Shown here: positions 1 through 64,000 of the stretch, in pieces
How positions within the stretch are numbered: position 1 is the stretch's first letter
How the letters are laid out: the number at the start of each line of letters is the position of its first letter
From: Mesorhizobium sp. LSJC280B00
GTDB lineage: Bacteria > Pseudomonadota > Alphaproteobacteria > Rhizobiales > Rhizobiaceae
Assembly (NCBI RefSeq): GCF_000502835.1
Contig: NZ_AYVL01000014.1
Span: 112,672-176,671 of the forward strand
Reading direction: 5' to 3'
DNA length: 64,000 bases
The notes under the pieces: model-generated
What the model was told of the DNA's origin: nothing
Seen by the model: the letters and a program-made list of their open reading frames with translations, nothing else
Database searches by the model: none
Translations under genes and position numbers: made by a program

Positions 1-999
1 CTCGGCGTCGCCGACACCCCGGTCGAGCTCGCCGCCGAAACCAATGTCGAGGACATCCTCGCCACCATCGCCGATGGCAAGCGGCCGGATCTGGTCATTC
101 TCGATTCGATCCAGACGCTGTGGACCGATATGGCCGATTCGGCGCCCGGCACGGTAACCCAGGTGCGTGCCGCCGCCCAGGCGATGATCCGCTACGCAAA
201 ATCCACAGGGGCAGCGATCGTTCTGGTCGGCCACGTCACCAAGGAGGGCCAGATCGCCGGCCCACGGGTTGTCGAGCACATGGTCGACGCGGTGCTCTAT
301 TTCGAGGGCGAAGGCGGCCACCACTACCGCATCCTGCGCACGGTCAAGAATCGCTTCGGGCCAACCGATGAGATCGGTGTCTTCGAAATGTCGGACAAGG
401 GCTTGCGGGAAGTCGCCAACCCGTCCGAGCTTTTCCTCGGTGAGCGCCATGCGAAGTCGCCGGGTGCTGCGGTTTTCGCCGGCATGGAAGGCACACGGCC
501 GGTGCTGGTCGAGATCCAGGCGCTGGTGGCGCCATCGACGCTGGGCACACCGCGCCGCGCCGTCGTCGGCTGGGACGGTGCCCGGCTGTCGATGATCCTG
601 GCGGTTCTGGAAGCCCATTGCGGCGTCCGTTTCGGCACGCACGACGTCTATCTCAACGTTGCCGGCGGCTACCGCATTTCGGAGCCGGCGGCCGACCTGG
701 CAGTGGCGGCGGCACTGGTTTCCTCGCTCACCGGTCTTGCCCTTCCCGCCGATTGCGTCTATTTCGGCGAAATCAGCCTTTCGGGTGCGGTGAGGCCGGT
801 TGCGCATGCGCAGCAGCGCCTCAAGGAAGCCGAAAAGCTGGGTTTCGGACGCGCGGTTCTGCCCTTGGGCAGCGAGGAACTTGTTGGTGGTAATGGGGTC
901 GGGGGGATCGGAGCCGGCGCTTTCCAGCCCACCGAGCTTGCCGATCTCGTGGCGCGCATAGCCGGCTCTCGGCGCAGCCGCGCCGACGAGCAAGAGTGA
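1..999 (+). CDS. radA: DNA repair protein RadA, C-terminal part (5' end outside window)
   Basis: The open frame enters from the left edge with no start codon and gives 332 residues of the roughly 460 usual for RadA. RadA is a RecA-like branch-migration ATPase in recombinational repair. A Walker B strand (LVILDSIQT) lies near residues 35-43, and the RadA signature KNRFG is at residues 116-120. The last 180 residues form the Lon-protease-like domain typical of the family (GGYRISEPAADLAVAAAL is visible). The missing N-terminus should hold the zinc finger and Walker A. cvpA follows 47 bp downstream. Confidence 0.95.
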   Translation, partial: LGVADTPVELAAETNVEDILATIADGKRPDLVILDSIQTLWTDMADSAPGTVTQVRAAAQAMIRYAKSTGAAIVLVGHVTKEGQIAGPRVVEHMVDAVLYFEGEGGHHYRILRTVKNRFGPTDEIGVFEMSDKGLREVANPSELFLGERHAKSPGAAVFAGMEGTRPVLVEIQALVAPSTLGTPRRAVVGWDGARLSMILAVLEAHCGVRFGTHDVYLNVAGGYRISEPAADLAVAAALVSSLTGLALPADCVYFGEISLSGAVRPVAHAQQRLKEAEKLGFGRAVLPLGSEELVGGNGVGGIGAGAFQPTELADLVARIAGSRRSRADEQE

Positions 1000-1046
1000 T
1001 GCGGCTCGTCGAGTCGTGAAAAAGAGATCGGAGTGGGGCGAAAAAC

Positions 1047-1718
1047 ATGCCGATTACGCTGCTTGACGGAATTCTCGTCGGCTTCACCCTGGTCTCGGCG
1101 ATGCTCGCAATGGTTCGCGGCTTTTCGCGCGAGATCCTGTCGATCATCTCCTGGGCAGCCGCCGCGGCCGCCGCCTTCTTCTTCTACAAGCCGGTGCTGC
1201 CTTACATTCAGCCCTATGTCGACAACGAAAAGGCCGCCATGGCGGCGGCCGCCGGTATCGTCTTCATTGTCGCGCTGATCGTCGTTTCGGTCATCACCAT
1301 GAAGCTCGCCGACTGGATCATCGATTCCAGGATCGGCGCGCTCGATCGTACACTTGGCTTCCTCTATGGCGCGGCGCGCGGCATCCTGGTCGTCGCTGTC
1401 GCGCTGCTTTTCTTCAATTGGCTGGCCGGCGCCAAGGCTCCAGGCTGGATTGCCAACGCCAAGTCAAAGCCGTTGCTCGAATCGATCGGAGCCAAGCTCG
1501 AAAGCCTGCTGCCCGAGGATCCGGAAAACGCCATCCTCAACAAGCTCAATCCGAATCAGCCGGCCACCGAGACGCCTCTGGCCCCCGACGCGCCTGCAGC
1601 GGAAGCCCCTGCCGCCGGCGACGACGCCACTGCTCCGGCACCCGACGACAGCGATGCGCCGCCGGCCGACAATGCGCCCGCGACGCCGGCACCTGCAAAC
1701 CCGGCGCCGGCAAACTGA
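1047..1718 (+). CDS. cvpA: CvpA family membrane protein
   Basis: A 223-residue inner-membrane protein with about four hydrophobic segments in the first 130 residues, as in the CvpA/colicin V production family. The family is linked to envelope homeostasis, with no defined biochemical activity. The last 55 residues are a low-complexity Ala/Pro/Asp tail, a common alphaproteobacterial extension. The purine gene purF starts 114 bp downstream on the same strand, the same adjacency as in E. coli, which supports the call. The ATG follows a purine-rich stretch (gggcgaaaaac). Confidence 0.9.
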   Translation: MPITLLDGILVGFTLVSAMLAMVRGFSREILSIISWAAAAAAAFFFYKPVLPYIQPYVDNEKAAMAAAAGIVFIVALIVVSVITMKLADWIIDSRIGALDRTLGFLYGAARGILVVAVALLFFNWLAGAKAPGWIANAKSKPLLESIGAKLESLLPEDPENAILNKLNPNQPATETPLAPDAPAAEAPAAGDDATAPAPDDSDAPPADNAPATPAPANPAPAN

Positions 1719-1831
1719 TTTCGACAGACTTGCCAGGCTCAAGACTGTCGATCATGTGAACGCCGCACGACGTGCGTTGCTTTCGATGCGCTATGACCTT
1801 ATATGGCGACTTTAGCGGAGCTTGAGCCCCA

Positions 1832-3313
1832 ATGGCAGCCTCAGTGGCAGACGCAGACGACGTGCTTTCCGCCGAAGCCGACGACCATTTCCACGACGAA
1901 TGCGGCGTGTTCGGCATTTTCGGCCGGCAGGACGCCGCAGCCATCGTAACGCTCGGTCTGCATGCGTTGCAGCATCGAGGCCAGGAAGCGGCCGGCATCG
2001 TTTCCTATGACGGCACCCAATTCCATGTCGAGCGCCATGTCGGCCTGATCGGCGACACCTTTACTAAGCAGCGTGTCATCGACAGCCTGCAAGGCAACCG
2101 TGCCATCGGCCACACACGCTATGCCACCACCGGCGGCGCCGGTCTGCGCAATATCCAGCCGTTCTTTGCCGAACTTGCCGATGGCGGCTTTGCCGTCGCC
2201 CATAACGGCAATCTCACCAACGCCATGACCGTTCAGCGCGCCCTGCAGAAGCAAGGCGCCATCTTCTCTTCCACCTCCGACACCGAAACGCTCCTGCACC
2301 TGGTTGCCACCAGCAAGGAGCGCGACCTGAATTCGCGCTTCATCGATGCGGTGCGCCAAGTCGAAGGCGCCTTCTCGCTGGTGGCGATGACGTCCAAGAA
2401 GATGATCGGGTGCCGCGACCCGCTCGGCATCCGCCCGCTGGTGCTCGGCGATCTCGACGGCGCCTGGATTCTCGCCTCCGAGACCTGCGCGCTCGATATT
2501 ATCGGTGCGCGTTTCGTGCGCGACCTGAAGCCCGGCGAAATGGTCGTCGTCACCAGCAAGGGCATCGAAAGCCTGTTCCCGTTCGAGCCGCAGAAGACCC
2601 GCTTCTGCATCTTCGAATATGTCTATTTCGCGCGGCCGGATTCGTCGGTCGAAGGCCGCAACGTCTATGAAGTGCGCAAGCGCATCGGCGCCGAGCTGGC
2701 GCAGGAAAGTCCGGTCGAGGCCGACATCGTCGTGCCGGTGCCGGATTCGGGCACGCCGGCGGCGATCGGCTTTTCGCAGGCCGCGGGCATTCCGTTCGAG
2801 CTCGGCATCATCCGCAATCACTATGTTGGCCGCACCTTCATCCAGCCCGGCGATTCGATCCGCCACATGGGTGTCAAGCTCAAGCACAACGCCAACCGCC
2901 GCATGATCGAAGGCAAGCGCGTGGTGCTGGTGGACGATTCGATCGTGCGCGGCACCACCAGCCAGAAGATCGTCCAGATGGTGCGCGATGCCGGCGCCAA
3001 GGAAGTGCATATGCGCATCGCTTCGCCGCCGACGCGCGCCTCCTGCTTTTACGGCGTCGACACACCGGAAAAGTCGAAGCTGCTGGCGTCGCGCATGTCG
3101 GTGGAGGAGATGGCCGAGTTCATCCGCGTCGATTCGCTCGGCTTCCTGTCGATCGACGGGCTCTACCGCGCCGTCGGCGAGGCCGGCCGCGACAACGAGC
3201 AGCCGCAATTCTGCGACGCCTGCTTCACCGGCCAGTATCCGACCCGGCTTGCCGACTTCGAAGGCTCCGACAATGTGCGCACGCTGTCGCTGTTAGCGGC
3301 CGGCGGGTCTTAG
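1832..3313 (+). CDS. purF: Amidophosphoribosyltransferase
   Basis: A 493-residue enzyme catalysing the first committed step of purine synthesis, PRPP plus glutamine to phosphoribosylamine. The N-terminus carries a 23-residue propeptide-like leader followed by Cys24 in DECGVFGIFG. This is the expected Ntn glutaminase nucleophile after processing. The PRPP-binding loop VVLVDDSIVRGTTS is at residues 364-377. Length and motifs are complete. GGAG about 11 bp before the ATG serves as ribosome binding site. A small unknown gene and an SDR gene follow on the same strand. Confidence 0.97.
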   Translation: MAASVADADDVLSAEADDHFHDECGVFGIFGRQDAAAIVTLGLHALQHRGQEAAGIVSYDGTQFHVERHVGLIGDTFTKQRVIDSLQGNRAIGHTRYATTGGAGLRNIQPFFAELADGGFAVAHNGNLTNAMTVQRALQKQGAIFSSTSDTETLLHLVATSKERDLNSRFIDAVRQVEGAFSLVAMTSKKMIGCRDPLGIRPLVLGDLDGAWILASETCALDIIGARFVRDLKPGEMVVVTSKGIESLFPFEPQKTRFCIFEYVYFARPDSSVEGRNVYEVRKRIGAELAQESPVEADIVVPVPDSGTPAAIGFSQAAGIPFELGIIRNHYVGRTFIQPGDSIRHMGVKLKHNANRRMIEGKRVVLVDDSIVRGTTSQKIVQMVRDAGAKEVHMRIASPPTRASCFYGVDTPEKSKLLASRMSVEEMAEFIRVDSLGFLSIDGLYRAVGEAGRDNEQPQFCDACFTGQYPTRLADFEGSDNVRTLSLLAAGGS

Positions 3314-3339
3314 AATTCCGATCCGGACGGGGGTAAGAC

Positions 3340-3630
3340 ATGAGCGCTCGACGAGGCTTATGGCAAGCCCTCAAGGATTCACTCTCATTTGCAAAATCCT
3401 TGCTCAAAGATCAGATTAGATCTGAGGTCGATATCGATACGCCTCTCGGTAATGGATTTCTTTTTTGCCAAGCTAGAGAGGCGAGGGAGACTCAGGACAA
3501 GTATGTCGTCGTCAAAGCCATTGGTGGTGATGCAACGGTTTTTGCCCCTCTTGACGAGAATTCCGCCAAACAATTGATTGCCTTCATTCAGCTGTCGTTC
3601 TTAGACCAGCAACCCAAGAATAGCTCATGA
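3340..3630 (+). CDS. Small hypothetical protein
   Basis: A 96-residue protein I do not recognise. It looks soluble, with a charged amphipathic N-terminus (residues 1-30) and a globular remainder. The coding region is visibly richer in A/T than purF and the SDR gene on either side. The stop codon overlaps the start of the downstream SDR gene as ATGA, so the two are probably translationally coupled. The overlap and a purine-rich leader (gacgggggtaagac) support a real gene, but no function can be assigned. Confidence 0.65.
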   Translation: MSARRGLWQALKDSLSFAKSLLKDQIRSEVDIDTPLGNGFLFCQAREARETQDKYVVVKAIGGDATVFAPLDENSAKQLIAFIQLSFLDQQPKNSS

Positions 3631-4373
3631 CCCCTCCCCTCGATCTCTCCGGCCGCGTTGCGGTCGTCACCGGCGCCTCGCGCGGTATCGGCTATTTCGT
3701 CGCCAGGGAGCTTGCCGCGGCCGGTGCGCATGTGATTGCGGTTGCTCGCACCGTCGGCGGGTTGGAAGAACTCGACGACCAGATCAAGGCAGGTGGCGGA
3801 CAGGCGACGCTGGTACCGCTCGATCTTGCCGACATGGCGGGGATCGACCGGCTGGGCGGCGCCATCCACGAGCGCTGGGGCAAGCTCGACATACTGGTCG
3901 CCAACGCCGCTGTGCTCGGCGTCATCGCCCCGATCGGCCATGTCGAGGCCAAGACCTTCGAGAAGGTGATGACCATCAACGTCACCGCAACATGGCGGCT
4001 GATCCGCTCGGTCGACCCGCTGCTCAGGCTTTCCGATGCCGGCCGTGCTATCGTGCTGAGCTCCAGCCTTGCCCACTCCGCACGCGCCTTCTGGGCGCCT
4101 TATGCGGCGTCGAAGGCGGCGGTCGAGGCCATGACGCGTTCATGGGCGCATGAGACCGAAAACCTGCCGCTCAGGGTCAATGCCGCCGATCCCGGGGCAA
4201 CGCGCACCGCGATGCGGGCGCAGGCCGTACCCGGCGAGGATCCTGAAACACTGCCGCACCCTTCGGAGATCGCCAAGCGTATCGTGCCGCTGGCCAGCCC
4301 TACGCTCAAGGAGACCGGGCTGATCTTCCAGGCCAAGCACAATCGCTTTGTCGCCTACCGGCAGCCGGAGTAG
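3627..4373 (+). CDS. SDR family NAD(P)-dependent oxidoreductase
   Basis: A 248-residue classical short-chain dehydrogenase. The cofactor-binding glycine motif TGASRGIG is at residues 15-22, a VANAAV strand corresponds to the family NNAG motif, and the catalytic Ser (about 146), Tyr159 and Lys163 lie in SSSLAHS and YAASK. The substrate cannot be told from sequence. The start overlaps the stop of the preceding small gene by four bases (ATGA). The protein is cytoplasmic, with no signal or membrane segment. Confidence 0.9.
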   Translation: MTPPLDLSGRVAVVTGASRGIGYFVARELAAAGAHVIAVARTVGGLEELDDQIKAGGGQATLVPLDLADMAGIDRLGGAIHERWGKLDILVANAAVLGVIAPIGHVEAKTFEKVMTINVTATWRLIRSVDPLLRLSDAGRAIVLSSSLAHSARAFWAPYAASKAAVEAMTRSWAHETENLPLRVNAADPGATRTAMRAQAVPGEDPETLPHPSEIAKRIVPLASPTLKETGLIFQAKHNRFVAYRQPE

Positions 4374-4453
4374 CCACATATCGCATTTTGCCGGAAGAAT
4401 TGCGCCGGCACCAACGTTGTTCGGGTGCCACAATTCGAGAAACGGAGGACCAT

Positions 4454-4823
4454 ATGCGGAGGCTGCTTCTCTTGACTGCCGCCGCGCTGCTTGCAGTAAT
4501 CGGCGCCGCGTCGTCGCAGACAGACGGCACTCGACGAAAAGGGCCAAATGGTCAACGGCCGCGGCGACACGCCCAACCGGCACGACGTGTTGACCGGCTC
4601 CAAGCCGGATGGCACGAAAATAGCCGACCAGACCTGCGGCGACTGGACGCTGAGCGGAGCAGAAGGTGTGGCGATGATGGGTCATCACGATCGTACCGGC
4701 CTCGATGATTCGGCAGCCGCCAAATCGTGGAATTCCTCGCATGCGTCACGCGGTGGCTGCAGCCAGGAAGCGCTGAAGGGCACCGGCGGCGACGGCCTGT
4801 TCTATTGTTTTGCGGTGAACTGA
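4454..4823 (+). pseudogene. Decayed secreted lectin-like protein gene, internal deletion plus frame change
   Basis: The first 22 codons (ATG at 4454, good GGAG ribosome site) encode a clear signal peptide, MRRLLLLTAAALLAVIG. The frame then leaves homology near position 4520. A different frame from about 4525 to the stop at 4823 encodes the Cys-containing C-terminal half of the rhizobial periplasmic 'lectin' family (NGRGDTPN, CGDWT, GHHDRTGLDD, SWNSSHASRGGCSQEAL). About 100 residues normally lying between the two parts appear to be missing. I recall the family from memory. The joined frames show the gene is broken. Confidence 0.65.
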
Positions 4824-4953
4824 ACCAAAACGACCCGCCATCACGTGGCTGTGATGCCGTGGCTTAACGCCGCGCTTTGGCCCAGCTTTCGCCGCTGGGC
4901 CGGAGTTGCTAGGATCGTGCGACTCCCAAAACAAGCAGAGCGAGGAAATACTC

Positions 4954-5175
4954 ATGGCGACACCGAGCGTAGCGTTAGTCTGGTATCTGGTGATCGCCGG
5001 CCCGCAAGGCGGCATGGTCGTGCTGCCCAGCACATTCGACACCCGCGAACAGTGCGCCTTCGCCATAACCGAATACCAGAAGCAACCGACGCCGGCCGGC
5101 TGGTCGGTGCAGTGCGTGCCGAGCGCCTCGCCCTTCGCCGACGAGGGCGACGCCGAGGAGCCGTCGGCGCAGTAG
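4954..5175 (+). CDS. Small hypothetical protein
   Basis: A 73-residue protein with a hydrophobic N-terminal stretch (VALVWYLVIAG), two cysteines and an acidic tail. The ATG at 4954 is preferred because GAGG lies about 8 bases upstream. An in-frame ATG at 4906 would add 16 residues without family-like character. I do not recognise the family. It stands alone between the broken lectin gene and a palindromic repeat. Confidence 0.55.
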   Translation: MATPSVALVWYLVIAGPQGGMVVLPSTFDTREQCAFAITEYQKQPTPAGWSVQCVPSASPFADEGDAEEPSAQ

Positions 5176-5184
5176 GACAGCGTG

Positions 5185-5325
5185 ATCTCGCCCCTTGAGG
5201 GGGAGATGGCCGACAGGCCAGAGGGGGTTGGTCCCACCGGGCTCGGCCTGCTGCAGCGGTTGGCGTTCACGCGAGACAACCCCCTCTGTCGCCTTCGGCG
5301 ACATCTCCCCCTCAAGGGGGGAAAT
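5185..5325. repeat. Long palindromic intergenic element, CT-rich arms
   Basis: The arms CCCCTTGAGGGGGAGAT (5191-5207) and ATCTCCCCCTCAAGGGG (5303-5319) are perfect inverted repeats. Inner arms GAGGGGGTTG and CAACCCCCTC pair as well, and a short GTCGCC/GGCGAC hairpin lies in the right half. The architecture matches the two elements at 62054 and 63261, although the arm sequence differs. It sits between a rightward small gene and the leftward OsmC gene, so it could also fold as a bidirectional transcript end. Confidence 0.8.
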
Positions 5326-5327
5326 CG

Positions 5328-5834
5328 TCAGCGTCGCGCGCTTACCGTCAGCTCCGGCTTCTGGCTGATGGTCTGGAACACGACGCAGTAGCGCTCGGTC
5401 AGCTTGAGCAGCGCATCGATGCGCTCCTGCGGCTCGTCGGTGTCGAGGCCAAATGTCAGCCGGATGGCGCGGAAGCCAACCGGCGCATCCTTTGCCACGC
5501 CAAGCGTGCCGCGAAAGTCTAGGTCGCCTTCGGCTTCCACCGTGGCGGCCCCAAGCTTGAATTCCAGCGCCGTCGCTACCGCCTTCAGCGTGACGCCGGC
5601 GCAAGCCACCAGTGCCTCCAGCAGCATGTCGCCGGAGCAGAGTTCGAGCCCGGTGCCGCCGGTCGCCGGATGCAGCCCGGCAATGGCGATCGCCCTGCCT
5701 GTCTCGACCTTGCAGGCGATCGATTGGTCGTCGATCGAGCCTTTGGCGCGGAGAGTAATCAGCGCGCGCGAGGCGTCGTCGCGATAGGCCACCTTCAGCG
5801 GCGTCTGCATGGCCTTCAATGCGATCGCGTCCAT
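5328..5834 (-). CDS. OsmC family protein
   Basis: A 168-residue protein with the OsmC/Ohr fold pattern. The two redox cysteines expected for peroxide-reducing OsmC proteins are at Cys78 (in LLEALVACAG) and Cys150 (in TERYCVVF). A third cysteine is at 66. OsmC proteins reduce organic hydroperoxides, and some family members have other roles. The gene stands alone on the minus strand. The sequence does not separate OsmC from Ohr or YhfA-like subgroups. Confidence 0.85.
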   Translation of the reverse strand: MDAIALKAMQTPLKVAYRDDASRALITLRAKGSIDDQSIACKVETGRAIAIAGLHPATGGTGLELCSGDMLLEALVACAGVTLKAVATALEFKLGAATVEAEGDLDFRGTLGVAKDAPVGFRAIRLTFGLDTDEPQERIDALLKLTERYCVVFQTISQKPELTVSARR

Positions 5835-6013
5835 TTCGTTTTCTCTCCCACAGTTGCCTGGCTTCGCTGCCTAACGGCGATGCCGCCTGCCCAAACGCAA
5901 GTCGCCACGGGCGTAGCGCTTGGCAGGGTTTCGCCCGTATAGCCTGACGATACGGGGAGCATCCAACGCCTTCACACCGTCTCTCGCAACACATTCGTAA
6001 GGCCGCCGGACAT

Positions 6014-6118
6014 ATGGCCGATATCGCCATCGTGGAAACCCGCGAACGGGTTCTTGCCGGAATCCTGTTCACCGGGGCTGCCTACCTGCTGTTTTCGATG
6101 CAGGACGCCTCAAGCTGA
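6014..6118 (+). pseudogene. N-terminal remnant of an EamA/DMT transporter gene
   Basis: A 34-codon frame starts MADIAIVETRERVLAGILF and continues AAYLLFSMQDASS before a stop. This looks like the cytoplasmic lead and first membrane helix of an EamA transporter (family pattern: ...LFSMQDASIK...). Homology stops at the serine pair and the following 38 bases show none. An intact EamA gene starts 38 bp downstream, so this is probably the head of a deleted neighbour or paralogue. A functional micropeptide cannot be excluded. Confidence 0.5.
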
Positions 6119-6156
6119 CACTATGGTGTCAGGAAGGGGCAGCGTAGGCTGGTGAG

Positions 6157-7065
6157 ATGACGGGATCGCTGGACATGCCATGCACAGTGGAAAGCGCCCG
6201 CGAGCGTACCCTCGGCATCATCCTGGTCTCGGCATCGGCGGCCGTCTTCGGCCTCACCGGCGTGCTGACCAAATCGATCCATGCCGACCCGCTGACCATT
6301 ACCTGCTGGCGCGGCTTCGTCGGCTCGATCCTGATCAGCCTCTATGTCCTATGGCGCCGCCAGCGCTCCGGCGGTCGCGACAGCTTGCGGCTCGGCTGGC
6401 GAGGCTGGCTGCTGGCGATCGAGGGCGCGCTCGGGAGCATCGCCTTTATCTCGGCGTTCAAGTTCACCTTTGTCGCCAATGTCGCGATCATCTATGCCAC
6501 GGTCCCGTTCGTCACCGCGCTGCTGGCCCTCCTGTTGGTCCGCGAGCCGTTCCGGCTGCAGACGCTTGCCGCCGCTGCTGTGTCACTATGCGGTGTGGCA
6601 ATCATGGTCTGGTCCGGCTTCGGCACCGGCCATTTGTTCGGCGACGGGCTGGCGCTGCTGATGACGATCGGCAGCGCGCTCTACATGATCATGGTGCGCG
6701 CCTTCCGCGACACGCCGGTGGTGTGGGCGGGTGCGGTGTCGGCATTCCTTCTGTTCGTGCTCGGCTGGTTCGTCGCCGATCCGCTGGCTGTCTCGGCCAG
6801 GGACGCTGTGCTTCTAGCCACCTTCGGCGCCTCATTCGCGCTGGCTTCGATCCTGTGGACGGAGGGCACCCGGCTTATTCCGGCGGCCGAGTCCGGATTG
6901 CTGGGTTCAGCTGAAGTGCCATTCGCGATCCTGTTTGCCTTCCTGTTCCTGGCGGAGATCCCGCCGGCAGCCAGCATGGTCGGTGGCGCCATCGTGCTTT
7001 GCGCGGTGTTCGCTCACGCCGGCCGCGACTGGCTGATGGCCAGGCAGCGCGCAGCGGATGCATGA
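6157..7065 (+). CDS. EamA/DMT family transporter
   Basis: A 302-residue integral membrane protein with ten hydrophobic segments in two EamA repeats of five. It probably exports a small metabolite at the inner membrane, and the substrate is unknown. The start at 6157 has a weak GGTGAG site. An ATG at 6175 is an alternative. It follows the EamA fragment and ends 114 bp before a hairpin/terminator region. Confidence 0.88.
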   Translation: MTGSLDMPCTVESARERTLGIILVSASAAVFGLTGVLTKSIHADPLTITCWRGFVGSILISLYVLWRRQRSGGRDSLRLGWRGWLLAIEGALGSIAFISAFKFTFVANVAIIYATVPFVTALLALLLVREPFRLQTLAAAAVSLCGVAIMVWSGFGTGHLFGDGLALLMTIGSALYMIMVRAFRDTPVVWAGAVSAFLLFVLGWFVADPLAVSARDAVLLATFGASFALASILWTEGTRLIPAAESGLLGSAEVPFAILFAFLFLAEIPPAASMVGGAIVLCAVFAHAGRDWLMARQRAADA

Positions 7066-7178
7066 CCAATCCTCGCCGCGTCCGAGCGCGAGTTGGTGGT
7101 CCGATCACGAGAAATCCGGTCCTGAAAATTAATTTGAAAAGTCATGGAACCATCATAGGGCTCAGGCATTATGGCTGC

Positions 7179-7255
7179 GACGGGCCACCCCAAGTCCCCC
7201 CAAACCCCTCGGCCCGTCCTACTTAGAAGCCGACCGCAAGGTCGGCTTTTTCTTT
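7179..7255 (+). ncRNA. Candidate small RNA with C-rich loop and intrinsic terminator
   Basis: Two hairpins lie in the gap between convergent genes. The first has perfect 8-bp arms, GACGGGCC (7179-7186) and GGCCCGTC (7211-7218), around a 24-base loop that is nearly all C and A. Ten bases later comes a classical intrinsic terminator. A long unpaired C-rich loop followed by a terminator is the layout of several alphaproteobacterial trans-acting RNAs that pair with Shine-Dalgarno regions. The 5' end is unknown. A TTGAAA at 7134-7139 could be part of a promoter. It could instead be only the 3' end of the EamA transcript. Confidence 0.4.
7227..7255 (+). terminator. Rho-independent terminator
   Basis: The stem AAGCCGACC (7227-7235) and GGTCGGCTT (7240-7248) closes a GCAA tetraloop and is followed by TTTTTCTTT. 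This is the strongest intrinsic terminator on the plus strand in this part of the window. It ends either the upstream EamA transcript or a separate small RNA. Confidence 0.85.
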
Positions 7256-7261
7256 GCTGGC

Positions 7262-8116
7262 TCAATTGGCCAAGGCCAGGTTGCCGCTGAACAACGCTGC
7301 CAGATCCTGGGCCGGCCGGTCGGCATCCTCACGCAAGCGGACGGCGAATTCGGCGACCGGCACCGGCGGCAGATCAAGATCGCGCGGCGCCTCGACGATG
7401 CCGGAATGCGCGAAGCGCGCCGTCCTCAACGTCAAGGCGATGCCGGCGTGCACCGCCGTGCGCAGGCCGGCGAGGCTGGCACTGCCGGCAGCAATGCGGT
7501 AGCGACGGCTGGCCGCATCGAGTGCACTGGTCGCCGCTTCGCGAAACCCGCAATGGGGATCGAGCAGCGCCAAGGGCAGTTCGTCGTGGCGGGTGGCCAA
7601 CCCGTTCTGTGAGCAAAGCCAGATCATTGGTTCCTTGAGCACACCGACTTCGTCCCGTGTCGGCACCTGCCGCATGGCAATGGCCAGATCAAGGGTGCCG
7701 GCCTGCAAAGCCTGCGCCAGTTCGGCGGAACGGCCGACGCGCAGTTCGATCCTGACGCGCGGATGGCTGACAGCAAAAGCCCTGAGAAGCTGCGGCAAGC
7801 CGCTGTCGGCGAAATCCTGCGTGGTGCCGATGGCGACGCGCCCGTCGGCGTGCGCGCCTTTGAGGGCCAGCCACGCCTCGCGGTGCGCGGCAAGGATGCG
7901 ACGCGCGTGAACGATCAGATCCTCGCCTGCCGACGTCAGGCCGCGCCCTCGCCCCTGCGGCACCAGCAGCGGTTCGCCGACAACATCCTCCAGCCGCTGC
8001 ATCTGCGCGGTCACTGCGGACGGCGAGCGACCGACGATCGACGCGGCCCGCGCCAGGGAACCGCCGTCGACGAAAGCGAGGAAAGTCTTGAGGAGGTCGG
8101 GATCGAACATCTGCAT
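7262..8116 (-). CDS. LysR family transcriptional regulator
   Basis: A 284-residue LTTR with an N-terminal winged helix-turn-helix (SLARAASIVGRSPSAVTAQM) and a C-terminal periplasmic-binding-protein-like effector domain. The start may be either ATG at 8116 or the one two codons in. It is divergent from a tautomerase gene, the usual arrangement of an LTTR with its target. The shared 114-bp gap carries two short dyads. The effector is unknown. Confidence 0.9.
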   Translation of the reverse strand: MQMFDPDLLKTFLAFVDGGSLARAASIVGRSPSAVTAQMQRLEDVVGEPLLVPQGRGRGLTSAGEDLIVHARRILAAHREAWLALKGAHADGRVAIGTTQDFADSGLPQLLRAFAVSHPRVRIELRVGRSAELAQALQAGTLDLAIAMRQVPTRDEVGVLKEPMIWLCSQNGLATRHDELPLALLDPHCGFREAATSALDAASRRYRIAAGSASLAGLRTAVHAGIALTLRTARFAHSGIVEAPRDLDLPPVPVAEFAVRLREDADRPAQDLAALFSGNLALAN

Positions 8117-8122
8117 AATTCG

Positions 8123-8169
8123 ACACTATCAAAGTGTTTATCAAAAACAATTCGATTTTTTTGATCAAA
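8123..8169. promoter_or_regulatory. Divergent promoter region with dyads, candidate LysR operator
   Basis: The gap between the LysR and tautomerase genes contains the dyad ACACT-atcaa-AGTGT (8123-8137), just upstream of the lysR start. It also holds the palindrome TTTGATCAAA (8160-8169) and repeated ATCAAA motifs. LTTRs commonly bind such AT-rich interrupted dyads and repress their own gene. Binding itself is inference. Confidence 0.4.
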
Positions 8170-8230
8170 GGACGATGGCATGATTTTCTCGACGGCGAAG
8201 AGGCGCCGCTTGAAACCGAGGAGAAGAAAT

Positions 8231-8638
8231 ATGCCGATCATCAATGTCAGCGTTACCGGCAAGCCCGATGCCGCTTTGTCCGCCGCCATTGCCAAGGAAG
8301 TGACCGAACTGACGGCCACGCATCTGCGCAAGGACGCGACGATCACAGCTGTTGCCATTTCCTATCACGACCCCGAGCACTGGTTCGCCGGCGGCAAGTC
8401 GCTGGCCGAGCATGGCACCAACACGGCCTGGCTCGACATCAAGGTTGTCGACGGCACCAACACCAAGCTCGAACTGGAGGCGTATCTGCAGGCAATTTTC
8501 GCGGCATTCGGCCGGCTGCTGGGTAAGGTGCATGAGGAAAGCTACGCCCTCGTGCATGAAGTGCCTGCAGCCGCCTATGGCTTTGGCGGCAAGACGCAGG
8601 AATTCCGGTTCATCAGCGGAAGGATGAAAGCGGCGTAG
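8231..8638 (+). CDS. Tautomerase family protein
   Basis: A 135-residue protein starting MPIINVSV. Pro2 is the expected catalytic base of the 4-oxalocrotonate tautomerase superfamily once Met1 is removed. An in-frame ATG 51 bases upstream is rejected because it would bury Pro2 and because GAGGAGAAG precedes 8231. It is about twice the length of the short 4-OT subunits, so it probably belongs to a longer tautomerase subgroup. It is likely controlled by the divergent LysR gene. Confidence 0.8.
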   Translation: MPIINVSVTGKPDAALSAAIAKEVTELTATHLRKDATITAVAISYHDPEHWFAGGKSLAEHGTNTAWLDIKVVDGTNTKLELEAYLQAIFAAFGRLLGKVHEESYALVHEVPAAAYGFGGKTQEFRFISGRMKAA

Positions 8639-8779
8639 CTGCGATAGGCAGCCGAGCCGAATCAAACATAGAAGAGAAGGAAAAATGGAGCCGCATTGAC
8701 GTTGATCCAACTTCGGCTAGGTTCTCACCCGAAGCGGCCACTGAAGAGCCGTGACGTGAGATCGTTGGGAGATGCGGCG

Positions 8780-11002
8780 ATGATCCTGACACTGGCGCTG
8801 CTTGCGGGTCTTGTCGCGGCCTGGCTGCTGATCGGCGTGGTGGAGAAGTTCCGCCTCGGCCTGCGTTTGAGCCAGGCGCTGCTCTACGTGCCGTTCAAGC
8901 TCGCCTACCGGATCAGCGACGAGCGCATCAAGATTGCGCGCAGGTCGGTGGCCCCGGTCATCTATGTCATCTGGCATCAGTCACGCATCGAGCCGGCGCT
9001 GATGCTGTCGCTGCTGCCGGAGGACACGCTGCACATCCTCGACCAGGCTTCGGCCAGATCGCCGTGGCTGGAGCCGTGGCGCGAGCTCGGCCGCACAATC
9101 GCCTTCAACGCCGAGCATGTCTTCGTCAGCCGCAGATTGGTGCGGGTGCTGAAGGGCAAGGGCCGGCTCGCCGTTTACCTGCCGGATGCGGTCGAGCCAG
9201 ACGTCAAGTCGTTTCGGTTGTTTCGCGCCATCACCCGTATCGCCATGCAGGCCGACGCCCGTATCGTGCCGGTCTTCGTTGCCGGCGCACGCAGCCTGCC
9301 GGCCTCGCTGACGCCGGCGGACAAGGCGCCGCGCCATTGGTTTCCGCAGCTGTCGATCAGCGCGCTGGAGCCGATGACCATCGCCGAGCTGGTGGCGCGG
9401 AACCCAGATCAGGCCTCCAATACCAATGCGCTGTTTGATCGCTTCGCCGAGGCCAGGCTTTTCGGCAGTGATCTCGACCGAGGGCTGTTCCTCGCCATGC
9501 GCGATGCGGCCGACCGTGTTGGCGCTTCGCACCCAATAATCGAGGACGTCATTGGCGGTGCCCTGAGCTACCGGAAAGTGTTCATCGGCGCCAGGGTTTT
9601 GGGCCGACGGTTCGAGGCAATAACAGCGCCGGGCGAAGCGGTTGGGCTGCTCCTGCCCAACGCCAATGGCGTCGTGCTGTCGTTCGTCGGACTTTTGTCG
9701 GCTGCGCGGGTGGCAGCAATGATCAACTATACCGCCGGCCCGGCCAGCGTCACCGCCGCCGTCCGCACGGCGATGATCCGAACCGTGGTCTCCTCACGCG
9801 CCTTTGTCGAAAAGGCCAACCTCGCCGACATCGTCGAGGCGGTGGAAAAGGGCGGGGCGAAACTGCTGTGGCTGGAGGATGTCCGCGCAAGCGTGACCGT
9901 GCTGGACAAGGCCGCAGCCGGCTTGCTGTGGCGCTGGCCGTTGCAGCGCCAGGATGCAGCCAAGCCGGCGGTGATCCTGTTCACCTCCGGCTCGGAAGGC
10001 ACGCCCAAGGCCGTGGTGCTGTCGCACCGGAACCTTCTTGCCAATGCGATGCAGGCGGAAGCTCGCATCACCATCTCGCCGGCCGATATCCTGCTCAACG
10101 TGCTGCCGGTGTTCCACTCGTTCGGGCTGACCGGCGGCACCATCCTGCCGCTGGTCACCGGAGTAAAGCTGTTCCTCTACCCGTCACCGCTCCACTACAA
10201 ACTTATTCCGGAGGTGGCGCGCAAGGTCCGGCCGACGGTGATGTTCGGCACCGACACGTTCCTCGCCAACTATGCCCGCACCGCCAAGGACGGCGATTTT
10301 TCCAGCCTGCGCTTCGTCGTGGCCGGTGCCGAGGCGGTGAAGCCGGAGACGCGCCGGGTTTACCGCGAGCGCTTCCAGGCCGAGATCATCGAAGGTTTTG
10401 GCTTGACCGAGGCCGCACCAGTGGTTGCCGTCAACACCGCCATCCACGGCCGCGACGGAACGGTCGGGCGGCTGCTGCCGGACATGCGCATGAAACTCGA
10501 ACCGGTCGAAGGCATCAGCGACGCCGGCCGGCTGTGGCTCGACGGGCCGAACCTGATGATGGGCTACATGACCGGCGACCGGCCTGGCGAGCTGCAGCCG
10601 CTCGAAGGCTGGCACGACACCGGCGATATCGTTTCGGTCGATCGCGAAGGCTTCATCACCATTCGCGGCCGCGCCAAGCGCTTCGCCAAGATAGCCGGCG
10701 AGATGGTATCGCTTGGTGCGGTCGAGATGCTGGTGCAGTCGCTGTGGCCGGAAGAGCATCACGCCGTGGTAGCGGTGCCGGACAAGCGGCGCGGCGAGCG
10801 CCTCGTTCTGGTCACCACCGCCGACAATGCCGATCCCCACGAATTGCGCGAATTCGGCAAAAAAGCCGGCGCGGCCGAACTGATGGTGCCGAACGACATC
10901 GTCAAGGTCGAGGAGATCCCTGTACTGGGCTCCGGCAAGACCGACTATGTCTCGACTAGAAAGCTGGCACTCGAGAGGCTGGGACTGAGCGCAGCCGCCT
11001 GA
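8780..11002 (+). CDS. Acyltransferase / acyl-CoA (acyl-ACP) synthetase fusion, Aas-like
   Basis: A 740-residue fusion. Residues 1-22 are hydrophobic. A PlsC-type lysophospholipid acyltransferase domain follows, and then an AMP-forming acyl ligase with TSGSEGTPK at 402-410. This layout matches E. coli Aas, which reacylates 2-acyl-glycerophosphoethanolamine. The acyltransferase motif is HQSRIE (His66-Glu71), so the usual HX4D aspartate is glutamate. The start at 8780 is preferred over 8696 because GGGAG lies 10-14 bases upstream and the N-terminus becomes a normal membrane anchor. It probably serves phospholipid turnover or exogenous fatty acid use. Confidence 0.85.
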   Translation: MILTLALLAGLVAAWLLIGVVEKFRLGLRLSQALLYVPFKLAYRISDERIKIARRSVAPVIYVIWHQSRIEPALMLSLLPEDTLHILDQASARSPWLEPWRELGRTIAFNAEHVFVSRRLVRVLKGKGRLAVYLPDAVEPDVKSFRLFRAITRIAMQADARIVPVFVAGARSLPASLTPADKAPRHWFPQLSISALEPMTIAELVARNPDQASNTNALFDRFAEARLFGSDLDRGLFLAMRDAADRVGASHPIIEDVIGGALSYRKVFIGARVLGRRFEAITAPGEAVGLLLPNANGVVLSFVGLLSAARVAAMINYTAGPASVTAAVRTAMIRTVVSSRAFVEKANLADIVEAVEKGGAKLLWLEDVRASVTVLDKAAAGLLWRWPLQRQDAAKPAVILFTSGSEGTPKAVVLSHRNLLANAMQAEARITISPADILLNVLPVFHSFGLTGGTILPLVTGVKLFLYPSPLHYKLIPEVARKVRPTVMFGTDTFLANYARTAKDGDFSSLRFVVAGAEAVKPETRRVYRERFQAEIIEGFGLTEAAPVVAVNTAIHGRDGTVGRLLPDMRMKLEPVEGISDAGRLWLDGPNLMMGYMTGDRPGELQPLEGWHDTGDIVSVDREGFITIRGRAKRFAKIAGEMVSLGAVEMLVQSLWPEEHHAVVAVPDKRRGERLVLVTTADNADPHELREFGKKAGAAELMVPNDIVKVEEIPVLGSGKTDYVSTRKLALERLGLSAAA

Positions 11003-11020
11003 GGTTTGCTGTCGAGAACT

Positions 11021-11127
11021 CTAAAGCGCGTCGCGTTCGACCGGCCTTGTGCGACGCGCTTTAGATTCTTGCTTTTATGCATGCCGTTATCGCAAAACCG
11101 CTGCACACTTTTGCGCGAATGCATTAG
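11021..11127. repeat. Composite double-hairpin repeat (copy 1)
   Basis: The first half is a perfect 14-bp inverted repeat, CTAAAGCGCGTCGC (11021-11034) and GCGACGCGCTTTAG (11051-11064). The second half (11075-11127) starts TTATGCATGCCGTTATC and ends GCGAATGCATTAG. Its core is shared with 51808-51862, including AAAACCGC and GCACACTTTTG. Such extragenic elements are typical of rhizobial chromosomes. It covers the stop codon of the leftward small membrane protein gene and may terminate the acyl-ligase transcript. Confidence 0.75.
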
Positions 11128-11387
11128 AAGACCACCACCGACAACAGCAGAATGGCGCCGACCGCCATCATCAGCAGGCCCGGCCAGTTCTGCGACAGGC
11201 CGAGAAAACGGAGCCCGCGCCGCCGCGGCTCCAGGGTCGGACCTGGTGTTGCGAGATAAGGCGTCGGACTGTCCGGCGCGGTGGAGACAGCGGCCGGTTC
11301 ACTAAGCCGCCCGCGCATGATGGCTGCTACCGCCATATAGACGAGGCCGGCGACAGTCAGTAACACGCCGATGAGGATGACAGCCAT
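11124..11387 (-). CDS. Small two-helix membrane protein, hypothetical
   Basis: An 87-residue protein with hydrophobic segments at about residues 3-24 and 67-87, joined by a Pro/Thr-rich, then Arg-rich loop. No family is recognised. The stop codon lies inside the composite repeat, so the gene's 3' end was formed or trimmed by that element. The ATG at 11387 has AGGAGAAAT just upstream, a good ribosome site. Confidence 0.65.
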   Translation of the reverse strand: MAVILIGVLLTVAGLVYMAVAAIMRGRLSEPAAVSTAPDSPTPYLATPGPTLEPRRRGLRFLGLSQNWPGLLMMAVGAILLLSVVVF

Positions 11388-11636
11388 TTCTCCTCGTTTC
11401 CGATGGTTCTGAGCCCGATGCGGCAGCTTGCGCGACGTAGATGACGTACCACGAGCAGCCGCTCAGACGGACCTACCAAACACAAACGGTCTAGCCGCCC
11501 AGCAAGTTCCGAAACCGGTGTTTTTGAGGTGCATTCCACAGCGCCGCGCGCTGTGTGAGCCGGTCCTGAGTCTAAACGGACGACCCTTTTCGGAATCATG
11601 CACTGCCAGGCGCAACGCGAACTGGCACCAAATCTG

Positions 11637-12452
11637 TCAACCAATATCCGAGGACGGCACCTTCTCGCCTTCGCGCTTGGCGCGTCTCGAATAGGCGCGC
11701 ACGCTGAACGGCAAGAAGACCAGATAGCCGGCAACCGAGGCCGTCAGCGTATACCAGGGATAGGTCATCAAAAGCAGGACGTAGAGGACGACTGCGAGGA
11801 TGATCGGCAGCACCCTGTCGCCCGGTATCCTGACGCTCTTGCCGGAATAGACGGGCAGTCTGCTGACCAGCAGGAACGCCACCAATATTGTAAAGCCGGT
11901 GGCAATGAAGGCTGCCAGGCGGCTGGGTTCAAGCCCAAGCCTGAGGAAGAACAGATAGAGCGGCAGCATCACCAGCACCGCACCCGCCGGCGCCGGCACG
12001 CCGACGAAATATTCGGTCTGCCACTGCGGACGGTCGAGCTCTTCGTCGAGCACGTTGAAACGGGCAAGCCTCATCCCACAGGCGATGGTGAACAGCAGCG
12101 CGGCGATCCAGCCCGGCGAACCTGCCCTGTCGAGCAGAAAGGCATAGAGCACCAGCGCCGGTGCCACGCCGAAATTGACGATATCGGCCAGCGAATCCAT
12201 CTGGGCGCCGAATTTGGAAGTCGCCTTCAGCATTCGCGCCAGACGGCCGTCGATACCATCGAGGAAGGCCGCGAGCAGCACCATTACCACCGCTGGCTCG
12301 AAGCGGCCCTCGAAGCCGAAGCGAATACCTGACAGGCCGGCGCAGATGGCGAGCACCGTGACCAAATTGGGCAGCACCATGCGCATCGGGATTTCGCGAA
12401 TGCGCGGGCCACCGCCGCCATGCGCCTCGAATTTCTTGAACGGCGGGGCCAC
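11637..12452 (-). CDS. pssA: CDP-diacylglycerol--serine O-phosphatidyltransferase
   Basis: A 271-residue membrane enzyme making phosphatidylserine from CDP-diacylglycerol and serine. The CDP-alcohol phosphatidyltransferase signature DGx2ARx8Gx3Dx3D is intact from Asp68 to Asp90. Several membrane helices surround it. The start is GTG at 12452, three bases after the psd stop, so the two genes form one operon for phosphatidylethanolamine synthesis. The order psd then pssA is conserved in rhizobia. Confidence 0.93.
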   Translation of the reverse strand: MAPPFKKFEAHGGGGPRIREIPMRMVLPNLVTVLAICAGLSGIRFGFEGRFEPAVVMVLLAAFLDGIDGRLARMLKATSKFGAQMDSLADIVNFGVAPALVLYAFLLDRAGSPGWIAALLFTIACGMRLARFNVLDEELDRPQWQTEYFVGVPAPAGAVLVMLPLYLFFLRLGLEPSRLAAFIATGFTILVAFLLVSRLPVYSGKSVRIPGDRVLPIILAVVLYVLLLMTYPWYTLTASVAGYLVFLPFSVRAYSRRAKREGEKVPSSDIG

Positions 12453-12455
12453 CGG

Positions 12456-13154
12456 TCAGGAGATCCGCACGAGCGGCGTTGCGGCAACGCCGCCGAATTC
12501 CGCCAGCACCGTCTCACCGCCAACCGCGGTCTGGCCGACGGCGACACGCGGCGTCGCGGTCGAGGGCAGGAATACATCGACGCGCGAGCCAAAGCGGATC
12601 AGCCCGAAGCGCTCGCCGGTGCCGATGGCGCCGCCGGGCTCGGCCCAGCAGACGATGCGCCGCGCCACAAGGCCGGCGATCTGCACCGCGGCGACCGTTC
12701 CATTGGGGCTTTCGATGACCAGCCCGTTGCGCTCGTTCTCGGTGCTCGCCTTGTCGAGTTCGGCATTGAGGAATTTTCCTGGCCGATGCTCGATCCTAGA
12801 AATGCGGCCACGCACCGGAGAGCGGTTAACGTGGCAGGAAAAGACGTTCATGAATACCGAGATGCGGGTCATTTCGCCGCCGCCGAGGCCAAGCTCGCGC
12901 GGCGGCACGGCCGGGCCAACCGCTGAGACGATGCCGTCGGCCGGGCTGACAACCAGCCGGTCGTCGATCGGCGTGACACGCTCGGGATCGCGGAAGAAAT
13001 AGGCGCACCAGGCCGTCAGGATGAGACCGATCCAGAACAGGGTCGAGGAGAAGTAGCCAAGAAAGAGCGTCGCCGCGCCGAACGCAGCGATAAAGGGATA
13101 ACCCTCGCGATGGATCGGAACGAACGCATTCTTGATCGTGTCAACGAGGCTCAT
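12456..13154 (-). CDS. psd: Phosphatidylserine decarboxylase proenzyme
   Basis: A 232-residue proenzyme of the short PSD-A type. The autocleavage site is the Gly189-Ser190 pair in RFGSRVDVF. Cleavage would give a small alpha chain with a pyruvoyl group made from Ser190. The enzyme converts phosphatidylserine to phosphatidylethanolamine at the inner membrane, and N-terminal hydrophobic segments are visible. pssA follows immediately. Confidence 0.95.
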
Positions 13155-13417
13155 GGGATGAGGGCAACCTTGGTTCCAAGTCCGGCCTCAATAGCGGAAA
13201 CACCCCGCGGTCGCAACGCGACAATGAGAGCGCTCGGGGGGTGGCGGTCGCCGCCGTTTCAGGATGCCGTTAGCAGCATCCGGACCGCCGAAGCGATCAA
13301 CCGGAAATGTTCATTGCGATTGTCGGAACGCAGCACTCTCGCCCGTCCTTGGCAAGACAGCGCCTCTCATCGGCCTTTCGGCCATGACGATTTGCGCAAA
13401 CCCGAGGTTCTCGGCCC

Positions 13418-14284
13418 ATGCAGAAATCAGCAGCTAGGCAAGTGCAAGTGGTGATGAACGGCTTGGCCTTCGGCGAGTCACCGCGCTGGCACGACGGCCG
13501 GCTGTGGTTCTGCAACTGGGGCACAGGCCAGATCATCGCCGTTGACGCCCTGGGCAACAGCGAGATCGCGCTCACCGTGCCGGCCACCCTGCCCTATTCC
13601 ATTGACTGGCTGCCGGACGGGCGCCTGCTTGTCGTCTCCGGCTGCGAAGGGCTGATCCTCAGGCAGGAGGCAGACGGGAGGCTGGTCACCCATGCCGATC
13701 TGAGACACCTGTCGAAGAGCCCGTGGAACGAGATCGTCGTCGATGGACGCGGCAACATCTATGTCAATGGTGGTGGGCCTGCTCCGGGTCCCGGCCAGCA
13801 TTTCGGCCCCGGCGCCATCGTGCTGGTCGCGCCTGACGGCTCGGTTCAGCAGGTGGCTGAGAACCTCGCCTTCGCCAATGGCATGGCGGTGACGCCTGAC
13901 AACAAGACGCTTATCGTTGCCGAGTCCCACGCCAACCGGCTGACCGCCTTCGACATCGCTGCCGATGGTGGCCTTTCCAACCGGAGGGTCTGGGCCGATC
14001 TCGGCAACGGTTTTCCCGACGGCATCTGCCTCGATGCCGAAGGTGCGGCGTGGTACGCTGACGTTCCCAACCGGCATTGCGTGCGGGTGCGCGAGGGCGG
14101 TGCAATGCTCGAAAGCGTCGACGTCGATCGCGGCTGTTTTGCCTGCATGCTCGGCGGCAGCGAGGGAAAAACGCTGTTCATCGTCGCCGCCGAATGGCGC
14201 GGCTTCGAACATATGATCAGCGATGCCCGTACCGGCCAGGTGCTCAGGATCGAGGCTACCACGCCGGGCGCCGGCTGGCCGTAG
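13418..14284 (+). CDS. SMP-30/gluconolactonase family protein
   Basis: A 288-residue beta-propeller of the SMP-30/gluconolactonase/LRE-like family. The candidate metal ligand Glu20 is in FGESPRW, and a later PDGICLDAEGAAW stretch carries the typical Asp. Members hydrolyse sugar lactones or related esters, and the substrate here is unknown. There is no signal peptide. It is convergent with the next gene, with a five-base gap. Confidence 0.85.
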   Translation: MQKSAARQVQVVMNGLAFGESPRWHDGRLWFCNWGTGQIIAVDALGNSEIALTVPATLPYSIDWLPDGRLLVVSGCEGLILRQEADGRLVTHADLRHLSKSPWNEIVVDGRGNIYVNGGGPAPGPGQHFGPGAIVLVAPDGSVQQVAENLAFANGMAVTPDNKTLIVAESHANRLTAFDIAADGGLSNRRVWADLGNGFPDGICLDAEGAAWYADVPNRHCVRVREGGAMLESVDVDRGCFACMLGGSEGKTLFIVAAEWRGFEHMISDARTGQVLRIEATTPGAGWP

Positions 14285-14289
14285 AGAGC

Positions 14290-14637
14290 TTACATCCCGG
14301 GAATCCGCTGATAGTTGGCAATATCGGCCTTGACGCCAAGTCGCGCGATGGTCTCCTGAGGCTTGAAGCCGCTGCGCTCATGCGCGGCCTTGATGATCGG
14401 CACGACCTTGTCGACGGCGGCCTGCCCTTCCCATTCGACAATGGTCACGAGGTTGAACTCGCCCGGCCCCGAGAATTGCTCAAGCAGGAAATCCTGGACG
14501 AACCCTTGCTGCTGGCGCAGCAAATCATGCGTCATCCGGACCTTGGCAAGAATCTCCTCGCGGGCGTTGGCCGGAACGACAAACTTGTCCACCCGGAATA
14601 TACTGCCGCCACTAACTGCCTGATTTATCCCATTCAT
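14290..14637 (-). CDS. Antibiotic biosynthesis monooxygenase (ABM) domain protein
   Basis: A 115-residue single-domain protein with the dimeric ferredoxin-like ABM pattern (FRVDKFVVPANAREEIL, then a central VTIVEW strand). Family members include quinol and haem monooxygenases, but the substrate cannot be assigned. The ATG at 14637 is chosen because GGAG lies about 10 bases upstream. In-frame ATGs further upstream (14682 and 14667) lack a comparable site. Confidence 0.75.
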   Translation of the reverse strand: MNGINQAVSGGSIFRVDKFVVPANAREEILAKVRMTHDLLRQQQGFVQDFLLEQFSGPGEFNLVTIVEWEGQAAVDKVVPIIKAAHERSGFKPQETIARLGVKADIANYQRIPGM

Positions 14638-14726
14638 ATCGATTGTCTCCGTTTTTGAACGACGCATCTTGCTGCGATCCAAAACGGCCTACGATCTCAA
14701 CTTAAGTTGAGGTCAAGCACGAATTT

Positions 14727-16613
14727 TCAGCTCACCTCCGAGGTGCGGCGGCGGACGACGACGCCGAACTCGTCGCTTTCGCGGGCAATGCGCAGCCGCT
14801 CCTCGGCCTCGCTTGCCTCGCGCTGGCGGTCCCACATTGATGCATAAAGGCCGCGCTTGGCTATCAAGGCGACATGGGTGCCGCGCTCGGCGATCTGGCC
14901 ATCCTGCAGGACGATGATCTCGTCGGCCGAAATCACTGTGGACAGCCGATGGGCGATGACGAGGGTGGTGCGGCCCTGGCTGACCAGGTCGAGTGCCGCC
15001 TGGATCTCCTGCTCGGTGTGGCTGTCCAGCGCCGAGGTCGCCTCGTCGAGCATCAGGATCGGCGGTGCCTTCAAAATGGTGCGGGCAATCGCCACCCGCT
15101 GCTTCTCGCCGCCGGACAGTTTTAATCCGCGCTCGCCGACCATTGAGCGATAGCCGTCGGGCAGCCGCTCGATGAACGGTCCGATCTGGGCCAGTTCTGC
15201 CGCCTTGCGCACATCCTCCTCGCTGGCGCCGACGCGGCCGTAGCGGATGTTGTAGGCGATGGTGTCGTTAAACAGCACCGTGTCCTGCGGCACCATGCCG
15301 ATGGCAGCGCGCAAGCTCTCCTGCGTCACGTCGCGAATGTCCTGGCCGTCGATTAGAATCTTGCCGCGCTGGATATCGTAGAAGCGAAACAGAAGCCGCG
15401 AAATGGTCGACTTGCCGGCTCCGGAGGGGCCGACGATGGCCACCGTCTTGCCGGCTGGCACCTCGAAGCTGATGCCCTTCAGGATCTTGCGGTTGGGGTC
15501 GTAGGAAAAATGTACGTCGCGGAACTCGACCCTGCCGGCATCGACGACCAGCGGCTTGGCGCCCGGCCGATCGACGATCTCACGCTTGACGTCGAGCAGA
15601 TCGAACATATTTTCGATGTCGGTCAGGCCCTGGCGAATTTCGCGGTAGATCATGCCGATGAAATTCAGCGGCACCGAAAGCTGCATGAGCATGGCGTTGA
15701 CGAAGACGAAATCGCCGACGCTCTGTGTGCCCGCCTTCACCTCGAGCGCCGACATCACCATGACGACGGTCATGCCGATACCGAAGATCACACCTTGGCC
15801 GAAGTTCAGCCAGCCAAGCGAGGTCCAGGTCCTGGTCGCCGCCAACTCATAGCGCGCCGTGGACCGGTCGAACCGCTCGGCCTCCATGGCTTCGTTATTG
15901 AAATATTTGACTGTTTCGTAGTTGAGCAGCGAGTCGATCGCCTTCGTGCTGGCTTCATTGTCGCTTTCGTTCATCTCACGGCGGATCGAAATACGCCAAT
16001 CGCTCGCCCTGACGGTGAACCAGACATAGAGCCAGACCGTGACCGCGATCACCAAGACGTATAGCCAGCCATAGGTGACGGCGAAGATGCCGGCGGTGAG
16101 CGCGAATTCGACGATTGTCGGCGCCGTCGCCAGCATGGTGAAGCGGACGATCGTCTCGATGCCCTTGGTGCCGCGCTCGATGACGCGCGACAGTCCGCCG
16201 GTGCGCCGTTCGAGGTGGAAGCGCAGCGACAGTTCGTGCATGTGCACGAAGGTGCGGAAGGCGAGCCGGCGCACCGCATGCTGGCCGACCCGTGCAAACA
16301 GGGCGTCGCGCAACTGGTTGAAGCCGAGCTGCACCAGCCGCACGGCATTGTAGGCGACGACCAGCATGACCGGCGCCAGCAGCAGGGCCGGCAGCGGCGG
16401 CGGCGATTTGCTATCGCCGGCCAGTGCGTCGGTCGCCCATTTGAAGAAATAGGGTCCGGCCACCAGGGTCAGCTTGGCGACAACCAGCAGTACGGTTGCC
16501 CACACCACGCGCGCCCTCAGGTCGGCACGGTCGGCCGGCCACATATAGGGCCAGAGATTGCGCAACGTTCTGAAGGTCGAGCCGGAATCTGCGGAAACGG
16601 TTTTCTCGGCCAT
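14727..16613 (-). CDS. ATM1/HMT1-type ABC exporter (permease-ATPase fusion)
   Basis: A 628-residue half-transporter with six membrane helices in the first 330 residues and a C-terminal ATPase. Walker A GPSGAGKST is at about 394-402 (Lys401), the signature LSGGEKQR and Walker B ILMLDEATSALD follow. The YETVKYFNNE motif in the membrane part is characteristic of the ATM1/ABCB7 group, which exports glutathione-linked sulfur or metal compounds. An ArsR-type regulator with many cysteines lies 20 bp upstream, which suggests metal- or thiol-responsive control. Confidence 0.9.
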   Translation of the reverse strand: MAEKTVSADSGSTFRTLRNLWPYMWPADRADLRARVVWATVLLVVAKLTLVAGPYFFKWATDALAGDSKSPPPLPALLLAPVMLVVAYNAVRLVQLGFNQLRDALFARVGQHAVRRLAFRTFVHMHELSLRFHLERRTGGLSRVIERGTKGIETIVRFTMLATAPTIVEFALTAGIFAVTYGWLYVLVIAVTVWLYVWFTVRASDWRISIRREMNESDNEASTKAIDSLLNYETVKYFNNEAMEAERFDRSTARYELAATRTWTSLGWLNFGQGVIFGIGMTVVMVMSALEVKAGTQSVGDFVFVNAMLMQLSVPLNFIGMIYREIRQGLTDIENMFDLLDVKREIVDRPGAKPLVVDAGRVEFRDVHFSYDPNRKILKGISFEVPAGKTVAIVGPSGAGKSTISRLLFRFYDIQRGKILIDGQDIRDVTQESLRAAIGMVPQDTVLFNDTIAYNIRYGRVGASEEDVRKAAELAQIGPFIERLPDGYRSMVGERGLKLSGGEKQRVAIARTILKAPPILMLDEATSALDSHTEQEIQAALDLVSQGRTTLVIAHRLSTVISADEIIVLQDGQIAERGTHVALIAKRGLYASMWDRQREASEAEERLRIARESDEFGVVVRRRTSEVS

Positions 16614-16633
16614 TCTTGTTTACCTTTATGATT

Positions 16634-17008
16634 TTAGCGGCCGGAGCAGCAGGAATCGACCAGCGCGGCCAGCGATGCCGAAACATCGGCGAGCGCGGCG
16701 CGGTCGAGCTCATAGCGCGAGCGCTGGCGGTCAGGCTCGAAGCGGATCAGCCCGGCCTCGACCAGGATCTTCAAATGCTGGGAAACGGTGGACTGCGCCA
16801 GGTCGAGATGCTCGACGACCTCGCGACAGCAGCAGGAACGGCTTGCGGAAAGGTGTTTGAGAATTTCGATCCGCGCTGGATGCGAAAGGGCCGCGAGCCG
16901 GACCGCGACAGCGCGGCTATCCGGCGTGCAGTTGGCCGGCGTGCAGTTGGCCGGCGCGCGTTCATCTGCCGCGCGGCTTCGGTCCGTTACGAGGGGGGAT
17001 TCGGTCAT
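16634..17008 (-). CDS. ArsR/SmtB family metalloregulator
   Basis: A 124-residue winged-helix repressor. The DNA-recognition helix lies in LDLAQSTVSQHLKIL. Cysteines cluster at 59-61 (SCCCREV) and 120-121 near the C-terminus, a plausible metal or arsenite site. Two more (22 and 27) come from an exact 15-bp tandem duplication that repeats PANCT. It is the promoter-proximal gene of an operon with the ATM1-like exporter, which it probably represses. Confidence 0.88.
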   Translation of the reverse strand: MTESPLVTDRSRAADERAPANCTPANCTPDSRAVAVRLAALSHPARIEILKHLSASRSCCCREVVEHLDLAQSTVSQHLKILVEAGLIRFEPDRQRSRYELDRAALADVSASLAALVDSCCSGR

Positions 17009-17068
17009 CGTCCATCGGCGATAAACGATGACTGGCCCTGCCGCAAGCTATCCTGATGGGCAGAACGG

Positions 17069-18574
17069 CTACTCGGTCTTGACTGGCGCCGTCGTCATCT
17101 GGTCGCCCATTGCCTTGAGATCGGCGGGCTCGCCTTCCTTCGATTTCTCCGGCACCTTGAACACCTGCCCCGGCCAGATGCGGTTCGGATTGCTGATCTG
17201 GTCCTGGTTGGCGAGATAGATGGTCGAGTAGCGCATGCCCTGGCCATAGACCCGCCGCGAAATCCGCCACAGCGTGTCATGGCGGCGGATGATGACTGCG
17301 CCATCGGCATGTTCGAGCTTTGGCGCCACGGTCTCGGGAGTTTCGCCCGGAGGCGTTGCGACAGCCATTTCGGCCGGGGCCTCGGTTGTAGGAGTGGGGG
17401 CAGTTGCGGGCGTTTCGGCGGCCGTTGCCGGTGCGGCTTCGGTCGCCGGAGCATTCGGCTCGGCTTGTTTTACCACGGCAGGCTTCTGCTCGGCCGGCGC
17501 CACGGCCGCAACCGCCTCACCAGGCTCGCGCTCGAACGGCACAGCCGCACGGGCCACCACCGTCACGCCGTCGGCGTCGAGCGCATCGACGTGGATGGTG
17601 TAGGTGCCGACCGGGATGTCGCGTGTCGCTTCGACCAGGAAGTGGCGGTCGGGCGAGGTCTTCGCGTCACCGAGCAGGATATCGTTGGCATAGGCACGCA
17701 CCTTGCGGCCGGGATCGGCGAGGCCGGCAACGAAAATCTTGTTGCCGTCGATTTCGACAGCTTCGACGACGATCTTCGGCTCCACCGCGGGAGTAGCGGG
17801 CGCTGCCGGTGTGGCGGGTGCTGCCGGAGCCGGCGCGGCTTCAACAGCGGCCGGCGCGGCAGGAGCAGGCGCTGCTGGAACATCAGCCGCCGGGGCGGCT
17901 GGCGCCGGCGCTGCGGCAGCCGGCAATTCGGTGCCGGTGGCGGGTGGCTGAACGGCCGCCTGTTCGCCGACAGGCGGCGAGGCGTCAGATTTCGCCTGAG
18001 GGGCCGGAATAGTGAGCAGTTCGGACGGCTTGCCCGGCTCCTCGACCATTGCCAGCACCTGGCCGGTGGAATTCTGGGGGATCGAAACGACGGCGGTCTG
18101 CGCCGAGGCGGTCACGACATTGCCAGCCGTAGAGCGCAGCGTGATCGTATAGTTGCCGGGCTTCAGCGGATCGTCGAGAATAATGGCAAAGGCGCCGTCA
18201 GGGCCGGCGACCGTCGAGCCGAGCACAGCCGAACCGTTGAGAATCTCGACCTTGGCGTTGGGCGCCGAATTGCCGGCGACGACGATCGAGCCGTTGCTTT
18301 CGACGCGCACGATGTCGAAGGTCGGCACGATTGCACCTGCTGCGGCCGGCGCCGCGGGCGCTGCGGCATCGGTGGACGCGGCGGGCGCAGGCGGCAGCCG
18401 GCCCTCGGTCGCCGGAGCGGCCGGTTTCGAAGCCGGCGGCGTCAGCGCCGCGACCTCCGCAGGCCGGGTAGAATTGAGATACGGGTCGAGCGCGCCCGAT
18501 ACATAGGCGGTTCCCGCCGCGGCGACAGAGCCGCCAGCCGCGAACAAAAACGCCTTCAATGGATTAATTGCCAT
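17069..18574 (-). CDS. LysM domain envelope protein with Ig-like repeats
   Basis: A 501-residue protein. An N-terminal hydrophobic anchor (residues 3-22) is followed by long Pro/Ala-rich linkers separating two small beta-rich modules of the Ig-like 'meaning-of-the-sequence-unknown' type. A C-terminal LysM peptidoglycan-binding domain starts at DTLWRISRRVYG. It probably sits in the periplasm bound to peptidoglycan. ATG 18574 is preferred because GGGG/AGGG precedes it. The upstream ATG at 18595 lacks such a site. The linkers make its opposite strand look coding. Confidence 0.85.
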   Translation of the reverse strand: MAINPLKAFLFAAGGSVAAAGTAYVSGALDPYLNSTRPAEVAALTPPASKPAAPATEGRLPPAPAASTDAAAPAAPAAAGAIVPTFDIVRVESNGSIVVAGNSAPNAKVEILNGSAVLGSTVAGPDGAFAIILDDPLKPGNYTITLRSTAGNVVTASAQTAVVSIPQNSTGQVLAMVEEPGKPSELLTIPAPQAKSDASPPVGEQAAVQPPATGTELPAAAAPAPAAPAADVPAAPAPAAPAAVEAAPAPAAPATPAAPATPAVEPKIVVEAVEIDGNKIFVAGLADPGRKVRAYANDILLGDAKTSPDRHFLVEATRDIPVGTYTIHVDALDADGVTVVARAAVPFEREPGEAVAAVAPAEQKPAVVKQAEPNAPATEAAPATAAETPATAPTPTTEAPAEMAVATPPGETPETVAPKLEHADGAVIIRRHDTLWRISRRVYGQGMRYSTIYLANQDQISNPNRIWPGQVFKVPEKSKEGEPADLKAMGDQMTTAPVKTE

Positions 18575-18688
18575 GTTTCCCTGCCCCTTAGCCACCTAAT
18601 TTCGGTCTAGCCTGTTTTACCAAAGCCGACAAGAAAAAGCCCGCCCCAGGGCTTGACCATGCCAATAGTCCCTATCACCAATCATAAC

Positions 18689-19300
18689 ATGAACACGATT
18701 CGATCTGTCTGCGTCTATTGCGGCTCGTCCCCGGGCCGAGATGAGACCTATATCAAGGCCGGACACCTGCTTGGCCGCTCGATCGCCAAGTCCGGCCTGC
18801 GTCTGATTTATGGCGGCGGCACTAAAGGGATCATGGGTGCCGTCGCTGAAGGGGCATTAAAGGCCGGTGGCAAGGTAACCGGCATAATTCCACGTTTTCT
18901 GATCAACCGGGAGGCGACCGAAACCGCGCTTAACCGGCTCGACGAGCTCGTCATCACCGACAACATGCACCAGCGCAAGCACAGGATGTTCGAGAAATCT
19001 GACGCCTTTGTGGCGTTGCCCGGCGGCATCGGCACCGTCGAGGAGATCGTCGAGATCATGACTTGGGCACAGCTCGGCCATCACCGCAAGCCGATCGTCT
19101 TCGGCAACGTCGGCGGGTTCTGGGATCCGATGCTGGCGTTACTCGACCACATGGCAACGGAGGGCTTCATCCACACGGCGCAACGGGTCAAGCCGCTGGT
19201 GGTCGAGGATCCGGAAGCAATCGTCGCCGCTATCATGGTGGCAGGATCCTCCGTCGATGCACCGACGGAGGGCGTGCAGTCGGTGATTGATAAGATGTAG
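18689..19300 (+). CDS. LOG family protein (TIGR00730)
   Basis: A 203-residue Rossmann protein with the LOG signature PGGIGTVEE at residues 111-119 and the nucleotide-binding segment IYGGGTKGIMG. LOG proteins are cytokinin riboside 5'-monophosphate phosphoribohydrolases or related nucleotide glycosidases. They were once misannotated as lysine decarboxylases. The ATG at 18689 fits homologues (MNTIRSVCVYCGSSPG). The stop codon lies one base before a heptamer repeat array. Confidence 0.9.
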   Translation: MNTIRSVCVYCGSSPGRDETYIKAGHLLGRSIAKSGLRLIYGGGTKGIMGAVAEGALKAGGKVTGIIPRFLINREATETALNRLDELVITDNMHQRKHRMFEKSDAFVALPGGIGTVEEIVEIMTWAQLGHHRKPIVFGNVGGFWDPMLALLDHMATEGFIHTAQRVKPLVVEDPEAIVAAIMVAGSSVDAPTEGVQSVIDKM

Positions 19301-19301
19301 A

Positions 19302-19399
19302 GTGAATGGTGAATGGTGAATGGTGAATGGTGAATGGTGAATGGTGAAGTAGAAGACTTTCCAAACCGGCGCCTGTCTATTCACTATTCACTATTCACT
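19302..19399. repeat. Inverted heptamer array (locus 1)
   Basis: The left arm is six exact tandem copies of GTGAATG (19302-19343) plus a partial seventh. The right arm, about 28 bases later, is three copies of ATTCACT type (19378-19398), the reverse complement of GTGAATA. The arms could form a long imperfect stem. Each heptamer contains TGA, and 7 is not a multiple of 3, so the array places stops in all three frames. It lies between the convergent LOG and LysR genes, whose stops touch it. Confidence 0.85.
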
Positions 19400-20282
19400 C
19401 CTTCCCTACTGCCTTCCTCAAGTCTCCGATGACCGCACGCTTATCCTGACGCCGCCAGGCGAGATGGATCGAGACGGTGCGTTCGAACCACGGCAGATCG
19501 CGAAACACGATCTGAGGCGGGGCGGCACTCCGCAGGCTGGCCTGCACCGTCGCCAGCCCAAGCCCGGCGCTGACCAAGCCCAACGACGTCAACGGATCGG
19601 TCGTCTCATAGGCTATGTCGGGCAGGAAACCGGCCTTCGCACAGGCGGCGAGAAATTGGCTGCGGTTGGTGTCGTCAGGCTGGCGCACCACCGTTATCCA
19701 GGTACGGCCGTCCAGTTGCTGCGGCAGTATCTCCGCGATTTCTGCCAATGGATCGCCTTCCGGCATCGCCAGAACCAGCGGCTCGCGCATGATGAGCATG
19801 GCGACGATGTCGGGATCATCGGCAGAAGGAGGCGTGTAGACAAGGCCCAGATCGAGCGATCGTTCGCGCAGCGCTTCGATCTGGGCGGCGGAACGCTGAC
19901 CCTTCAGTTGAAGATGAAATTCGGGCCGGTCGCGGCGAAACTGGCGCAGCATCCGAGCGACAAGCCCGGCATGGACCGCACCTTCCACATAACCGATGGC
20001 GAGACGGCCGACCGTACCGCTGGCGAGATTGCGGCCGAGCTCCTCCAGCCGTCTTGCATGGGCCAGCAGCGCACGCGCCTCGGCAAGAAAAGCGCGGCCC
20101 TCGGCATTGAGATGAACACGCTGCCTCGCCCTCTCGAACAGTGCGACGCCCAGCTGCTCCTCCAGCTGAATGATCTGACGGCTGAGCGGCGACTGCGAGA
20201 TGTGCAGCAATTCGGCGGCACGCCCGACGTTGCCGGTTTCGGCCACCGTGATGAAATAGCGGAGCTGGCGCAGGTCGAACAT
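19395..20282 (-). CDS. LysR family transcriptional regulator (BenM/CatM-like)
   Basis: A 295-residue LTTR with [23 protein letters not shown] and a full effector domain. The N-terminal [10 protein letters not shown] start is typical of the BenM/CatM/CynR branch. A TTG six codons upstream (20300) is an alternative start. The TGA stop is the first repeat unit of the heptamer array. It is divergent from a small muconolactone-isomerase/YciI-like gene 117 bp away, the probable target. Confidence 0.9.
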
Positions 20283-20399
20283 TGTTGCTTCGATGCTCAA
20301 GTCCCGTGAGGTCTCAAATTTAGCCTAATCAGTCTTGGACTGTCTGGCCAGCAGAAGCGAATATTTCCGCATTCCAACGGCCAACATCAGGAGATTCCG

Positions 20400-20690
20400 A
20401 TGCAGTTCTTTGCCCTTCTTGCGCGCAACACCGAAAAGTTCACCGACGCCGATTTCGCGCCGCTGCTGCCTGGCGAGGCCGAGCAGCGCCGCACGCTCTA
20501 TGCCGAAGGCGCCATGCGTCAGGTGTGGAATCGGGGCGACATTCCCGGCAGCGGCATGATGTTCGAAGCCGGCAGCGATGCCGATGTGCGCCACCATCTT
20601 GCAACTTTACCGCTGGTCAAGGCCGGCATGATGGATATTGCCGCCATCGTGCCGCTGCAGCCATATCCCGGCTTCGGGCCGAAGCGCTGA
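20400..20690 (+). CDS. YciI/muconolactone isomerase-like protein
   Basis: A 96-residue dimeric alpha-beta-barrel type protein, with QFFALLARNTEKF at the start and a C-terminal IAAIVPLQPYPGFGP. It fits the YciI superfamily, which is structurally close to muconolactone isomerase. A YciI His-Asp pair is not obvious, so the reaction is uncertain. CAGGAG lies 6-11 bases before the ATG. The divergent BenM-like LysR gene suggests a role in aromatic compound handling, which is inference only. Confidence 0.75.
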   Translation: MQFFALLARNTEKFTDADFAPLLPGEAEQRRTLYAEGAMRQVWNRGDIPGSGMMFEAGSDADVRHHLATLPLVKAGMMDIAAIVPLQPYPGFGPKR

Positions 20691-20705
20691 GCGCTCGTGA
20701 AAGAC

Positions 20706-20744
20706 GCGGCTGCCGGCATTAAGACCGGCCAGCCGCCTTTCTTC
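20706..20744 (+). terminator. Candidate intrinsic terminator
   Basis: An imperfect GC-rich stem, GCGGCTGCCGG pairing with CCGGCCAGCCGC around CATTAAGA, is followed by CTTTCTTCGTT. It lies 15 bases after the YciI-like stop codon and just before the convergent rarD stop. The T-run is interrupted, so strength is uncertain. Confidence 0.45.
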
Positions 20745-20745
20745 G

Positions 20746-21678
20746 TTACGCGGCTCGAGCTGATGCGGAAACGGTCTTGCGCGCCGAAGAAAACATCGAC
20801 CAGGAGTACATCGCCAGTGCCGCCCAGATCAGCCCGAAGGCTATGGCCTGAACACTGCCGAAGGGTTCGCCGAAAATCAGCACCGCGATCAAAAAGACGA
20901 TCGTCGGCGCGATATATTGCATGATGCCGATGGTGGAGAGGCGCAGCAGCCTGGCTCCGAACGCAAACAACAGCAGCGGCACGGCGGTGACCGGACCGCA
21001 GCCGATCAGCAAGGCGGTGTCGTTCAGCGAGCTGGAGACGAAATGATCCTGTCCTGTGGCGATCAGGAAGATGATGTAGCCGAGTGCCGGCACCGACAGC
21101 AGCAGCACTTCAAGCAGGAAGCCCTGGCTCGGGCCGATTGGCAGCGTCTTGCGGAAGAAGCCATAGGCGGCAAAGGAAAAGGCTAGCACCAGCGACACCC
21201 AGGGCAGTTTGCCGGCGTCGATGGTCAGCACCGCGACCGCGATTGCCGCCAGCACCACCGCCGCGATCTGCAGGCGGTCGAGCCGCTCGCCGAGGAGCAG
21301 CGCGCCGACAACGACGCTGACCAGCGGGTTGATGTAGTAGCCGAGCGCGGTCTCGATGGTGCGGTCGACCGCGATCGCCCAGACATAGATGCCCCAGTTG
21401 ACCGAGATCAGCGCCGCCGTCAGCACCGCCATCGAAATGATGCGCGGCGAACGAACTGCCGCTTTGAAATCGGCAGTGCGACCAGCCCAGACCAGGACAG
21501 CGGCCGCGATCGGCACCGACCAGACGATGCGGTGGGCGATGACTTCGGCCAGCGGCAGATGCGCGACAGCCTTCATGTAGAAGGGCAGCAGCCCCCAAAG
21601 CAGGTAGGCGCCGAGCGCCAGCAGGAAGCCGCGACGAGCTTTGGTGTCGGCCTCGATGTGAAGTGCTTGGGTAGTCAT
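20746..21678 (-). CDS. rarD: EamA family transporter RarD
   Basis: A 310-residue ten-helix transporter of the RarD subgroup. Family hallmarks are RGFLLALGAYLLWGLLPFY at residues 15-33, HRIVWS in helix 2, and the interior NWGIYVWAI. RarD proteins are DMT-superfamily permeases named from a chloramphenicol-sensitive phenotype, and their true substrate is unknown. The gene stands alone on the minus strand. Its 5' gap to the cimA operon is short. Confidence 0.92.
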   Translation of the reverse strand: MTTQALHIEADTKARRGFLLALGAYLLWGLLPFYMKAVAHLPLAEVIAHRIVWSVPIAAAVLVWAGRTADFKAAVRSPRIISMAVLTAALISVNWGIYVWAIAVDRTIETALGYYINPLVSVVVGALLLGERLDRLQIAAVVLAAIAVAVLTIDAGKLPWVSLVLAFSFAAYGFFRKTLPIGPSQGFLLEVLLLSVPALGYIIFLIATGQDHFVSSSLNDTALLIGCGPVTAVPLLLFAFGARLLRLSTIGIMQYIAPTIVFLIAVLIFGEPFGSVQAIAFGLIWAALAMYSWSMFSSARKTVSASARAA

Positions 21679-21761
21679 GGCCCAAGGCTATGCGCCAGCG
21701 GCTTGCCCAAAACCATCGCAAATTGCTGATGGATCAATGGAGTCTTGCTGATGGTTCAACG

Positions 21762-24806
<3,045 letters not shown>

Positions 24807-24810
<4 letters not shown>

Positions 24811-25298
24811 GATTTTTCCTCCGGCGGCCATTGTTCGGTGTCGTGGTCGGGATGTTGGTAGGAGACGAGATCGGCGAGATAGGAGGCCGACGAGACGTCG
24901 GCCATCGTTTCCTCACCTGGCAATTCGTGGACGTGATCCACGTACGGGAGCTTGGCTTCGACACCCCATTGGATGGTCGGGGCGATCTCCTCGGGGTGGT
25001 CGAATGTGGCGATGGCGAGGGCCACCCCGTCGGGCGCTTCGAAGGTCAGCGGCGTGCCGCATTCGGCGCAGAAACCGCGCAAAGCCGCGTTGGACGAGCG
25101 GAAGCGTTTGGGCTCACCGCGCGTCCAGTCCAGCCTTGCGCCGCGCACCGAGACCAGCGGCAGGTAGAAATTGCCGCTCGCCTTCTGGCACATGCGGCAA
25201 TGGCATACGGAAGCATCACCGAGAGCTCCTTCGACGCGGAAGCGCACCGCGCCGCACTGGCAGCCGCCTGTATAGACCGGTCTGTTGTCGAGGCTCAT
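24807..25298 (-). CDS. GFA family zinc protein (second of a tandem pair)
   Basis: A 163-residue paralogue of the downstream GFA gene, with the same CQCGAVRF, CHCRMCQ and CAECGTPL zinc motifs. The pair is probably a tandem duplication, since the genes overlap by ATGA. It lies six bases after the VOC gene in the cysS operon. The conserved tail QHPDHDTE also occurs in the partner (QHPDHETA). Confidence 0.88.
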
Positions 25299-25304
25299 CG
25301 CGCA

Positions 25305-25691
25305 CTACTCCGGGGCATGGCAAACCGCCTCGACATTGTTGCCGTCGGGATCGAAAACAAAGGCGCCATAATAGTTCGGATGGTAGTGCGGGCGCAGGCC
25401 CGGCCCGCCATTGTCCTTGCCGCCGGCGGCAATCGCCGCGGCGTGAAAGGCATCGACCTCGGCGCGGCTGCGAGCGGTGAAGGCGACATGCTGATGATCC
25501 TTCGGCTTGTCCTTGCCGGCATGCAGCCAAAACACCGGCCGGTCGCGGCCGTAGCCGCCGACCTTGGCGCCGCCGGTATATTCCTGCGGCACCATGTAAA
25601 GCAGCGAGGCGCCGAGCGGCGCTATCGCCCTGTCGTAAAAAGCCTTCGACGCGTCGAAATCCGAAACGGTGATGCCGAGATGATCGATCAT
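25305..25691 (-). CDS. VOC family protein (glyoxalase-like)
   Basis: A 128-residue single VOC domain of two beta-alpha-beta-beta-beta modules. It starts [20 protein letters not shown] and ends with [15 protein letters not shown], which carries the metal-ligand Glu of the fold. The substrate is unknown. The start overlaps the cysS stop by ATGA. Confidence 0.85.
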
Positions 25692-27157
25692 CTTTTTACC
25701 TCCCAGGTGGTGATGCGTTCGCCGGTGACGGGGTCCTTGCCGTCCTTCAACTGGATGCCTTGCGTCAGCAACTCGTCGCGGATGCGGTCGGCCTCGGCCC
25801 AGTTCTTGGCGGCGATCAGCGCGAGGCGTTTGGCGATCGCCTTGGCAATGGCGTCTTCATCCACCTTGGCTGTTGCGATGTCGAAGCCGAGGAACAGAAG
25901 CGATGCCTTCAGTGAAGCGGCAGCATCGTTGTCTTCGGCGGCTGCGTTGCCGCTACCTGCGTTGAAATCAACAGCATCACCAGCCAACTGCGTCAGCAAC
26001 TGGAATGCGGCATAGGTGGCAAGGTCATCCGACAGCGCTTCGATCACATCCGCCGGCACCGGCTTTGCCGTCGGCGGCGCCAGATCGGCCGCCCGCTTCC
26101 ATTTGCGCAGCGTATTCTCCGCCTCTTCCAGCTTGCGCACGGAAAAGTCGATCGGCTCGCGATAGTGCGTCATCAGCATCGCCAGCCTGAGCACCTCGCC
26201 CGGCCATTTGCGGCCGCCAAAGGTATCCGTTTCCAGCAATTCGGTGATCGAATAGAAATTGCCCAGGCTCTTGGACATCTTCTGGCCCTCGACCTGCAGG
26301 AAACCGTTGTGCATCCAAATCTTGGCCATCGTTTCGGTGCCGTGGGCGCAACGCGATTGCGCGATCTCGTTCTCGTGGTGCGGAAAGATCAGGTCGATAC
26401 CACCGCCATGGATGTCGAACACCTCGCCGAGATAGGCGGCCGACATCGCCGAGCACTCGATGTGCCAGCCGGGCCGACCCCTGCCCCACGGGCTGTCCCA
26501 GCCCGGTTCCTCGGGCGAAGACAATTTCCACAGTACGAAATCCTGCGGGTTCTTCTTGTGCGAATCAACGGCGACGCGGGCGCCGGCCTGCTGCTCGTCG
26601 AGATTGCGCTTCGACAACTGCCCGTAGTCCGGCATGGAAGCGGTGTCGAACAGGACTTCTCCAGCCGCGACATAGGCATGGCCGCGTTCGATCAAGCGTT
26701 GAATCAAGAAGATCATGTCGACCTTGCCGTCGGGCCTGGGCTCGACGAACTCGGTGGCGCGCGGCTCGACCGTCGGTTCCAGGCAACCGAGCGCCGCAAC
26801 GTCCTTGTGGAACTGACCGGCGGTCTTTTCGGTGACCCGCCTGATCGCTTCGTTCAGCGACAGCTTGCCAGAGGCAATCTCGCCGCCGAAATCGCGCAGT
26901 GCGCGGGCGTTGATCTTGTCGTCGACGTCCGTAATGTTGCGCACGTAAGTGACGTGCGCTTGCCCGTAGAGATGGCGCAGCAAACGGAACAGCACGTCGA
27001 AGACGATCACCGGCCGCGCATTGCCGATATGGGCGAAGTCGTAGACCGTCGGGCCGCAGACATACATGCGCACGTTGCGCGGATCGATCGGGAAGAAATC
27101 GTCCTTGCTCCGCGTTAGCGTATTGTAGAGGCGCAGGCTCTTCGATGCGTCAGACAT
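25688..27157 (-). CDS. cysS: Cysteinyl-tRNA synthetase
   Basis: A 489-residue class I synthetase. The HIGN motif is at 43-46, the zinc ligand Cys34 is in YVCGPTVYD, and KMSKS is at 293-297. It charges tRNA-Cys. It is the first gene of a six-gene leftward operon, cysS-VOC-GFA-GFA-pip-cimA, in which most junctions overlap. Confidence 0.97.
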
Positions 27158-27571
27158 ACGTGCGTTCCCGGTGCGTTACTTTGGCATGATCTTTTGGGAT
27201 CGTGCTCTGGATGGAGTCGGTTACGCCGAGGCGCAAATCGGGGTCCAGCCTGCTGGCCGGGGCGTTTGTCCAATCTGGGAGGAGATGAGGCGAAAACGTC
27301 CAGGACCAGCGCGAGGCTAGCCGATAATGCAAATGCCACAAATGGCGAAAGACGTTTTCATGGCCGGCTTTATCGCCTTGCCCGGTGTTGCCGTCAAGTC
27401 GCTACCTTCGCCAAAAATATCGTTGGCTCACAGGAATTGAGCCACTGAAACATTTTATTAAACAGGTCGGCACTGTGATGAAACATTCGCCGGCTAGATC
27501 AGCAAGCGTCACGATTTGGTCGGATTCGGCCAGCAAACGCAGACACGAAGACGTTACCAGGGAAGAGAACA
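27158..27571. other. Intergenic region upstream of cysS
   Basis: About 410 bases between the cysS start and a small rightward gene. It should hold the promoters of both. The A/T content rises at 27320-27480. No convincing gene, repeat or RNA structure was found. Confidence 0.5.
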
Positions 27572-27721
27572 ATGCCTAAGCAAGAATCCAACCGCGCCAA
27601 GCAACCGGCGCTCGCCAGCCACTACCGGGCGATCGGCCCGGCAGCAATCGTCGCAGCTCTTCTGCACACCGCGAAGAAGAAGAAGCCGGCGCAGAAGATC
27701 GTTTCGCCGCGCGCTGCCTGA
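27572..27721 (+). CDS. Small basic protein, 49 residues
   Basis: A 49-residue frame, MPKQESNRAKQPALASHYRA onward, with a hydrophobic middle (AIGPAAIVAALLHTA) and a lysine-rich stretch KKKKPAQK near the end. AGGGAAGAG lies 5-13 bases upstream of the ATG. Composition and ribosome site look genuine. I have a vague memory of similar short proteins in rhizobia. Function unknown. Confidence 0.6.
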   Translation: MPKQESNRAKQPALASHYRAIGPAAIVAALLHTAKKKKPAQKIVSPRAA

Positions 27722-27777
27722 GAATGCCGTCGGGAAGGTTGAGGCGCTCACGGCGCACCCAGCAATAGTAGCTTTTG

Positions 27778-28539
27778 CTAAAATAAATTCATCTGACTGT
27801 CGTTCGCGCCGGACTTCTGGCGCCTGACCTTCTTAGGCTCAGGCTCGACGACGCCCTTCTCCTGAATCTCCGGCCCGGTATTGGCGACCTTGTTGACGAG
27901 GTCGGAAACCGGGATCGCTTCGAAGAAATCGGGCTGGGCGGGTCTCAGCAGATGGGCCACATCGCGCGGCTCGAGCGTGCTGCAATCCAGCCAGCGCGCG
28001 AAATCTTCGGGATGGATCACCACCGGGATGCGGTCGTGGATATGGGCAGTATCGGCATTGGCGTGGGCGGTCAGAATGGCGCCGGTGTCCATTTCCGAGC
28101 CGCCCGGCTCGGCATAGGTCTCAATCAGCCCGGCGAAGGCGACAAGCCCGCCACGCCTTGGCCGCACCCAATAGGGCTGCCCTCTTCTGCCACCGGTTTG
28201 GTGCCATTCGTAGAATCCCGAAGCCGGTACCAGGGCGCGGCGATGGCGCATGGCAGCGCGAAACGACGCCTTTTCCGAAGCCCCCTCAGAACGCGCGTTG
28301 AACAGCAGCGGGAAGTTACGCGTATCCTTGACCCAGGCCGGGATCAGGCCCCAGCGCACCAGCATCGAGCGGCGGTCGGGCAGGTTCGAGCCCGGCGCCT
28401 GCGGCAATCCGGCGAGCGCCATCAGCACCGGCTGCGTCGGCGCGATGTTGTAGCGGGCCGGAAACTCCTCAAGTTCCGCCAGGCTGAGAAAGGCGGCGGT
28501 CTGGTCCGGAGTGGCGGTCAAGGCAAAGCGTCCGCACAT
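27778..28539 (-). CDS. SRAP domain protein (SOS response-associated, YedK/HMCES family)
   Basis: A 253-residue SRAP protein that forms thiazolidine crosslinks with abasic sites in single-stranded DNA to protect them. The catalytic Cys2 is in MCGRFALT, which fixes the start at 28539. The active-site Glu is in PASGFYEW and the His in HDRIPVVI. Asn and Arg lie in NARSEG. A longer upstream frame would hide Cys2 and is rejected. The tail is charged and ends MNLF. Confidence 0.92.
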   Translation of the reverse strand: MCGRFALTATPDQTAAFLSLAELEEFPARYNIAPTQPVLMALAGLPQAPGSNLPDRRSMLVRWGLIPAWVKDTRNFPLLFNARSEGASEKASFRAAMRHRRALVPASGFYEWHQTGGRRGQPYWVRPRRGGLVAFAGLIETYAEPGGSEMDTGAILTAHANADTAHIHDRIPVVIHPEDFARWLDCSTLEPRDVAHLLRPAQPDFFEAIPVSDLVNKVANTGPEIQEKGVVEPEPKKVRRQKSGANDSQMNLF

Positions 28540-28662
28540 GAATTCAGCTCTCGAATTGGTGGCATGTGAAAGTGGCCATGGAACCCGCCTTTCGCAACCG
28601 CTAAAGCTGTTCGCCGACGGCCGGTCCACAACGGGCTATGCCAATCGAGCGATCCGAAGCCC

Positions 28663-29088
28663 ATGGAAGCACGCAAGATCATTCCGGCAGTCTCGGTCTG
28701 CGTCGTGCGCGAGAACACGGTGCTGCTGGTCAAGCGGGCCAGGCCGCCCTCGCAAGGCCTCCATGCCTTTCCCGGCGGCAAGGTCGAAGCCGGCGAGACG
28801 CTGGAACAGGCAGCACGGCGCGAATTGCTGGAAGAGACCGGATTGCAGGCGCGCAGCTATCGGCCGCTGCGGGAAATCCACATCGACGGCAGCGGCGACG
28901 GGCATCCGGTCGACTACTGGCTGACGGTGTTTGGGGCCGATTATGCTGGCGGCGAGGCGGTGGCCAGCGACGACGCCGAGACCGCGGCTTTCTATACGCT
29001 GGCCGAAATGACAGCGATGCCGCTCGCCGATGCGGTGTTTGAAATTGCGGACGATCTACTCGGTCCCAACAAAGACGGCGGGACCTGA
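28663..29088 (+). CDS. NUDIX hydrolase
   Basis: A 141-residue Nudix protein with a perfect box (GX5EX7REUXEEXGU) from Gly39 to Leu61, and the [11 protein letters not shown] lead. It hydrolyses a nucleoside diphosphate linked to another moiety, and the exact substrate is not readable. The gene is divergent from the SRAP gene by 123 bp, so both may share a control region. Confidence 0.9.
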
Positions 29089-29136
29089 GCCAGAGAATCG
29101 CCTTGCAGGCGACAAATTGTTTCAGCACAAGGACTC

Positions 29137-29514
29137 ATGAGCCGCACGTCTTCGTTTCTCGCCGCATGCCTCGCCGTCAGTGTGGTTGTCGGTGCGCGCC
29201 CGGCGATTGCCGCCGAAGCACCGTTCGAGCCCGGGCTGATGCGGCTGGCGGAAGTGCTCGGCTCGCTGCATTTCCTGCGTAATCTGTGTGGCGAGAAGGG
29301 CGATCGGTGGCGAGCCGAGATGGAAAAACTGATCGCATCGGAAAATCCGAACCCGGAGCGGCGCGCCCGCTTCATCGCCAGCTTCAACCGCGGCTACCGG
29401 TCGTTCGGCGGTACTTATACGCAATGCACCGCCTCGGCGACGGAAGCCATCAGCCGCTACATGAAGGAAGGCGAGACGCTGTCTCGCGACATCGCTTCGC
29501 GCTACGGAAACTGA
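29137..29514 (+). CDS. TIGR02301 family secreted protein
   Basis: A 125-residue protein with a signal peptide (residues 1-26, cleavage near AIAAEA). The body has LMRLAEVLGSLHFLRNLCGE and ARFIASFNRGYRSFGGTY, hallmarks of this alphaproteobacterial family of unknown function. Two cysteines (in NLCGE and TQCTA) could form a disulfide in the periplasm. It follows the Nudix gene in the same direction. Confidence 0.82.
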   Translation: MSRTSSFLAACLAVSVVVGARPAIAAEAPFEPGLMRLAEVLGSLHFLRNLCGEKGDRWRAEMEKLIASENPNPERRARFIASFNRGYRSFGGTYTQCTASATEAISRYMKEGETLSRDIASRYGN

Positions 29515-29888
29515 CGACGGCAGCTGCCGTTCCGGCAAACCGGCATCAACCGCCGGCGCTGTGGGCGGCGGACGCGTTCGACACTTCTCCGCTTGCCTCG
29601 GGTGAGGTCTTGGTGCAAACCTGATGTTGCACTTTTGCAACTATGTTAACGAAACGTTAGCGCGCGAATGTGAAATTAACTCAAACTGAAGGTTTCCGTC
29701 CCCTTGGCCGGCCTAATCGGCTAAGTTTGAATCGGATCGGACGCAGGTTTGCTGGACGCGACGGAATTTGTAGAAGACGACCAAAAAAATGTCGTATTTA
29801 CAAATACTTACTGCGCCTGCGTGTAAAAGGGACAACTCAAGCTTGATCCCTGTCCAACGGATCACCGCTTGAAAGGGTGGAAATCGCA
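29515..29888. other. Intergenic region, AT-richer
   Basis: About 370 bases upstream of an 85-codon unknown gene, lower in GC than the surroundings. It contains a short GTATTT-ac-AAATAC dyad near 29794. It probably contains a promoter. No gene, repeat family or clear RNA structure was seen. Confidence 0.4.
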
Positions 29889-30146
29889 ATGGAACATGGC
29901 GTCAACGACATCGACGCGCTGGTCAGGGAAGAAAAGCGCCTGACCGCCGTGGAAAGCCACAGCGAAGCCTGGGCAGAAGGATTGTCGGCCGGGATCGAGC
30001 CGGAAATCATCGCCGAGGCAGCCCTCGAAACGGCATTCGGCGAAATGCTGCGCACCAATGGCGAGACCTCGGCGCTTGCCCTGCTCGATCGCATGCGTGA
30101 AAAGGTGATTGCCGGGGCCTTCGAGCCCGAAAGACTGCGGCACTGA
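29889..30146 (+). CDS. Small acidic helical protein, hypothetical
   Basis: An 85-residue acidic protein that appears almost all helical (VREEKRLTAVESHSEAWAEG, then GEMLRTNGETSALALLDRM). No family is recognised. The ATG at 29889 has GGGTGG about 10 bases upstream. A GTG at 29877 in the same frame is possible. It stands alone, in the same direction as the next gene. Confidence 0.65.
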   Translation: MEHGVNDIDALVREEKRLTAVESHSEAWAEGLSAGIEPEIIAEAALETAFGEMLRTNGETSALALLDRMREKVIAGAFEPERLRH

Positions 30147-30228
30147 CCCCGGTTCTTTGACGACGGCGCGCCGCCCGGACATCATATCCGGGCACATGGA
30201 CGGGCCTGGAACCAGGGAGTAGCAGGCG

Positions 30229-31032
30229 GTGAATTTTTCGATATCAGGCAAGCCGCACGGCCTGGTCCTCAGCATTTGGCTCACCGCTTCCTGCGCCATG
30301 ATTCCTTCTGCACTGTTTCTTGCGAGCAGTCCCGCTCACGCCCTCAGCGAGATCAAGCGCGAAGACCTGCCCTCGCCGGTCACGCCGCCGCCCGACGGCG
30401 ACGTGTCGCCGCGTGGAAGTACCGTGCCGATGCCCGGCCCGCTCGGCACGACGCCACCTGCAGCCAGCCAGCCGACTCCGTCCGACGAGCCGGAACAAAC
30501 CGAACCGATAGGGCCGGCCAATGATGGCGGCGTGGCCAATCCGCATGTCGATCCCGACGCGCCTGTGCCCGAAGTCGTCTACGACCTCGCCAAGTTGCCG
30601 GAACCGGTCAGGCGCATGCACGATCTGATCGTCGAGGCGTGCAAAAGCGGCGACATCGAAAAGCTTCGGCCGCTGATCGGCACGGGAGACATGATGACCC
30701 AATTGTCGCTGGGCGACATGGAGGGCGACCCGATCGCCTTCCTGAAAGGCCTTTCCGGCGACACGGAAGGCCAGGAGATCCTCGCCATCCTGGAAGAGGT
30801 GCTCAATGCCGGTTTTGTCCATGTCGATGCCGGCACGCCGCAGGATCTCTATGTCTGGCCCTATTTCTTCGCCCTGCCGCTGGACAAGCTCGATGCCAGG
30901 CAGCGGGTCGAGCTGTTCAAGATCGTCACCGCCAGCGACTATGACGATATGAAGCAGTTCGGTGCGTACATCTTCTACCGAGTCGGCATCACGCCGACCG
31001 GACAATGGACGTTCTTCGTCGCTGGGGATTGA
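30229..31032 (+). CDS. Conserved periplasmic protein of unknown function
   Basis: A 267-residue protein with a GTG start, a signal peptide ending near PAHALSEI (residues 37-44) and a Pro-rich linker (residues 50-110). The globular C-terminal domain of about 150 residues contains YDLAKLPEPVRRMHDLI and LYVWPYFFALPLDKL. I believe the domain is widespread in rhizobia, but I know no function. The tryptophans and aromatic-rich core suggest a ligand- or peptidoglycan-facing module, which is inference. Confidence 0.7.
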   Translation: MNFSISGKPHGLVLSIWLTASCAMIPSALFLASSPAHALSEIKREDLPSPVTPPPDGDVSPRGSTVPMPGPLGTTPPAASQPTPSDEPEQTEPIGPANDGGVANPHVDPDAPVPEVVYDLAKLPEPVRRMHDLIVEACKSGDIEKLRPLIGTGDMMTQLSLGDMEGDPIAFLKGLSGDTEGQEILAILEEVLNAGFVHVDAGTPQDLYVWPYFFALPLDKLDARQRVELFKIVTASDYDDMKQFGAYIFYRVGITPTGQWTFFVAGD

Positions 31033-31066
31033 GTGATTTAGCCTGGCCCCTATGGAGGCAGGGAGC

Positions 31067-32398
31067 TTAGCCCGCCAACGCCTCGGAAAACTCCACCGCC
31101 CTACCCTGGCCCGGCGCGACGATCTCGCCTTCCCACATCACGCGCCGGCCGCGAACGATGGTGCCGACCGGCCAGCCGGTCACCTGCCTGCCGTCATAAG
31201 GCGTCCAGCCGACCTTGGAGCCTTGCTGGGCGTTGGCGATGGTCTCGCGGCGCTTCAGATCGACGATGGTCAGATCGGCATCGTAGCCGGCGGCAATACG
31301 GCCTTTCCTGGCGATGCCGAAAATACGCTGCGGGCCGTGGCTGGTCAGGTCGACAAAGCGCTGCAACGTCAGCCGGCCGGCGTTGACATGATCCAACATG
31401 ATCGGCACCAAAGTCTGCACCCCGGTCATGCCGGACGGCGACGCCGGATAAGGCTTTGCCTTCTCGGCCAGCGTGTGCGGCGCATGGTCGGAGCCGAGCA
31501 CATCAACGATGCCTTGCGCAACGCCGTACCAGACCCCGTCGCGATGGCGCGTGGCGCGCACCGGCGGGTTCATCTGGATCAGGGTGCCCAACTGCGCATA
31601 ATCATCGGCGCTCAGCGTCAGATGATGCGGCGTCGCCTCGCAGGTCGCGACATCCTTGTGCTGTTCGAGGAAGCCTATCTCCTCGGCGGTCGAGATGTGC
31701 AGCACATGGATCCGGGCGCGGACCTGGCGCGCGATTCGCACAAGGCGCTCGGTGCAGCGCAACGCAGCGATCTCGTCGCGCCACACCGGATGTGAGGACG
31801 GATCGCCCGCGATGCGCTCGCCAAGCCGCTCGCGCAGCCGGAACTCGTCCTCGGAGTGAAAGGCGGCGCGGCGGCGTGTGTTCCTCAGGATCGAGGCAAC
31901 GCCTTCGTCGTCCTCGACCAGCAGGTCGCCGGTGGACGAGCCCATGAAAACTTTTATGCCGGCCGCACCTGGCAGCCGCTCGAGATCGCCAGCGTCTTTT
32001 GCATTGTCGCGGGTCCCGCCGACCCAGAAGGCAAAGTCGCAATGCATGCGGCCGGTGGCACGCCGCACCTTGTCGGCAAGGGTTGCCTCACTGGTGGTCA
32101 GCGGATTGGTGTTCGGCATCTCGAAGACGGCGGTGACGCCGCCGAGCACCGCTGCCCGCGAGCCCGTCTCCAGATCTTCCTTGTGCTCCAGGCCCGGCTC
32201 GCGGAAATGCACCTGGCTGTCGACGACGCCCGGCAGGATGTGCAGCCCACGGCAGTCGATCGTCTCACCGGCCGACGCCTCGCGGAGGTCGCTGATGGCA
32301 GCGATGCGCCCACCATTGATGCCGACGTCGCGAAAACCCTGGCCGTCGTGATTGACCACGGTGCCGCCTGTCAGGATGAGATCGTAGATGGGGGCCAT
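31067..32398 (-). CDS. Dihydroorotase-like amidohydrolase, class I, variant metal motif
   Basis: A 443-residue amidohydrolase whose whole-length layout matches type I dihydroorotase. That enzyme closes carbamoyl aspartate to dihydroorotate in pyrimidine synthesis. The metal motif, normally HxH, reads DSQVHFREPG, with Gln62 in place of the first His and His64 kept. Lys149 (GIKVFMG), His181, His231/His234 and Asp304 (GSDHAPH) are present. Pyrimidine genes are not adjacent (pyrE is 20 kb away). Hydantoinase or allantoinase activity is an alternative. Confidence 0.8.
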   Translation of the reverse strand: MAPIYDLILTGGTVVNHDGQGFRDVGINGGRIAAISDLREASAGETIDCRGLHILPGVVDSQVHFREPGLEHKEDLETGSRAAVLGGVTAVFEMPNTNPLTTSEATLADKVRRATGRMHCDFAFWVGGTRDNAKDAGDLERLPGAAGIKVFMGSSTGDLLVEDDEGVASILRNTRRRAAFHSEDEFRLRERLGERIAGDPSSHPVWRDEIAALRCTERLVRIARQVRARIHVLHISTAEEIGFLEQHKDVATCEATPHHLTLSADDYAQLGTLIQMNPPVRATRHRDGVWYGVAQGIVDVLGSDHAPHTLAEKAKPYPASPSGMTGVQTLVPIMLDHVNAGRLTLQRFVDLTSHGPQRIFGIARKGRIAAGYDADLTIVDLKRRETIANAQQGSKVGWTPYDGRQVTGWPVGTIVRGRRVMWEGEIVAPGQGRAVEFSEALAG

Positions 32399-32481
32399 AC
32401 GGATCCGGTCTCTTGCGGGGGAAGTGCCAGCGGCTTACGTAATGACCAATAGTTTTGCAAGATCAGGCTCGTTTTCCCACC

Positions 32482-33342
32482 ATGCCCTTTGCCTCGCTCA
32501 GAGATCGCGCACTCGTTTCCGTGTCCGGGCCGGATGCCGAGCACTTTTTACAGAACATCCTGACCACCGACCTCGACGTGCTCGGCAGCAGCGAAGCAAA
32601 GCCCGGTGCGCTGCTAACGCCGCAAGGCAAGATCCTTTTCGACTTCCTGATCTCGCGCGCCGGCGAAAATGCTTTCCGACTTGAATGCCGTACCGAGACC
32701 GCCGATGATTTCATGCGACGGCTGACGCTCTACAAATTGCGCGCCAAAGTCGAAATTGCCAAGCTGGATCAGCCGGTTGTGGCCGTCGCATGGGGAAGCG
32801 ATTCAACCATTTCGCAATTTGAATCAGCACCGTTTGCTGATGCGCGGTTTGTCGATACTGCCGTCAAGCGCTTCTATGATGACACCGCAGATGGCGGCGA
32901 CCTTGCCGCATGGCAAGCCTTTCGCATCGCCCATGGCATTGCCGAAAGCGGTGCGGACTACCAACTCGGCGACGCTTTTCCGCATGACGTGCTGCTCGAC
33001 GAGATCGGCGGTGTCGGCTTCAAGAAAGGCTGCTACGTCGGCCAGGAGGTCGTCTCGCGCATGCAGCATCGCGGCACTGCCAGGCGTCGGGTGTTGATTG
33101 TCTCGGCCGAACGCACCCTGCCCACTTCGCGCGCAGAGTTGACCGTGGAGGGGCGACCGGTCGGCACGCTTGGCTCGACCGCGGCCAGGACAGGCCTTGC
33201 CATTGCCCGCATCGACCGGGTCAAGGCAGCGCTCGACGCCGGCCTGCCGGTCCTGGCGGAGGATGTCGCCGTGTCGCTCGCTATCCCGTCCTGGGCGAAA
33301 TTCAGCTTTCCGCAGGAAGCCATCGGCGCGGAGGACGCCTGA
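32482..33342 (+). CDS. ygfZ: Folate-binding protein YgfZ (GcvT-like)
   Basis: A 286-residue tetrahydrofolate-binding protein of the YgfZ/IBA57 family, which helps assemble or repair certain iron-sulfur enzymes. The signature KGCYVGQE is present with Cys184. The ATG at 32482 matches the expected MPFASLRDRALV beginning. A TTG at 32455 is an alternative. It is divergent from the dihydroorotase gene, and its stop overlaps the start of the HD gene. Confidence 0.9.
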   Translation: MPFASLRDRALVSVSGPDAEHFLQNILTTDLDVLGSSEAKPGALLTPQGKILFDFLISRAGENAFRLECRTETADDFMRRLTLYKLRAKVEIAKLDQPVVAVAWGSDSTISQFESAPFADARFVDTAVKRFYDDTADGGDLAAWQAFRIAHGIAESGADYQLGDAFPHDVLLDEIGGVGFKKGCYVGQEVVSRMQHRGTARRRVLIVSAERTLPTSRAELTVEGRPVGTLGSTAARTGLAIARIDRVKAALDAGLPVLAEDVAVSLAIPSWAKFSFPQEAIGAEDA

Positions 33343-33974
33343 TGGCTGCAGATCGCGCCGGGGCGCCGCCGCGCGCCTGGCAGCGCATGCTGTCCGGCCG
33401 ACGGCTCGATCTGCTCGATCCCTCGCCGCTCGACATCGAGATCTCCGATATTGCCCATGGCCTTGCCCGCGTCGCACGCTGGAACGGCCAGACCAGAGGC
33501 GATCACGCCTTTTCGGTCGCCCAGCATTCGCTGCTGGTCGAAACGCTTGTCGGCGAGCTGATGCCGGATGCCGACGCCGACGCGCGGTTGGCGGCGCTGC
33601 TGCACGACGCGCCGGAATATGTCATCGGCGACATGATCTCGCCGTTCAAATCCGTGATGGGCGGCAGCTACAGGGATTGCGAGATCAGGCTGCAGCGCGC
33701 CATCCATCTGCGCTTTTCACTGCCGGCCGAACTCGACGCGGGACTGCGCAAGGAGATCAAGCGAGCGGATCAGATCGCCGCTTATTTCGAAGCAACGCTG
33801 CTTGCGGGTTTTTCGACGGCAGAGGCGACGGAGTTCTTCGGCAGGCCGCGCGGCTTCAATGCCGAGCGCTTCGACGTCACGCCGCGCTCGGTGACTTGGG
33901 CGCAGAATGCCTTTCTCAAACGCTTTGCGGCGATCGAAAAGTCTCGACGCCAGACTGCCGTTCCAGCCGGCTGA
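33342..33974 (+). CDS. HD domain hydrolase (YfbR-like)
   Basis: A 210-residue HD phosphohydrolase with metal residues His62 (AQHSLLV) and His88-Asp89 (LLHDAPE). The closest common type is YfbR-like 5'-deoxynucleotidase, though many rhizobial members are untested. It starts on the last base of the ygfZ stop (TGATG), so the two genes are translationally linked. Confidence 0.85.
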   Translation: MAADRAGAPPRAWQRMLSGRRLDLLDPSPLDIEISDIAHGLARVARWNGQTRGDHAFSVAQHSLLVETLVGELMPDADADARLAALLHDAPEYVIGDMISPFKSVMGGSYRDCEIRLQRAIHLRFSLPAELDAGLRKEIKRADQIAAYFEATLLAGFSTAEATEFFGRPRGFNAERFDVTPRSVTWAQNAFLKRFAAIEKSRRQTAVPAG

Positions 33975-34038
33975 AAACGGTAAATTAACCGGCAGGGACA
34001 ACAGTGCCATGGTTAACCATGGTCCATAGGCTTGCCTC

Positions 34039-36177
34039 ATGCCCGTTGCCGGTATCAAGGCTGGTTCGTCCGTCCGCCGACGGAGGGCCAAAGGCGTTGG
34101 TCAGCCGCAACCTATTGAAGACGAGCTGCGCGAACAGAACGAGCGTTTTTCGGCAGCGGTCGAGAACATGTCGCATGGCCTGTGCATGTTCGATGCCGAT
34201 GAACGGATGATCATCTGCAACAGGAACTACATCAGCATCTTTCGCCTCGACGCCGAAGTGGTGCGGCCCGGCATCCGGTTTTTCGACATCCTCCAGCACA
34301 GCGTGGATATCGGCATCGCCTCGCAAAGCGCTGAGCAACTCTATGCCATCCGCAAGCCCTATATCGACCAGGCAAAACCTTCCACCTATGAGGAAACGCT
34401 TGCAGACGGGCGTATCGTCAACATTTCGCACCGGCCGCTGGCGTCAGGCGGTTGGGTATCGATCTACGAGGACATCACCGAGCAACGGCGCGCCGAGCAG
34501 GAGTTGAAGGAGCAGCACCGCCGTTTCGACGCGGCACTTGCCAACATGTCGCAAGGCCTTTTGATGTACGATGCGGATGGCAAGCTGATCGTCCGCAACG
34601 AACGTTTCCTGGAACTTTATCATGTCAGGCCGGCCGACTTCCCGCTTGGCATGAGTCACCATGATGCGTTCAAGCGGCTGCTGGAACTGGGCATTTATAC
34701 AAAGCTCGACCCCGACAGCGAAATCTCGCAAATCGAAGCCTGCCTGCGGGCGGGGAAAACACACGTAACGCATCGCCATCTCGCTGACGGCAGGACGCTG
34801 CTGGTTGCGCGCCGGCCGATGAGCGGCGGCGGCTGGGTCGCGACGTTCGACGACGTCACCGAGCGCAGGCGTGTGGAAGAGCGCATGACCCATCTTGCGC
34901 ACCACGACACACTGACGAACCTGCCCAATCGCTCGATGCTTCGCGAACGGCTCGACCAAGCCCTGAGTGAGACGAGAGACGGATCGCTGGCGATATTCTC
35001 GCTCGACCTCGATCACTTCAAGGCGGTCAACGACACTTGGGGCCATCCTTCCGGCGACTGGCTGCTGAAATGCGTGGCCGAACGGCTGCAACGGTGCCTG
35101 CGCAATGAAACGGACGTTGTCTCCCGCTTCGGCGGCGACGAATTCGTCATCATCCAGTTCAATCTCAAAAGCCCGGGCGACGCGGAAAAGCTGGCCAAAC
35201 GCATCGTCGAGATCATCGGAAAGCCGTTTCGCGACAAAAGACACGACATGCGTGTCGGCATCAGTCTCGGCATCGCGCTGTTTCCGAATGACGGCAAGGA
35301 CGCCGACACTTTGCTGAAAAATGCCGATATGGCGCTCTATCGGGCAAAGAGCGAAGGGCGCAACCTGTACCGCTTCTTCGAACCAGCCATGGACGCGATG
35401 GTGCGGGCACGCCGGGCGCTCGAAATCGATCTCAGGGCAGCGCTGTCGCGCCGGGAATTCGAGCTGGATTTCCAGCCGATCATGAACATCGCCTCCGGCG
35501 AAATCGTCGGTGCCGAAGCCTTGATGCGCTGGCGTTCGCCGGTGCGCGGCCTGGTACGGCCGGACGACTTCATTCCGGCCGCCGAGGAGACCGGGCTGAT
35601 CGTGCCGCTTGGAGAATGGGCGCTGCGAAAAGCCTGCACGACCGCGGCAGGCTGGGCGGCTTGGCGGATCGCAGTCAATGTCTCCGCTGTGCAGATCAAA
35701 AGCGGTACCTTTGCCCGCAGCGTTATCTCGGCACTGGCGTTCTCGGGCGTGCCGGCCAACCGGCTTGAACTGGAAATCACCGAAACCGTGCTGATGGACG
35801 AGAGCGATCTGGTGCTCAAGACACTCAGGCAGCTACGCGATCTGGGCGTCCGCATCGCGCTGGACGATTTCGGCACCGGCTATTCGTCGCTGGGCTACCT
35901 CAGGCGCTTTCCCGTCGACAAGATCAAGATCGATCGCTCTTTCACCCGTGACATCGACAGTCGCGATACCGCGGCGATCGTGCGCACCATCATCGGGCTT
36001 GGCGCACAGCTGGGCATCACCGTCACCGCCGAAGGTGTCGAGACCGAAGCGCAGCTTGAATTCCTGCAAAAGGAGGGTTGTGTCGAGGCCCAGGGCTATT
36101 TGATCGGGGTGCCGTCAAAGGCGTCGGACATTAATCGGCTGCTGAAGTCGAGCGCGACGATCCGGCAGTCCGGCTAA
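34039..36177 (+). CDS. PAS-PAS-GGDEF-EAL cyclic-di-GMP signalling protein
   Basis: A 712-residue soluble protein. Two PAS_7-type sensor domains occupy residues 25-150 and 155-280, then GGDEF (365-369) and EAL (493-495, EALMRW), with DDFGTGYSSLGYL at 609-621. Both catalytic signatures are intact, so it could make and break cyclic-di-GMP. The inhibitory site expected five residues before GGDEF reads NETD in place of RxxD, so product inhibition is probably lost. No membrane segment is seen. Confidence 0.93.
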   Translation: MPVAGIKAGSSVRRRRAKGVGQPQPIEDELREQNERFSAAVENMSHGLCMFDADERMIICNRNYISIFRLDAEVVRPGIRFFDILQHSVDIGIASQSAEQLYAIRKPYIDQAKPSTYEETLADGRIVNISHRPLASGGWVSIYEDITEQRRAEQELKEQHRRFDAALANMSQGLLMYDADGKLIVRNERFLELYHVRPADFPLGMSHHDAFKRLLELGIYTKLDPDSEISQIEACLRAGKTHVTHRHLADGRTLLVARRPMSGGGWVATFDDVTERRRVEERMTHLAHHDTLTNLPNRSMLRERLDQALSETRDGSLAIFSLDLDHFKAVNDTWGHPSGDWLLKCVAERLQRCLRNETDVVSRFGGDEFVIIQFNLKSPGDAEKLAKRIVEIIGKPFRDKRHDMRVGISLGIALFPNDGKDADTLLKNADMALYRAKSEGRNLYRFFEPAMDAMVRARRALEIDLRAALSRREFELDFQPIMNIASGEIVGAEALMRWRSPVRGLVRPDDFIPAAEETGLIVPLGEWALRKACTTAAGWAAWRIAVNVSAVQIKSGTFARSVISALAFSGVPANRLELEITETVLMDESDLVLKTLRQLRDLGVRIALDDFGTGYSSLGYLRRFPVDKIKIDRSFTRDIDSRDTAAIVRTIIGLGAQLGITVTAEGVETEAQLEFLQKEGCVEAQGYLIGVPSKASDINRLLKSSATIRQSG

Positions 36178-36306
36178 GTGCGACAGTCTCGCGGAAGCGC
36201 GGGCAACCGCCTTAGATCTCCTTGAGATGACGCTCGATCCGCGTGTTAATTCCTTGATAGGAGAAGGCGGCATTCAGGTGTGGCGAACCAGGAGGTTCCC
36301 AACGGG

Positions 36307-36578
36307 TCAGAGATGTCCGCTCAATGCCTCCACCATATCCTTGTTCGTCGCCACGGGAACAATCTCGAATTCGACCAGATCCGCCCATTCGATGACCCAC
36401 CGCTGCAGGAGCGTGACGTCATCGGCCTCCACCAGCAGGAAGCAGCGGCTCATATCCGCTGCGATCCAGCTGTGGTGCACGAGAAGCGCGTCCGGCTTCA
36501 GGCGGCCCTGGTCGCGAAACGGCGGTAGATCTCCTTGCGGTCGCAGCCGCGAAAATCCTCGGTTACGAAGAACAGCAT
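36307..36578 (-). pseudogene. DUF3303 family gene with a single-base frameshift
   Basis: From the ATG at 36578 (GAGGGGAAAAA ribosome site) the frame reads MLFFVTEDFRGCDRKEIYRR and then runs into a stop. Moving one base after YRRF restores DQGRLKPDALLVHHSW and WADLVEFEIVPVATNK to a TGA at 36307, the full DUF3303 pattern. The coding length is 272 bases, one short of a multiple of three. The lost base is probably in the TTT run near 36513. A sequencing error would give the same picture. Confidence 0.7.
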
Positions 36579-36600
36579 CTTTTTCCCCTCAGTTCGGATA

Positions 36601-38064
36601 TTATCGCCCCGGCCGGTCCAGCCGCTCCAGGAACCACTGCGTCAGCCGCACCCAGACCTCGTCTTTTTCGCCGGAGTCTTCCCAGCCGTGGTCGAGGTTG
36701 GGGTTGTCGTTGACCTCGATGACGAAGACGCCGTCCCTGGTTTCCTTGAGGTCGACGCCGTAGAGGCCGTCGCCAATGCAGCGCGCCGCGCTCACCGCCG
36801 TCTCGACGACATGGGCCGGTGCTTCCTTCAGGGTGAAGGTCTTGATGCCGCCCTGGTCGGGCTTGCCGTTGGCCTTATGATTGACGATCTGCCAATGTTT
36901 CTTGGCCATCAGATAATGAACGGCAAACAAGGGCTGGCCGCCGAGGACACCGACACGCCAGTCATATTCCGTCGGAATGAATTTTTGCGCGATCAGGAGG
37001 TCGGAATCCTCCAGCCATTCGGTTGCGAGCGTCTTCAACTCTTCAAAGGTGCCGCATTTCTTGACGCCGCGCGAAAACGAGGAGTCCGGGATCTTCAGCA
37101 CCAGCGGGAAGCCCAGCGTCTGTGCCGCAACGTCCAGGTCCGAGGTGCCGGCAATCATCACCGTCGGCGGCACCGGTACCTTGTTGTAGGTCATCAGCTC
37201 GTTGAGATAGACCTTGTTGGTGCAGCGGATCATCGACAGCGGATCGTCGATGACCGGCATGCCTTCCTGCTGGGCGCGGCGGGCAAAGCGGTAGGTGTGG
37301 TTGGAGATCGAAGTGGTCTCGCGGATGAACAGCGCGTCGTAGTTGGCGAGCTTGGCCAGATCCCGCTTGGTGATCGGCTCGATTTCGACGCCCATCTTTT
37401 CAGCGATCTTGGCCCAGTGGCGCAGCGACGAAATCTCCGACGGCGGCAGTTCCTCATGCGGATCGACCAGCGTTGCGAAAGTGTAGCGCGCCGGCGTGCG
37501 GCCCTTGGTGTCGCGCCACTCGCGATTGGTGTAGGTCTCCAGGCACTGGAGAAAGTGCGTTTCCTCGTCCTCGGTCATCCTGGCCAGGGGATGGAACCCG
37601 ATCTTGCGGATCGAGGCCCATTCGGCGCTGTCCCTGATGTGGAGCTCGAGCGCCGGGGCACGGAACCAGTCGAACAGAAGTTTTGCGAAGCGGTCCCATA
37701 TCCTGGATGGTCCGATGCCGAAGAAGATGCAGACCTTCTGCGGAAAAGCGCCACCCAGGTCCTTGCGGCACTTGTTGAGTGCGAGTTCGAGTTCCGGCAA
37801 CGCGTGCTCATAGAGCTTGCGTTCTGACAGGTCGATCATCGTTTCGACCGTCGGGATGACCTTATGGCCGCGCGAACCGGCAAGCAGCGACGCGTAATAG
37901 CCGCGGCTCTGGTAGCCATAATTGTTCGACAGGTTGATGACCTTCGGCCGCTGACCGCGAAACAGTGCCGGATGGGCAAGGTAGTCGCGATTGGTGATGA
38001 TCTTGTGCGGCGTCGCCACCTGGTCGAGATCGTTCTGCCGGCCGGTAAGGATGACCCAGGTCAT
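36601..38064 (-). CDS. RimK-like ATP-grasp ligase
   Basis: A 487-residue protein. The N-terminal 200 residues are unique (MTWVILTGRQNDL start), followed by an ATP-grasp domain of the RimK alpha-L-glutamate ligase branch from about residue 270. Visible motifs are IPDSSFSRGVKK (ATP-binding loop) and IEVNDNPNLDHG (metal ligands). RimK-type enzymes join amino acids to carboxyl groups of proteins or small molecules. The start overlaps the stop of the GNAT/C39 gene by ATGA, so the two function together. Substrate unknown. Confidence 0.88.
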   Translation of the reverse strand: MTWVILTGRQNDLDQVATPHKIITNRDYLAHPALFRGQRPKVINLSNNYGYQSRGYYASLLAGSRGHKVIPTVETMIDLSERKLYEHALPELELALNKCRKDLGGAFPQKVCIFFGIGPSRIWDRFAKLLFDWFRAPALELHIRDSAEWASIRKIGFHPLARMTEDEETHFLQCLETYTNREWRDTKGRTPARYTFATLVDPHEELPPSEISSLRHWAKIAEKMGVEIEPITKRDLAKLANYDALFIRETTSISNHTYRFARRAQQEGMPVIDDPLSMIRCTNKVYLNELMTYNKVPVPPTVMIAGTSDLDVAAQTLGFPLVLKIPDSSFSRGVKKCGTFEELKTLATEWLEDSDLLIAQKFIPTEYDWRVGVLGGQPLFAVHYLMAKKHWQIVNHKANGKPDQGGIKTFTLKEAPAHVVETAVSAARCIGDGLYGVDLKETRDGVFVIEVNDNPNLDHGWEDSGEKDEVWVRLTQWFLERLDRPGR

Positions 38065-39167
38065 TGGCTGTCGCGCTTTCCGAGAGTGATGGCGGCGCGC
38101 AATCCGTCGCGGCCGAATTGCGCCATGTTCATGAAGATGCCGTAAGGCACGGGAATGTTGGCAGCATCGAGGATCGTCTCCTGCCGCTCGTCCTCGACCC
38201 AAGGGTCGTGGATCAGGATATGATCGCCGTCGTCACCGATGGCCAATACCCAGTGCGGAACCTTCTTGCCGAACATCAGGAAGCCGCTGATCAGGACCAG
38301 CACCAGTTTTCCCTCTGCGATCGCGGTGCGAATGTCGTCAAGCCCGAATGAACGGTAATTCACCGGGATACCGTAAAGTTCCGCGCGGCGGCGAAAGTCG
38401 ACCTGCGCCAGCTCCATGACCCGGCGCTTGTCCTCGCTGCGCACCGACTGCAGGAACAGCGCGCCGTAGAAGGAGACATAGATCTCAGCAGCAAGCCCGC
38501 TCTCATAGCCGGCGACGGCCAGCCCGAACGGTTCGCAGCCGCCCGGCCCCGACATCATGAAAACGGTCGTCGCCTCACGCCACAGCCTGATTTCCATAAC
38601 AGGGTCCGGCACGAATCCGGGGTCGAAGTTAGCCATCGCCATCATCAGGCAGCATGGTCCGCAGGTGAATTCGCAAGTCTGCTGATAAAACGGCACTTCG
38701 GTGGCGACCGGAATGTCGCCGCGCAAGGTCTTTTCATAGCGCAGCGCCGTGGCGCCGTCCTCGTAATAGTCCGGTTCGCGGCCGATCTTACGGTAGCCGC
38801 TCTGCTCGTAGATCTGGATGGCGCGCGGATTGTCTTCGCGGACTTCCAAACGAAGCATCATGCGGCCGTGCTCGAAAGCGGCGGCTTCAGCCTCTTCCAG
38901 CAGCAGGCGGCCAACGCCGCGGCCGCCGAAAAATGGACCGACGGCGATCGAATAGAGCCGCGCGACGCCGCTGCCCTTACGAAACAGCACGACCGCATAG
39001 CCGGCGACGTGGCCATCGTTCTCGCCAACCAGCAGTTCGGCGGTGTCGCGTTCGATCAGTTGGCGAAAGGAGCGGCGAGAAATGCGGTCGCTCGAGAAAA
39101 CAGCTTTTTCGATGGCGGCGAGGTCATCGACGTCGGACGCGCGGGCCTTGCGAATCTCGGCAGGCAT
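38061..39167 (-). CDS. GNAT acetyltransferase fused to C39-like peptidase
   Basis: A 368-residue fusion. Residues 1-150 are a GNAT domain with the acetyl-CoA loop RGVGRLL (83-89). Residues 155-368 are a papain-like domain of the C39 family. The probable nucleophile is Cys169 in TCGPCC, preceded by Gln163, with His305 (PHWVLAIG) and Asp321 (HDP). There is no transporter part or signal peptide, so it acts in the cytoplasm. It is coupled to the RimK-like gene, suggesting a peptide made by the ligase and trimmed or acetylated here. Confidence 0.88.
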   Translation of the reverse strand: MPAEIRKARASDVDDLAAIEKAVFSSDRISRRSFRQLIERDTAELLVGENDGHVAGYAVVLFRKGSGVARLYSIAVGPFFGGRGVGRLLLEEAEAAAFEHGRMMLRLEVREDNPRAIQIYEQSGYRKIGREPDYYEDGATALRYEKTLRGDIPVATEVPFYQQTCEFTCGPCCLMMAMANFDPGFVPDPVMEIRLWREATTVFMMSGPGGCEPFGLAVAGYESGLAAEIYVSFYGALFLQSVRSEDKRRVMELAQVDFRRRAELYGIPVNYRSFGLDDIRTAIAEGKLVLVLISGFLMFGKKVPHWVLAIGDDGDHILIHDPWVEDERQETILDAANIPVPYGIFMNMAQFGRDGLRAAITLGKRDSQ

Positions 39168-39376
39168 GCGGGCTCAGAAAACCTCGATTGGGTTGTGGAA
39201 ACGGCCCTAGTCTAAACATCGGTCACACCAGCCGAAGTGCCAGCATTCAGCAAGCGCTATCGCACCTCGATTAGGGCCGAATTGTGACAGTTTTTAAGGC
39301 AGCCAGGTCGCGCAAAGGCTTTGAAACGACCTTCGTGTTTCGGCATCGGCGCGGCTATAGAAAAACGAGATCCTGC

Positions 39377-40171
39377 TCAGCTTTTCAAGCCCGCCAGAAG
39401 CTGGCCATAGGCGCTCTTGGCCACCGCGGCCAGCTGCTCGTGCGGCAGCGATCCGACGACGGCGCAGCCATAACCCTTGTCCAGCCAGTAGACGGCCTCA
39501 GGACCATTTTCCTCCGACCCATAGGTGCCTTTGGCCTTGGCCGCCGATTCGGCGATTACGAAGAGCGAAATGCGCTCGCCCTTGTCGTCCTCGTAAAGCA
39601 GCATCGCGGCCTTGCCCTGGCCGGCAGGCAGTAGCCGGCCACCGACCAGTTGGAATCCCTGCGCCGCCAGATCCGGCGCGACCAGCTTCAAACCCACCTG
39701 GTTAGACAGCCAGTTCTGCAAATGATCCTTGTCTCTTGCCGGCACTTCCACAGCATGCCGCTTTTCAGCGGCATAGATGACGTGGGCGGCAATCGCCTCT
39801 TCGGCAAGCTGGTCCTCGGCCGTATTTTCCAGGCCGAGGCCGCCGATGCCGGCAAGATAGCCGCCAGCACCGCCAATCACCAGGATGGCGGCAGCGGCGG
39901 CCGCAAGCCACCAACGCGTGCGCGACGGCGACGCTTTGACCACCGGCGCCTCGCCGAGCACCACCTTATTCAGCCGCACCGGGATGGGTTCGTCCAGCAC
40001 GCCGTTAAAGGCCGCGCGCAACGCTGCCCGGTCGGCGGCGTAGCGTGCGCTCTTGGCCTTCATCTCGGCATTGGCCTCGAGCCATGCCTCATAGGCCGTC
40101 CGCTCGTCGCCTGGCAACTCGCCATCGAGAGCCATGTGGATATCGCGTTCGGAGAAATCGCGCCGGCTCAT
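39377..40171 (-). CDS. Anti-sigma factor (membrane-anchored)
   Basis: A 264-residue protein with an N-terminal cytoplasmic sigma-binding part (MSRRDFSERDIHMALDGELP). One membrane helix at about residues 87-110 (WWLAAAAAAILVIGGAGG) is followed by a periplasmic domain of 150 residues. The start overlaps the stop of the ECF sigma gene by ATGA. No HxxxCxxC zinc motif is seen, so it is not the ZAS type. It probably holds the sigma factor inactive until an envelope signal. Confidence 0.85.
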   Translation of the reverse strand: MSRRDFSERDIHMALDGELPGDERTAYEAWLEANAEMKAKSARYAADRAALRAAFNGVLDEPIPVRLNKVVLGEAPVVKASPSRTRWWLAAAAAAILVIGGAGGYLAGIGGLGLENTAEDQLAEEAIAAHVIYAAEKRHAVEVPARDKDHLQNWLSNQVGLKLVAPDLAAQGFQLVGGRLLPAGQGKAAMLLYEDDKGERISLFVIAESAAKAKGTYGSEENGPEAVYWLDKGYGCAVVGSLPHEQLAAVAKSAYGQLLAGLKS

Positions 40172-40713
40172 TTCTCGACGATCCTTATCGAGCGGCGGCG
40201 CGCGGTGTCGTCCAAAAGCCCGCGCAACTCCTCACGCCCGCGCGCGATGCGCGACATCAAAGTGCCGGCGGGGACTCCAAGGATGTTGGCGGCTTCGGCA
40301 TAGGAAAACCCTTCGATGGCGACCATCACAAGGGCCGCGCGCCGGTCTGGGCTGATCGCCTGCAGAGCCTCGACGATCTCGCGCGAGGCGATGCTCTCGA
40401 CCTGCTCGGCGGGTGCTGCCTGCGCCTCGCTCGCCTCCAGCGGCAGCATCGCTGCCTCGCCACGCCGGTTCACCTTGCGCATCTGGTCGATGAATAAATG
40501 ATGCATGATCGTAAACAGCCATCTCCTGGGGCTTTCTCCTGTCTGCCAATTGTCGAGCCGCACAAGTGCCCGCTCGAGACAATCCTGGACGAGATCGTCG
40601 GCGGAATCGCGGTCGCGCAACAGCGAGCGTGCATAGCGGCGCAGACGCGGTATTTCACCAAGGATTGCTGCCTTCTTTTCGTCCATGACCGCTGGTTCTG
40701 GAGCCCTGTCCAT
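40168..40713 (-). CDS. ECF-type RNA polymerase sigma factor
   Basis: A 181-residue group 4 sigma factor. Region 2 contains LRRYARSLLRDRDSADDLVQ and region 4 contains FSYAEAANILGVPAGTLMSR, a typical helix-turn-helix. No region 3 is present. ATG 40713 is chosen, and 40686 (MDEKKAA) is possible. It is coupled to the anti-sigma gene. A candidate ECF-type promoter lies 80 bases upstream, consistent with autoregulation. Confidence 0.92.
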   Translation of the reverse strand: MDRAPEPAVMDEKKAAILGEIPRLRRYARSLLRDRDSADDLVQDCLERALVRLDNWQTGESPRRWLFTIMHHLFIDQMRKVNRRGEAAMLPLEASEAQAAPAEQVESIASREIVEALQAISPDRRAALVMVAIEGFSYAEAANILGVPAGTLMSRIARGREELRGLLDDTARRRSIRIVEK

Positions 40714-40795
40714 GGTGATTGAACGCGCCTTCGCGGCGCGGCGCAAGCGGCCAGCGCGAAGCGGTCCGCCGCCCCGGTCACCCAAGCAACTGAAT

Positions 40796-40821
40796 AACGC
40801 TGCCAGTGGCAGGTTTATTCC
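40796..40821 (-). promoter_or_regulatory. Candidate ECF sigma promoter upstream of the sigma gene
   Basis: Read on the minus strand the sequence is GGAAT-N17-CGTT, close to the alphaproteobacterial ECF consensus GGAAC-N16/17-CGTT. It lies 83 bases before the sigma gene start. ECF sigma genes are usually autoregulated, which makes this the natural candidate. It is a match by eye only. Confidence 0.4.
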
Positions 40822-40847
40822 CGGCCGATCCCCACCTGAAGACCCCT

Positions 40848-41180
40848 CTACAAATTCCCCTTCGAGAGGTGCTGAACTTCAAATTGCAATCCGGCCTTTT
40901 CGACTGATACCGCAGCTGCGGTAAAGAACCATTGTACCTCGGCTGGCATAATAGACAACAATGCCACCGAAATCATAACGGGTCGCCCCACAGCATCCGG
41001 ATGTTCTTTGTAGAATTGCCCTTCTAAAACGAAAACACAATATAGATTCAGTTTATTCTCTAGAAGCTCAAGATGATTTTCTACATCATCCCAATCGAGA
41101 TCATCTACAATGCTGAGCAAATATTCACCATTTTTGCCTTTTGCGACAATATCCACGACGTCCGTATGCTGAACAGCCAT
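40848..41180 (-). CDS. DUF6572-like protein
   Basis: A 110-residue soluble protein, AT-richer than its neighbours. It starts AVQHTDVVDIVAKGKNGEY and has the LVIVDDLDWDD-type core (here LLSIVDDLDWDD), which I associate with the DUF6572 family. No function is known. It stands alone between the ECF operon and the DUF2339 gene. The composition difference suggests more recent acquisition. Confidence 0.6.
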   Translation of the reverse strand: MAVQHTDVVDIVAKGKNGEYLLSIVDDLDWDDVENHLELLENKLNLYCVFVLEGQFYKEHPDAVGRPVMISVALLSIMPAEVQWFFTAAAVSVEKAGLQFEVQHLSKGNL

Positions 41181-41216
41181 CTGTCAATAGCCTTTTCCCG
41201 TGATCATAGACTCACA

Positions 41217-43919
41217 CTAATTTACCTCCCTCGCCGCTCTTGTCAGCAGCCGCTGATAAAACAAGCCGATGCCGATGAGCACCGCGCCGAGGCCGATGAA
41301 GGACAGCGCCCGCAACACACCTTCCAGCTCCGACATGTCGAAGACGAAGACCTTGAGCACGGCGACCGAGATCAGCGCCGCCGACGCAATGCGCAGCACC
41401 TGCGACCTCAGCCAGACACCGGCGGTGAGCAGCACCACGCCGATGACCAGCCACAGCGCCGAATAGGTATAGGTCTCGAGTTGGCCGAGGCCGCTCCACA
41501 GGCCGATGAACTCACCCTTGAACAGCCTCCTGACCGACAGAGTCGCATAGGCGAAGGCGAGCACCGCCGCCATAACCGCCAGCATGGCCGCATACCATTT
41601 CGGCCGCTTGTCGCGGGTATAGAGCGCCAGTGCGCCTGTCGCGACTGCCGGCAAGAGGTAGGCGAGCAACAGAAGGTTGAACACCGGAATGCTGCCGGTC
41701 GATTCATCCGTCAGCAACGGGTTCAGCGCCAGAAAATGCTGGAGGACGATGAACGCGACCGAGACCACGCCCGCTGCAATCGAGCCGTAGCGCAGCACCG
41801 AACTTGGCGAGCGCATGTCGATGGCGACCAGGATGGCACCGCCACCGATCGCGATCAGCGTGTAGATCGCCTGTTCGGCAAGCGTCGCAGCAGCGGTATC
41901 GATGACGCCGCCATGCATGGCATGGCGCACCAGCATGGCGACGGTGAGCAGGGCGAACAGCGCGGCGCCGGCCTCCATTGCGAGGCGCGGCCGGCCATTG
42001 GTGGTGCGGGCGAGTTGCCAGGCGGCAAAGCCGAAGGCGAGCGCCGGCACGCCATATCCAAGCAGCAGCCAGTTGAACACCGGCGTCTTCGACAGGAACT
42101 CGGCACCGACGATGGTCGGGTCGAAGGCAGCGCGGCCGAGCACTGCAATCACCACACCAACGGAAATCCAGCCAAGCACCGGATAGCTGCGCCAGCGCGT
42201 CGCCAGCGCTGGCACAACGGCGGCTGCTCCGAGCAGGATGGTTGTCCAGCCGGAACCAAAGGCCATGTGCAGCATCAGCAGGCCGGCAATCGCCGCCCCG
42301 CCGAGCGCGAAGGAGACAGCAGTGCCGCCGGTTAGCGGCGGCGCTTCGCCGCGCGCTATCCACTCGCCGCCGGCGACGAAGACGCCGACCAAAACGGCTG
42401 CGACCGCCGCATAAGCAAGGTCTCGGTCGAGATTGCCGAAGGTAGACCAGAGCGCCAGCAGGATGACCAGTGGCGCGACAGCGCTCCAGGCCGCCCATGC
42501 GGCGGCGCGCAGCCAGCCAGCGGCCGCAAAACGGCGCGCCGCCCAAAAGCCGGCGCCGATGAAGACCAGGCCGAGCGCGATGCCGACCCTGAGCATCAAG
42601 GCATCGGACGCCACGACCGGCATGCCGTCGACGCCGAGAGCGCCACCCGAAAAATCGGAAGCGATCGTGGTCGGCGGAATGATGCCGAGATAGACCAGTA
42701 CCGTCGCCAGCCCGGCGGCGTGCAGCAGTGCAAGCGCCCGCGGCCGGTAGAGCGCCACCGCCACCAGGGCTGCGACAAGGGCGGCCCCCGGCAATGCACC
42801 GCGGATGGCGGCGAAGGCCGGATCGACAAACAGGGCCAGCGCCGAAAGGCCGACGAAGAAGCCCGGCGCGATCGACGGCCAGTCGAAGCCGCTGCCGGCG
42901 ACCGCTTCGTCGCGGCGGCCAAGCCAGACGAAGGCGAGCACGGCCAGTGTCACCCCGTCGATAAAGAGGATGACGGCAAGGTTCGCCCCCGGCGCGTCGG
43001 TCATGTAGAAGATGGTCCAGATGCCCGTGGCGACGAAGGCTGCGGCCATCAAAAGCCTCCAGTCGCGGATGCGGGCAATGACGCCGGTGGCGGCGAGCAC
43101 AATCGCCAGATAGCCAAACAGCGCCCACGGATTGGGCGCCTGCGAGGCGACCAGCAGCGGCGTCACCATGGCACCGAGCAGGCCGACGCCGGCCAGCGCC
43201 TGACCGTGGACCAGGCTTGCCGCGATCGTCGCCACCCCGATGGCGCCGAGCAGCGTGAAAGCGAGCGTCGGGCCGATGAAGCCGTAAATGCTGTACGCGG
43301 CGTAGACGGTACCGAACAGGATGAAAGCGCCGGCCGCCGTCAGGATCGCCGGGATATAGGCACCGGCGGCACCTTGCACCGGCACCCTGAAGCCGGTGCG
43401 CCGGATGAACTCGCCGCCGGCGACCAGCACCAGCCCGAGTGCCGCCGCCATGACAAGCCGCACGCGTGGCCCGAAAATGCCGGCCTCGATGGTGTAGCGG
43501 ATCAGAAACAAGCCACCCAGCGCCAGCGCGATGCCGCCGACCCAGACCGCCCAGCGGGTACCGAGCGCCGTTTCGACGTCGGACTGGCGAGCTGCCTTCG
43601 CCGCTGCCGCCGGTTGCGCCGACTCCGGCGCGGACGGCGCCGTTGTATCGGCATCGGCCTCTGTAGCTGACACGACCGCTGCGGGCCGTGGCGATACGGC
43701 CATGTCGGCTGCGGCCGCAAGCGGGATTGCGGCATCCGCCGGTTTGCTGTCGTTTGCAGCCGGTTCCTTGGCTTGCGGCGGCAGCGCGGGCGTGCCCGAA
43801 AGCACAAGGCTGCGCAAGGCGCCAAGCTCGCGCTCGATCAGGCCGATGCGGCTCTGCTGGCGTGAAATGATGACGAACAGCGCAATGATGGCGACGAGGC
43901 CAATCAGGCTTTCAAACAT
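41217..43919 (-). CDS. DUF2339 family large membrane protein
   Basis: A 900-residue protein with a short N-terminal helix and a Pro/Ala-rich linker (residues 40-110), followed by more than 20 hydrophobic segments with small charged turns. This matches the DUF2339 family of inner-membrane proteins of unknown function. The N-terminal IGLIERELGALRSLV stretch is a likely coiled coil. No enzymatic motif is recognisable. The many membrane helices on the minus strand make the opposite strand look open. Confidence 0.88.
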   Translation of the reverse strand: MFESLIGLVAIIALFVIISRQQSRIGLIERELGALRSLVLSGTPALPPQAKEPAANDSKPADAAIPLAAAADMAVSPRPAAVVSATEADADTTAPSAPESAQPAAAAKAARQSDVETALGTRWAVWVGGIALALGGLFLIRYTIEAGIFGPRVRLVMAAALGLVLVAGGEFIRRTGFRVPVQGAAGAYIPAILTAAGAFILFGTVYAAYSIYGFIGPTLAFTLLGAIGVATIAASLVHGQALAGVGLLGAMVTPLLVASQAPNPWALFGYLAIVLAATGVIARIRDWRLLMAAAFVATGIWTIFYMTDAPGANLAVILFIDGVTLAVLAFVWLGRRDEAVAGSGFDWPSIAPGFFVGLSALALFVDPAFAAIRGALPGAALVAALVAVALYRPRALALLHAAGLATVLVYLGIIPPTTIASDFSGGALGVDGMPVVASDALMLRVGIALGLVFIGAGFWAARRFAAAGWLRAAAWAAWSAVAPLVILLALWSTFGNLDRDLAYAAVAAVLVGVFVAGGEWIARGEAPPLTGGTAVSFALGGAAIAGLLMLHMAFGSGWTTILLGAAAVVPALATRWRSYPVLGWISVGVVIAVLGRAAFDPTIVGAEFLSKTPVFNWLLLGYGVPALAFGFAAWQLARTTNGRPRLAMEAGAALFALLTVAMLVRHAMHGGVIDTAAATLAEQAIYTLIAIGGGAILVAIDMRSPSSVLRYGSIAAGVVSVAFIVLQHFLALNPLLTDESTGSIPVFNLLLLAYLLPAVATGALALYTRDKRPKWYAAMLAVMAAVLAFAYATLSVRRLFKGEFIGLWSGLGQLETYTYSALWLVIGVVLLTAGVWLRSQVLRIASAALISVAVLKVFVFDMSELEGVLRALSFIGLGAVLIGIGLFYQRLLTRAAREVN

Positions 43920-44003
43920 GGCGGTTCCCCCAAACCAGGCCAGTTGTCACTGACATTCAATGTTCAGTGACATTCAAATGCGGCGGCCAAACGGCCGGTC
44001 CAT

Positions 44004-44279
44004 TCAACGTGCCGCCAGATTGGCCGGAAAGATCGAGCATGTTTCGGTGCCGAAAGCCAGCAGCTTGCCGTTGGCGTCCTTCAGCGCCGCTTCCGAAACC
44101 GTCAGCGTGCGGCCCTTGTGCACCACTTTGCCCTCGCACACCACCTCGCCCGTCCTTGGCGTGATCGGCCGCGTCAAATTCACTTTGAACTCGGCCGTCG
44201 CATAGGCCTCGCCCACTTGCGAAATGGTGCCAAGGCCGAGCGGCGAAACGTTTTCGGGATCAGGTTCAACTTCGCTCAT
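44004..44279 (-). pseudogene. PaaI-type thioesterase gene with internal deletion
   Basis: A 91-residue frame. The C-terminal 65 residues (AEFKVNLTRPITPRTGEV, then a LLAFGTETCSIF tail) match the second half of a hotdog-fold PaaI thioesterase. The first 15 residues ([15 protein letters not shown]) look like a family head. The central part with the catalytic HGG motif is missing, so about 60-90 residues seem deleted in frame. It overlaps the recO stop by ATGA. Activity is unlikely. Confidence 0.6.
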
Positions 44280-45064
44280 CTGGTGGTTTCCCCGGTGGCG
44301 GCTTCCCCGGCGCTTGCCTTGCCGGATTCATGGCCGGGTGAATGATGCCTGCGCAAGGCGGCGAGAAACCCGGCACGGGCGCCGGGAGGCTCGATGCCGC
44401 GCGGTTCGTAGACATGGCGGGTCAGAAAGAAGCCGGTCAGCCGGAAGGCGTCCTCGATCGCCGCCGGATCGGCGCGCAGCCCGGAGCCGCGCTGCAGGAA
44501 GGCAGGCAGCGCCAGCATCTTGTCGCGCCACGGCGCGCCCGCCGCCCGCGACACGGCGCGGCCGGATTTCGGCGAGACATAGGCAAGGTCCTGCCTGGTG
44601 CCGGTCGCCGCACACTGGCTGAGATCGAGGCCGAAACCGAGTTCGTCGAGTACCAGCAGCTCGAAGCGGGCCACCAGCTCGCCGGCGGCATCGGCATCGT
44701 CGAGATGAGCGATCATCACCGCAAGCGTCTCGTAAAGGCCGCCATGGGCGTCACGCTCAGGCAGAAGACGCAAATGCGCGGCCATCGTCTGCAGGCCGTA
44801 GACGGCAACGGCGCTGTCCATCAGCCGGGCGGCGTTCATCTCGATAGCCTCGACCTGGAAGGTGCCGAGATGCTCGTCGAGCCGCGCCCGCCACAACAGG
44901 TCGACGCGATTGCCGGGCTGCAAGACAGGCTGCTGTTTGCGCGAACGGCCGCCGCGCACGAGACCGAGATGGCGGCCATGCGCGCGCGTCATCACCTCGA
45001 GAATGGCGCTGGTTTCGCCATGCTTGCGGGTGCCGAGAATGATTCCCTCGTCGCGCCATTCCAT
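44276..45064 (-). CDS. recO: DNA repair protein RecO
   Basis: A 262-residue RecO with an N-terminal OB-fold ([19 protein letters not shown]) and an alpha-helical C-terminal domain. It loads RecA onto SSB-coated single strands with RecR. The C-terminal CxxC zinc cluster is not evident (only Cys in SQCAATG). In most alphaproteobacteria recO follows era directly. Here a porin and a regulator gene lie between. Confidence 0.92.
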
Positions 45065-45126
45065 GACGAGAGCTTGTCACCGGTTGGATGGCGAAATCAA
45101 GATGAGCGACGTATCCGCCGCAAACC

Positions 45127-45163
45127 AAAACGGCCCGTAGCGTATCGCTACGGGCCGTTTTTT
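45127..45163 (-). terminator. Intrinsic terminator of the porin gene
   Basis: A perfect 16-bp stem, AAAACGGCCCGTAGCG (45127-45142) and CGCTACGGGCCGTTTT (45146-45161), encloses a TAT loop. It lies 20 bases after the porin stop and is T-rich on both sides, so it also could stop rightward transcription. It separates the porin transcript from recO. Confidence 0.85.
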
Positions 45164-45180
45164 GCGAGATCGTCGTTTGA

Positions 45181-46269
45181 TCAGAACGAGCGCTGGAAGC
45201 GGAAGATGCCGCCGATTGTGTCGGCATCGTCGGCATCGAAATTGTCGTAATAATCGACTTCGGCGGTGATCGTGTAACCAGGAACGATGGTGTAGGCGAC
45301 ATTCGCCGCAACGGCGAAGTCTTGGTCGTCGGTATAGGAGACCTGGGCGTTCAAAGACGTCTTCTTGTTGACGGCATAGCTGCCGCCGCCCCAGACGGCA
45401 AAGTTGCCAGTCCACGGCTTGTAGAAGTTCTTCGCGACGTTGTCGTCGCTGCCGTAGCCCGCCATCACGAACAGGGTCAGGTCAGTAATCGGCTTGACGT
45501 CGAGGCGAGCTTTGCCGGCCCATTCTTCCGACGTGCTGTTATAGGCGCCGACCGCAGTGATCGCACCCCAGTCGCCCTTGTATTTCACGCCGCCGACGAC
45601 AAACGGAACATAGCTGTCGATCGACTGGTCAGCGCCGGAGCCCGTTTCGACCGAGGCGACTGCCGTAAAGCCATTACCGCCGTCGAAGTAGTAACTGATC
45701 AGGTTGGTGTCCTTGGTGCCGTAAGGAATGATAGTGTCCTGGACGACGCTGCCGGCGTAGCCGATGAACGAATCATAGACAGTTTCATCCTTACCGACGC
45801 GGAAACCTCCAAGCTGGATCCAGGCGAAGTTCAGGGTAACCGCCTTGTTGTCCTGCACGCTGAAATCAACACCGCTCACGCTGCGTTTGGTATTGCCGAA
45901 GTTGAAACGGGTCTCGGTATAGGTCTTCAACGTGCCTAGCTCGGTCTCCTGGCCGGTCCACGTCTTCAGATTGAAGCGGGCATTCTTGTTCCAGGTCTGC
46001 TGCTCGTCACCGTCCATAAGGTCATGTGTCGTCGCGCCATCGAAAACGCGGCCGGCGTCGCCGAAGCTGGCGTCATAGCGGACATAGCCGCCGATGCGCA
46101 GGCAGATTTCGGTGCCGGGGACGTAGTAGTAGCCAGCGCCGTAGACGTCGCAGATCTTGACGTATTCGGCGGGTTCCGGCTCGGCGACCACAACAGCGTC
46201 GGCGGCACGCGCGCCGGAGACCGCGACGAATGCCGCGGCTGAGCCGAGAAGAAGGCTCTTGATATTCAT
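45181..46269 (-). CDS. Outer membrane porin, Porin_2 family
   Basis: A 362-residue porin with a signal peptide ending SGARAADA (cleavage near residue 22). The mature start, VVVAEPEPAEYVKICDVYGA, is typical of rhizobial/Brucella Omp2-like porins, and alternating aromatic beta strands run to a C-terminal phenylalanine (RFQRSF). It forms a trimeric channel in the outer membrane. ATG at 46269 is preferred (MNIKSLLLG). The gene has a long AT-rich upstream region and its own terminator. Confidence 0.93.
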   Translation of the reverse strand: MNIKSLLLGSAAAFVAVSGARAADAVVVAEPEPAEYVKICDVYGAGYYYVPGTEICLRIGGYVRYDASFGDAGRVFDGATTHDLMDGDEQQTWNKNARFNLKTWTGQETELGTLKTYTETRFNFGNTKRSVSGVDFSVQDNKAVTLNFAWIQLGGFRVGKDETVYDSFIGYAGSVVQDTIIPYGTKDTNLISYYFDGGNGFTAVASVETGSGADQSIDSYVPFVVGGVKYKGDWGAITAVGAYNSTSEEWAGKARLDVKPITDLTLFVMAGYGSDDNVAKNFYKPWTGNFAVWGGGSYAVNKKTSLNAQVSYTDDQDFAVAANVAYTIVPGYTITAEVDYYDNFDADDADTIGGIFRFQRSF

Positions 46270-46629
46270 TTTCTGACCTCTCCAGTCAAAGTTAAAAATG
46301 GCTTTGGATTCATGGGTTGAACGGCTGAACGCCTCACCCACGTCGAAAAAGGCGCGCACCGCACCCCCTCTTCAGGCGGCGAACATACTCATCCGCATTC
46401 CAGTCTCAATGACGATTCCAAAAATAATCGTTGTTTGCATAACAGAATAAATCCATGTTGCACAAATATCACTTCATATTTTCTTCACATTTGCCTCGGC
46501 GCAAACGAGACACTGTCACAATTATACAAAATATACTTATGCCATTAGCCGGCAAACCGATCGAAATCCGACATGCATTCCTTCTACGTGTTCTTTTTTT
46601 GGAATAGACTTCTAACGTTGGCAGCGAGA
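46270..46629. other. AT-rich upstream region of the porin gene
   Basis: About 360 bases, the most AT-rich stretch in the window. On the minus strand a TTGTGC-N17-TTATGC pair near 46440-46480 is a weak promoter candidate, giving a long leader of about 160 bases before the porin start. No gene was found. Confidence 0.4.
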
Positions 46630-47334
46630 TCAAGCCGACTTCGCCATCGCTGCGTTCTGTGCGGCAAGAACGACTTCCGCCACCAGATCCCGTTTGAGCA
46701 TTTCAATGGGAATACGTCCGGCGAGGCCGGGCGCGGGGCCGATCAGCCACGACCAGGCATGCCGTGGATCGGGCATCGCGGATAACACTTCCTTGATACC
46801 CGGCGCCGGCCTGCCGTCGATGAAGTGGGCCAGGGGAAATACATGTTTGCGGCCACCGGTGCGCAACGCAACGACCGTGCCGCTCCGCTGCCAGCGATGC
46901 AGGGTCGAGCGCGATATGTCGAGATTTTGCTGCAGGAACGTCGACCCGGCGACCCGACCGGCCCAGTCCTCGACCCGCATCGAGTCGAGGTCGCCCGTTC
47001 CGGCCAGGCGTTGGATGTCTGCCCCTTGGCCTTCGTGCGCCGTCGACAGATGCGTCCGGGCACGGCGTTCCGCCGCTTCGGCTGCCAATATCCGCACGAA
47101 ACGCGACGCCATGCCGGGTAATCTTTCCTGCATGGTGTCGATCGCACTGATGTCGGTCGGCGCAAGCAAAGCGACGGCGGCGGCAACGGCGCCGGCGACC
47201 CTGCCCGCTGCAACGACTGCATCGCTGTTCGTCACCTTGCCTTGCCGCGCCAGCACGCGCTCGATCTCAACAGCGACGGCGTTTGCAAACTCGATCTGAC
47301 GGATGGGGTCGATGCGATTCCAAGTCCTGGTCAT
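46630..47334 (-). CDS. Orphan regulator with MbcA/ParS/Xre-like toxin-binding domain
   Basis: A 234-residue protein. The N-terminal part is helical and unknown. The central part contains a HTH-like stretch (DISRSTLHRWQRSGTVVALR), and the C-terminal segment DPRHAWSWLIGPAPGLAGR, IPIEMLK and VAEVVLAA follows the pattern of MbcA/ParS/Xre toxin-binding (DUF2384) domains. Members usually pair with a RES-domain toxin, but no such gene is adjacent on either side. It may be a stand-alone regulator. Confidence 0.6.
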   Translation of the reverse strand: MTRTWNRIDPIRQIEFANAVAVEIERVLARQGKVTNSDAVVAAGRVAGAVAAAVALLAPTDISAIDTMQERLPGMASRFVRILAAEAAERRARTHLSTAHEGQGADIQRLAGTGDLDSMRVEDWAGRVAGSTFLQQNLDISRSTLHRWQRSGTVVALRTGGRKHVFPLAHFIDGRPAPGIKEVLSAMPDPRHAWSWLIGPAPGLAGRIPIEMLKRDLVAEVVLAAQNAAMAKSA

Positions 47335-47703
47335 GTCCTGATCTGGCTGCTTGCCCGCCTGTTCCGGTTTGCTCGGAAGCGGGTCTTTCGCACAGCCTAT
47401 AGGCAGGGTGTATGACGGAGAGACGACAAACGGTAACCATGCTCGATCGCAGTATCGGCAGGAGTTCCAGCCGGTCAGCTGGCCTGTTTTGCATGAAGTA
47501 TCGGAAATTTCTCAGAAACCGCTCAGGATTTCCCGTCGCGCCGGTACCCCCAAGGAACGGGTCGGCCCGAGATGGCCGGCGCATGGCCTCCCGGAATGAT
47601 TCGGCCGGCTGTTCAATATGCAAGTCGACCAATCGGGCAGCCCGGCGACCGCTCAGAATCCTGAGGCGGCCAACAGGCCGCTCTGCGGATCGCCCAAACA
47701 GGC
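47335..47703. other. Intergenic region between era and the MbcA-like gene
   Basis: About 370 bases with no convincing gene. The open frames in it have unnatural Arg/Pro/Ser-rich composition and lack ribosome sites. It is part of the segment separating era and recO. Confidence 0.4.
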
Positions 47704-48630
47704 TCAGTGCGGAAATTCGAGCCCCATTTCACGGTAGCGCTCGGGATCGTCGCCCCAGTTCTCGCGCACCTTGACGAACAGGAAGAGGTGCACCTTCTGC
47801 TCGAGTATGCCTGCGATTTCCATGCGCGCGGCCTGGCCGATGGCGCGGATCGTCTCGCCCTTATGGCCGAGCACGATCTTCTTCTGGCTGTCACGCTCGA
47901 CATAGATTGTCTGGTCGATGCGCACCGAGCCGTCCTTCTTCTCTTCCCATTTCTCGGTCTCGATGTGGGAGGAATAAGGCAGTTCCTGATGCAGCCTGAG
48001 ATAGAGCTTTTCGCGGGTGATCTCGGCCGCGAGCTGGCGCATCGGCAGGTCGGAGATCTGGTCCTCCGGATAGTACCAGGGGCCGGCCGGCAAGGTCTCG
48101 GCGAGATAGTCGAGCAGGTCCTTGCAGCCGGACCCGGTCAGCGCCGAAACCATGAAGGTGCGCTTGAACGGCACCCTTTCGTTGGCTGCCGCCGACAATG
48201 CCAGCAACGTCTCGTGCTTGACCCGATCGACCTTGTTGAGGATCAACACCATCGGCTGCCGGACATCCTTCAGCCGCTCGAGGATGGCGTCGGCATCGCC
48301 CCGGATGCCGCGCTCGGCATCGATCAAGAGCAGCACGATATCGGCGTCCTTGGCACCGCCCCACGCTGTGGTCACCATCGCGGTGTCCAGCCGGCGCTTC
48401 GGCTTGAATATGCCCGGCGTGTCGACGAAGACGATCTGCGCGTTGTTGTGGGTGGCAATGCCGCGCACGATAGCGCGCGTGGTCTGCACCTTGTGCGTCA
48501 CGATCGACACCTTGGCGCCGACCAATTGGTTGACCAGCGTCGATTTCCCCGCATTGGGCGCGCCGATCAGCGCGACGAAGCCGGAGCGGGTAGCGGGAGC
48601 TTCTGTTGCCGGAGCTTCGGTGGCGGTCAT
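47704..48630 (-). CDS. era: GTPase Era
   Basis: A 308-residue essential GTPase in 16S rRNA maturation and 30S assembly. G motifs GAPNAGKST, DTPGIF and NKVD are all visible, followed by a C-terminal KH domain. Thirteen residues before the GTPase domain repeat ATEAP. The ATG at 48630 overlaps the rnc stop by ATGA, fixing the start within a long upstream frame. Confidence 0.95.
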   Translation of the reverse strand: MTATEAPATEAPATRSGFVALIGAPNAGKSTLVNQLVGAKVSIVTHKVQTTRAIVRGIATHNNAQIVFVDTPGIFKPKRRLDTAMVTTAWGGAKDADIVLLLIDAERGIRGDADAILERLKDVRQPMVLILNKVDRVKHETLLALSAAANERVPFKRTFMVSALTGSGCKDLLDYLAETLPAGPWYYPEDQISDLPMRQLAAEITREKLYLRLHQELPYSSHIETEKWEEKKDGSVRIDQTIYVERDSQKKIVLGHKGETIRAIGQAARMEIAGILEQKVHLFLFVKVRENWGDDPERYREMGLEFPH

Positions 48631-49352
48631 GCGGCACTCCCTTGATCGAGCCAGACGCCTTCCCGCTGCAGAAGTGCCGCGGCTGCAGCCTGCTCCGCCT
48701 CGCGCTTGGAGCGCCCGCTGCCGGTCGCCGGCGGATAGGCGCCGACCTTGACACTGACGGTGAACAGCGGATCGTGGTCCGGTCCCTCGCGGCTGTCGAT
48801 TATGTAAACCGGCACTGCGCCTGCCGCCTGATGCGCCCATTCCTGGAGTTCGGTTTTCGCATCGCGACGGGCGGCGTCAATGGCTTGCGAGCGCGGCTGC
48901 CAGTATCTGTGGATGAAGGCACGGGCCGCTTCCAACCCTCCGTCGAGATAGAGCACGGCGATCAGCGATTCCAATGCATCGGCGCGCAGATTGACGCGCT
49001 TGCGCCCGTCGAGGCCGCGTACGTCCGAACCGGCGCGAATAAGTTCCGGCAGGCCGATCTCCTCGGCAATTTCCGCCAGGGCTTCAGCGTTGACCAGAGC
49101 GTTCAATCTCAGCGACAGCTCACCCTCGGCGGCGTCGGGAAATGCCGCCAGCAGCATATCGGCAACGACAAGGCCGAGAACGCGGTCGCCCAGGAATTCG
49201 AAACGTTCGTAGTCGATGCCGGCGTGACTGCCGCGAGCGCTGGCATGGGTCAGCGCCCGCTGCAGGCGCTGATGGTCGCCAAAACTGTGGCCGGTGCGCT
49301 CCCTGAGCGCCTCGGCGAGCGCATCGGCGGTCAGCCGTTTCGTCGCCGCCAT
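48627..49352 (-). CDS. rnc: Ribonuclease III
   Basis: A 241-residue double-stranded-RNA endonuclease. The signature ERFEFLGDRVLGL carries the catalytic acidic residues, and a C-terminal dsRNA-binding domain follows. It processes rRNA and regulatory RNAs. It lies between lepB (five-base gap) and era (overlap), the conserved order in alphaproteobacteria. Confidence 0.95.
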   Translation of the reverse strand: MAATKRLTADALAEALRERTGHSFGDHQRLQRALTHASARGSHAGIDYERFEFLGDRVLGLVVADMLLAAFPDAAEGELSLRLNALVNAEALAEIAEEIGLPELIRAGSDVRGLDGRKRVNLRADALESLIAVLYLDGGLEAARAFIHRYWQPRSQAIDAARRDAKTELQEWAHQAAGAVPVYIIDSREGPDHDPLFTVSVKVGAYPPATGSGRSKREAEQAAAAALLQREGVWLDQGSAA

Positions 49353-49356
49353 GGCC

Positions 49357-50106
49357 CTAATTGACGAAATCGAACAGGCGCGAGGCGCGCATCAGTGACG
49401 GCCATTTCCAGATTTCGAGCGGGCTGGCGCTGCCGCCGATCGAGAAGAAAATGAGGTTGGCGCGGCCGACCAAATTCTCGTCCGGCACGAAGCCGACGGT
49501 GAAGCGGCTGTCCGACGAGTTGTCGCGATTGTCGCCCATCATGAAATAGTGACCGGGCGGCACCTTGAACTCTTTGGTATTGTCGCCGATCGAAGCCTGC
49601 GTCAGGTCGAGCGTGTCGTAGCTGACGCCGTTCGGCAGCGTCTCGCGATAGACATCGACCGGCCCGTTCTCCTCGGTGATGTCGCGGTTGTCGATCTGCC
49701 CGACCTTGACGCGCGGCACGCCCACGTCGTTGATGAAGAGCTGGCCATCCTTGACCTGGATCTTGTCGCCCGGCAGGCCGACGACGCGCTTGATATAATC
49801 GACAGAAGGATCCGGCGGAAACTTGAACACCACCACGTCGCCGCGCTTCGGCTCTGAGCCCCAGATGCGGCCCGAAAAGATGTTCGGCCCGAACGGCAGT
49901 GAATAGCGGGAGAAGCCGTAGGACCACTTGGTGACGAAGAGATAGTCGCCTTCGAGCAAAGTCGGCCGCATCGACCCGGACGGGATCGAGAACGGCTGGA
50001 ACAGGAGCGTGCGGATGACCAGCGCAAGCAGCAGGGCCTGGACTATGACGCTGACGGTTTCGCCAAGTCCGCCGGATTTCTTCTGGGTTTTTTCAGCCAC
50101 GCTCAT
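49357..50106 (-). CDS. lepB: Signal peptidase I
   Basis: A 249-residue inner-membrane serine protease removing signal peptides. One N-terminal helix (residues 17-35) precedes the catalytic Ser45 in IPSGSM. The catalytic Lys lies in DYIKRVVGLPGD and the third box is GDNRDNSSDSR. ATG 50106 is chosen over 50187 since it gives the family's usual N-terminus. Confidence 0.95.
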   Translation of the reverse strand: MSVAEKTQKKSGGLGETVSVIVQALLLALVIRTLLFQPFSIPSGSMRPTLLEGDYLFVTKWSYGFSRYSLPFGPNIFSGRIWGSEPKRGDVVVFKFPPDPSVDYIKRVVGLPGDKIQVKDGQLFINDVGVPRVKVGQIDNRDITEENGPVDVYRETLPNGVSYDTLDLTQASIGDNTKEFKVPPGHYFMMGDNRDNSSDSRFTVGFVPDENLVGRANLIFFSIGGSASPLEIWKWPSLMRASRLFDFVN

Positions 50107-50183
50107 GTCGTCCTCGATTGTGCGTTGGATGGTATAGAGTCTCGGCGCGCGCTGGGCAACGTCATGCCGGTGGTCAGATGCAA

Positions 50184-50597
50184 TCAATGTGGCGCTTCTT
50201 CGACCGGCAACGCTTCAATGATCACAAAGGCTTGAGCGAGCGGAAAATCATCGGTGATGGTGAGGTGGAGCACCGCGCGGTGCCCTTCAGGCAGAATTTC
50301 GTCCAGCCGCGCTGCCGCCCCATTGGTCAGCGCCATGGTCGGCTTGCCGCTGGCCAGGTTGACGACCCCCATGTCGCGCCAGAACACACCCTGCGCCAGA
50401 CCGGTACCCAATGCCTTGGCGCAGGCTTCCTTGGCAGCGAAACGCTTGGCGTAGGAGGCCGCACGCGCCGCGCGGTTTTCGGAGCGCGCCTGTTCGATCT
50501 CGGTGTAGATGCGCTGGATGAAGCGTTGGCCATGGCGTTCCAGCGACTTCTCGATGCGTCTGATGTCGATGAGATCGCTGCCGATACCGATAATCAT
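50184..50597 (-). CDS. acpS: Holo-[acyl-carrier-protein] synthase
   Basis: A 137-residue enzyme that transfers 4'-phosphopantetheine from CoA to [19 protein letters not shown] at the N-terminus holds the Mg2+-binding Asp. The later [15 protein letters not shown] carries the second motif with Glu and Lys. Its start overlaps the DUF2062 stop by ATGA, and lepB follows 77 bases later. Confidence 0.94.
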
Positions 50598-51175
50598 TCG
50601 GCAGGAACTTCCGGCCCGGTTTTTCCAGCCTTTGCCGCTCTTTCGGCCAGCCGCTTGCGGCGCTGCTCGTGGAAAGTGACCATGCCCCAGCGGGTGATAC
50701 CGTAAAACAGCAGGCCGAAAACCAGGCCGAGCGGTATTGCGCCGATCGTCATCGGCTTCAGCACCGGTCCCCACAATTGCGCAAAGGAAAGATTATGCAG
50801 CATGTCGCCGAGATGCGCGGGCGGGCCATGCGCCGGCAGGTGTTCATGCAGGATCAGCTTGCCGACCTCCCAGGAGGCGGCCCATAGCAGCGGAAAGGTC
50901 AGGGGGTTGCCGAAGACCGTGCCGAGTGCTGCCGCGACCAGATTGCCGGCGATCAGCCAGCACAGGATGGCAGCAATGATGAAGTGAAAGCCAAGCGGGA
51001 AAAACGACGCGAATACGCCCGCCGCAACACCGGCGGCCACGGCATGCGGCGTGGCCCTAAGCCGCAGGATGCGTTTGGAAAAATACCGCAGCGAGCGCGA
51101 GAACGAGCGGCGCGGCCACAAATAAGTACGCACCCGCTCGAAAAAACCATCAGGCTTGCGCCGTCGAAAAAGCAC
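50594..51175 (-). CDS. DUF2062 family membrane protein
   Basis: A 193-residue protein with a basic N-terminus ([20 protein letters not shown]), three hydrophobic segments and a conserved [17 protein letters not shown] core typical of DUF2062. Function unknown. GTG start at 51175. First gene of the acpS-lepB-rnc-era run, an association common in alphaproteobacteria. Confidence 0.88.
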
Positions 51176-51405
51176 TCTGTTCCTGTTCCTAGTTCCATCG
51201 ATGGCTTCACGCCGGCCTTTCCAGCCAGGCGCGACAGCCTATGCTGCGCTCTGCGGTCGCCGAAAAGCAACTACGACTTTGATATAGCGATGCGCTGGCC
51301 GAAGAACAACGAGGCCGAGGGCATCCGCTCGGTGGCCGGTCGCGCCAGCCTTGGGTATCGCCGTTCTGAACAGGGCATGATCGCGGCGAATTTAAGGAGC
51401 GTCAC

Positions 51406-51786
51406 TTAGGATCGATATTCGCTGACCTCGACGAGGTTGCCGTCCGGATCGCGGAAATAGACCGACATCATCGCGCCCCGGGCGCCGACACGCTCGACCG
51501 GGCCGACCTCTATCACCACACCATTGGCGGCGAGGTTGGCACATATCTCGGCGAGCGGCCGGGCAGCAATCAAGCAGAAATCTCCGGAGCCCGGCGTCGG
51601 CGCCTTGGCCTTCGGCTCGAAGGTACGCCCGACCTCATGCACATTGATCTTCTGCGTTCCAAACAGCAGCGCCGTTGGTCGGTCCGGCTCGTCGAGGCGC
51701 TTGAAGCCAAGCACCCGCTGATAGAAGGCGCAGGTATCGTCCACCGAACGAACTGTCAGCACGAAATGATCGATGCCGGCAATCAC
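51406..51786 (-). CDS. VOC family protein (glyoxalase/fosfomycin-resistance-like)
   Basis: A 126-residue single VOC domain, with GIDHFVLTVRSVDDTCAFYQ at the start and FRDPDGNLVEVSEY at the end. The Glu in that last motif and the first-strand His are the usual metal ligands. GTG at 51786 is chosen because it gives the family's N-terminus. Upstream ATGs lie inside the repeat at 51808. Confidence 0.8.
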   Translation of the reverse strand: MIAGIDHFVLTVRSVDDTCAFYQRVLGFKRLDEPDRPTALLFGTQKINVHEVGRTFEPKAKAPTPGSGDFCLIAARPLAEICANLAANGVVIEVGPVERVGARGAMMSVYFRDPDGNLVEVSEYRS

Positions 51787-51807
51787 GGAAGCGCCTCTTG
51801 ACTTGTT

Positions 51808-51862
51808 TTTATGCATGTCGTTGTCCCAAAACCGCCGCACACTTTTGGGCGACATGCATTAG
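51808..51862. repeat. Hairpin repeat, second copy of the 11075 motif
   Basis: It reads TTTATGCATGTCGTTGTCCC ... TTTTGGGCGACATGCATTAG. This is a near-perfect inverted repeat of about 20 bp with a variable loop ACCGCC-like centre. It shares TTATGCATGYCGTTRTC and GCACACTTTTG with 11075-11127. It lies between the VOC gene and the pyrE stop. Confidence 0.8.
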
Positions 51863-52437
51863 ATATTGCGGCTGCCCGGCTTGATCGCCGGTATGGCGGC
51901 GAGCTCGGGCGGCAGCCTGTCGGCCGGATAGGCCGGAACTTCATATTCGGCGAGCGCGATCAGCGGCACGCCGACATCGGTCTTGCCGGCCGAGCGGTCG
52001 ATGATGCATGCGGCGGCAACGACTTCGGCGCCAAGGCCGCGCAGGCAGTCGATGGTCTCGCGGATCGACAGGCCGGTGGTGACGATGTCCTCGACAATGA
52101 CAACGCGCGATCCCTTGGCGATCTCGAAACGGCGCAGCCTGAACTCGCCCCCTTCCCGCTCGACCCAGATCGCCGGCGCACCAAGATGGCGCGAGGTCTC
52201 ATAGGCCGGGATCAGCCCGCCGATCGCCGGGCCGACGACGTAGTCGATTCTGCCGGGCACGCCAGTGCGGATCTTTTCGGCGAGCGCCTTGCACAAGCGC
52301 TCGGTCTTGTCGGCATGCATGAAAACGCGCGCCTTCTGCAGGAAGACCGGGCTGCGCAGGCCCGACGTCAGGATGAAATGCCCTTCGAGAACGGCGCCGG
52401 CCTCGCGGAAAATGCCCAGCACTTCATCGGTGTTCAT
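51859..52437 (-). CDS. pyrE: Orotate phosphoribosyltransferase
   Basis: A 192-residue PRTase converting orotate and PRPP to OMP. The PRPP motif is [13 protein letters not shown], and the N-terminal [11 protein letters not shown] with a lysine-bearing flexible loop follows the family. The stop lies at the edge of a hairpin repeat. The gene follows rsh and a heptamer array on the minus strand. Confidence 0.95.
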
Positions 52438-52456
52438 CGTTCACTCCATGTCCATG

Positions 52457-52534
52457 GTGAATGGTGAATGGTAGTAGGGTAGTGAGAGCACCCTCTTTCA
52501 CTATTCACTGTTCACTGTTCACTATTCACCCATT
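52457..52534. repeat. Inverted heptamer array (locus 2)
   Basis: The left arm has GTGAATG twice (52457-52470). The right arm, about 28 bases later, has six heptamer-type units ATTCACT/GTTCACT and CATTCAC (52497-52534). It is the same family as the 19302 locus with fewer left copies and more diversity. The rsh stop codon TGA (52526-52528) is inside it. It lies in the 5' region of pyrE. Confidence 0.8.
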
Positions 52535-54754
52535 CACGCGCCTTGCATCGCTGACGCTCGAATTGTCCTTTAGCTGCGACAGCAGCCGGTTCAAGTGCTT
52601 GAGGTCCCACACTTCAAGATCGATCAGCATTTCGGTGAAATCGGGCGCGGTGCGCACCATCGACAGAGTGTGGATATTGGCGTCGTTGGATGCGACGACC
52701 TGTGCAATGTCGGCCAGCGAACCCGGCGCGTTGATGGCGGTGACCGAGACGCGCGCCGGGAACCGCTCCTTGGTGCGCTCGTCAATATCCCAGCGCACGT
52801 CGATCCAGCGCTCGGGCTGGTCGTCAAAGGCCTGCAGCGCCGGCGACTGGATCGGATAGATGGTGATACCGGTTCCCGGCTGCACGATGCCGACGATGCG
52901 ATCGCCTGGCACTGCCCCTTCCGGCGCGAAGCGCACCGGCAGATCGCCGCGCACACCGCGGATCGGCACCGCGTCGTCGCGCGGCTGGTTCTTGTCCTTG
53001 CGTGCGGCGCGGCCCGGAATCTGGAACAGCATGCCGGCGGCGTTGCGGATCTTCGACCAGCCCTCCTCGCGCTGCTTGGGCGCGACCAGCGTGACACGCT
53101 CGTCCTTGTAGTCGGGAAACACCGCCTTCATGACATCGGTGGAGGCAAGTTCGCCTCGGCCGACCGCGGCCAGCACATCCTCGATGTCCTTGCGCGCCAG
53201 CCGGTGCAGCACCGGCTTCAGGCTTTCCTTGGTGAAGGTCTTGCCGGAGCGTTCGAAGGCGCGCTCCAGAATGCGGATACCGAGACCTGAATATTGCTTG
53301 CGAATGGCGTTCTTGGTGGCGCGGCGGATGGCCGAGCGTGCCTTGCCGGTAACGACCACCGATTCCCACGCCGCCGGCGGGACCTGCGCCTTCGAGCGGA
53401 TGATCTCGACCTCGTCGCCGTTCTTCAGCTCCGTCATCAGCGGCATGATGCGGCCATTGACCTTGGCGCCGACGCAAGTGTCGCCGACGTCGGTGTGGAC
53501 GGCATAGGCAAAGTCGATCGGCGTGGCGCCGCGCGGCAGCGCGATCAGCATGCCCTTCGGCGTGAAGCAGAATACCTGGTCCTGAAACAGTTCCAGCTTG
53601 GTGTTTTCGAGGAAGTCCTCGGGATTGTCGCCTTCGGCAAGCTGCTCGATGGTGCGCCGCAGCCAGGCATAGGCATTGGTTTCCTTCGAGATCGCATGGG
53701 CGGCACCATTCATCTTGCCACCGGTATCCTTATAGATCGAATGAGCCGCGACGCCGTATTCGGCGATCTTGTTCATTTGATAGGTGCGGATCTGCAATTC
53801 GACGCGCTGGCGCGACGGGCCGACGATGGTAGTGTGGATCGAGCGGTAGTCGTTCTGCTTCGGCGTCGAGATGTAATCCTTGAAGCGGCCGGGCACCATC
53901 GACCAGGTGGTGTGGATGGCGCCGAGCGCGCGGTAACAGTCCTCGACCGTCTCGACAACGACGCGGAAGCCGAAAATGTCGGACAGCTGCTCGAACGACA
54001 GCGCCTTGGCCTCCATCTTGCGGAATACCGACCACGGCTTCTTCTGCCGGCTCTTGACCTCGGCCTTGATCGAATATTTGTCGAACAGCGTGGAGAGCGC
54101 CTTCTCGATCTCCGACAGCACGCCCTTGTTGCGCTCGAAGATTTCGGCCAGCCGTGCGGTGACGGCGCGGTAGGCTTCCGGATTGATGAAGCGGAAGGCA
54201 ATCTCCTCCAGCTCCTCGCGCATGCCTTGCATACCCATGCGGCCGGCCAGCGGCGCGTAGATGTCCATCGTCTCTTCGGCGATGCGCAGGCGCTTGGCTT
54301 CCGGCACATGGTCGAGCGTGCGCATATTGTGCAGGCGGTCGGCGAGCTTGACCAGAAGCACGCGCACGTCTTCCGAGATCGCCAGCAACAGCTTGCGCAG
54401 GTTCTCCGCCTGCTCGGCCTTCTTCGAGACGAGGTCGAGCTTCTTCAGCTTGGTCAGGCCCTCGACCAGCTTGCCCATTTCCGGGCCGAACAATTCGTCG
54501 ATCTCGGCCCTGGTCGCCGTGGTGTCCTCGATCGTGTCGTGCAGCAAGGCAACGGCGATCGTCGCCTCGTCCATGTGCATTTCGGTGAGGATGGCGGCGA
54601 CTTCGAGCGGATGCGAGAAATACGGGTCGCCGGAGGCGCGTTTCTGGTGGCCATGCTTCTGCATGGCGTAAACATAGGCCTTGTTGAGCAGCGCCTCGTT
54701 GACGTCAGGCTTGTAGCGCTGCACGCGCTCGACAAGCTCATACTGACGCATCAT
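52526..54754 (-). CDS. rsh: Bifunctional (p)ppGpp synthetase/hydrolase Rsh (RelA/SpoT)
   Basis: A 742-residue long RSH. The HD hydrolase is intact (His48, His72-Asp73), and the synthetase domain carries RFKD of the bifunctional RXKD type and NDYRSIHTT. TGS (TPKGMLIALPRG) and C-terminal ACT domains follow. It controls the stringent response. Two stem-loops lie between it and the upstream rpoZ, and its last codons merge into the heptamer array. Confidence 0.95.
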   Translation of the reverse strand: MMRQYELVERVQRYKPDVNEALLNKAYVYAMQKHGHQKRASGDPYFSHPLEVAAILTEMHMDEATIAVALLHDTIEDTTATRAEIDELFGPEMGKLVEGLTKLKKLDLVSKKAEQAENLRKLLLAISEDVRVLLVKLADRLHNMRTLDHVPEAKRLRIAEETMDIYAPLAGRMGMQGMREELEEIAFRFINPEAYRAVTARLAEIFERNKGVLSEIEKALSTLFDKYSIKAEVKSRQKKPWSVFRKMEAKALSFEQLSDIFGFRVVVETVEDCYRALGAIHTTWSMVPGRFKDYISTPKQNDYRSIHTTIVGPSRQRVELQIRTYQMNKIAEYGVAAHSIYKDTGGKMNGAAHAISKETNAYAWLRRTIEQLAEGDNPEDFLENTKLELFQDQVFCFTPKGMLIALPRGATPIDFAYAVHTDVGDTCVGAKVNGRIMPLMTELKNGDEVEIIRSKAQVPPAAWESVVVTGKARSAIRRATKNAIRKQYSGLGIRILERAFERSGKTFTKESLKPVLHRLARKDIEDVLAAVGRGELASTDVMKAVFPDYKDERVTLVAPKQREEGWSKIRNAAGMLFQIPGRAARKDKNQPRDDAVPIRGVRGDLPVRFAPEGAVPGDRIVGIVQPGTGITIYPIQSPALQAFDDQPERWIDVRWDIDERTKERFPARVSVTAINAPGSLADIAQVVASNDANIHTLSMVRTAPDFTEMLIDLEVWDLKHLNRLLSQLKDNSSVSDARRVNG

Positions 54755-54784
54755 GGCCGGGATCTCGCAATGCTGAAATGAATC

Positions 54785-54855
54785 ATGCGCCGCACTGGCG
54801 TACGGCGCATGTCATAGATAGCCACGAAACTGCCGACGCGAAAGTGTCGGCAGTT
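54785..54855 (-). terminator. Pair of hairpins between rpoZ and rsh
   Basis: First stem on the minus strand, AACTGCCGAC/GTCGGCAGTT (54828-54855), has a perfect 10 bp. Second stem, ATGCGCCG/CGGCGCAT (54785-54810), has a perfect 8 bp. The T-run after the first is short (TTTCG), so it may be a weak terminator, attenuator or RNA processing site. Confidence 0.4.
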
Positions 54856-54865
54856 GTCGCTAAGA

Positions 54866-55267
54866 TCAATAATCGTCGCTTTTTTCCGGCGGCACCAGGC
54901 CTTCGATGCCGGCCAACAGGTCTTCTTCGGTCATGCGATCGAAGGTGACGTTGTCCTCGGCGTCGTCGGCATCGGTGGCTGCAACGGCGCTGCCGGTCTG
55001 GTCGGCAATCGCCTCGCCATCGGCTTCCGGCTCATCGACCTCGACATGCTTCTGCAGCGAATGGATGAGATCTTCCTTGAGGTCGTCCGGCGACAGCGTC
55101 TCTTCGGCGATTTCGCGGAGCGCAACGACCGGGTTCTTGTCGTTGTCGCGCGGTACGGTGATCTGCGCGCCCTGGCTGATCTGACGGGCGCGGTGGCCGG
55201 CCAAGAGCACCAGCTCGAAGCGGTTGTCGACCTTGTCGATGCAATCTTCAACGGTTACGCGGGCCAT
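54866..55267 (-). CDS. rpoZ: RNA polymerase omega subunit
   Basis: A 133-residue omega subunit. [20 protein letters not shown] at the N-terminus is the family hallmark, and [14 protein letters not shown] follows. The last 50 residues are an acidic tail usual in alphaproteobacteria. Omega assists RNA polymerase assembly and forms part of a ppGpp site with beta prime, which fits its position next to rsh. Confidence 0.95.
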
Positions 55268-55545
55268 GAGTTGCCCCTTTCATGCCTGGATTTGATGGAA
55301 AACAGGCGCGGTCCATAACCTGAACGCTGCCAAAATACAAGCTTTTATGGCGGTGCGCAGCTCTGACGCGGGCCGCCTGCGACGACACAGCGCCGATCAC
55401 AATTGCTTGCGGTGCGGCATGGTGCCTTGGATTGCCGTAAAACTGGCGTTATCTCGAACGATGAAGGCCAACAGGTCTATTATCAGACCGGCCGATAGTC
55501 GCCACGCATTTAGACGACCGCTTATTTCGAAAAAGGACATTTTCC

Positions 55546-56127
55546 ATGTTCGATCCTCGTGAAAAAATCGCTCTCTTTATCGACGGTGCCAATCTCTACG
55601 CCACCTCGCGCGCGCTGGGCTTTGACATCGATTACCGCAAACTTCTGGCGAGCTTCCAGAAACGCGGCTATCTGCTGCGCGCTTATTACTACACCGCGCT
55701 GGTCGAGGATCAGGAATACTCCTCGATACGGCCGCTGATCGACTGGCTCGACTATAACGGCTTCAAGGTGGTGACCAAACCGGCCAAGGAATTCACCGAC
55801 TCGACCGGCCGGCGCAAGATTAAGGGCAATATGGATATCGAGCTGACCGTCGATGCGCTCGAGCTTGCCGATGTCGTCGACCATTATGTCATCTTTTCGG
55901 GCGACGGCGATTTCCGCACGCTGGTCGAGGCGCTGCAGCGGCGCGGGCGCAAGGTGTCGATCGTCTCGACCATGGCTTCGCAGCCGCCGATGATCTCCGA
56001 CGATCTGCGCCGCCAGGCCGACCATTTCATCGACTTGATGACGCTTAAGAATGAAGTCGGCCGCGATCCGTCGGAGCGGCCGGTGCGCCGGCCCGAACCG
56101 GCCGAAGTCGACGAGGAAGACTATTGA
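55546..56127 (+). CDS. NYN domain protein (LabA/DUF88-like)
   Basis: A 193-residue PIN-like nuclease fold. Acidic residues are in IALFIDGANLYA (Asp13), DIELTVDALELAD and FSGDGDFRTLVEAL, the typical NYN metal pocket. The family cleaves RNA. The last 20 residues are charged and extended. The stop overlaps the TTG start of the uracil-DNA glycosylase gene, so the two are translationally coupled. Confidence 0.88.
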   Translation: MFDPREKIALFIDGANLYATSRALGFDIDYRKLLASFQKRGYLLRAYYYTALVEDQEYSSIRPLIDWLDYNGFKVVTKPAKEFTDSTGRRKIKGNMDIELTVDALELADVVDHYVIFSGDGDFRTLVEALQRRGRKVSIVSTMASQPPMISDDLRRQADHFIDLMTLKNEVGRDPSERPVRRPEPAEVDEEDY

Positions 56128-56801
56128 CGGTCGTTGCCTTGACCGCGCCCCTGGTCGTCTCCCCCGAACCCGATCGCGATTGCCCGCTCTGCCCGCGGTT
56201 GCACGACTTCATCGCCGAGTGGCGACGGCGCGAGCCGTCCTGGTTCAACGCGCCGGTGCCGACCTTTTTGCCGCCGGAAGGCGAGGATGCAGTGCGTCTG
56301 CTGATCGTCGGGCTGGCGCCTGGACTGCGCGGGGCGAACCGGACGGGGCGCCCCTTCACCGGCGATTTTGCCGGCGACCTGCTCTACAACACGCTGATCG
56401 CGCACGGCTTTGCGCGCGGCGAATTCAAAGCGCGACCGGATGACGGGCTGGAGCTTGTCGGTACGGCGATTACCAATGCGGTGCGCTGCGTGCCGCCGGA
56501 CAACAAGCCGGTTGGCGCCGAGATAGCGACCTGCCGGACGTTCCTGGTGCCGACGATCGCGCGATTTCCAAATCTGCGCGCTGTGCTGGCGCTTGGCTCG
56601 ATCGCGCACCAGTCGACCGTGCGGGCGCTCGGCCAGCGCGTTGCCGCCTATCCGTTCCGGCATGGTGGGCAGCAGCAGGCCAATGGCATCACGCTGTTTT
56701 CCAGCTATCATTGCTCGCGCTACAACACCAATACCGGCGTGTTGACGGAAGCGATGTTCGTCAACGTCTTCAGTCAGATAGAAGCTTTTCTGAAGACATA
56801 G
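56124..56801 (+). CDS. Uracil-DNA glycosylase family 5 (UdgB type)
   Basis: A 225-residue protein. Motif GLAPGLRGANRTGRPFTGD lies at 63-81 and HCSRYNTNTG is near residue 196. Four cysteines (20, 23, 122, 137) fit the [4Fe-4S] ligands of family 5 enzymes. These remove uracil, hypoxanthine and other damaged bases. The start is TTG, overlapping the NYN stop (TTGA). The pair may act together in nucleic acid maintenance. Confidence 0.88.
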   Translation: MTVVALTAPLVVSPEPDRDCPLCPRLHDFIAEWRRREPSWFNAPVPTFLPPEGEDAVRLLIVGLAPGLRGANRTGRPFTGDFAGDLLYNTLIAHGFARGEFKARPDDGLELVGTAITNAVRCVPPDNKPVGAEIATCRTFLVPTIARFPNLRAVLALGSIAHQSTVRALGQRVAAYPFRHGGQQQANGITLFSSYHCSRYNTNTGVLTEAMFVNVFSQIEAFLKT

Positions 56802-56831
56802 AATCGGACGACGCCCGCCAGGGCACGAGCC

Positions 56832-57353
56832 CTAGATTCGGGCGATCGCGAACAACCAGGCCAGGAGATCCAGCGACCACAGAAACAGTGCAAGCTGCAG
56901 CGCGACGCGCAGGCGTTGGATGATCCGCCAATTGCTGGCCATGTCGGATTTGATGCGCAGCGCAAGCGCTCGGTGCATCCCGTCCAGGGTTGCGGGAGGG
57001 TGCTGATCAACGAAGTCCTGGAGCAGCTTCTCTGGATCGAAACGGAACGTATAGTTATAATACGGCCACACCATAATCGCGACCAGCAGCCCGATAAGAA
57101 AAAGCAATGTCAGCGCCAGCCAGTCCCAAGGCCCCACGCCATCCAGGAGCGCCCTGCCTCCGAGGAGAGAACTCGCGAACGCGGTTGCGAAGATCAGATT
57201 GCCGGCGCGCGTATTGAGACTTTCAACCACGCCCTGCTGGTGCTGGAGGCCACGCACCGCCTCCGCATAGACAAATGCCAGGCGGGGGTCGCCGCCGTCC
57301 GTCGCAGCAGGCGGGGCGTTGCTGTCATTGGTTGATGAAGGGCGCTCCGGCAT
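56832..57353 (-). CDS. Three-helix membrane protein, hypothetical
   Basis: A 173-residue protein. A helical cytoplasmic head (FVYAEAVRGLQHQQGVVESL) is followed by hydrophobic segments near residues 52-68, 78-98 and 148-171, with FRFDPEKLLQDFVDQHP between. It resembles in outline the small membrane proteins associated with nucleotide-signalled phage defence (PycTM/SLATT types), but no motif is decisive and no cyclase is nearby. ATG 57353 is preferred over TTG 57356. Confidence 0.6.
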   Translation of the reverse strand: MPERPSSTNDSNAPPAATDGGDPRLAFVYAEAVRGLQHQQGVVESLNTRAGNLIFATAFASSLLGGRALLDGVGPWDWLALTLLFLIGLLVAIMVWPYYNYTFRFDPEKLLQDFVDQHPPATLDGMHRALALRIKSDMASNWRIIQRLRVALQLALFLWSLDLLAWLFAIARI

Positions 57354-57459
57354 CAAATGTACTTAGCACGGCGCCGCCTGCGATCTGAATAGCCACAAGG
57401 GAACGCTTCGTCGCTCTGTCTTCGTGCCATCGAGGGTGTTTTGGTGGACAGGAATAGCA

Positions 57460-58188
57460 TCAATCCGACGCTGTCGCTTCAGGCGCTGCGGCAAACAATG
57501 CGGCCAGCGTCGCAGGTCCGCCCTGGAGAACATTCAGGTCGACGTCGCCGCTGATGCCGTCGACGCGGCCCCGGTTGTGGTACTGCCAGTAGATCCAGTC
57601 GTCATGGCCCGGCCGCAGCGCCAGCGAACGCAGCCAGCGCGGGCGGCCGGCTAGCTGCCCGGCATAGGCTTGTGCCGCCTCGTCGGTCACATAGAGGATC
57701 GCCGTCTTGCCGAACGCCGCCTCGACCGGGCTGAGGAAGGCGGAAAGCTCGGCGTTCAGCTGTTCGGGGGTTGGCCGCTGCGGGCAATTGCCGCCGAACT
57801 CGATGTCTACCACCGGCGGCAGCAAAGGCTGATCGCGCGGCACCGCCGAGATGAAGTTGCGTGCCTGATCGGCACCCGGCCTGCAGAAGGTGAAGAAATG
57901 ATAGGCACCGACGGCAAGACCGGCGGCGCGGGCCGCGCGCAAATTGGCGGCGAAGGCATCGTCGACATGATCGCCGCCTTCCGTCGCCTTGATCACGGCG
58001 AAGGCGACATCGTCGGCGGCAACACGCCGCCAGTCGATCTGCAGCTGATGATGGGAGACGTCGATGCCCCTGACCGGATATTTGCCGCGGTCCGGAGAAA
58101 ACGTCTGGAAGTAGGTATAGCCGCCGGCCAGAACGAGGCCCGCCACGAGCAGACCGGCCGCGCCCCATAAGACGATCCGGTTTTTCAA
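57460..58188 (-). CDS. GH25 family lysozyme-like protein
   Basis: A 242-residue protein with an N-terminal anchor (residues 5-25) and a GH25 barrel. Typical residues are in RGIDVSHHQ, AFAVIKATEG and VVDIEFGG (the catalytic Asp/Glu pair), and WIYWQYHNRG near the end. GH25 enzymes cut the MurNAc-GlcNAc bond of peptidoglycan. It is probably tethered in the periplasm. Confidence 0.9.
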   Translation of the reverse strand: MKNRIVLWGAAGLLVAGLVLAGGYTYFQTFSPDRGKYPVRGIDVSHHQLQIDWRRVAADDVAFAVIKATEGGDHVDDAFAANLRAARAAGLAVGAYHFFTFCRPGADQARNFISAVPRDQPLLPPVVDIEFGGNCPQRPTPEQLNAELSAFLSPVEAAFGKTAILYVTDEAAQAYAGQLAGRPRWLRSLALRPGHDDWIYWQYHNRGRVDGISGDVDLNVLQGGPATLAALFAAAPEATASD

Positions 58189-58248
58189 ACGAGACCTATC
58201 CGTTTTGGTCCGCCCTGCCCGCCGCTATGGCTCCGGGCGTTGGTCGCT

Positions 58249-58274
58249 CGAAAAGCCAAATCGCTGGCTTTTCG
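58249..58274 (-). terminator. Candidate terminator of smpB
   Basis: A perfect 10-bp inverted repeat, CGAAAAGCCA and TGGCTTTTCG, with a six-base loop lies 20 bases beyond the smpB stop on the minus strand. TTTT lies within the stem, not after it, so the strength is uncertain. Confidence 0.45.
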
Positions 58275-58294
58275 TCCGCTTCGCGGATCGCTCC

Positions 58295-58774
58295 TCACCC
58301 TCGCTCCTTCAGCAGCCGGCCCTTCTCGCGCGACCAGTCGCGCTGCTTTTCGGTCTCGCGCTTGTCGTGCAGCTTCTTGCCGCGGCCAACGGCGAGCAGC
58401 AGCTTGGCACGGCCTTGGTCGTTGAAGTAGATCTTCAGCGGCACCAGCGTCATGCCTTCGCGGTCGACGCTTTGCGCCAGCTTGGCCATCTCGCGCTTGT
58501 TGAGCAGCAGTTTGCGGCGGCGGCGCGGCTCATGGTTGAAGCGGTTGGCCTGCAGATACTCCGGCAAATAGGAGTTGATCAGCCAGATCTCGCCGCCCTC
58601 GACCGAGGCGTAGCTGTCCTGGATGTTGGCCTGGCCCTGGCGCAGCGATTTCACTTCCGTACCGGTCAGCACCAGGCCGGCCTCGATCGTGTCGAGCACC
58701 TCATAGGAAAACCGCGCCTTGCGGTTTTCCGCAACGGTCTTGTTGTTGGGATCGGCTTTTCTGACGTGATTCAT
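58295..58774 (-). CDS. smpB: SsrA-binding protein SmpB
   Basis: A 159-residue OB-fold protein needed for tmRNA trans-translation. Family features [20 protein letters not shown] and the C-terminal basic tail [20 protein letters not shown] are complete. It follows dapA by 25 bp on the same strand. Confidence 0.95.
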
Positions 58775-58799
58775 GATGCGGAGAGGTGGCGCCTCATCC

Positions 58800-59681
58800 C
58801 TAGTTTATCAAGCCGGCGTGCTTCATCGCCGCGTCGATCTTCTCGGCGGTCGACGGCTCGATCGTCATTAGCGGCGAGCGCAGCACGTTCTCGACCTTGC
58901 CCAGTTTCGACAGCGCATATTTCGCGCCGGAAACGCCGGGCTCCATGAAAATCGCCTTGTGCAGCGGCAACAGACGGTCCTGCAGGTCGAGCGCCTTGGC
59001 GCAGTCACCGGAAAGCGTTGCCTCCTGGAATTCAGCGCAAAGCCTGGGTGCGACATTTGCCGTCACCGAAATACAGCCGACGCCGCCATGCGCGTTGAAG
59101 CCGAGCGCCGAGGCGTCTTCGCCGGAGAGCTGGATGAAATCCTTGCCACAGGTGGCGCGCTGCTCCGAAACCCGCTCGACCTTGCCGGTGGCATCCTTGA
59201 CGCCGACGATGTTCTTGAAGTCATGCACCAACTGGCCCATCGTCTCGGGGCTCATGTCGACCACCGAGCGCGGCGGAATGTTGTAGATGATGATCGGCAG
59301 GCCGGTTGCCTTGGCGACGGCGGCGAAATGCGCATAGAGGCCGCGCTGTGTCGGTCTGTTGTAATAGGGCGTGACGACAAGGGCCGCGTCGGCGCCCGCC
59401 TTCTCGGCATACTGGACTAGGCCGACCGCCTCTTCGGTGTTGTTGGAGCCGGCGCCGGCGACGACCGGAACCCGGCCCTTGGCGACCTCGATGCAAACCT
59501 TGACGACTTGGCGGTGCTCGTCATGCGACAGCGTCGGCGACTCGCCGGTGGTGCCGACCGGGACCACGCCCGTCGTGCCTTCGGCGATCTGCCAGGCGAT
59601 GAACGCGCGAAAGGCTTTCTCGTCGAAACGGCCGCTCTTTTCGAACGGTGTGACGAGCGCGGTCAGCGAGCCTCTTAGCAT
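58800..59681 (-). CDS. dapA: 4-Hydroxy-tetrahydrodipicolinate synthase
   Basis: A 293-residue (beta/alpha)8 enzyme condensing pyruvate and aspartate semialdehyde in lysine and DAP synthesis. The Schiff-base Lys is in GVKDATGK, the Tyr of the proton relay in YNIPPRS, and TTGESPTL is the substrate loop. ATG 59681 gives the family's [13 protein letters not shown] start. A longer upstream frame is rejected. Confidence 0.95.
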
Positions 59682-59703
59682 GTCGTCCAACTCCTTGGGA
59701 CTA

Positions 59704-59807
59704 GCGCATGACCCCGAAAATCGCAGTCGATTTCGGAAAGGGTTATGCGCCAAATTTAAATTGCTACATCGTCCTTTGCGCGTCTGAGAAGACGCGCGGC
59801 GCTGTAG
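59704..59807. repeat. Composite double-hairpin repeat (copy 2)
   Basis: The first hairpin, from GCGCATGACCCCGAAAATCG, pairs with CGATTTCGGAAAGGGTTATGCGC (59704-59750). The second is CTACATCGTCCTTTGCGCGTCT-gaga-AGACGCGC to GTAG (59764-59807), with a perfect 8-bp core. I recognise both halves as common rhizobial extragenic motifs. It lies between the divergent dapA and slt genes. Confidence 0.75.
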
Positions 59808-59996
59808 GTGTTTGTCGTGCGCGCCTTCTAGCCGAAAGCGAAGCGGCGCACCATAGTCTCGACATTGTTGCGCGGCAAGCATTGCGCCAGCAATTGCAAT
59901 TCGAACGACCTCGATAAGGTTTTCTTTACGGGCCCTTCATCACAGACGAATAGGCTGCAGTTCATCTGTGCCAGTGATAGCATCGAAGAATAGGAA

Positions 59997-62048
59997 ATGA
60001 CCAAATCCATGCCGACCAGGCGGCCCCATCTTTTCGCGCTTCTCGGCGCGATCGTTGTGCTGGTCCCCGGCGCGGCGATCGGCGGCAGCGTCGATGGGCA
60101 GGTCACGTCGGCGATCCCGATGACGGAGCCGCAGAACGATGCACTGCAGCAGTCCCCTTCGCCATCCGCCAGCGTCGCGGTGCTGAAGAGCGGTCTCGAT
60201 GCGCTGGCGGCAAACGACATTCAGCGCGCGCGCCAGGTGCGTGAAGCGCTGCCGGCCAAATCGCTCGATCGGCACATCCTTGCCTGGGCGATTGCGCTCT
60301 ATGGCGGCGACCAGGTGCCGAGCGGTGACATCGCCGATGCCGCGAAGATGCTGCCGAACTGGCCGGGCACGATCGCCTTGCGCAAGAACAGCGAGCGCGC
60401 GCTCTATCGCGAGAACCCCGCGCCACAGGTCGTGGTGCGGGCGTTCGACGGCAGCCAGCCGCTGACCTTCGAGGGCGTGGTGATCCTTGCGCGCTCCTAT
60501 GTAGCGCTAGGCAATACCAAGGCGGCGCGCTCGGTGCTGTCGCCATTCTGGCGCACCGAAAAGCTCGAAGCCGGGGACGAGGCGGCGGTCATCCGCGAGT
60601 TCGGCGCGCTGATCCCGGCCGCCGACCATCGCTTCCGCATGGAGCGCATGTTTTATGCCGACCGGGTCGCTTCGGCGCTGCGCGTCGCCGGTCTCGCCGG
60701 CGCCCAGCAATTGGCCGACGCCTGGGCGGCGGTCAGCAAGGGCGACAAGAACGCGGCCAAGCTGCTGAAGGCGGTGCCGGCAGCGCAGCGGGCGGCCGGC
60801 TATCTCTTTGCCGAAGCCGAATATCTGCGCAAGCAACAGAAATTTTCCGACGCGGCCGCGCTGGTGATGAAGGCGCCGGGCGATCGTGACGCTCTGGTCG
60901 ATGCGGACGCCTGGTGGGTCGAACGCCGGGTGCTGTCGCGCGAGCTGGTCGACCAGGGCGACATGAAGACCGCCTACAGAATAGTCGCCGCGCATGCCGC
61001 CGAAAGTCCCGCCAATGCCGCCGAGGCGGAATTCCATGCAGGCTGGTACGCGTTGCGCGGCCTCAACGACCCGAGCACCGCCGCCAAGCATTTTGCGCAA
61101 ATCGCGGAGCTCGCCCAAGGGCCGATGTCGCTGTCGCGCGCCTATTACTGGCTCGGCCGTGCCGCCGAAGTCGGCGGGCCCGGCAATGCCAAGGATTTTT
61201 TCAGCCGTGCCGCCAGCTACGGCACGACCTTTTACGGCCAGCTCGCCGGCGAGCGTGTCGGCCGGAAGACCCTCAATATCGTCTACCCCCAGCCAAGTGC
61301 CGCCGACCGCCGGAATTTTGCCACCCGCGAGGCGGTCAGCGCCATCGAGCGGCTGCAGCAGGCAGGCTATGACCGCTATGCCGAAACCCTCTACCGCGAC
61401 CTTGCCGGGCAGCTGAACAGCCCCGGCGAACTGGCGCTGCTTGCGGTGTTGGCGGAAAGACAAGGCAACCATTTCATGGCGCTGAAGGTCGGCAAGATCG
61501 CCGGCGCCCGCGGCATCGACGTAGGCGCGCTGTCGCATCCGCTCGGCGTCATTCCCGACACCGCCAACGTCTCCGGCTCGGGCAAGGCGCTGGCCTATGC
61601 GATTGCCCGGCAGGAAAGCGAGTTCAACATCGGCGCCGTCTCCAGCGCCGGCGCGCGCGGACTGCTGCAGCTGATGCCAGGCACGGCCAAGCAATTGGCG
61701 AAGAAGGCCGGCATGACTTTCTCGCAGGCGCGGCTGACCACCGATGCCGGCTACAATGCAACGCTGGGCGCCGCCTTTCTGGGCGAGCAGCTCGGCCGTT
61801 TCGACGGCTCCTACGTGCTGACCTTCGCCGGCTACAATGCCGGCCCCACCCGCGCCGCCCAGTGGGTGGCGAAATACGGCGATCCGCGCGGCAAGGACAT
61901 CGATGCCATCGTCGACTGGATCGAGCGGATTCCCTATACGGAAACAAGAAGTTACGTCCAGCGCGTGATGGAGAACTACGAGGTCTACAAGATGCGTATC
62001 TCCGGCAAATACGACATTGTCGGGGATCTGGTGAACGGCCGGGGTTAG
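59997..62048 (+). CDS. slt: Soluble lytic murein transglycosylase
   Basis: A 683-residue periplasmic enzyme. A signal peptide (LFALLGAIVVLVPGAAIGG) is followed by a long alpha-helical superhelix and a C-terminal SLT domain. Catalytic Glu540 lies in ARQESEFN, then GARGLLQLMPGTA and AGYNAGPTRAAQW. It cuts peptidoglycan to 1,6-anhydro products. The start has AGGAA four bases upstream. The gene is divergent from dapA. Confidence 0.93.
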   Translation: MTKSMPTRRPHLFALLGAIVVLVPGAAIGGSVDGQVTSAIPMTEPQNDALQQSPSPSASVAVLKSGLDALAANDIQRARQVREALPAKSLDRHILAWAIALYGGDQVPSGDIADAAKMLPNWPGTIALRKNSERALYRENPAPQVVVRAFDGSQPLTFEGVVILARSYVALGNTKAARSVLSPFWRTEKLEAGDEAAVIREFGALIPAADHRFRMERMFYADRVASALRVAGLAGAQQLADAWAAVSKGDKNAAKLLKAVPAAQRAAGYLFAEAEYLRKQQKFSDAAALVMKAPGDRDALVDADAWWVERRVLSRELVDQGDMKTAYRIVAAHAAESPANAAEAEFHAGWYALRGLNDPSTAAKHFAQIAELAQGPMSLSRAYYWLGRAAEVGGPGNAKDFFSRAASYGTTFYGQLAGERVGRKTLNIVYPQPSAADRRNFATREAVSAIERLQQAGYDRYAETLYRDLAGQLNSPGELALLAVLAERQGNHFMALKVGKIAGARGIDVGALSHPLGVIPDTANVSGSGKALAYAIARQESEFNIGAVSSAGARGLLQLMPGTAKQLAKKAGMTFSQARLTTDAGYNATLGAAFLGEQLGRFDGSYVLTFAGYNAGPTRAAQWVAKYGDPRGKDIDAIVDWIERIPYTETRSYVQRVMENYEVYKMRISGKYDIVGDLVNGRG

Positions 62049-62053
62049 CCTTT

Positions 62054-62198
62054 CCTTCTCCCCCTGTGGGAGAAGGTGGCCGAGCGAAGCTCGGTCGGAT
62101 GAGGGGTGCTCCAGCTTGGTTCCGACAGCGCTCCGTCCACCCCCCCAACCGTCTCGGCGCTAACGCGCCGATCCACCTTCTCCCACAAGGAGAGAAGG
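62054..62198. repeat. Long palindromic element B
   Basis: Arms CCTTCTCCCCCTGTGGGAGAAGG (62054-62076 region) and its counterpart at 62173-62198 are near-perfect inverted repeats. The inner left part carries CCGAGCGAAGCTCGG and the right part GGCGCTAACGCGCC. An inverted copy lies at 63261, on the other side of one gene. The architecture resembles 5185-5325. Confidence 0.85.
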
Positions 62199-62278
62199 AA
62201 GAGCCCCCGATTTGACCGCCCCTGCCCTCGCCTGTAGCAGTCGCAAACGATCTGACAGCAGCACGGAATCGAGTGTAC

Positions 62279-63166
62279 ATGCCAAACGACGAAGGCTTCT
62301 CCGATTTCTTCTACGCCGCGCCGGACGGGCTGTCCCTGCACGCCCGCATCTACGGCGAAGCGAATTCCGGCCATTGGCCGGTCGTTTGCCTGCCCGGCCT
62401 GACCCGCAATTGCCGTGATTTCCACGAATTGGCGCTTTATCTGTCGACGCAGGCGAAGCGCAGGGTTGTCGCCTTCGATTATCGCGGGCGCGGGCAGTCC
62501 GCCTACGATGCCGATATCGGCCATTACAATATCGGCATCGAAGCCGGCGATATTCTCGCCGGGTTGGCAGCACTTGGCATCGAGGAGGCAGCCTTCATTG
62601 GGACGTCGCGCGGCGGACTGATCATCCATGTGCTCGGGGCGATGCGGCCGGCCGTGCTGAAGGCCATCGTCTTCAACGACATCGGCCCGGTGATCGAGTC
62701 GCAAGGTCTCGCCCGTATCCGCTCCTATCTCGACCTCGCGCCAAGGCCGAAGACGTACGCGGAGGTGGTCTGCGGCCTGCGCAGCACCCATAGCGGGGAT
62801 TTTTCGGCGCTGACCGATGCGGATTGGGAGCGGATGGCGTCAGCCCTCTACCGCGAGACCGAGGAAGGGTTCTTGCCCGATTTCGATCCGAAACTGGTCG
62901 AGACGCTGGCGGGGCTCGATCCCAGCCGGCCGCTGCCCGATCTTTGGCCACAGTTCGACGCGCTGGTGGCCATCCCGATGCTCGTCATACGCGGCGCCAA
63001 TTCGATGCTGCTGTCCGCCGAAACGCTCGAGCAGATGCGGACGCGCCATACCGATATCGAGACGATCACCGCCGACGGCCAGGGGCATGCACCGTTTTTG
63101 GAGTCCGGGATCCTGCCGGGCAGGATCGCTGGTTTTTTCGATCGAGCGGAGCGGCGGGGTGGTTAG
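62279..63166 (+). CDS. Alpha/beta hydrolase
   Basis: A 295-residue hydrolase. The nucleophile Ser110 lies in IGTSRGG, and the order GLTRNCRDF, FDYRGRGQS is typical. The terminal His is in DGQGHAPFL. Substrate unknown. A GTG two codons upstream (62273) is also possible. It is flanked by inverted copies of a palindromic element. Confidence 0.88.
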   Translation: MPNDEGFSDFFYAAPDGLSLHARIYGEANSGHWPVVCLPGLTRNCRDFHELALYLSTQAKRRVVAFDYRGRGQSAYDADIGHYNIGIEAGDILAGLAALGIEEAAFIGTSRGGLIIHVLGAMRPAVLKAIVFNDIGPVIESQGLARIRSYLDLAPRPKTYAEVVCGLRSTHSGDFSALTDADWERMASALYRETEEGFLPDFDPKLVETLAGLDPSRPLPDLWPQFDALVAIPMLVIRGANSMLLSAETLEQMRTRHTDIETITADGQGHAPFLESGILPGRIAGFFDRAERRGG

Positions 63167-63260
63167 AAGTAAAACTCAAGATCAAATAACCACCTTGAAA
63201 GCTTTACACGGACCCTATTTAGCGGTGACAGATTGTCGAAGTCGGTGCCCACGTTTCTTC

Positions 63261-63407
63261 CCTTCTCCCCCTGTGGGAGAAGGTGGATTGGCGCGTAGCG
63301 CCAAGACGGTTGAGGGGTGTTGGAAGAAATGAGGCGTTGGCGTTCCCTGGAACACCCCTCATCCGACCGAGCTGCGCTCGGCCACCTTCTCCCACAAGGG
63401 GAGAAGG
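63261..63407. repeat. Long palindromic element C (inverted copy of B)
   Basis: Arms CCTTCTCCCCCTGTGGGAGA and GGAGAAGG at the two ends (63261-63286 and 63382-63407). The inner left part (GGCGCGTAGCGCC, AAGACGGTTGAGGGGTG) matches the reverse complement of element B's right part, and the inner right part matches B's left. So C is B turned around. Confidence 0.85.
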
Positions 63408-63437
63408 GAGAGCCGTACGCGACCCAGATGGGCGACA

Positions 63438-64000
63438 CTACCGGGATTTTGCTCTTTTCACCACGGTTTTCGGAGACTTTTCGCTCTTAGCCGGCTTATT
63501 CTTCTGCTCATCCATCGCTGAATGAGCAGACAAAGCGCTTGCGCCGCCACTGTCCGCGCCACTGCACCGCGGCGTCTCCAGCACGGTGACGCAGCCGTCG
63601 AGGTCGTTGGTGGCCAGATGGGCGTAGCGCATGGTCATCGACAGCGTCTGGTGACCGAGCCACATCTGCACACGCCTGATGTCGATGCCGCCCTGGACGA
63701 GACGCGAGGCACAAGTATGACGCAATATATGCGGCACGACCTGATCGTCGGCGCCAAGCCCGACCTCGGCCTTGGCATCGTTCCAGATGGCACGAAACTG
63801 CGCCTGGCTGAGCTTGGTGAACGGGCCTTTGGGCCGGCGGCCCTCGGTGGCCGGCAGCTTGATCACCTCTTTTACCCGCTCGGTCATCGGAATGGTGCGG
63901 CTGCGGCCGGACTTGGTGATCCAGAAACTGACGCGATGCTCCTGGATATCGTTCCAGATCAAACCCAGCGCTTCGCCGAGGCGGCAGCCGGTGTCGACGA
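63438..64000 (-). CDS. Tyrosine site-specific integrase, C-terminal part (5' end outside window)
   Basis: An open frame runs off the right edge. At least 187 residues are visible. Catalytic Arg is in DTGCRLGEALG, HILRH provides His-x-x-Arg, and LGHQTLSMTMRYAHL carries the second His and the Tyr nucleophile. The C-terminal 50 residues are a Ser/Lys-rich tail. It is an XerC/phage-type recombinase, probably of an integrated element to the right. No tRNA attachment gene is visible in the window. Confidence 0.9.
   Translation of the reverse strand, partial: VDTGCRLGEALGLIWNDIQEHRVSFWITKSGRSRTIPMTERVKEVIKLPATEGRRPKGPFTKLSQAQFRAIWNDAKAEVGLGADDQVVPHILRHTCASRLVQGGIDIRRVQMWLGHQTLSMTMRYAHLATNDLDGCVTVLETPRCSGADSGGASALSAHSAMDEQKNKPAKSEKSPKTVVKRAKSR

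Follow-up and report, generated by a model that had tools for sequence, protein, structure and literature searches.

A RimK-type ligase gene that overlaps a gene joining an acetyltransferase to a papain-like domain raises the question of what the two proteins make together and what each domain contributes. In the window (the whole stretch of Mesorhizobium sp. LSJC280B00 DNA analysed here, 64,000 nucleotides), both genes lie on the minus strand. The upstream partner (38061..39167) encodes a 368-aa fusion of a GNAT and a DUF3335 papain-like domain, and its stop overlaps by ATGA (38061..38064) the start of the gene for a 487-aa RLAN and RimK-type ATP-grasp ligase (36601..38064). The ligase frame runs from an ATG at 38064 to a stop at 36601; the longest ORF begins at a TTG at 38202, and the ATG at 38064 is the start that agrees with the homologues. 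This arrangement, a 487-residue RimK-type ligase overlapping a 368-residue GNAT/papain gene, is the one described in an earlier sequence-only reading of this DNA, and the ORFs and Pfam agree with it. A gap of 209 bases separates the fusion gene from upstream genes for an ECF sigma factor and a putative anti-sigma factor (39377-40785, also minus strand); downstream of the pair lies a PAS-PAS-GGDEF-EAL gene (34039-36177) in convergent orientation. Promoter-like sites over the pair were about as frequent as in shuffled sequences (1 versus 0.7), terminator-like sites numbered 7 against 3.5 in shuffles, and no RNA element reached the Rfam gathering scores within the window. A role in anti-phage defence was rejected, PADLOC giving no match at E 0.01.

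The ligase consists of two parts. Pfam placed RLAN at residues 26-172 (37549..37989; PF14401, E 3e-36, 124.6 bits against a gathering score of 25) and RimK at residues 283-459 (E 2e-8, 34.4 bits against 21), so that the protein is an RLAN ATP-grasp ligase; the N-terminal 200 residues, left unplaced in the sequence-only reading, are accounted for by the RLAN domain. The ATP-grasp residues K284, K324, D438, E450, and N452 are identical in all 56 ligases compared. In the structural model (mean pLDDT 83.6), residues 194-484 (36613..37485) form a complete RimK-like part, which aligned with RimK, LysX, and ArgX over 262-272 residues (Z 25-27 and rmsd 2.5-3.0 among the nine best matches) and with D-Ala-D-Ala ligases at Z about 22. 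Because these residues alone align with whole RimK, LysX, and ArgX chains, RLAN is an extra domain. The ligase missed the cut-offs of the RimK S6 ligase models (TIGR00768, 81.8 of 143.4 bits; PRK10446, 23.5 of 331 bits), and it also matched R2K_3 at 31.6 bits (cut-off 26.3), compared to 124.6 bits for RLAN. In a PDB sequence search at E 0.01, the matches were confined to the GNAT and ATP-grasp parts of the two proteins, and the same parts fill the matches listed in the fold searches of both models.

The fusion protein carries Acetyltransf_1 at residues 32-125 (E 1e-16) and DUF3335, named 'Peptidase_C39 like', at residues 158-362 (38082..38696; PF11814, E 1e-75); the latter match is full-length, covering profile positions 1-205 of 206 with 254 bits against 25. 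In the model (mean pLDDT 91.5), the GNAT domain (residues 1-150, 38718..39167) has a protein N-alpha-acetyltransferase fold and is closest to Ard1 and RimI (Z 22-23), with an rmsd of 1.5 over 147 residues for 4pv6 and of 1.7 over 145 residues for 2cnm (Z 22.7). Although the score of 81.3 bits falls short of the rimI equivalog cut-off (TIGR01575, 86.4 bits), the fold is alike, and the conserved E108 (60 of 60 homologues) and Y120 (57 of 60) are aligned with Glu and Tyr residues of RimI, which we take to be catalytic in that enzyme. In the papain-like domain, Gln163, Cys169 (codon 38661..38663), and His305 (38253..38255) are invariant in 42 homologous domains, and the third catalytic position, Asp321 (38205..38207), is occupied by D in 35 domains and by E in the other 7. 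The intact Cys169, His305, and Asp321 named in the sequence-only reading are therefore borne out, and its concern that Cys169 and His305 might fail to align did not materialise. Its description of the domain as C39-type holds as far as the papain-like character goes; the family is DUF3335 and not that of the leader-cleaving C39 peptidases, since PF03412 was absent from the matches of the fusion protein at E 0.001. PF13529 scored 21.1 bits, below its cut-off of 24, and Pfam found no transporter domain in the protein. A loop at residues 204-211 (38535-38558) contains G207, G209, and G210, each present in 41-42 of the 42 homologues, and residues 204-206 have the lowest confidence of the model; this is perhaps a mobile active-site loop.

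Whether the two genes belong together was read from 398 genomes of the window's phylum. RLAN occurred in 72 of these genomes (75 places) and DUF3335 in 58 (61 places), with 57 genomes holding both, and 55 of the 61 DUF3335 places lay less than 3 kb from an RLAN (Fisher value 1e-53, which takes no account of kinship). The pairing exceeds chance, and the genes do not sit apart in most genomes, as they would have done had the sequence-only reading been mistaken on this point. DUF3335 stands before the ligase on the same strand, as in the window, at 29 places, divergent from it at 18, behind it at 5, and convergent at 3, the remaining 6 being unlinked. Since the linkage survives four gene orders, it is strong evidence for a joint function. 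The source genome itself has a single RLAN and a single DUF3335 in the profile search, and the next-best match of its GNAT domain in the same genome (self excluded) is 36% identical. The unlinked places comprise a pair in G197 and single ones in G193, G006, G008, and G274; those in G274 and G197 are second DUF3335 copies, whose N-terminal part gave no GNAT profile match. In the window's genus, second DUF3335 proteins (L084:7971-9065, L086:4133-5194, and L086:13189-14397) begin with another segment, some 150-190 aa long, and have no RLAN close by; some of the L086 neighbours resemble ABC transporter parts by eye. DUF3335 was also matched in Methanosarcina acetivorans, a control genome; RLAN was matched in none of the 14 control genomes.

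The more constant partner of the ligase proved to be the GNAT. The 61 loci read (60 fetched plus the window) contain 56 ligase genes, out of 75 RLAN places in all. Of these 56 ligases, 55 adjoin a GNAT from the same family, and the sole miss is G193, whose GNAT-C39 is on another contig. All 15 genomes with RLAN and no DUF3335 have a lone GNAT at the ligase, at most 1.4 kb away (G354). In two loci of one genus, L097 and L121, a GNAT precedes RLAN-ATP-grasp within a single fused protein, with a separate GNAT-C39 gene in convergent orientation. Among 80 named loci, which are the best 80 for one query and include 25 titled Pseudomonas, GNAT was present in 75, fused to C39 in 43 and alone in 32. 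The ligase has no adjacent GNAT in G193, L160, L166, L170, and L202; two further loci, L122 and L188, are uninformative on this point, as each starts at the end of a contig. L202 is a P. aeruginosa plasmid, in which the RLAN ligase lies near pagP, ggt, and a glutamate/aspartate transporter.

A lone GNAT might be a fusion broken by frameshift. This was rejected, because a DUF3335 fragment was found in none of the 51 lone-GNAT loci. On the ligase tree, the presence of C39 takes nine changes, at least seven of which are forced by well supported branches; on the tree of the short GNAT domain, which is poorly resolved, it takes four, at least two of them forced. These changes, together with the constancy of GNAT, point to repeated gain or loss of the protease. 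The pattern across genomes suggests that the fixed core is ligase and acetyltransferase and that the protease part comes and goes. Thus, when the sequence-only reading asked whether the fusion always sits beside this ligase, the answer is that the two are mostly linked, and that the constant pairing is one of ligase and GNAT to which the papain-like domain is optional. On both trees, the lone GNAT of G375 (L078:9410-10000) branches from within GNAT-C39 relatives, as if its protease domain had been lost recently, and its locus holds no DUF3335 fragment.

Other neighbours recur less widely. Clustering of the ORFs of at least 90 aa in the 61 loci gave no third gene common to all lineages at the threshold used; besides the pair, recurring clusters reach eight or fewer families, and DUF2817, an M14-like carboxypeptidase family, was noticed only in gaps. 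In eight named loci a gene stands between ligase and GNAT-C39, and all eight match the DUF2817 profile; their frames range from an overlap of 46 bases with GNAT-C39 to a gap of 7, approximate values as the frames were taken from the first start codon. Seven further profile matches in the other loci bring the total to 15 among the 142 loci searched, where DUF2817, as a third partner, lies at most 0.9 kb from the ligase or GNAT-C39; Pfam was run on 2 of these 15 genes. All 15 share H84, E87, H238, N138, R139, and E306 (HxxE, H, NR, E), a pattern that is presumably that of M14 carboxypeptidases. Long DUF2817 matches number 62 across the 398 genomes and fall in 50 of them, after 35 others with only short matches were set aside; none was found in the source genome in the profile search. 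The 25 RLAN genomes among these 50 hold 32 full-length DUF2817 places, of which 15 have RLAN or DUF3335 within 6 kb and 17 have neither. Since 13 of these 15 come from one family (f38), with 2 from another (f39), a binomial value for this proximity overstates independence; named loci from Methylophaga, Methylomicrobium, and others widen the range of lineages. DUF155 matched in 9 of the 142 loci by profile (L083, L089, L094, L110, L111, L113, L114, L175, and L185; Pfam was run on two), and the DUF155 genes around the pair are RMND1/Sif2-like. An ABC-type ATPase, identified by eye from one member, occurs in 8 of the 61 clustered loci at a median distance of 4.4 kb, 3 of them within 1 kb. Short ORFs with an ATG start (15-90 aa), taken from 141 loci up to 800 bases from the pair, yielded no lineage-spanning family among the 12 largest clusters, each of which holds at most 14 loci and is confined to like organisms or consists of pieces of genes such as DUF2817.

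The proposed functional parallel is N-acetylglutaminylglutamine synthetase, Ngg (TIGR03103), which acts with AsnO and an M42 peptidase. Ngg acetylates one glutamine and also joins a second to it (PMC8070244). Both systems combine a GNAT, a RimK-like ATP-grasp enzyme, and a peptidase, and both include a fused GNAT-ligase form, the order in L097 and L121 being equal to that of Ngg. In contrast to Ngg, the present pair scores below the TIGR03103 equivalog (19 bits versus 569 for the fusion protein, the ligase not being listed), has the extra RLAN domain, and has no amidotransferase beside it, and the peptidase of RLAN systems is cysteine-type, elsewhere M14-like, instead of M42. In G006, GNAT-C39, DUF2817, and DUF155 genes come after an NAGGN cluster (L083:1-10762) of amidotransferase, synthetase, and M42 peptidase, for which TIGR03104, TIGR03103, and TIGR03106 are each over the equivalog cut-off. 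The RLAN ligase of this genome is 2.1 Mb away and has its own lone GNAT, and 2 of the 3 genomes examined from the same family have DUF3335 and DUF2817. Such an NAGGN neighbourhood was seen in one of the nine genomes with both Ngg and RLAN; in the other eight, the systems are at least 250 kb apart on one contig (four genomes) or on different contigs (four). With Ngg over the cut-off in 36, RLAN in 72, and both in 9 of the 398 genomes (Fisher p 0.26), mutual exclusion was not found, nor was association, and the two systems look independent over genomes.

By analogy with Ngg, we tentatively propose that the pair forms a self-contained module for the non-ribosomal synthesis of a short N-acetyl-capped peptide or an amino-acid conjugate, a reading to which we give slightly less than an even chance. 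The GNAT domain would acetylate an alpha-amine, and the RLAN/ATP-grasp enzyme, having turned a carboxylate into an acyl phosphate, would couple it to an amino acid. Trimming or recycling of the product would fall to the papain-like domain attached to the GNAT and, in other lineages, also to the M14-like carboxypeptidase DUF2817. What the comparisons show is the domain content, the intact catalytic residues, the linkage, the constancy of GNAT, and the dispensability of the protease; the reactions, their order, and their substrates we infer, and the product would be small and cytoplasmic. The sequence-only reading had likewise supposed that the pair builds, trims, and acetylates a peptide with no dedicated transporter; that idea is still the best available, with the protease reduced to an optional extra. 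In its favour are the linkage in four orders, the constancy of GNAT, the L097 and L121 fusions, the folds of GNAT and ligase, DUF2817, the G006 cluster, the lone-GNAT loci that hold no DUF3335 remnant, and the want of a lineage-spanning short ORF family. Against it count the independence of Ngg and RLAN, the five ligase loci without GNAT, the lack of DUF2817 in the source genome, and the distribution of DUF2817 itself, 17 of 32 places being away from the pair and 13 of 15 near ones belonging to one family. In addition, the modelled GNAT fold is shared with enzymes that acetylate the N-termini of proteins and would suit a protein target equally.

That fold leads to the alternative that the pair writes and erases a protein tag, with the ligase adding amino acids to a protein C-terminus or side chain, the papain-like domain removing them, and the GNAT acetylating target or tag. 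RimK is known to add amino acids to ribosomal protein S6, and RimB to remove them. The modelled ligase is nearest to RimK, LysX, and ArgX, the GNAT to protein N-alpha-acetyltransferases, and a RimK paired with a peptidase that undoes its work has been described (PMC12239564), as have Rlo systems. However, the present pair has an RLAN domain, misses the RimK cut-offs as given above, and bears a cysteine peptidase-like domain fused to GNAT where RimB is a retropepsin; no fixed target gene recurs beside it in the clustering of the 61 loci (ORFs of at least 90 aa), and the ligase stays while the peptidase is often missing. We regard a protein tag as rather unlikely, though a serious competitor to the acetyl-capped conjugate. 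The papain-like domain might instead be an acyl- or peptidyl-transferase, comparable to phytochelatin synthase or BtrH, that passes the ligase-made group on to a final acceptor. The superfamily includes such transferases (PMC10318531), the domain is tethered to an acetyltransferase, and the loop at residues 204-211, least certain in the model at its first three residues, is strongly conserved. Hydrolysis and transfer look alike in the present data, but as the domain is optional across loci, it is not an obligate last step everywhere, and we hold this reading to be improbable.

More remote still is a RiPP of the graspetide kind, in which the ATP-grasp enzyme would cross-link a ribosomal precursor, the GNAT acetylate it, and the C39-like domain remove the leader. 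Graspetide clusters may contain ATP-grasp, GNAT, and peptidase genes, and the C39 leader peptidases share with the fusion protein the papain-like Cys, His, and Asp and the preceding Gln. Those peptidases belong to another Pfam family (PF03412), however; the fusion protein has no transporter domain, and no linked precursor spanning lineages was seen among the 12 largest short-ORF clusters. We consider a RiPP very improbable. In descending order, we thus place the acetyl-capped peptide, the protein tag, the transferase, and the RiPP, what remains falling to other roles such as degradation or detoxification.

RLAN was reportedly described by Iyer et al. in 2009 beside GNAT-DUF3335 genes. The RLAN-RimK and GNAT-DUF3335 families (PF14401 and PF11814) have the same domains and the same fusion as the present pair. 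Since Pfam names both families, and since DUF3335 proteins are said to be often GNAT-fused in a passage citing Iyer et al. 2009 (PMC10318531), the pair belongs to a kind that is known but uncharacterised. A similar scheme, peptide ligation with capping by a GNAT acyl group, has been proposed for R2K ATP-grasp operons that include a GNAT (PMC4431377); those ligases are of other ATP-grasp families. Other peptide-ligase operons have also been described (PMC2922099). Our literature search returned no paper naming the product of RLAN ligases or treating an RLAN/RimK-like ligase with a papain-like or C39 gene, and, for DUF2817, a single paper whose title points to a different topic. The constancy of GNAT and the DUF2817 and DUF155 partners are new relative to the published passages compared.

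It is conceivable, if doubtful, that these loci represent an unrecognised but widely distributed class of non-ribosomal, N-acetylated peptides with a fixed GNAT and RLAN core, whose turnover would be set by interchangeable cysteine- and M14-type peptidases and which would be a second, independent solution to the osmolyte role of NAGGN. RLAN ligases occur in about a fifth of the genomes sampled. With GNAT constant and the protease accessory, the target of a search becomes an acetyl-capped conjugate from two enzymes, and strains with a lone GNAT, such as those of the Dyella and Rhodanobacter loci, offer a simpler, protease-free system.
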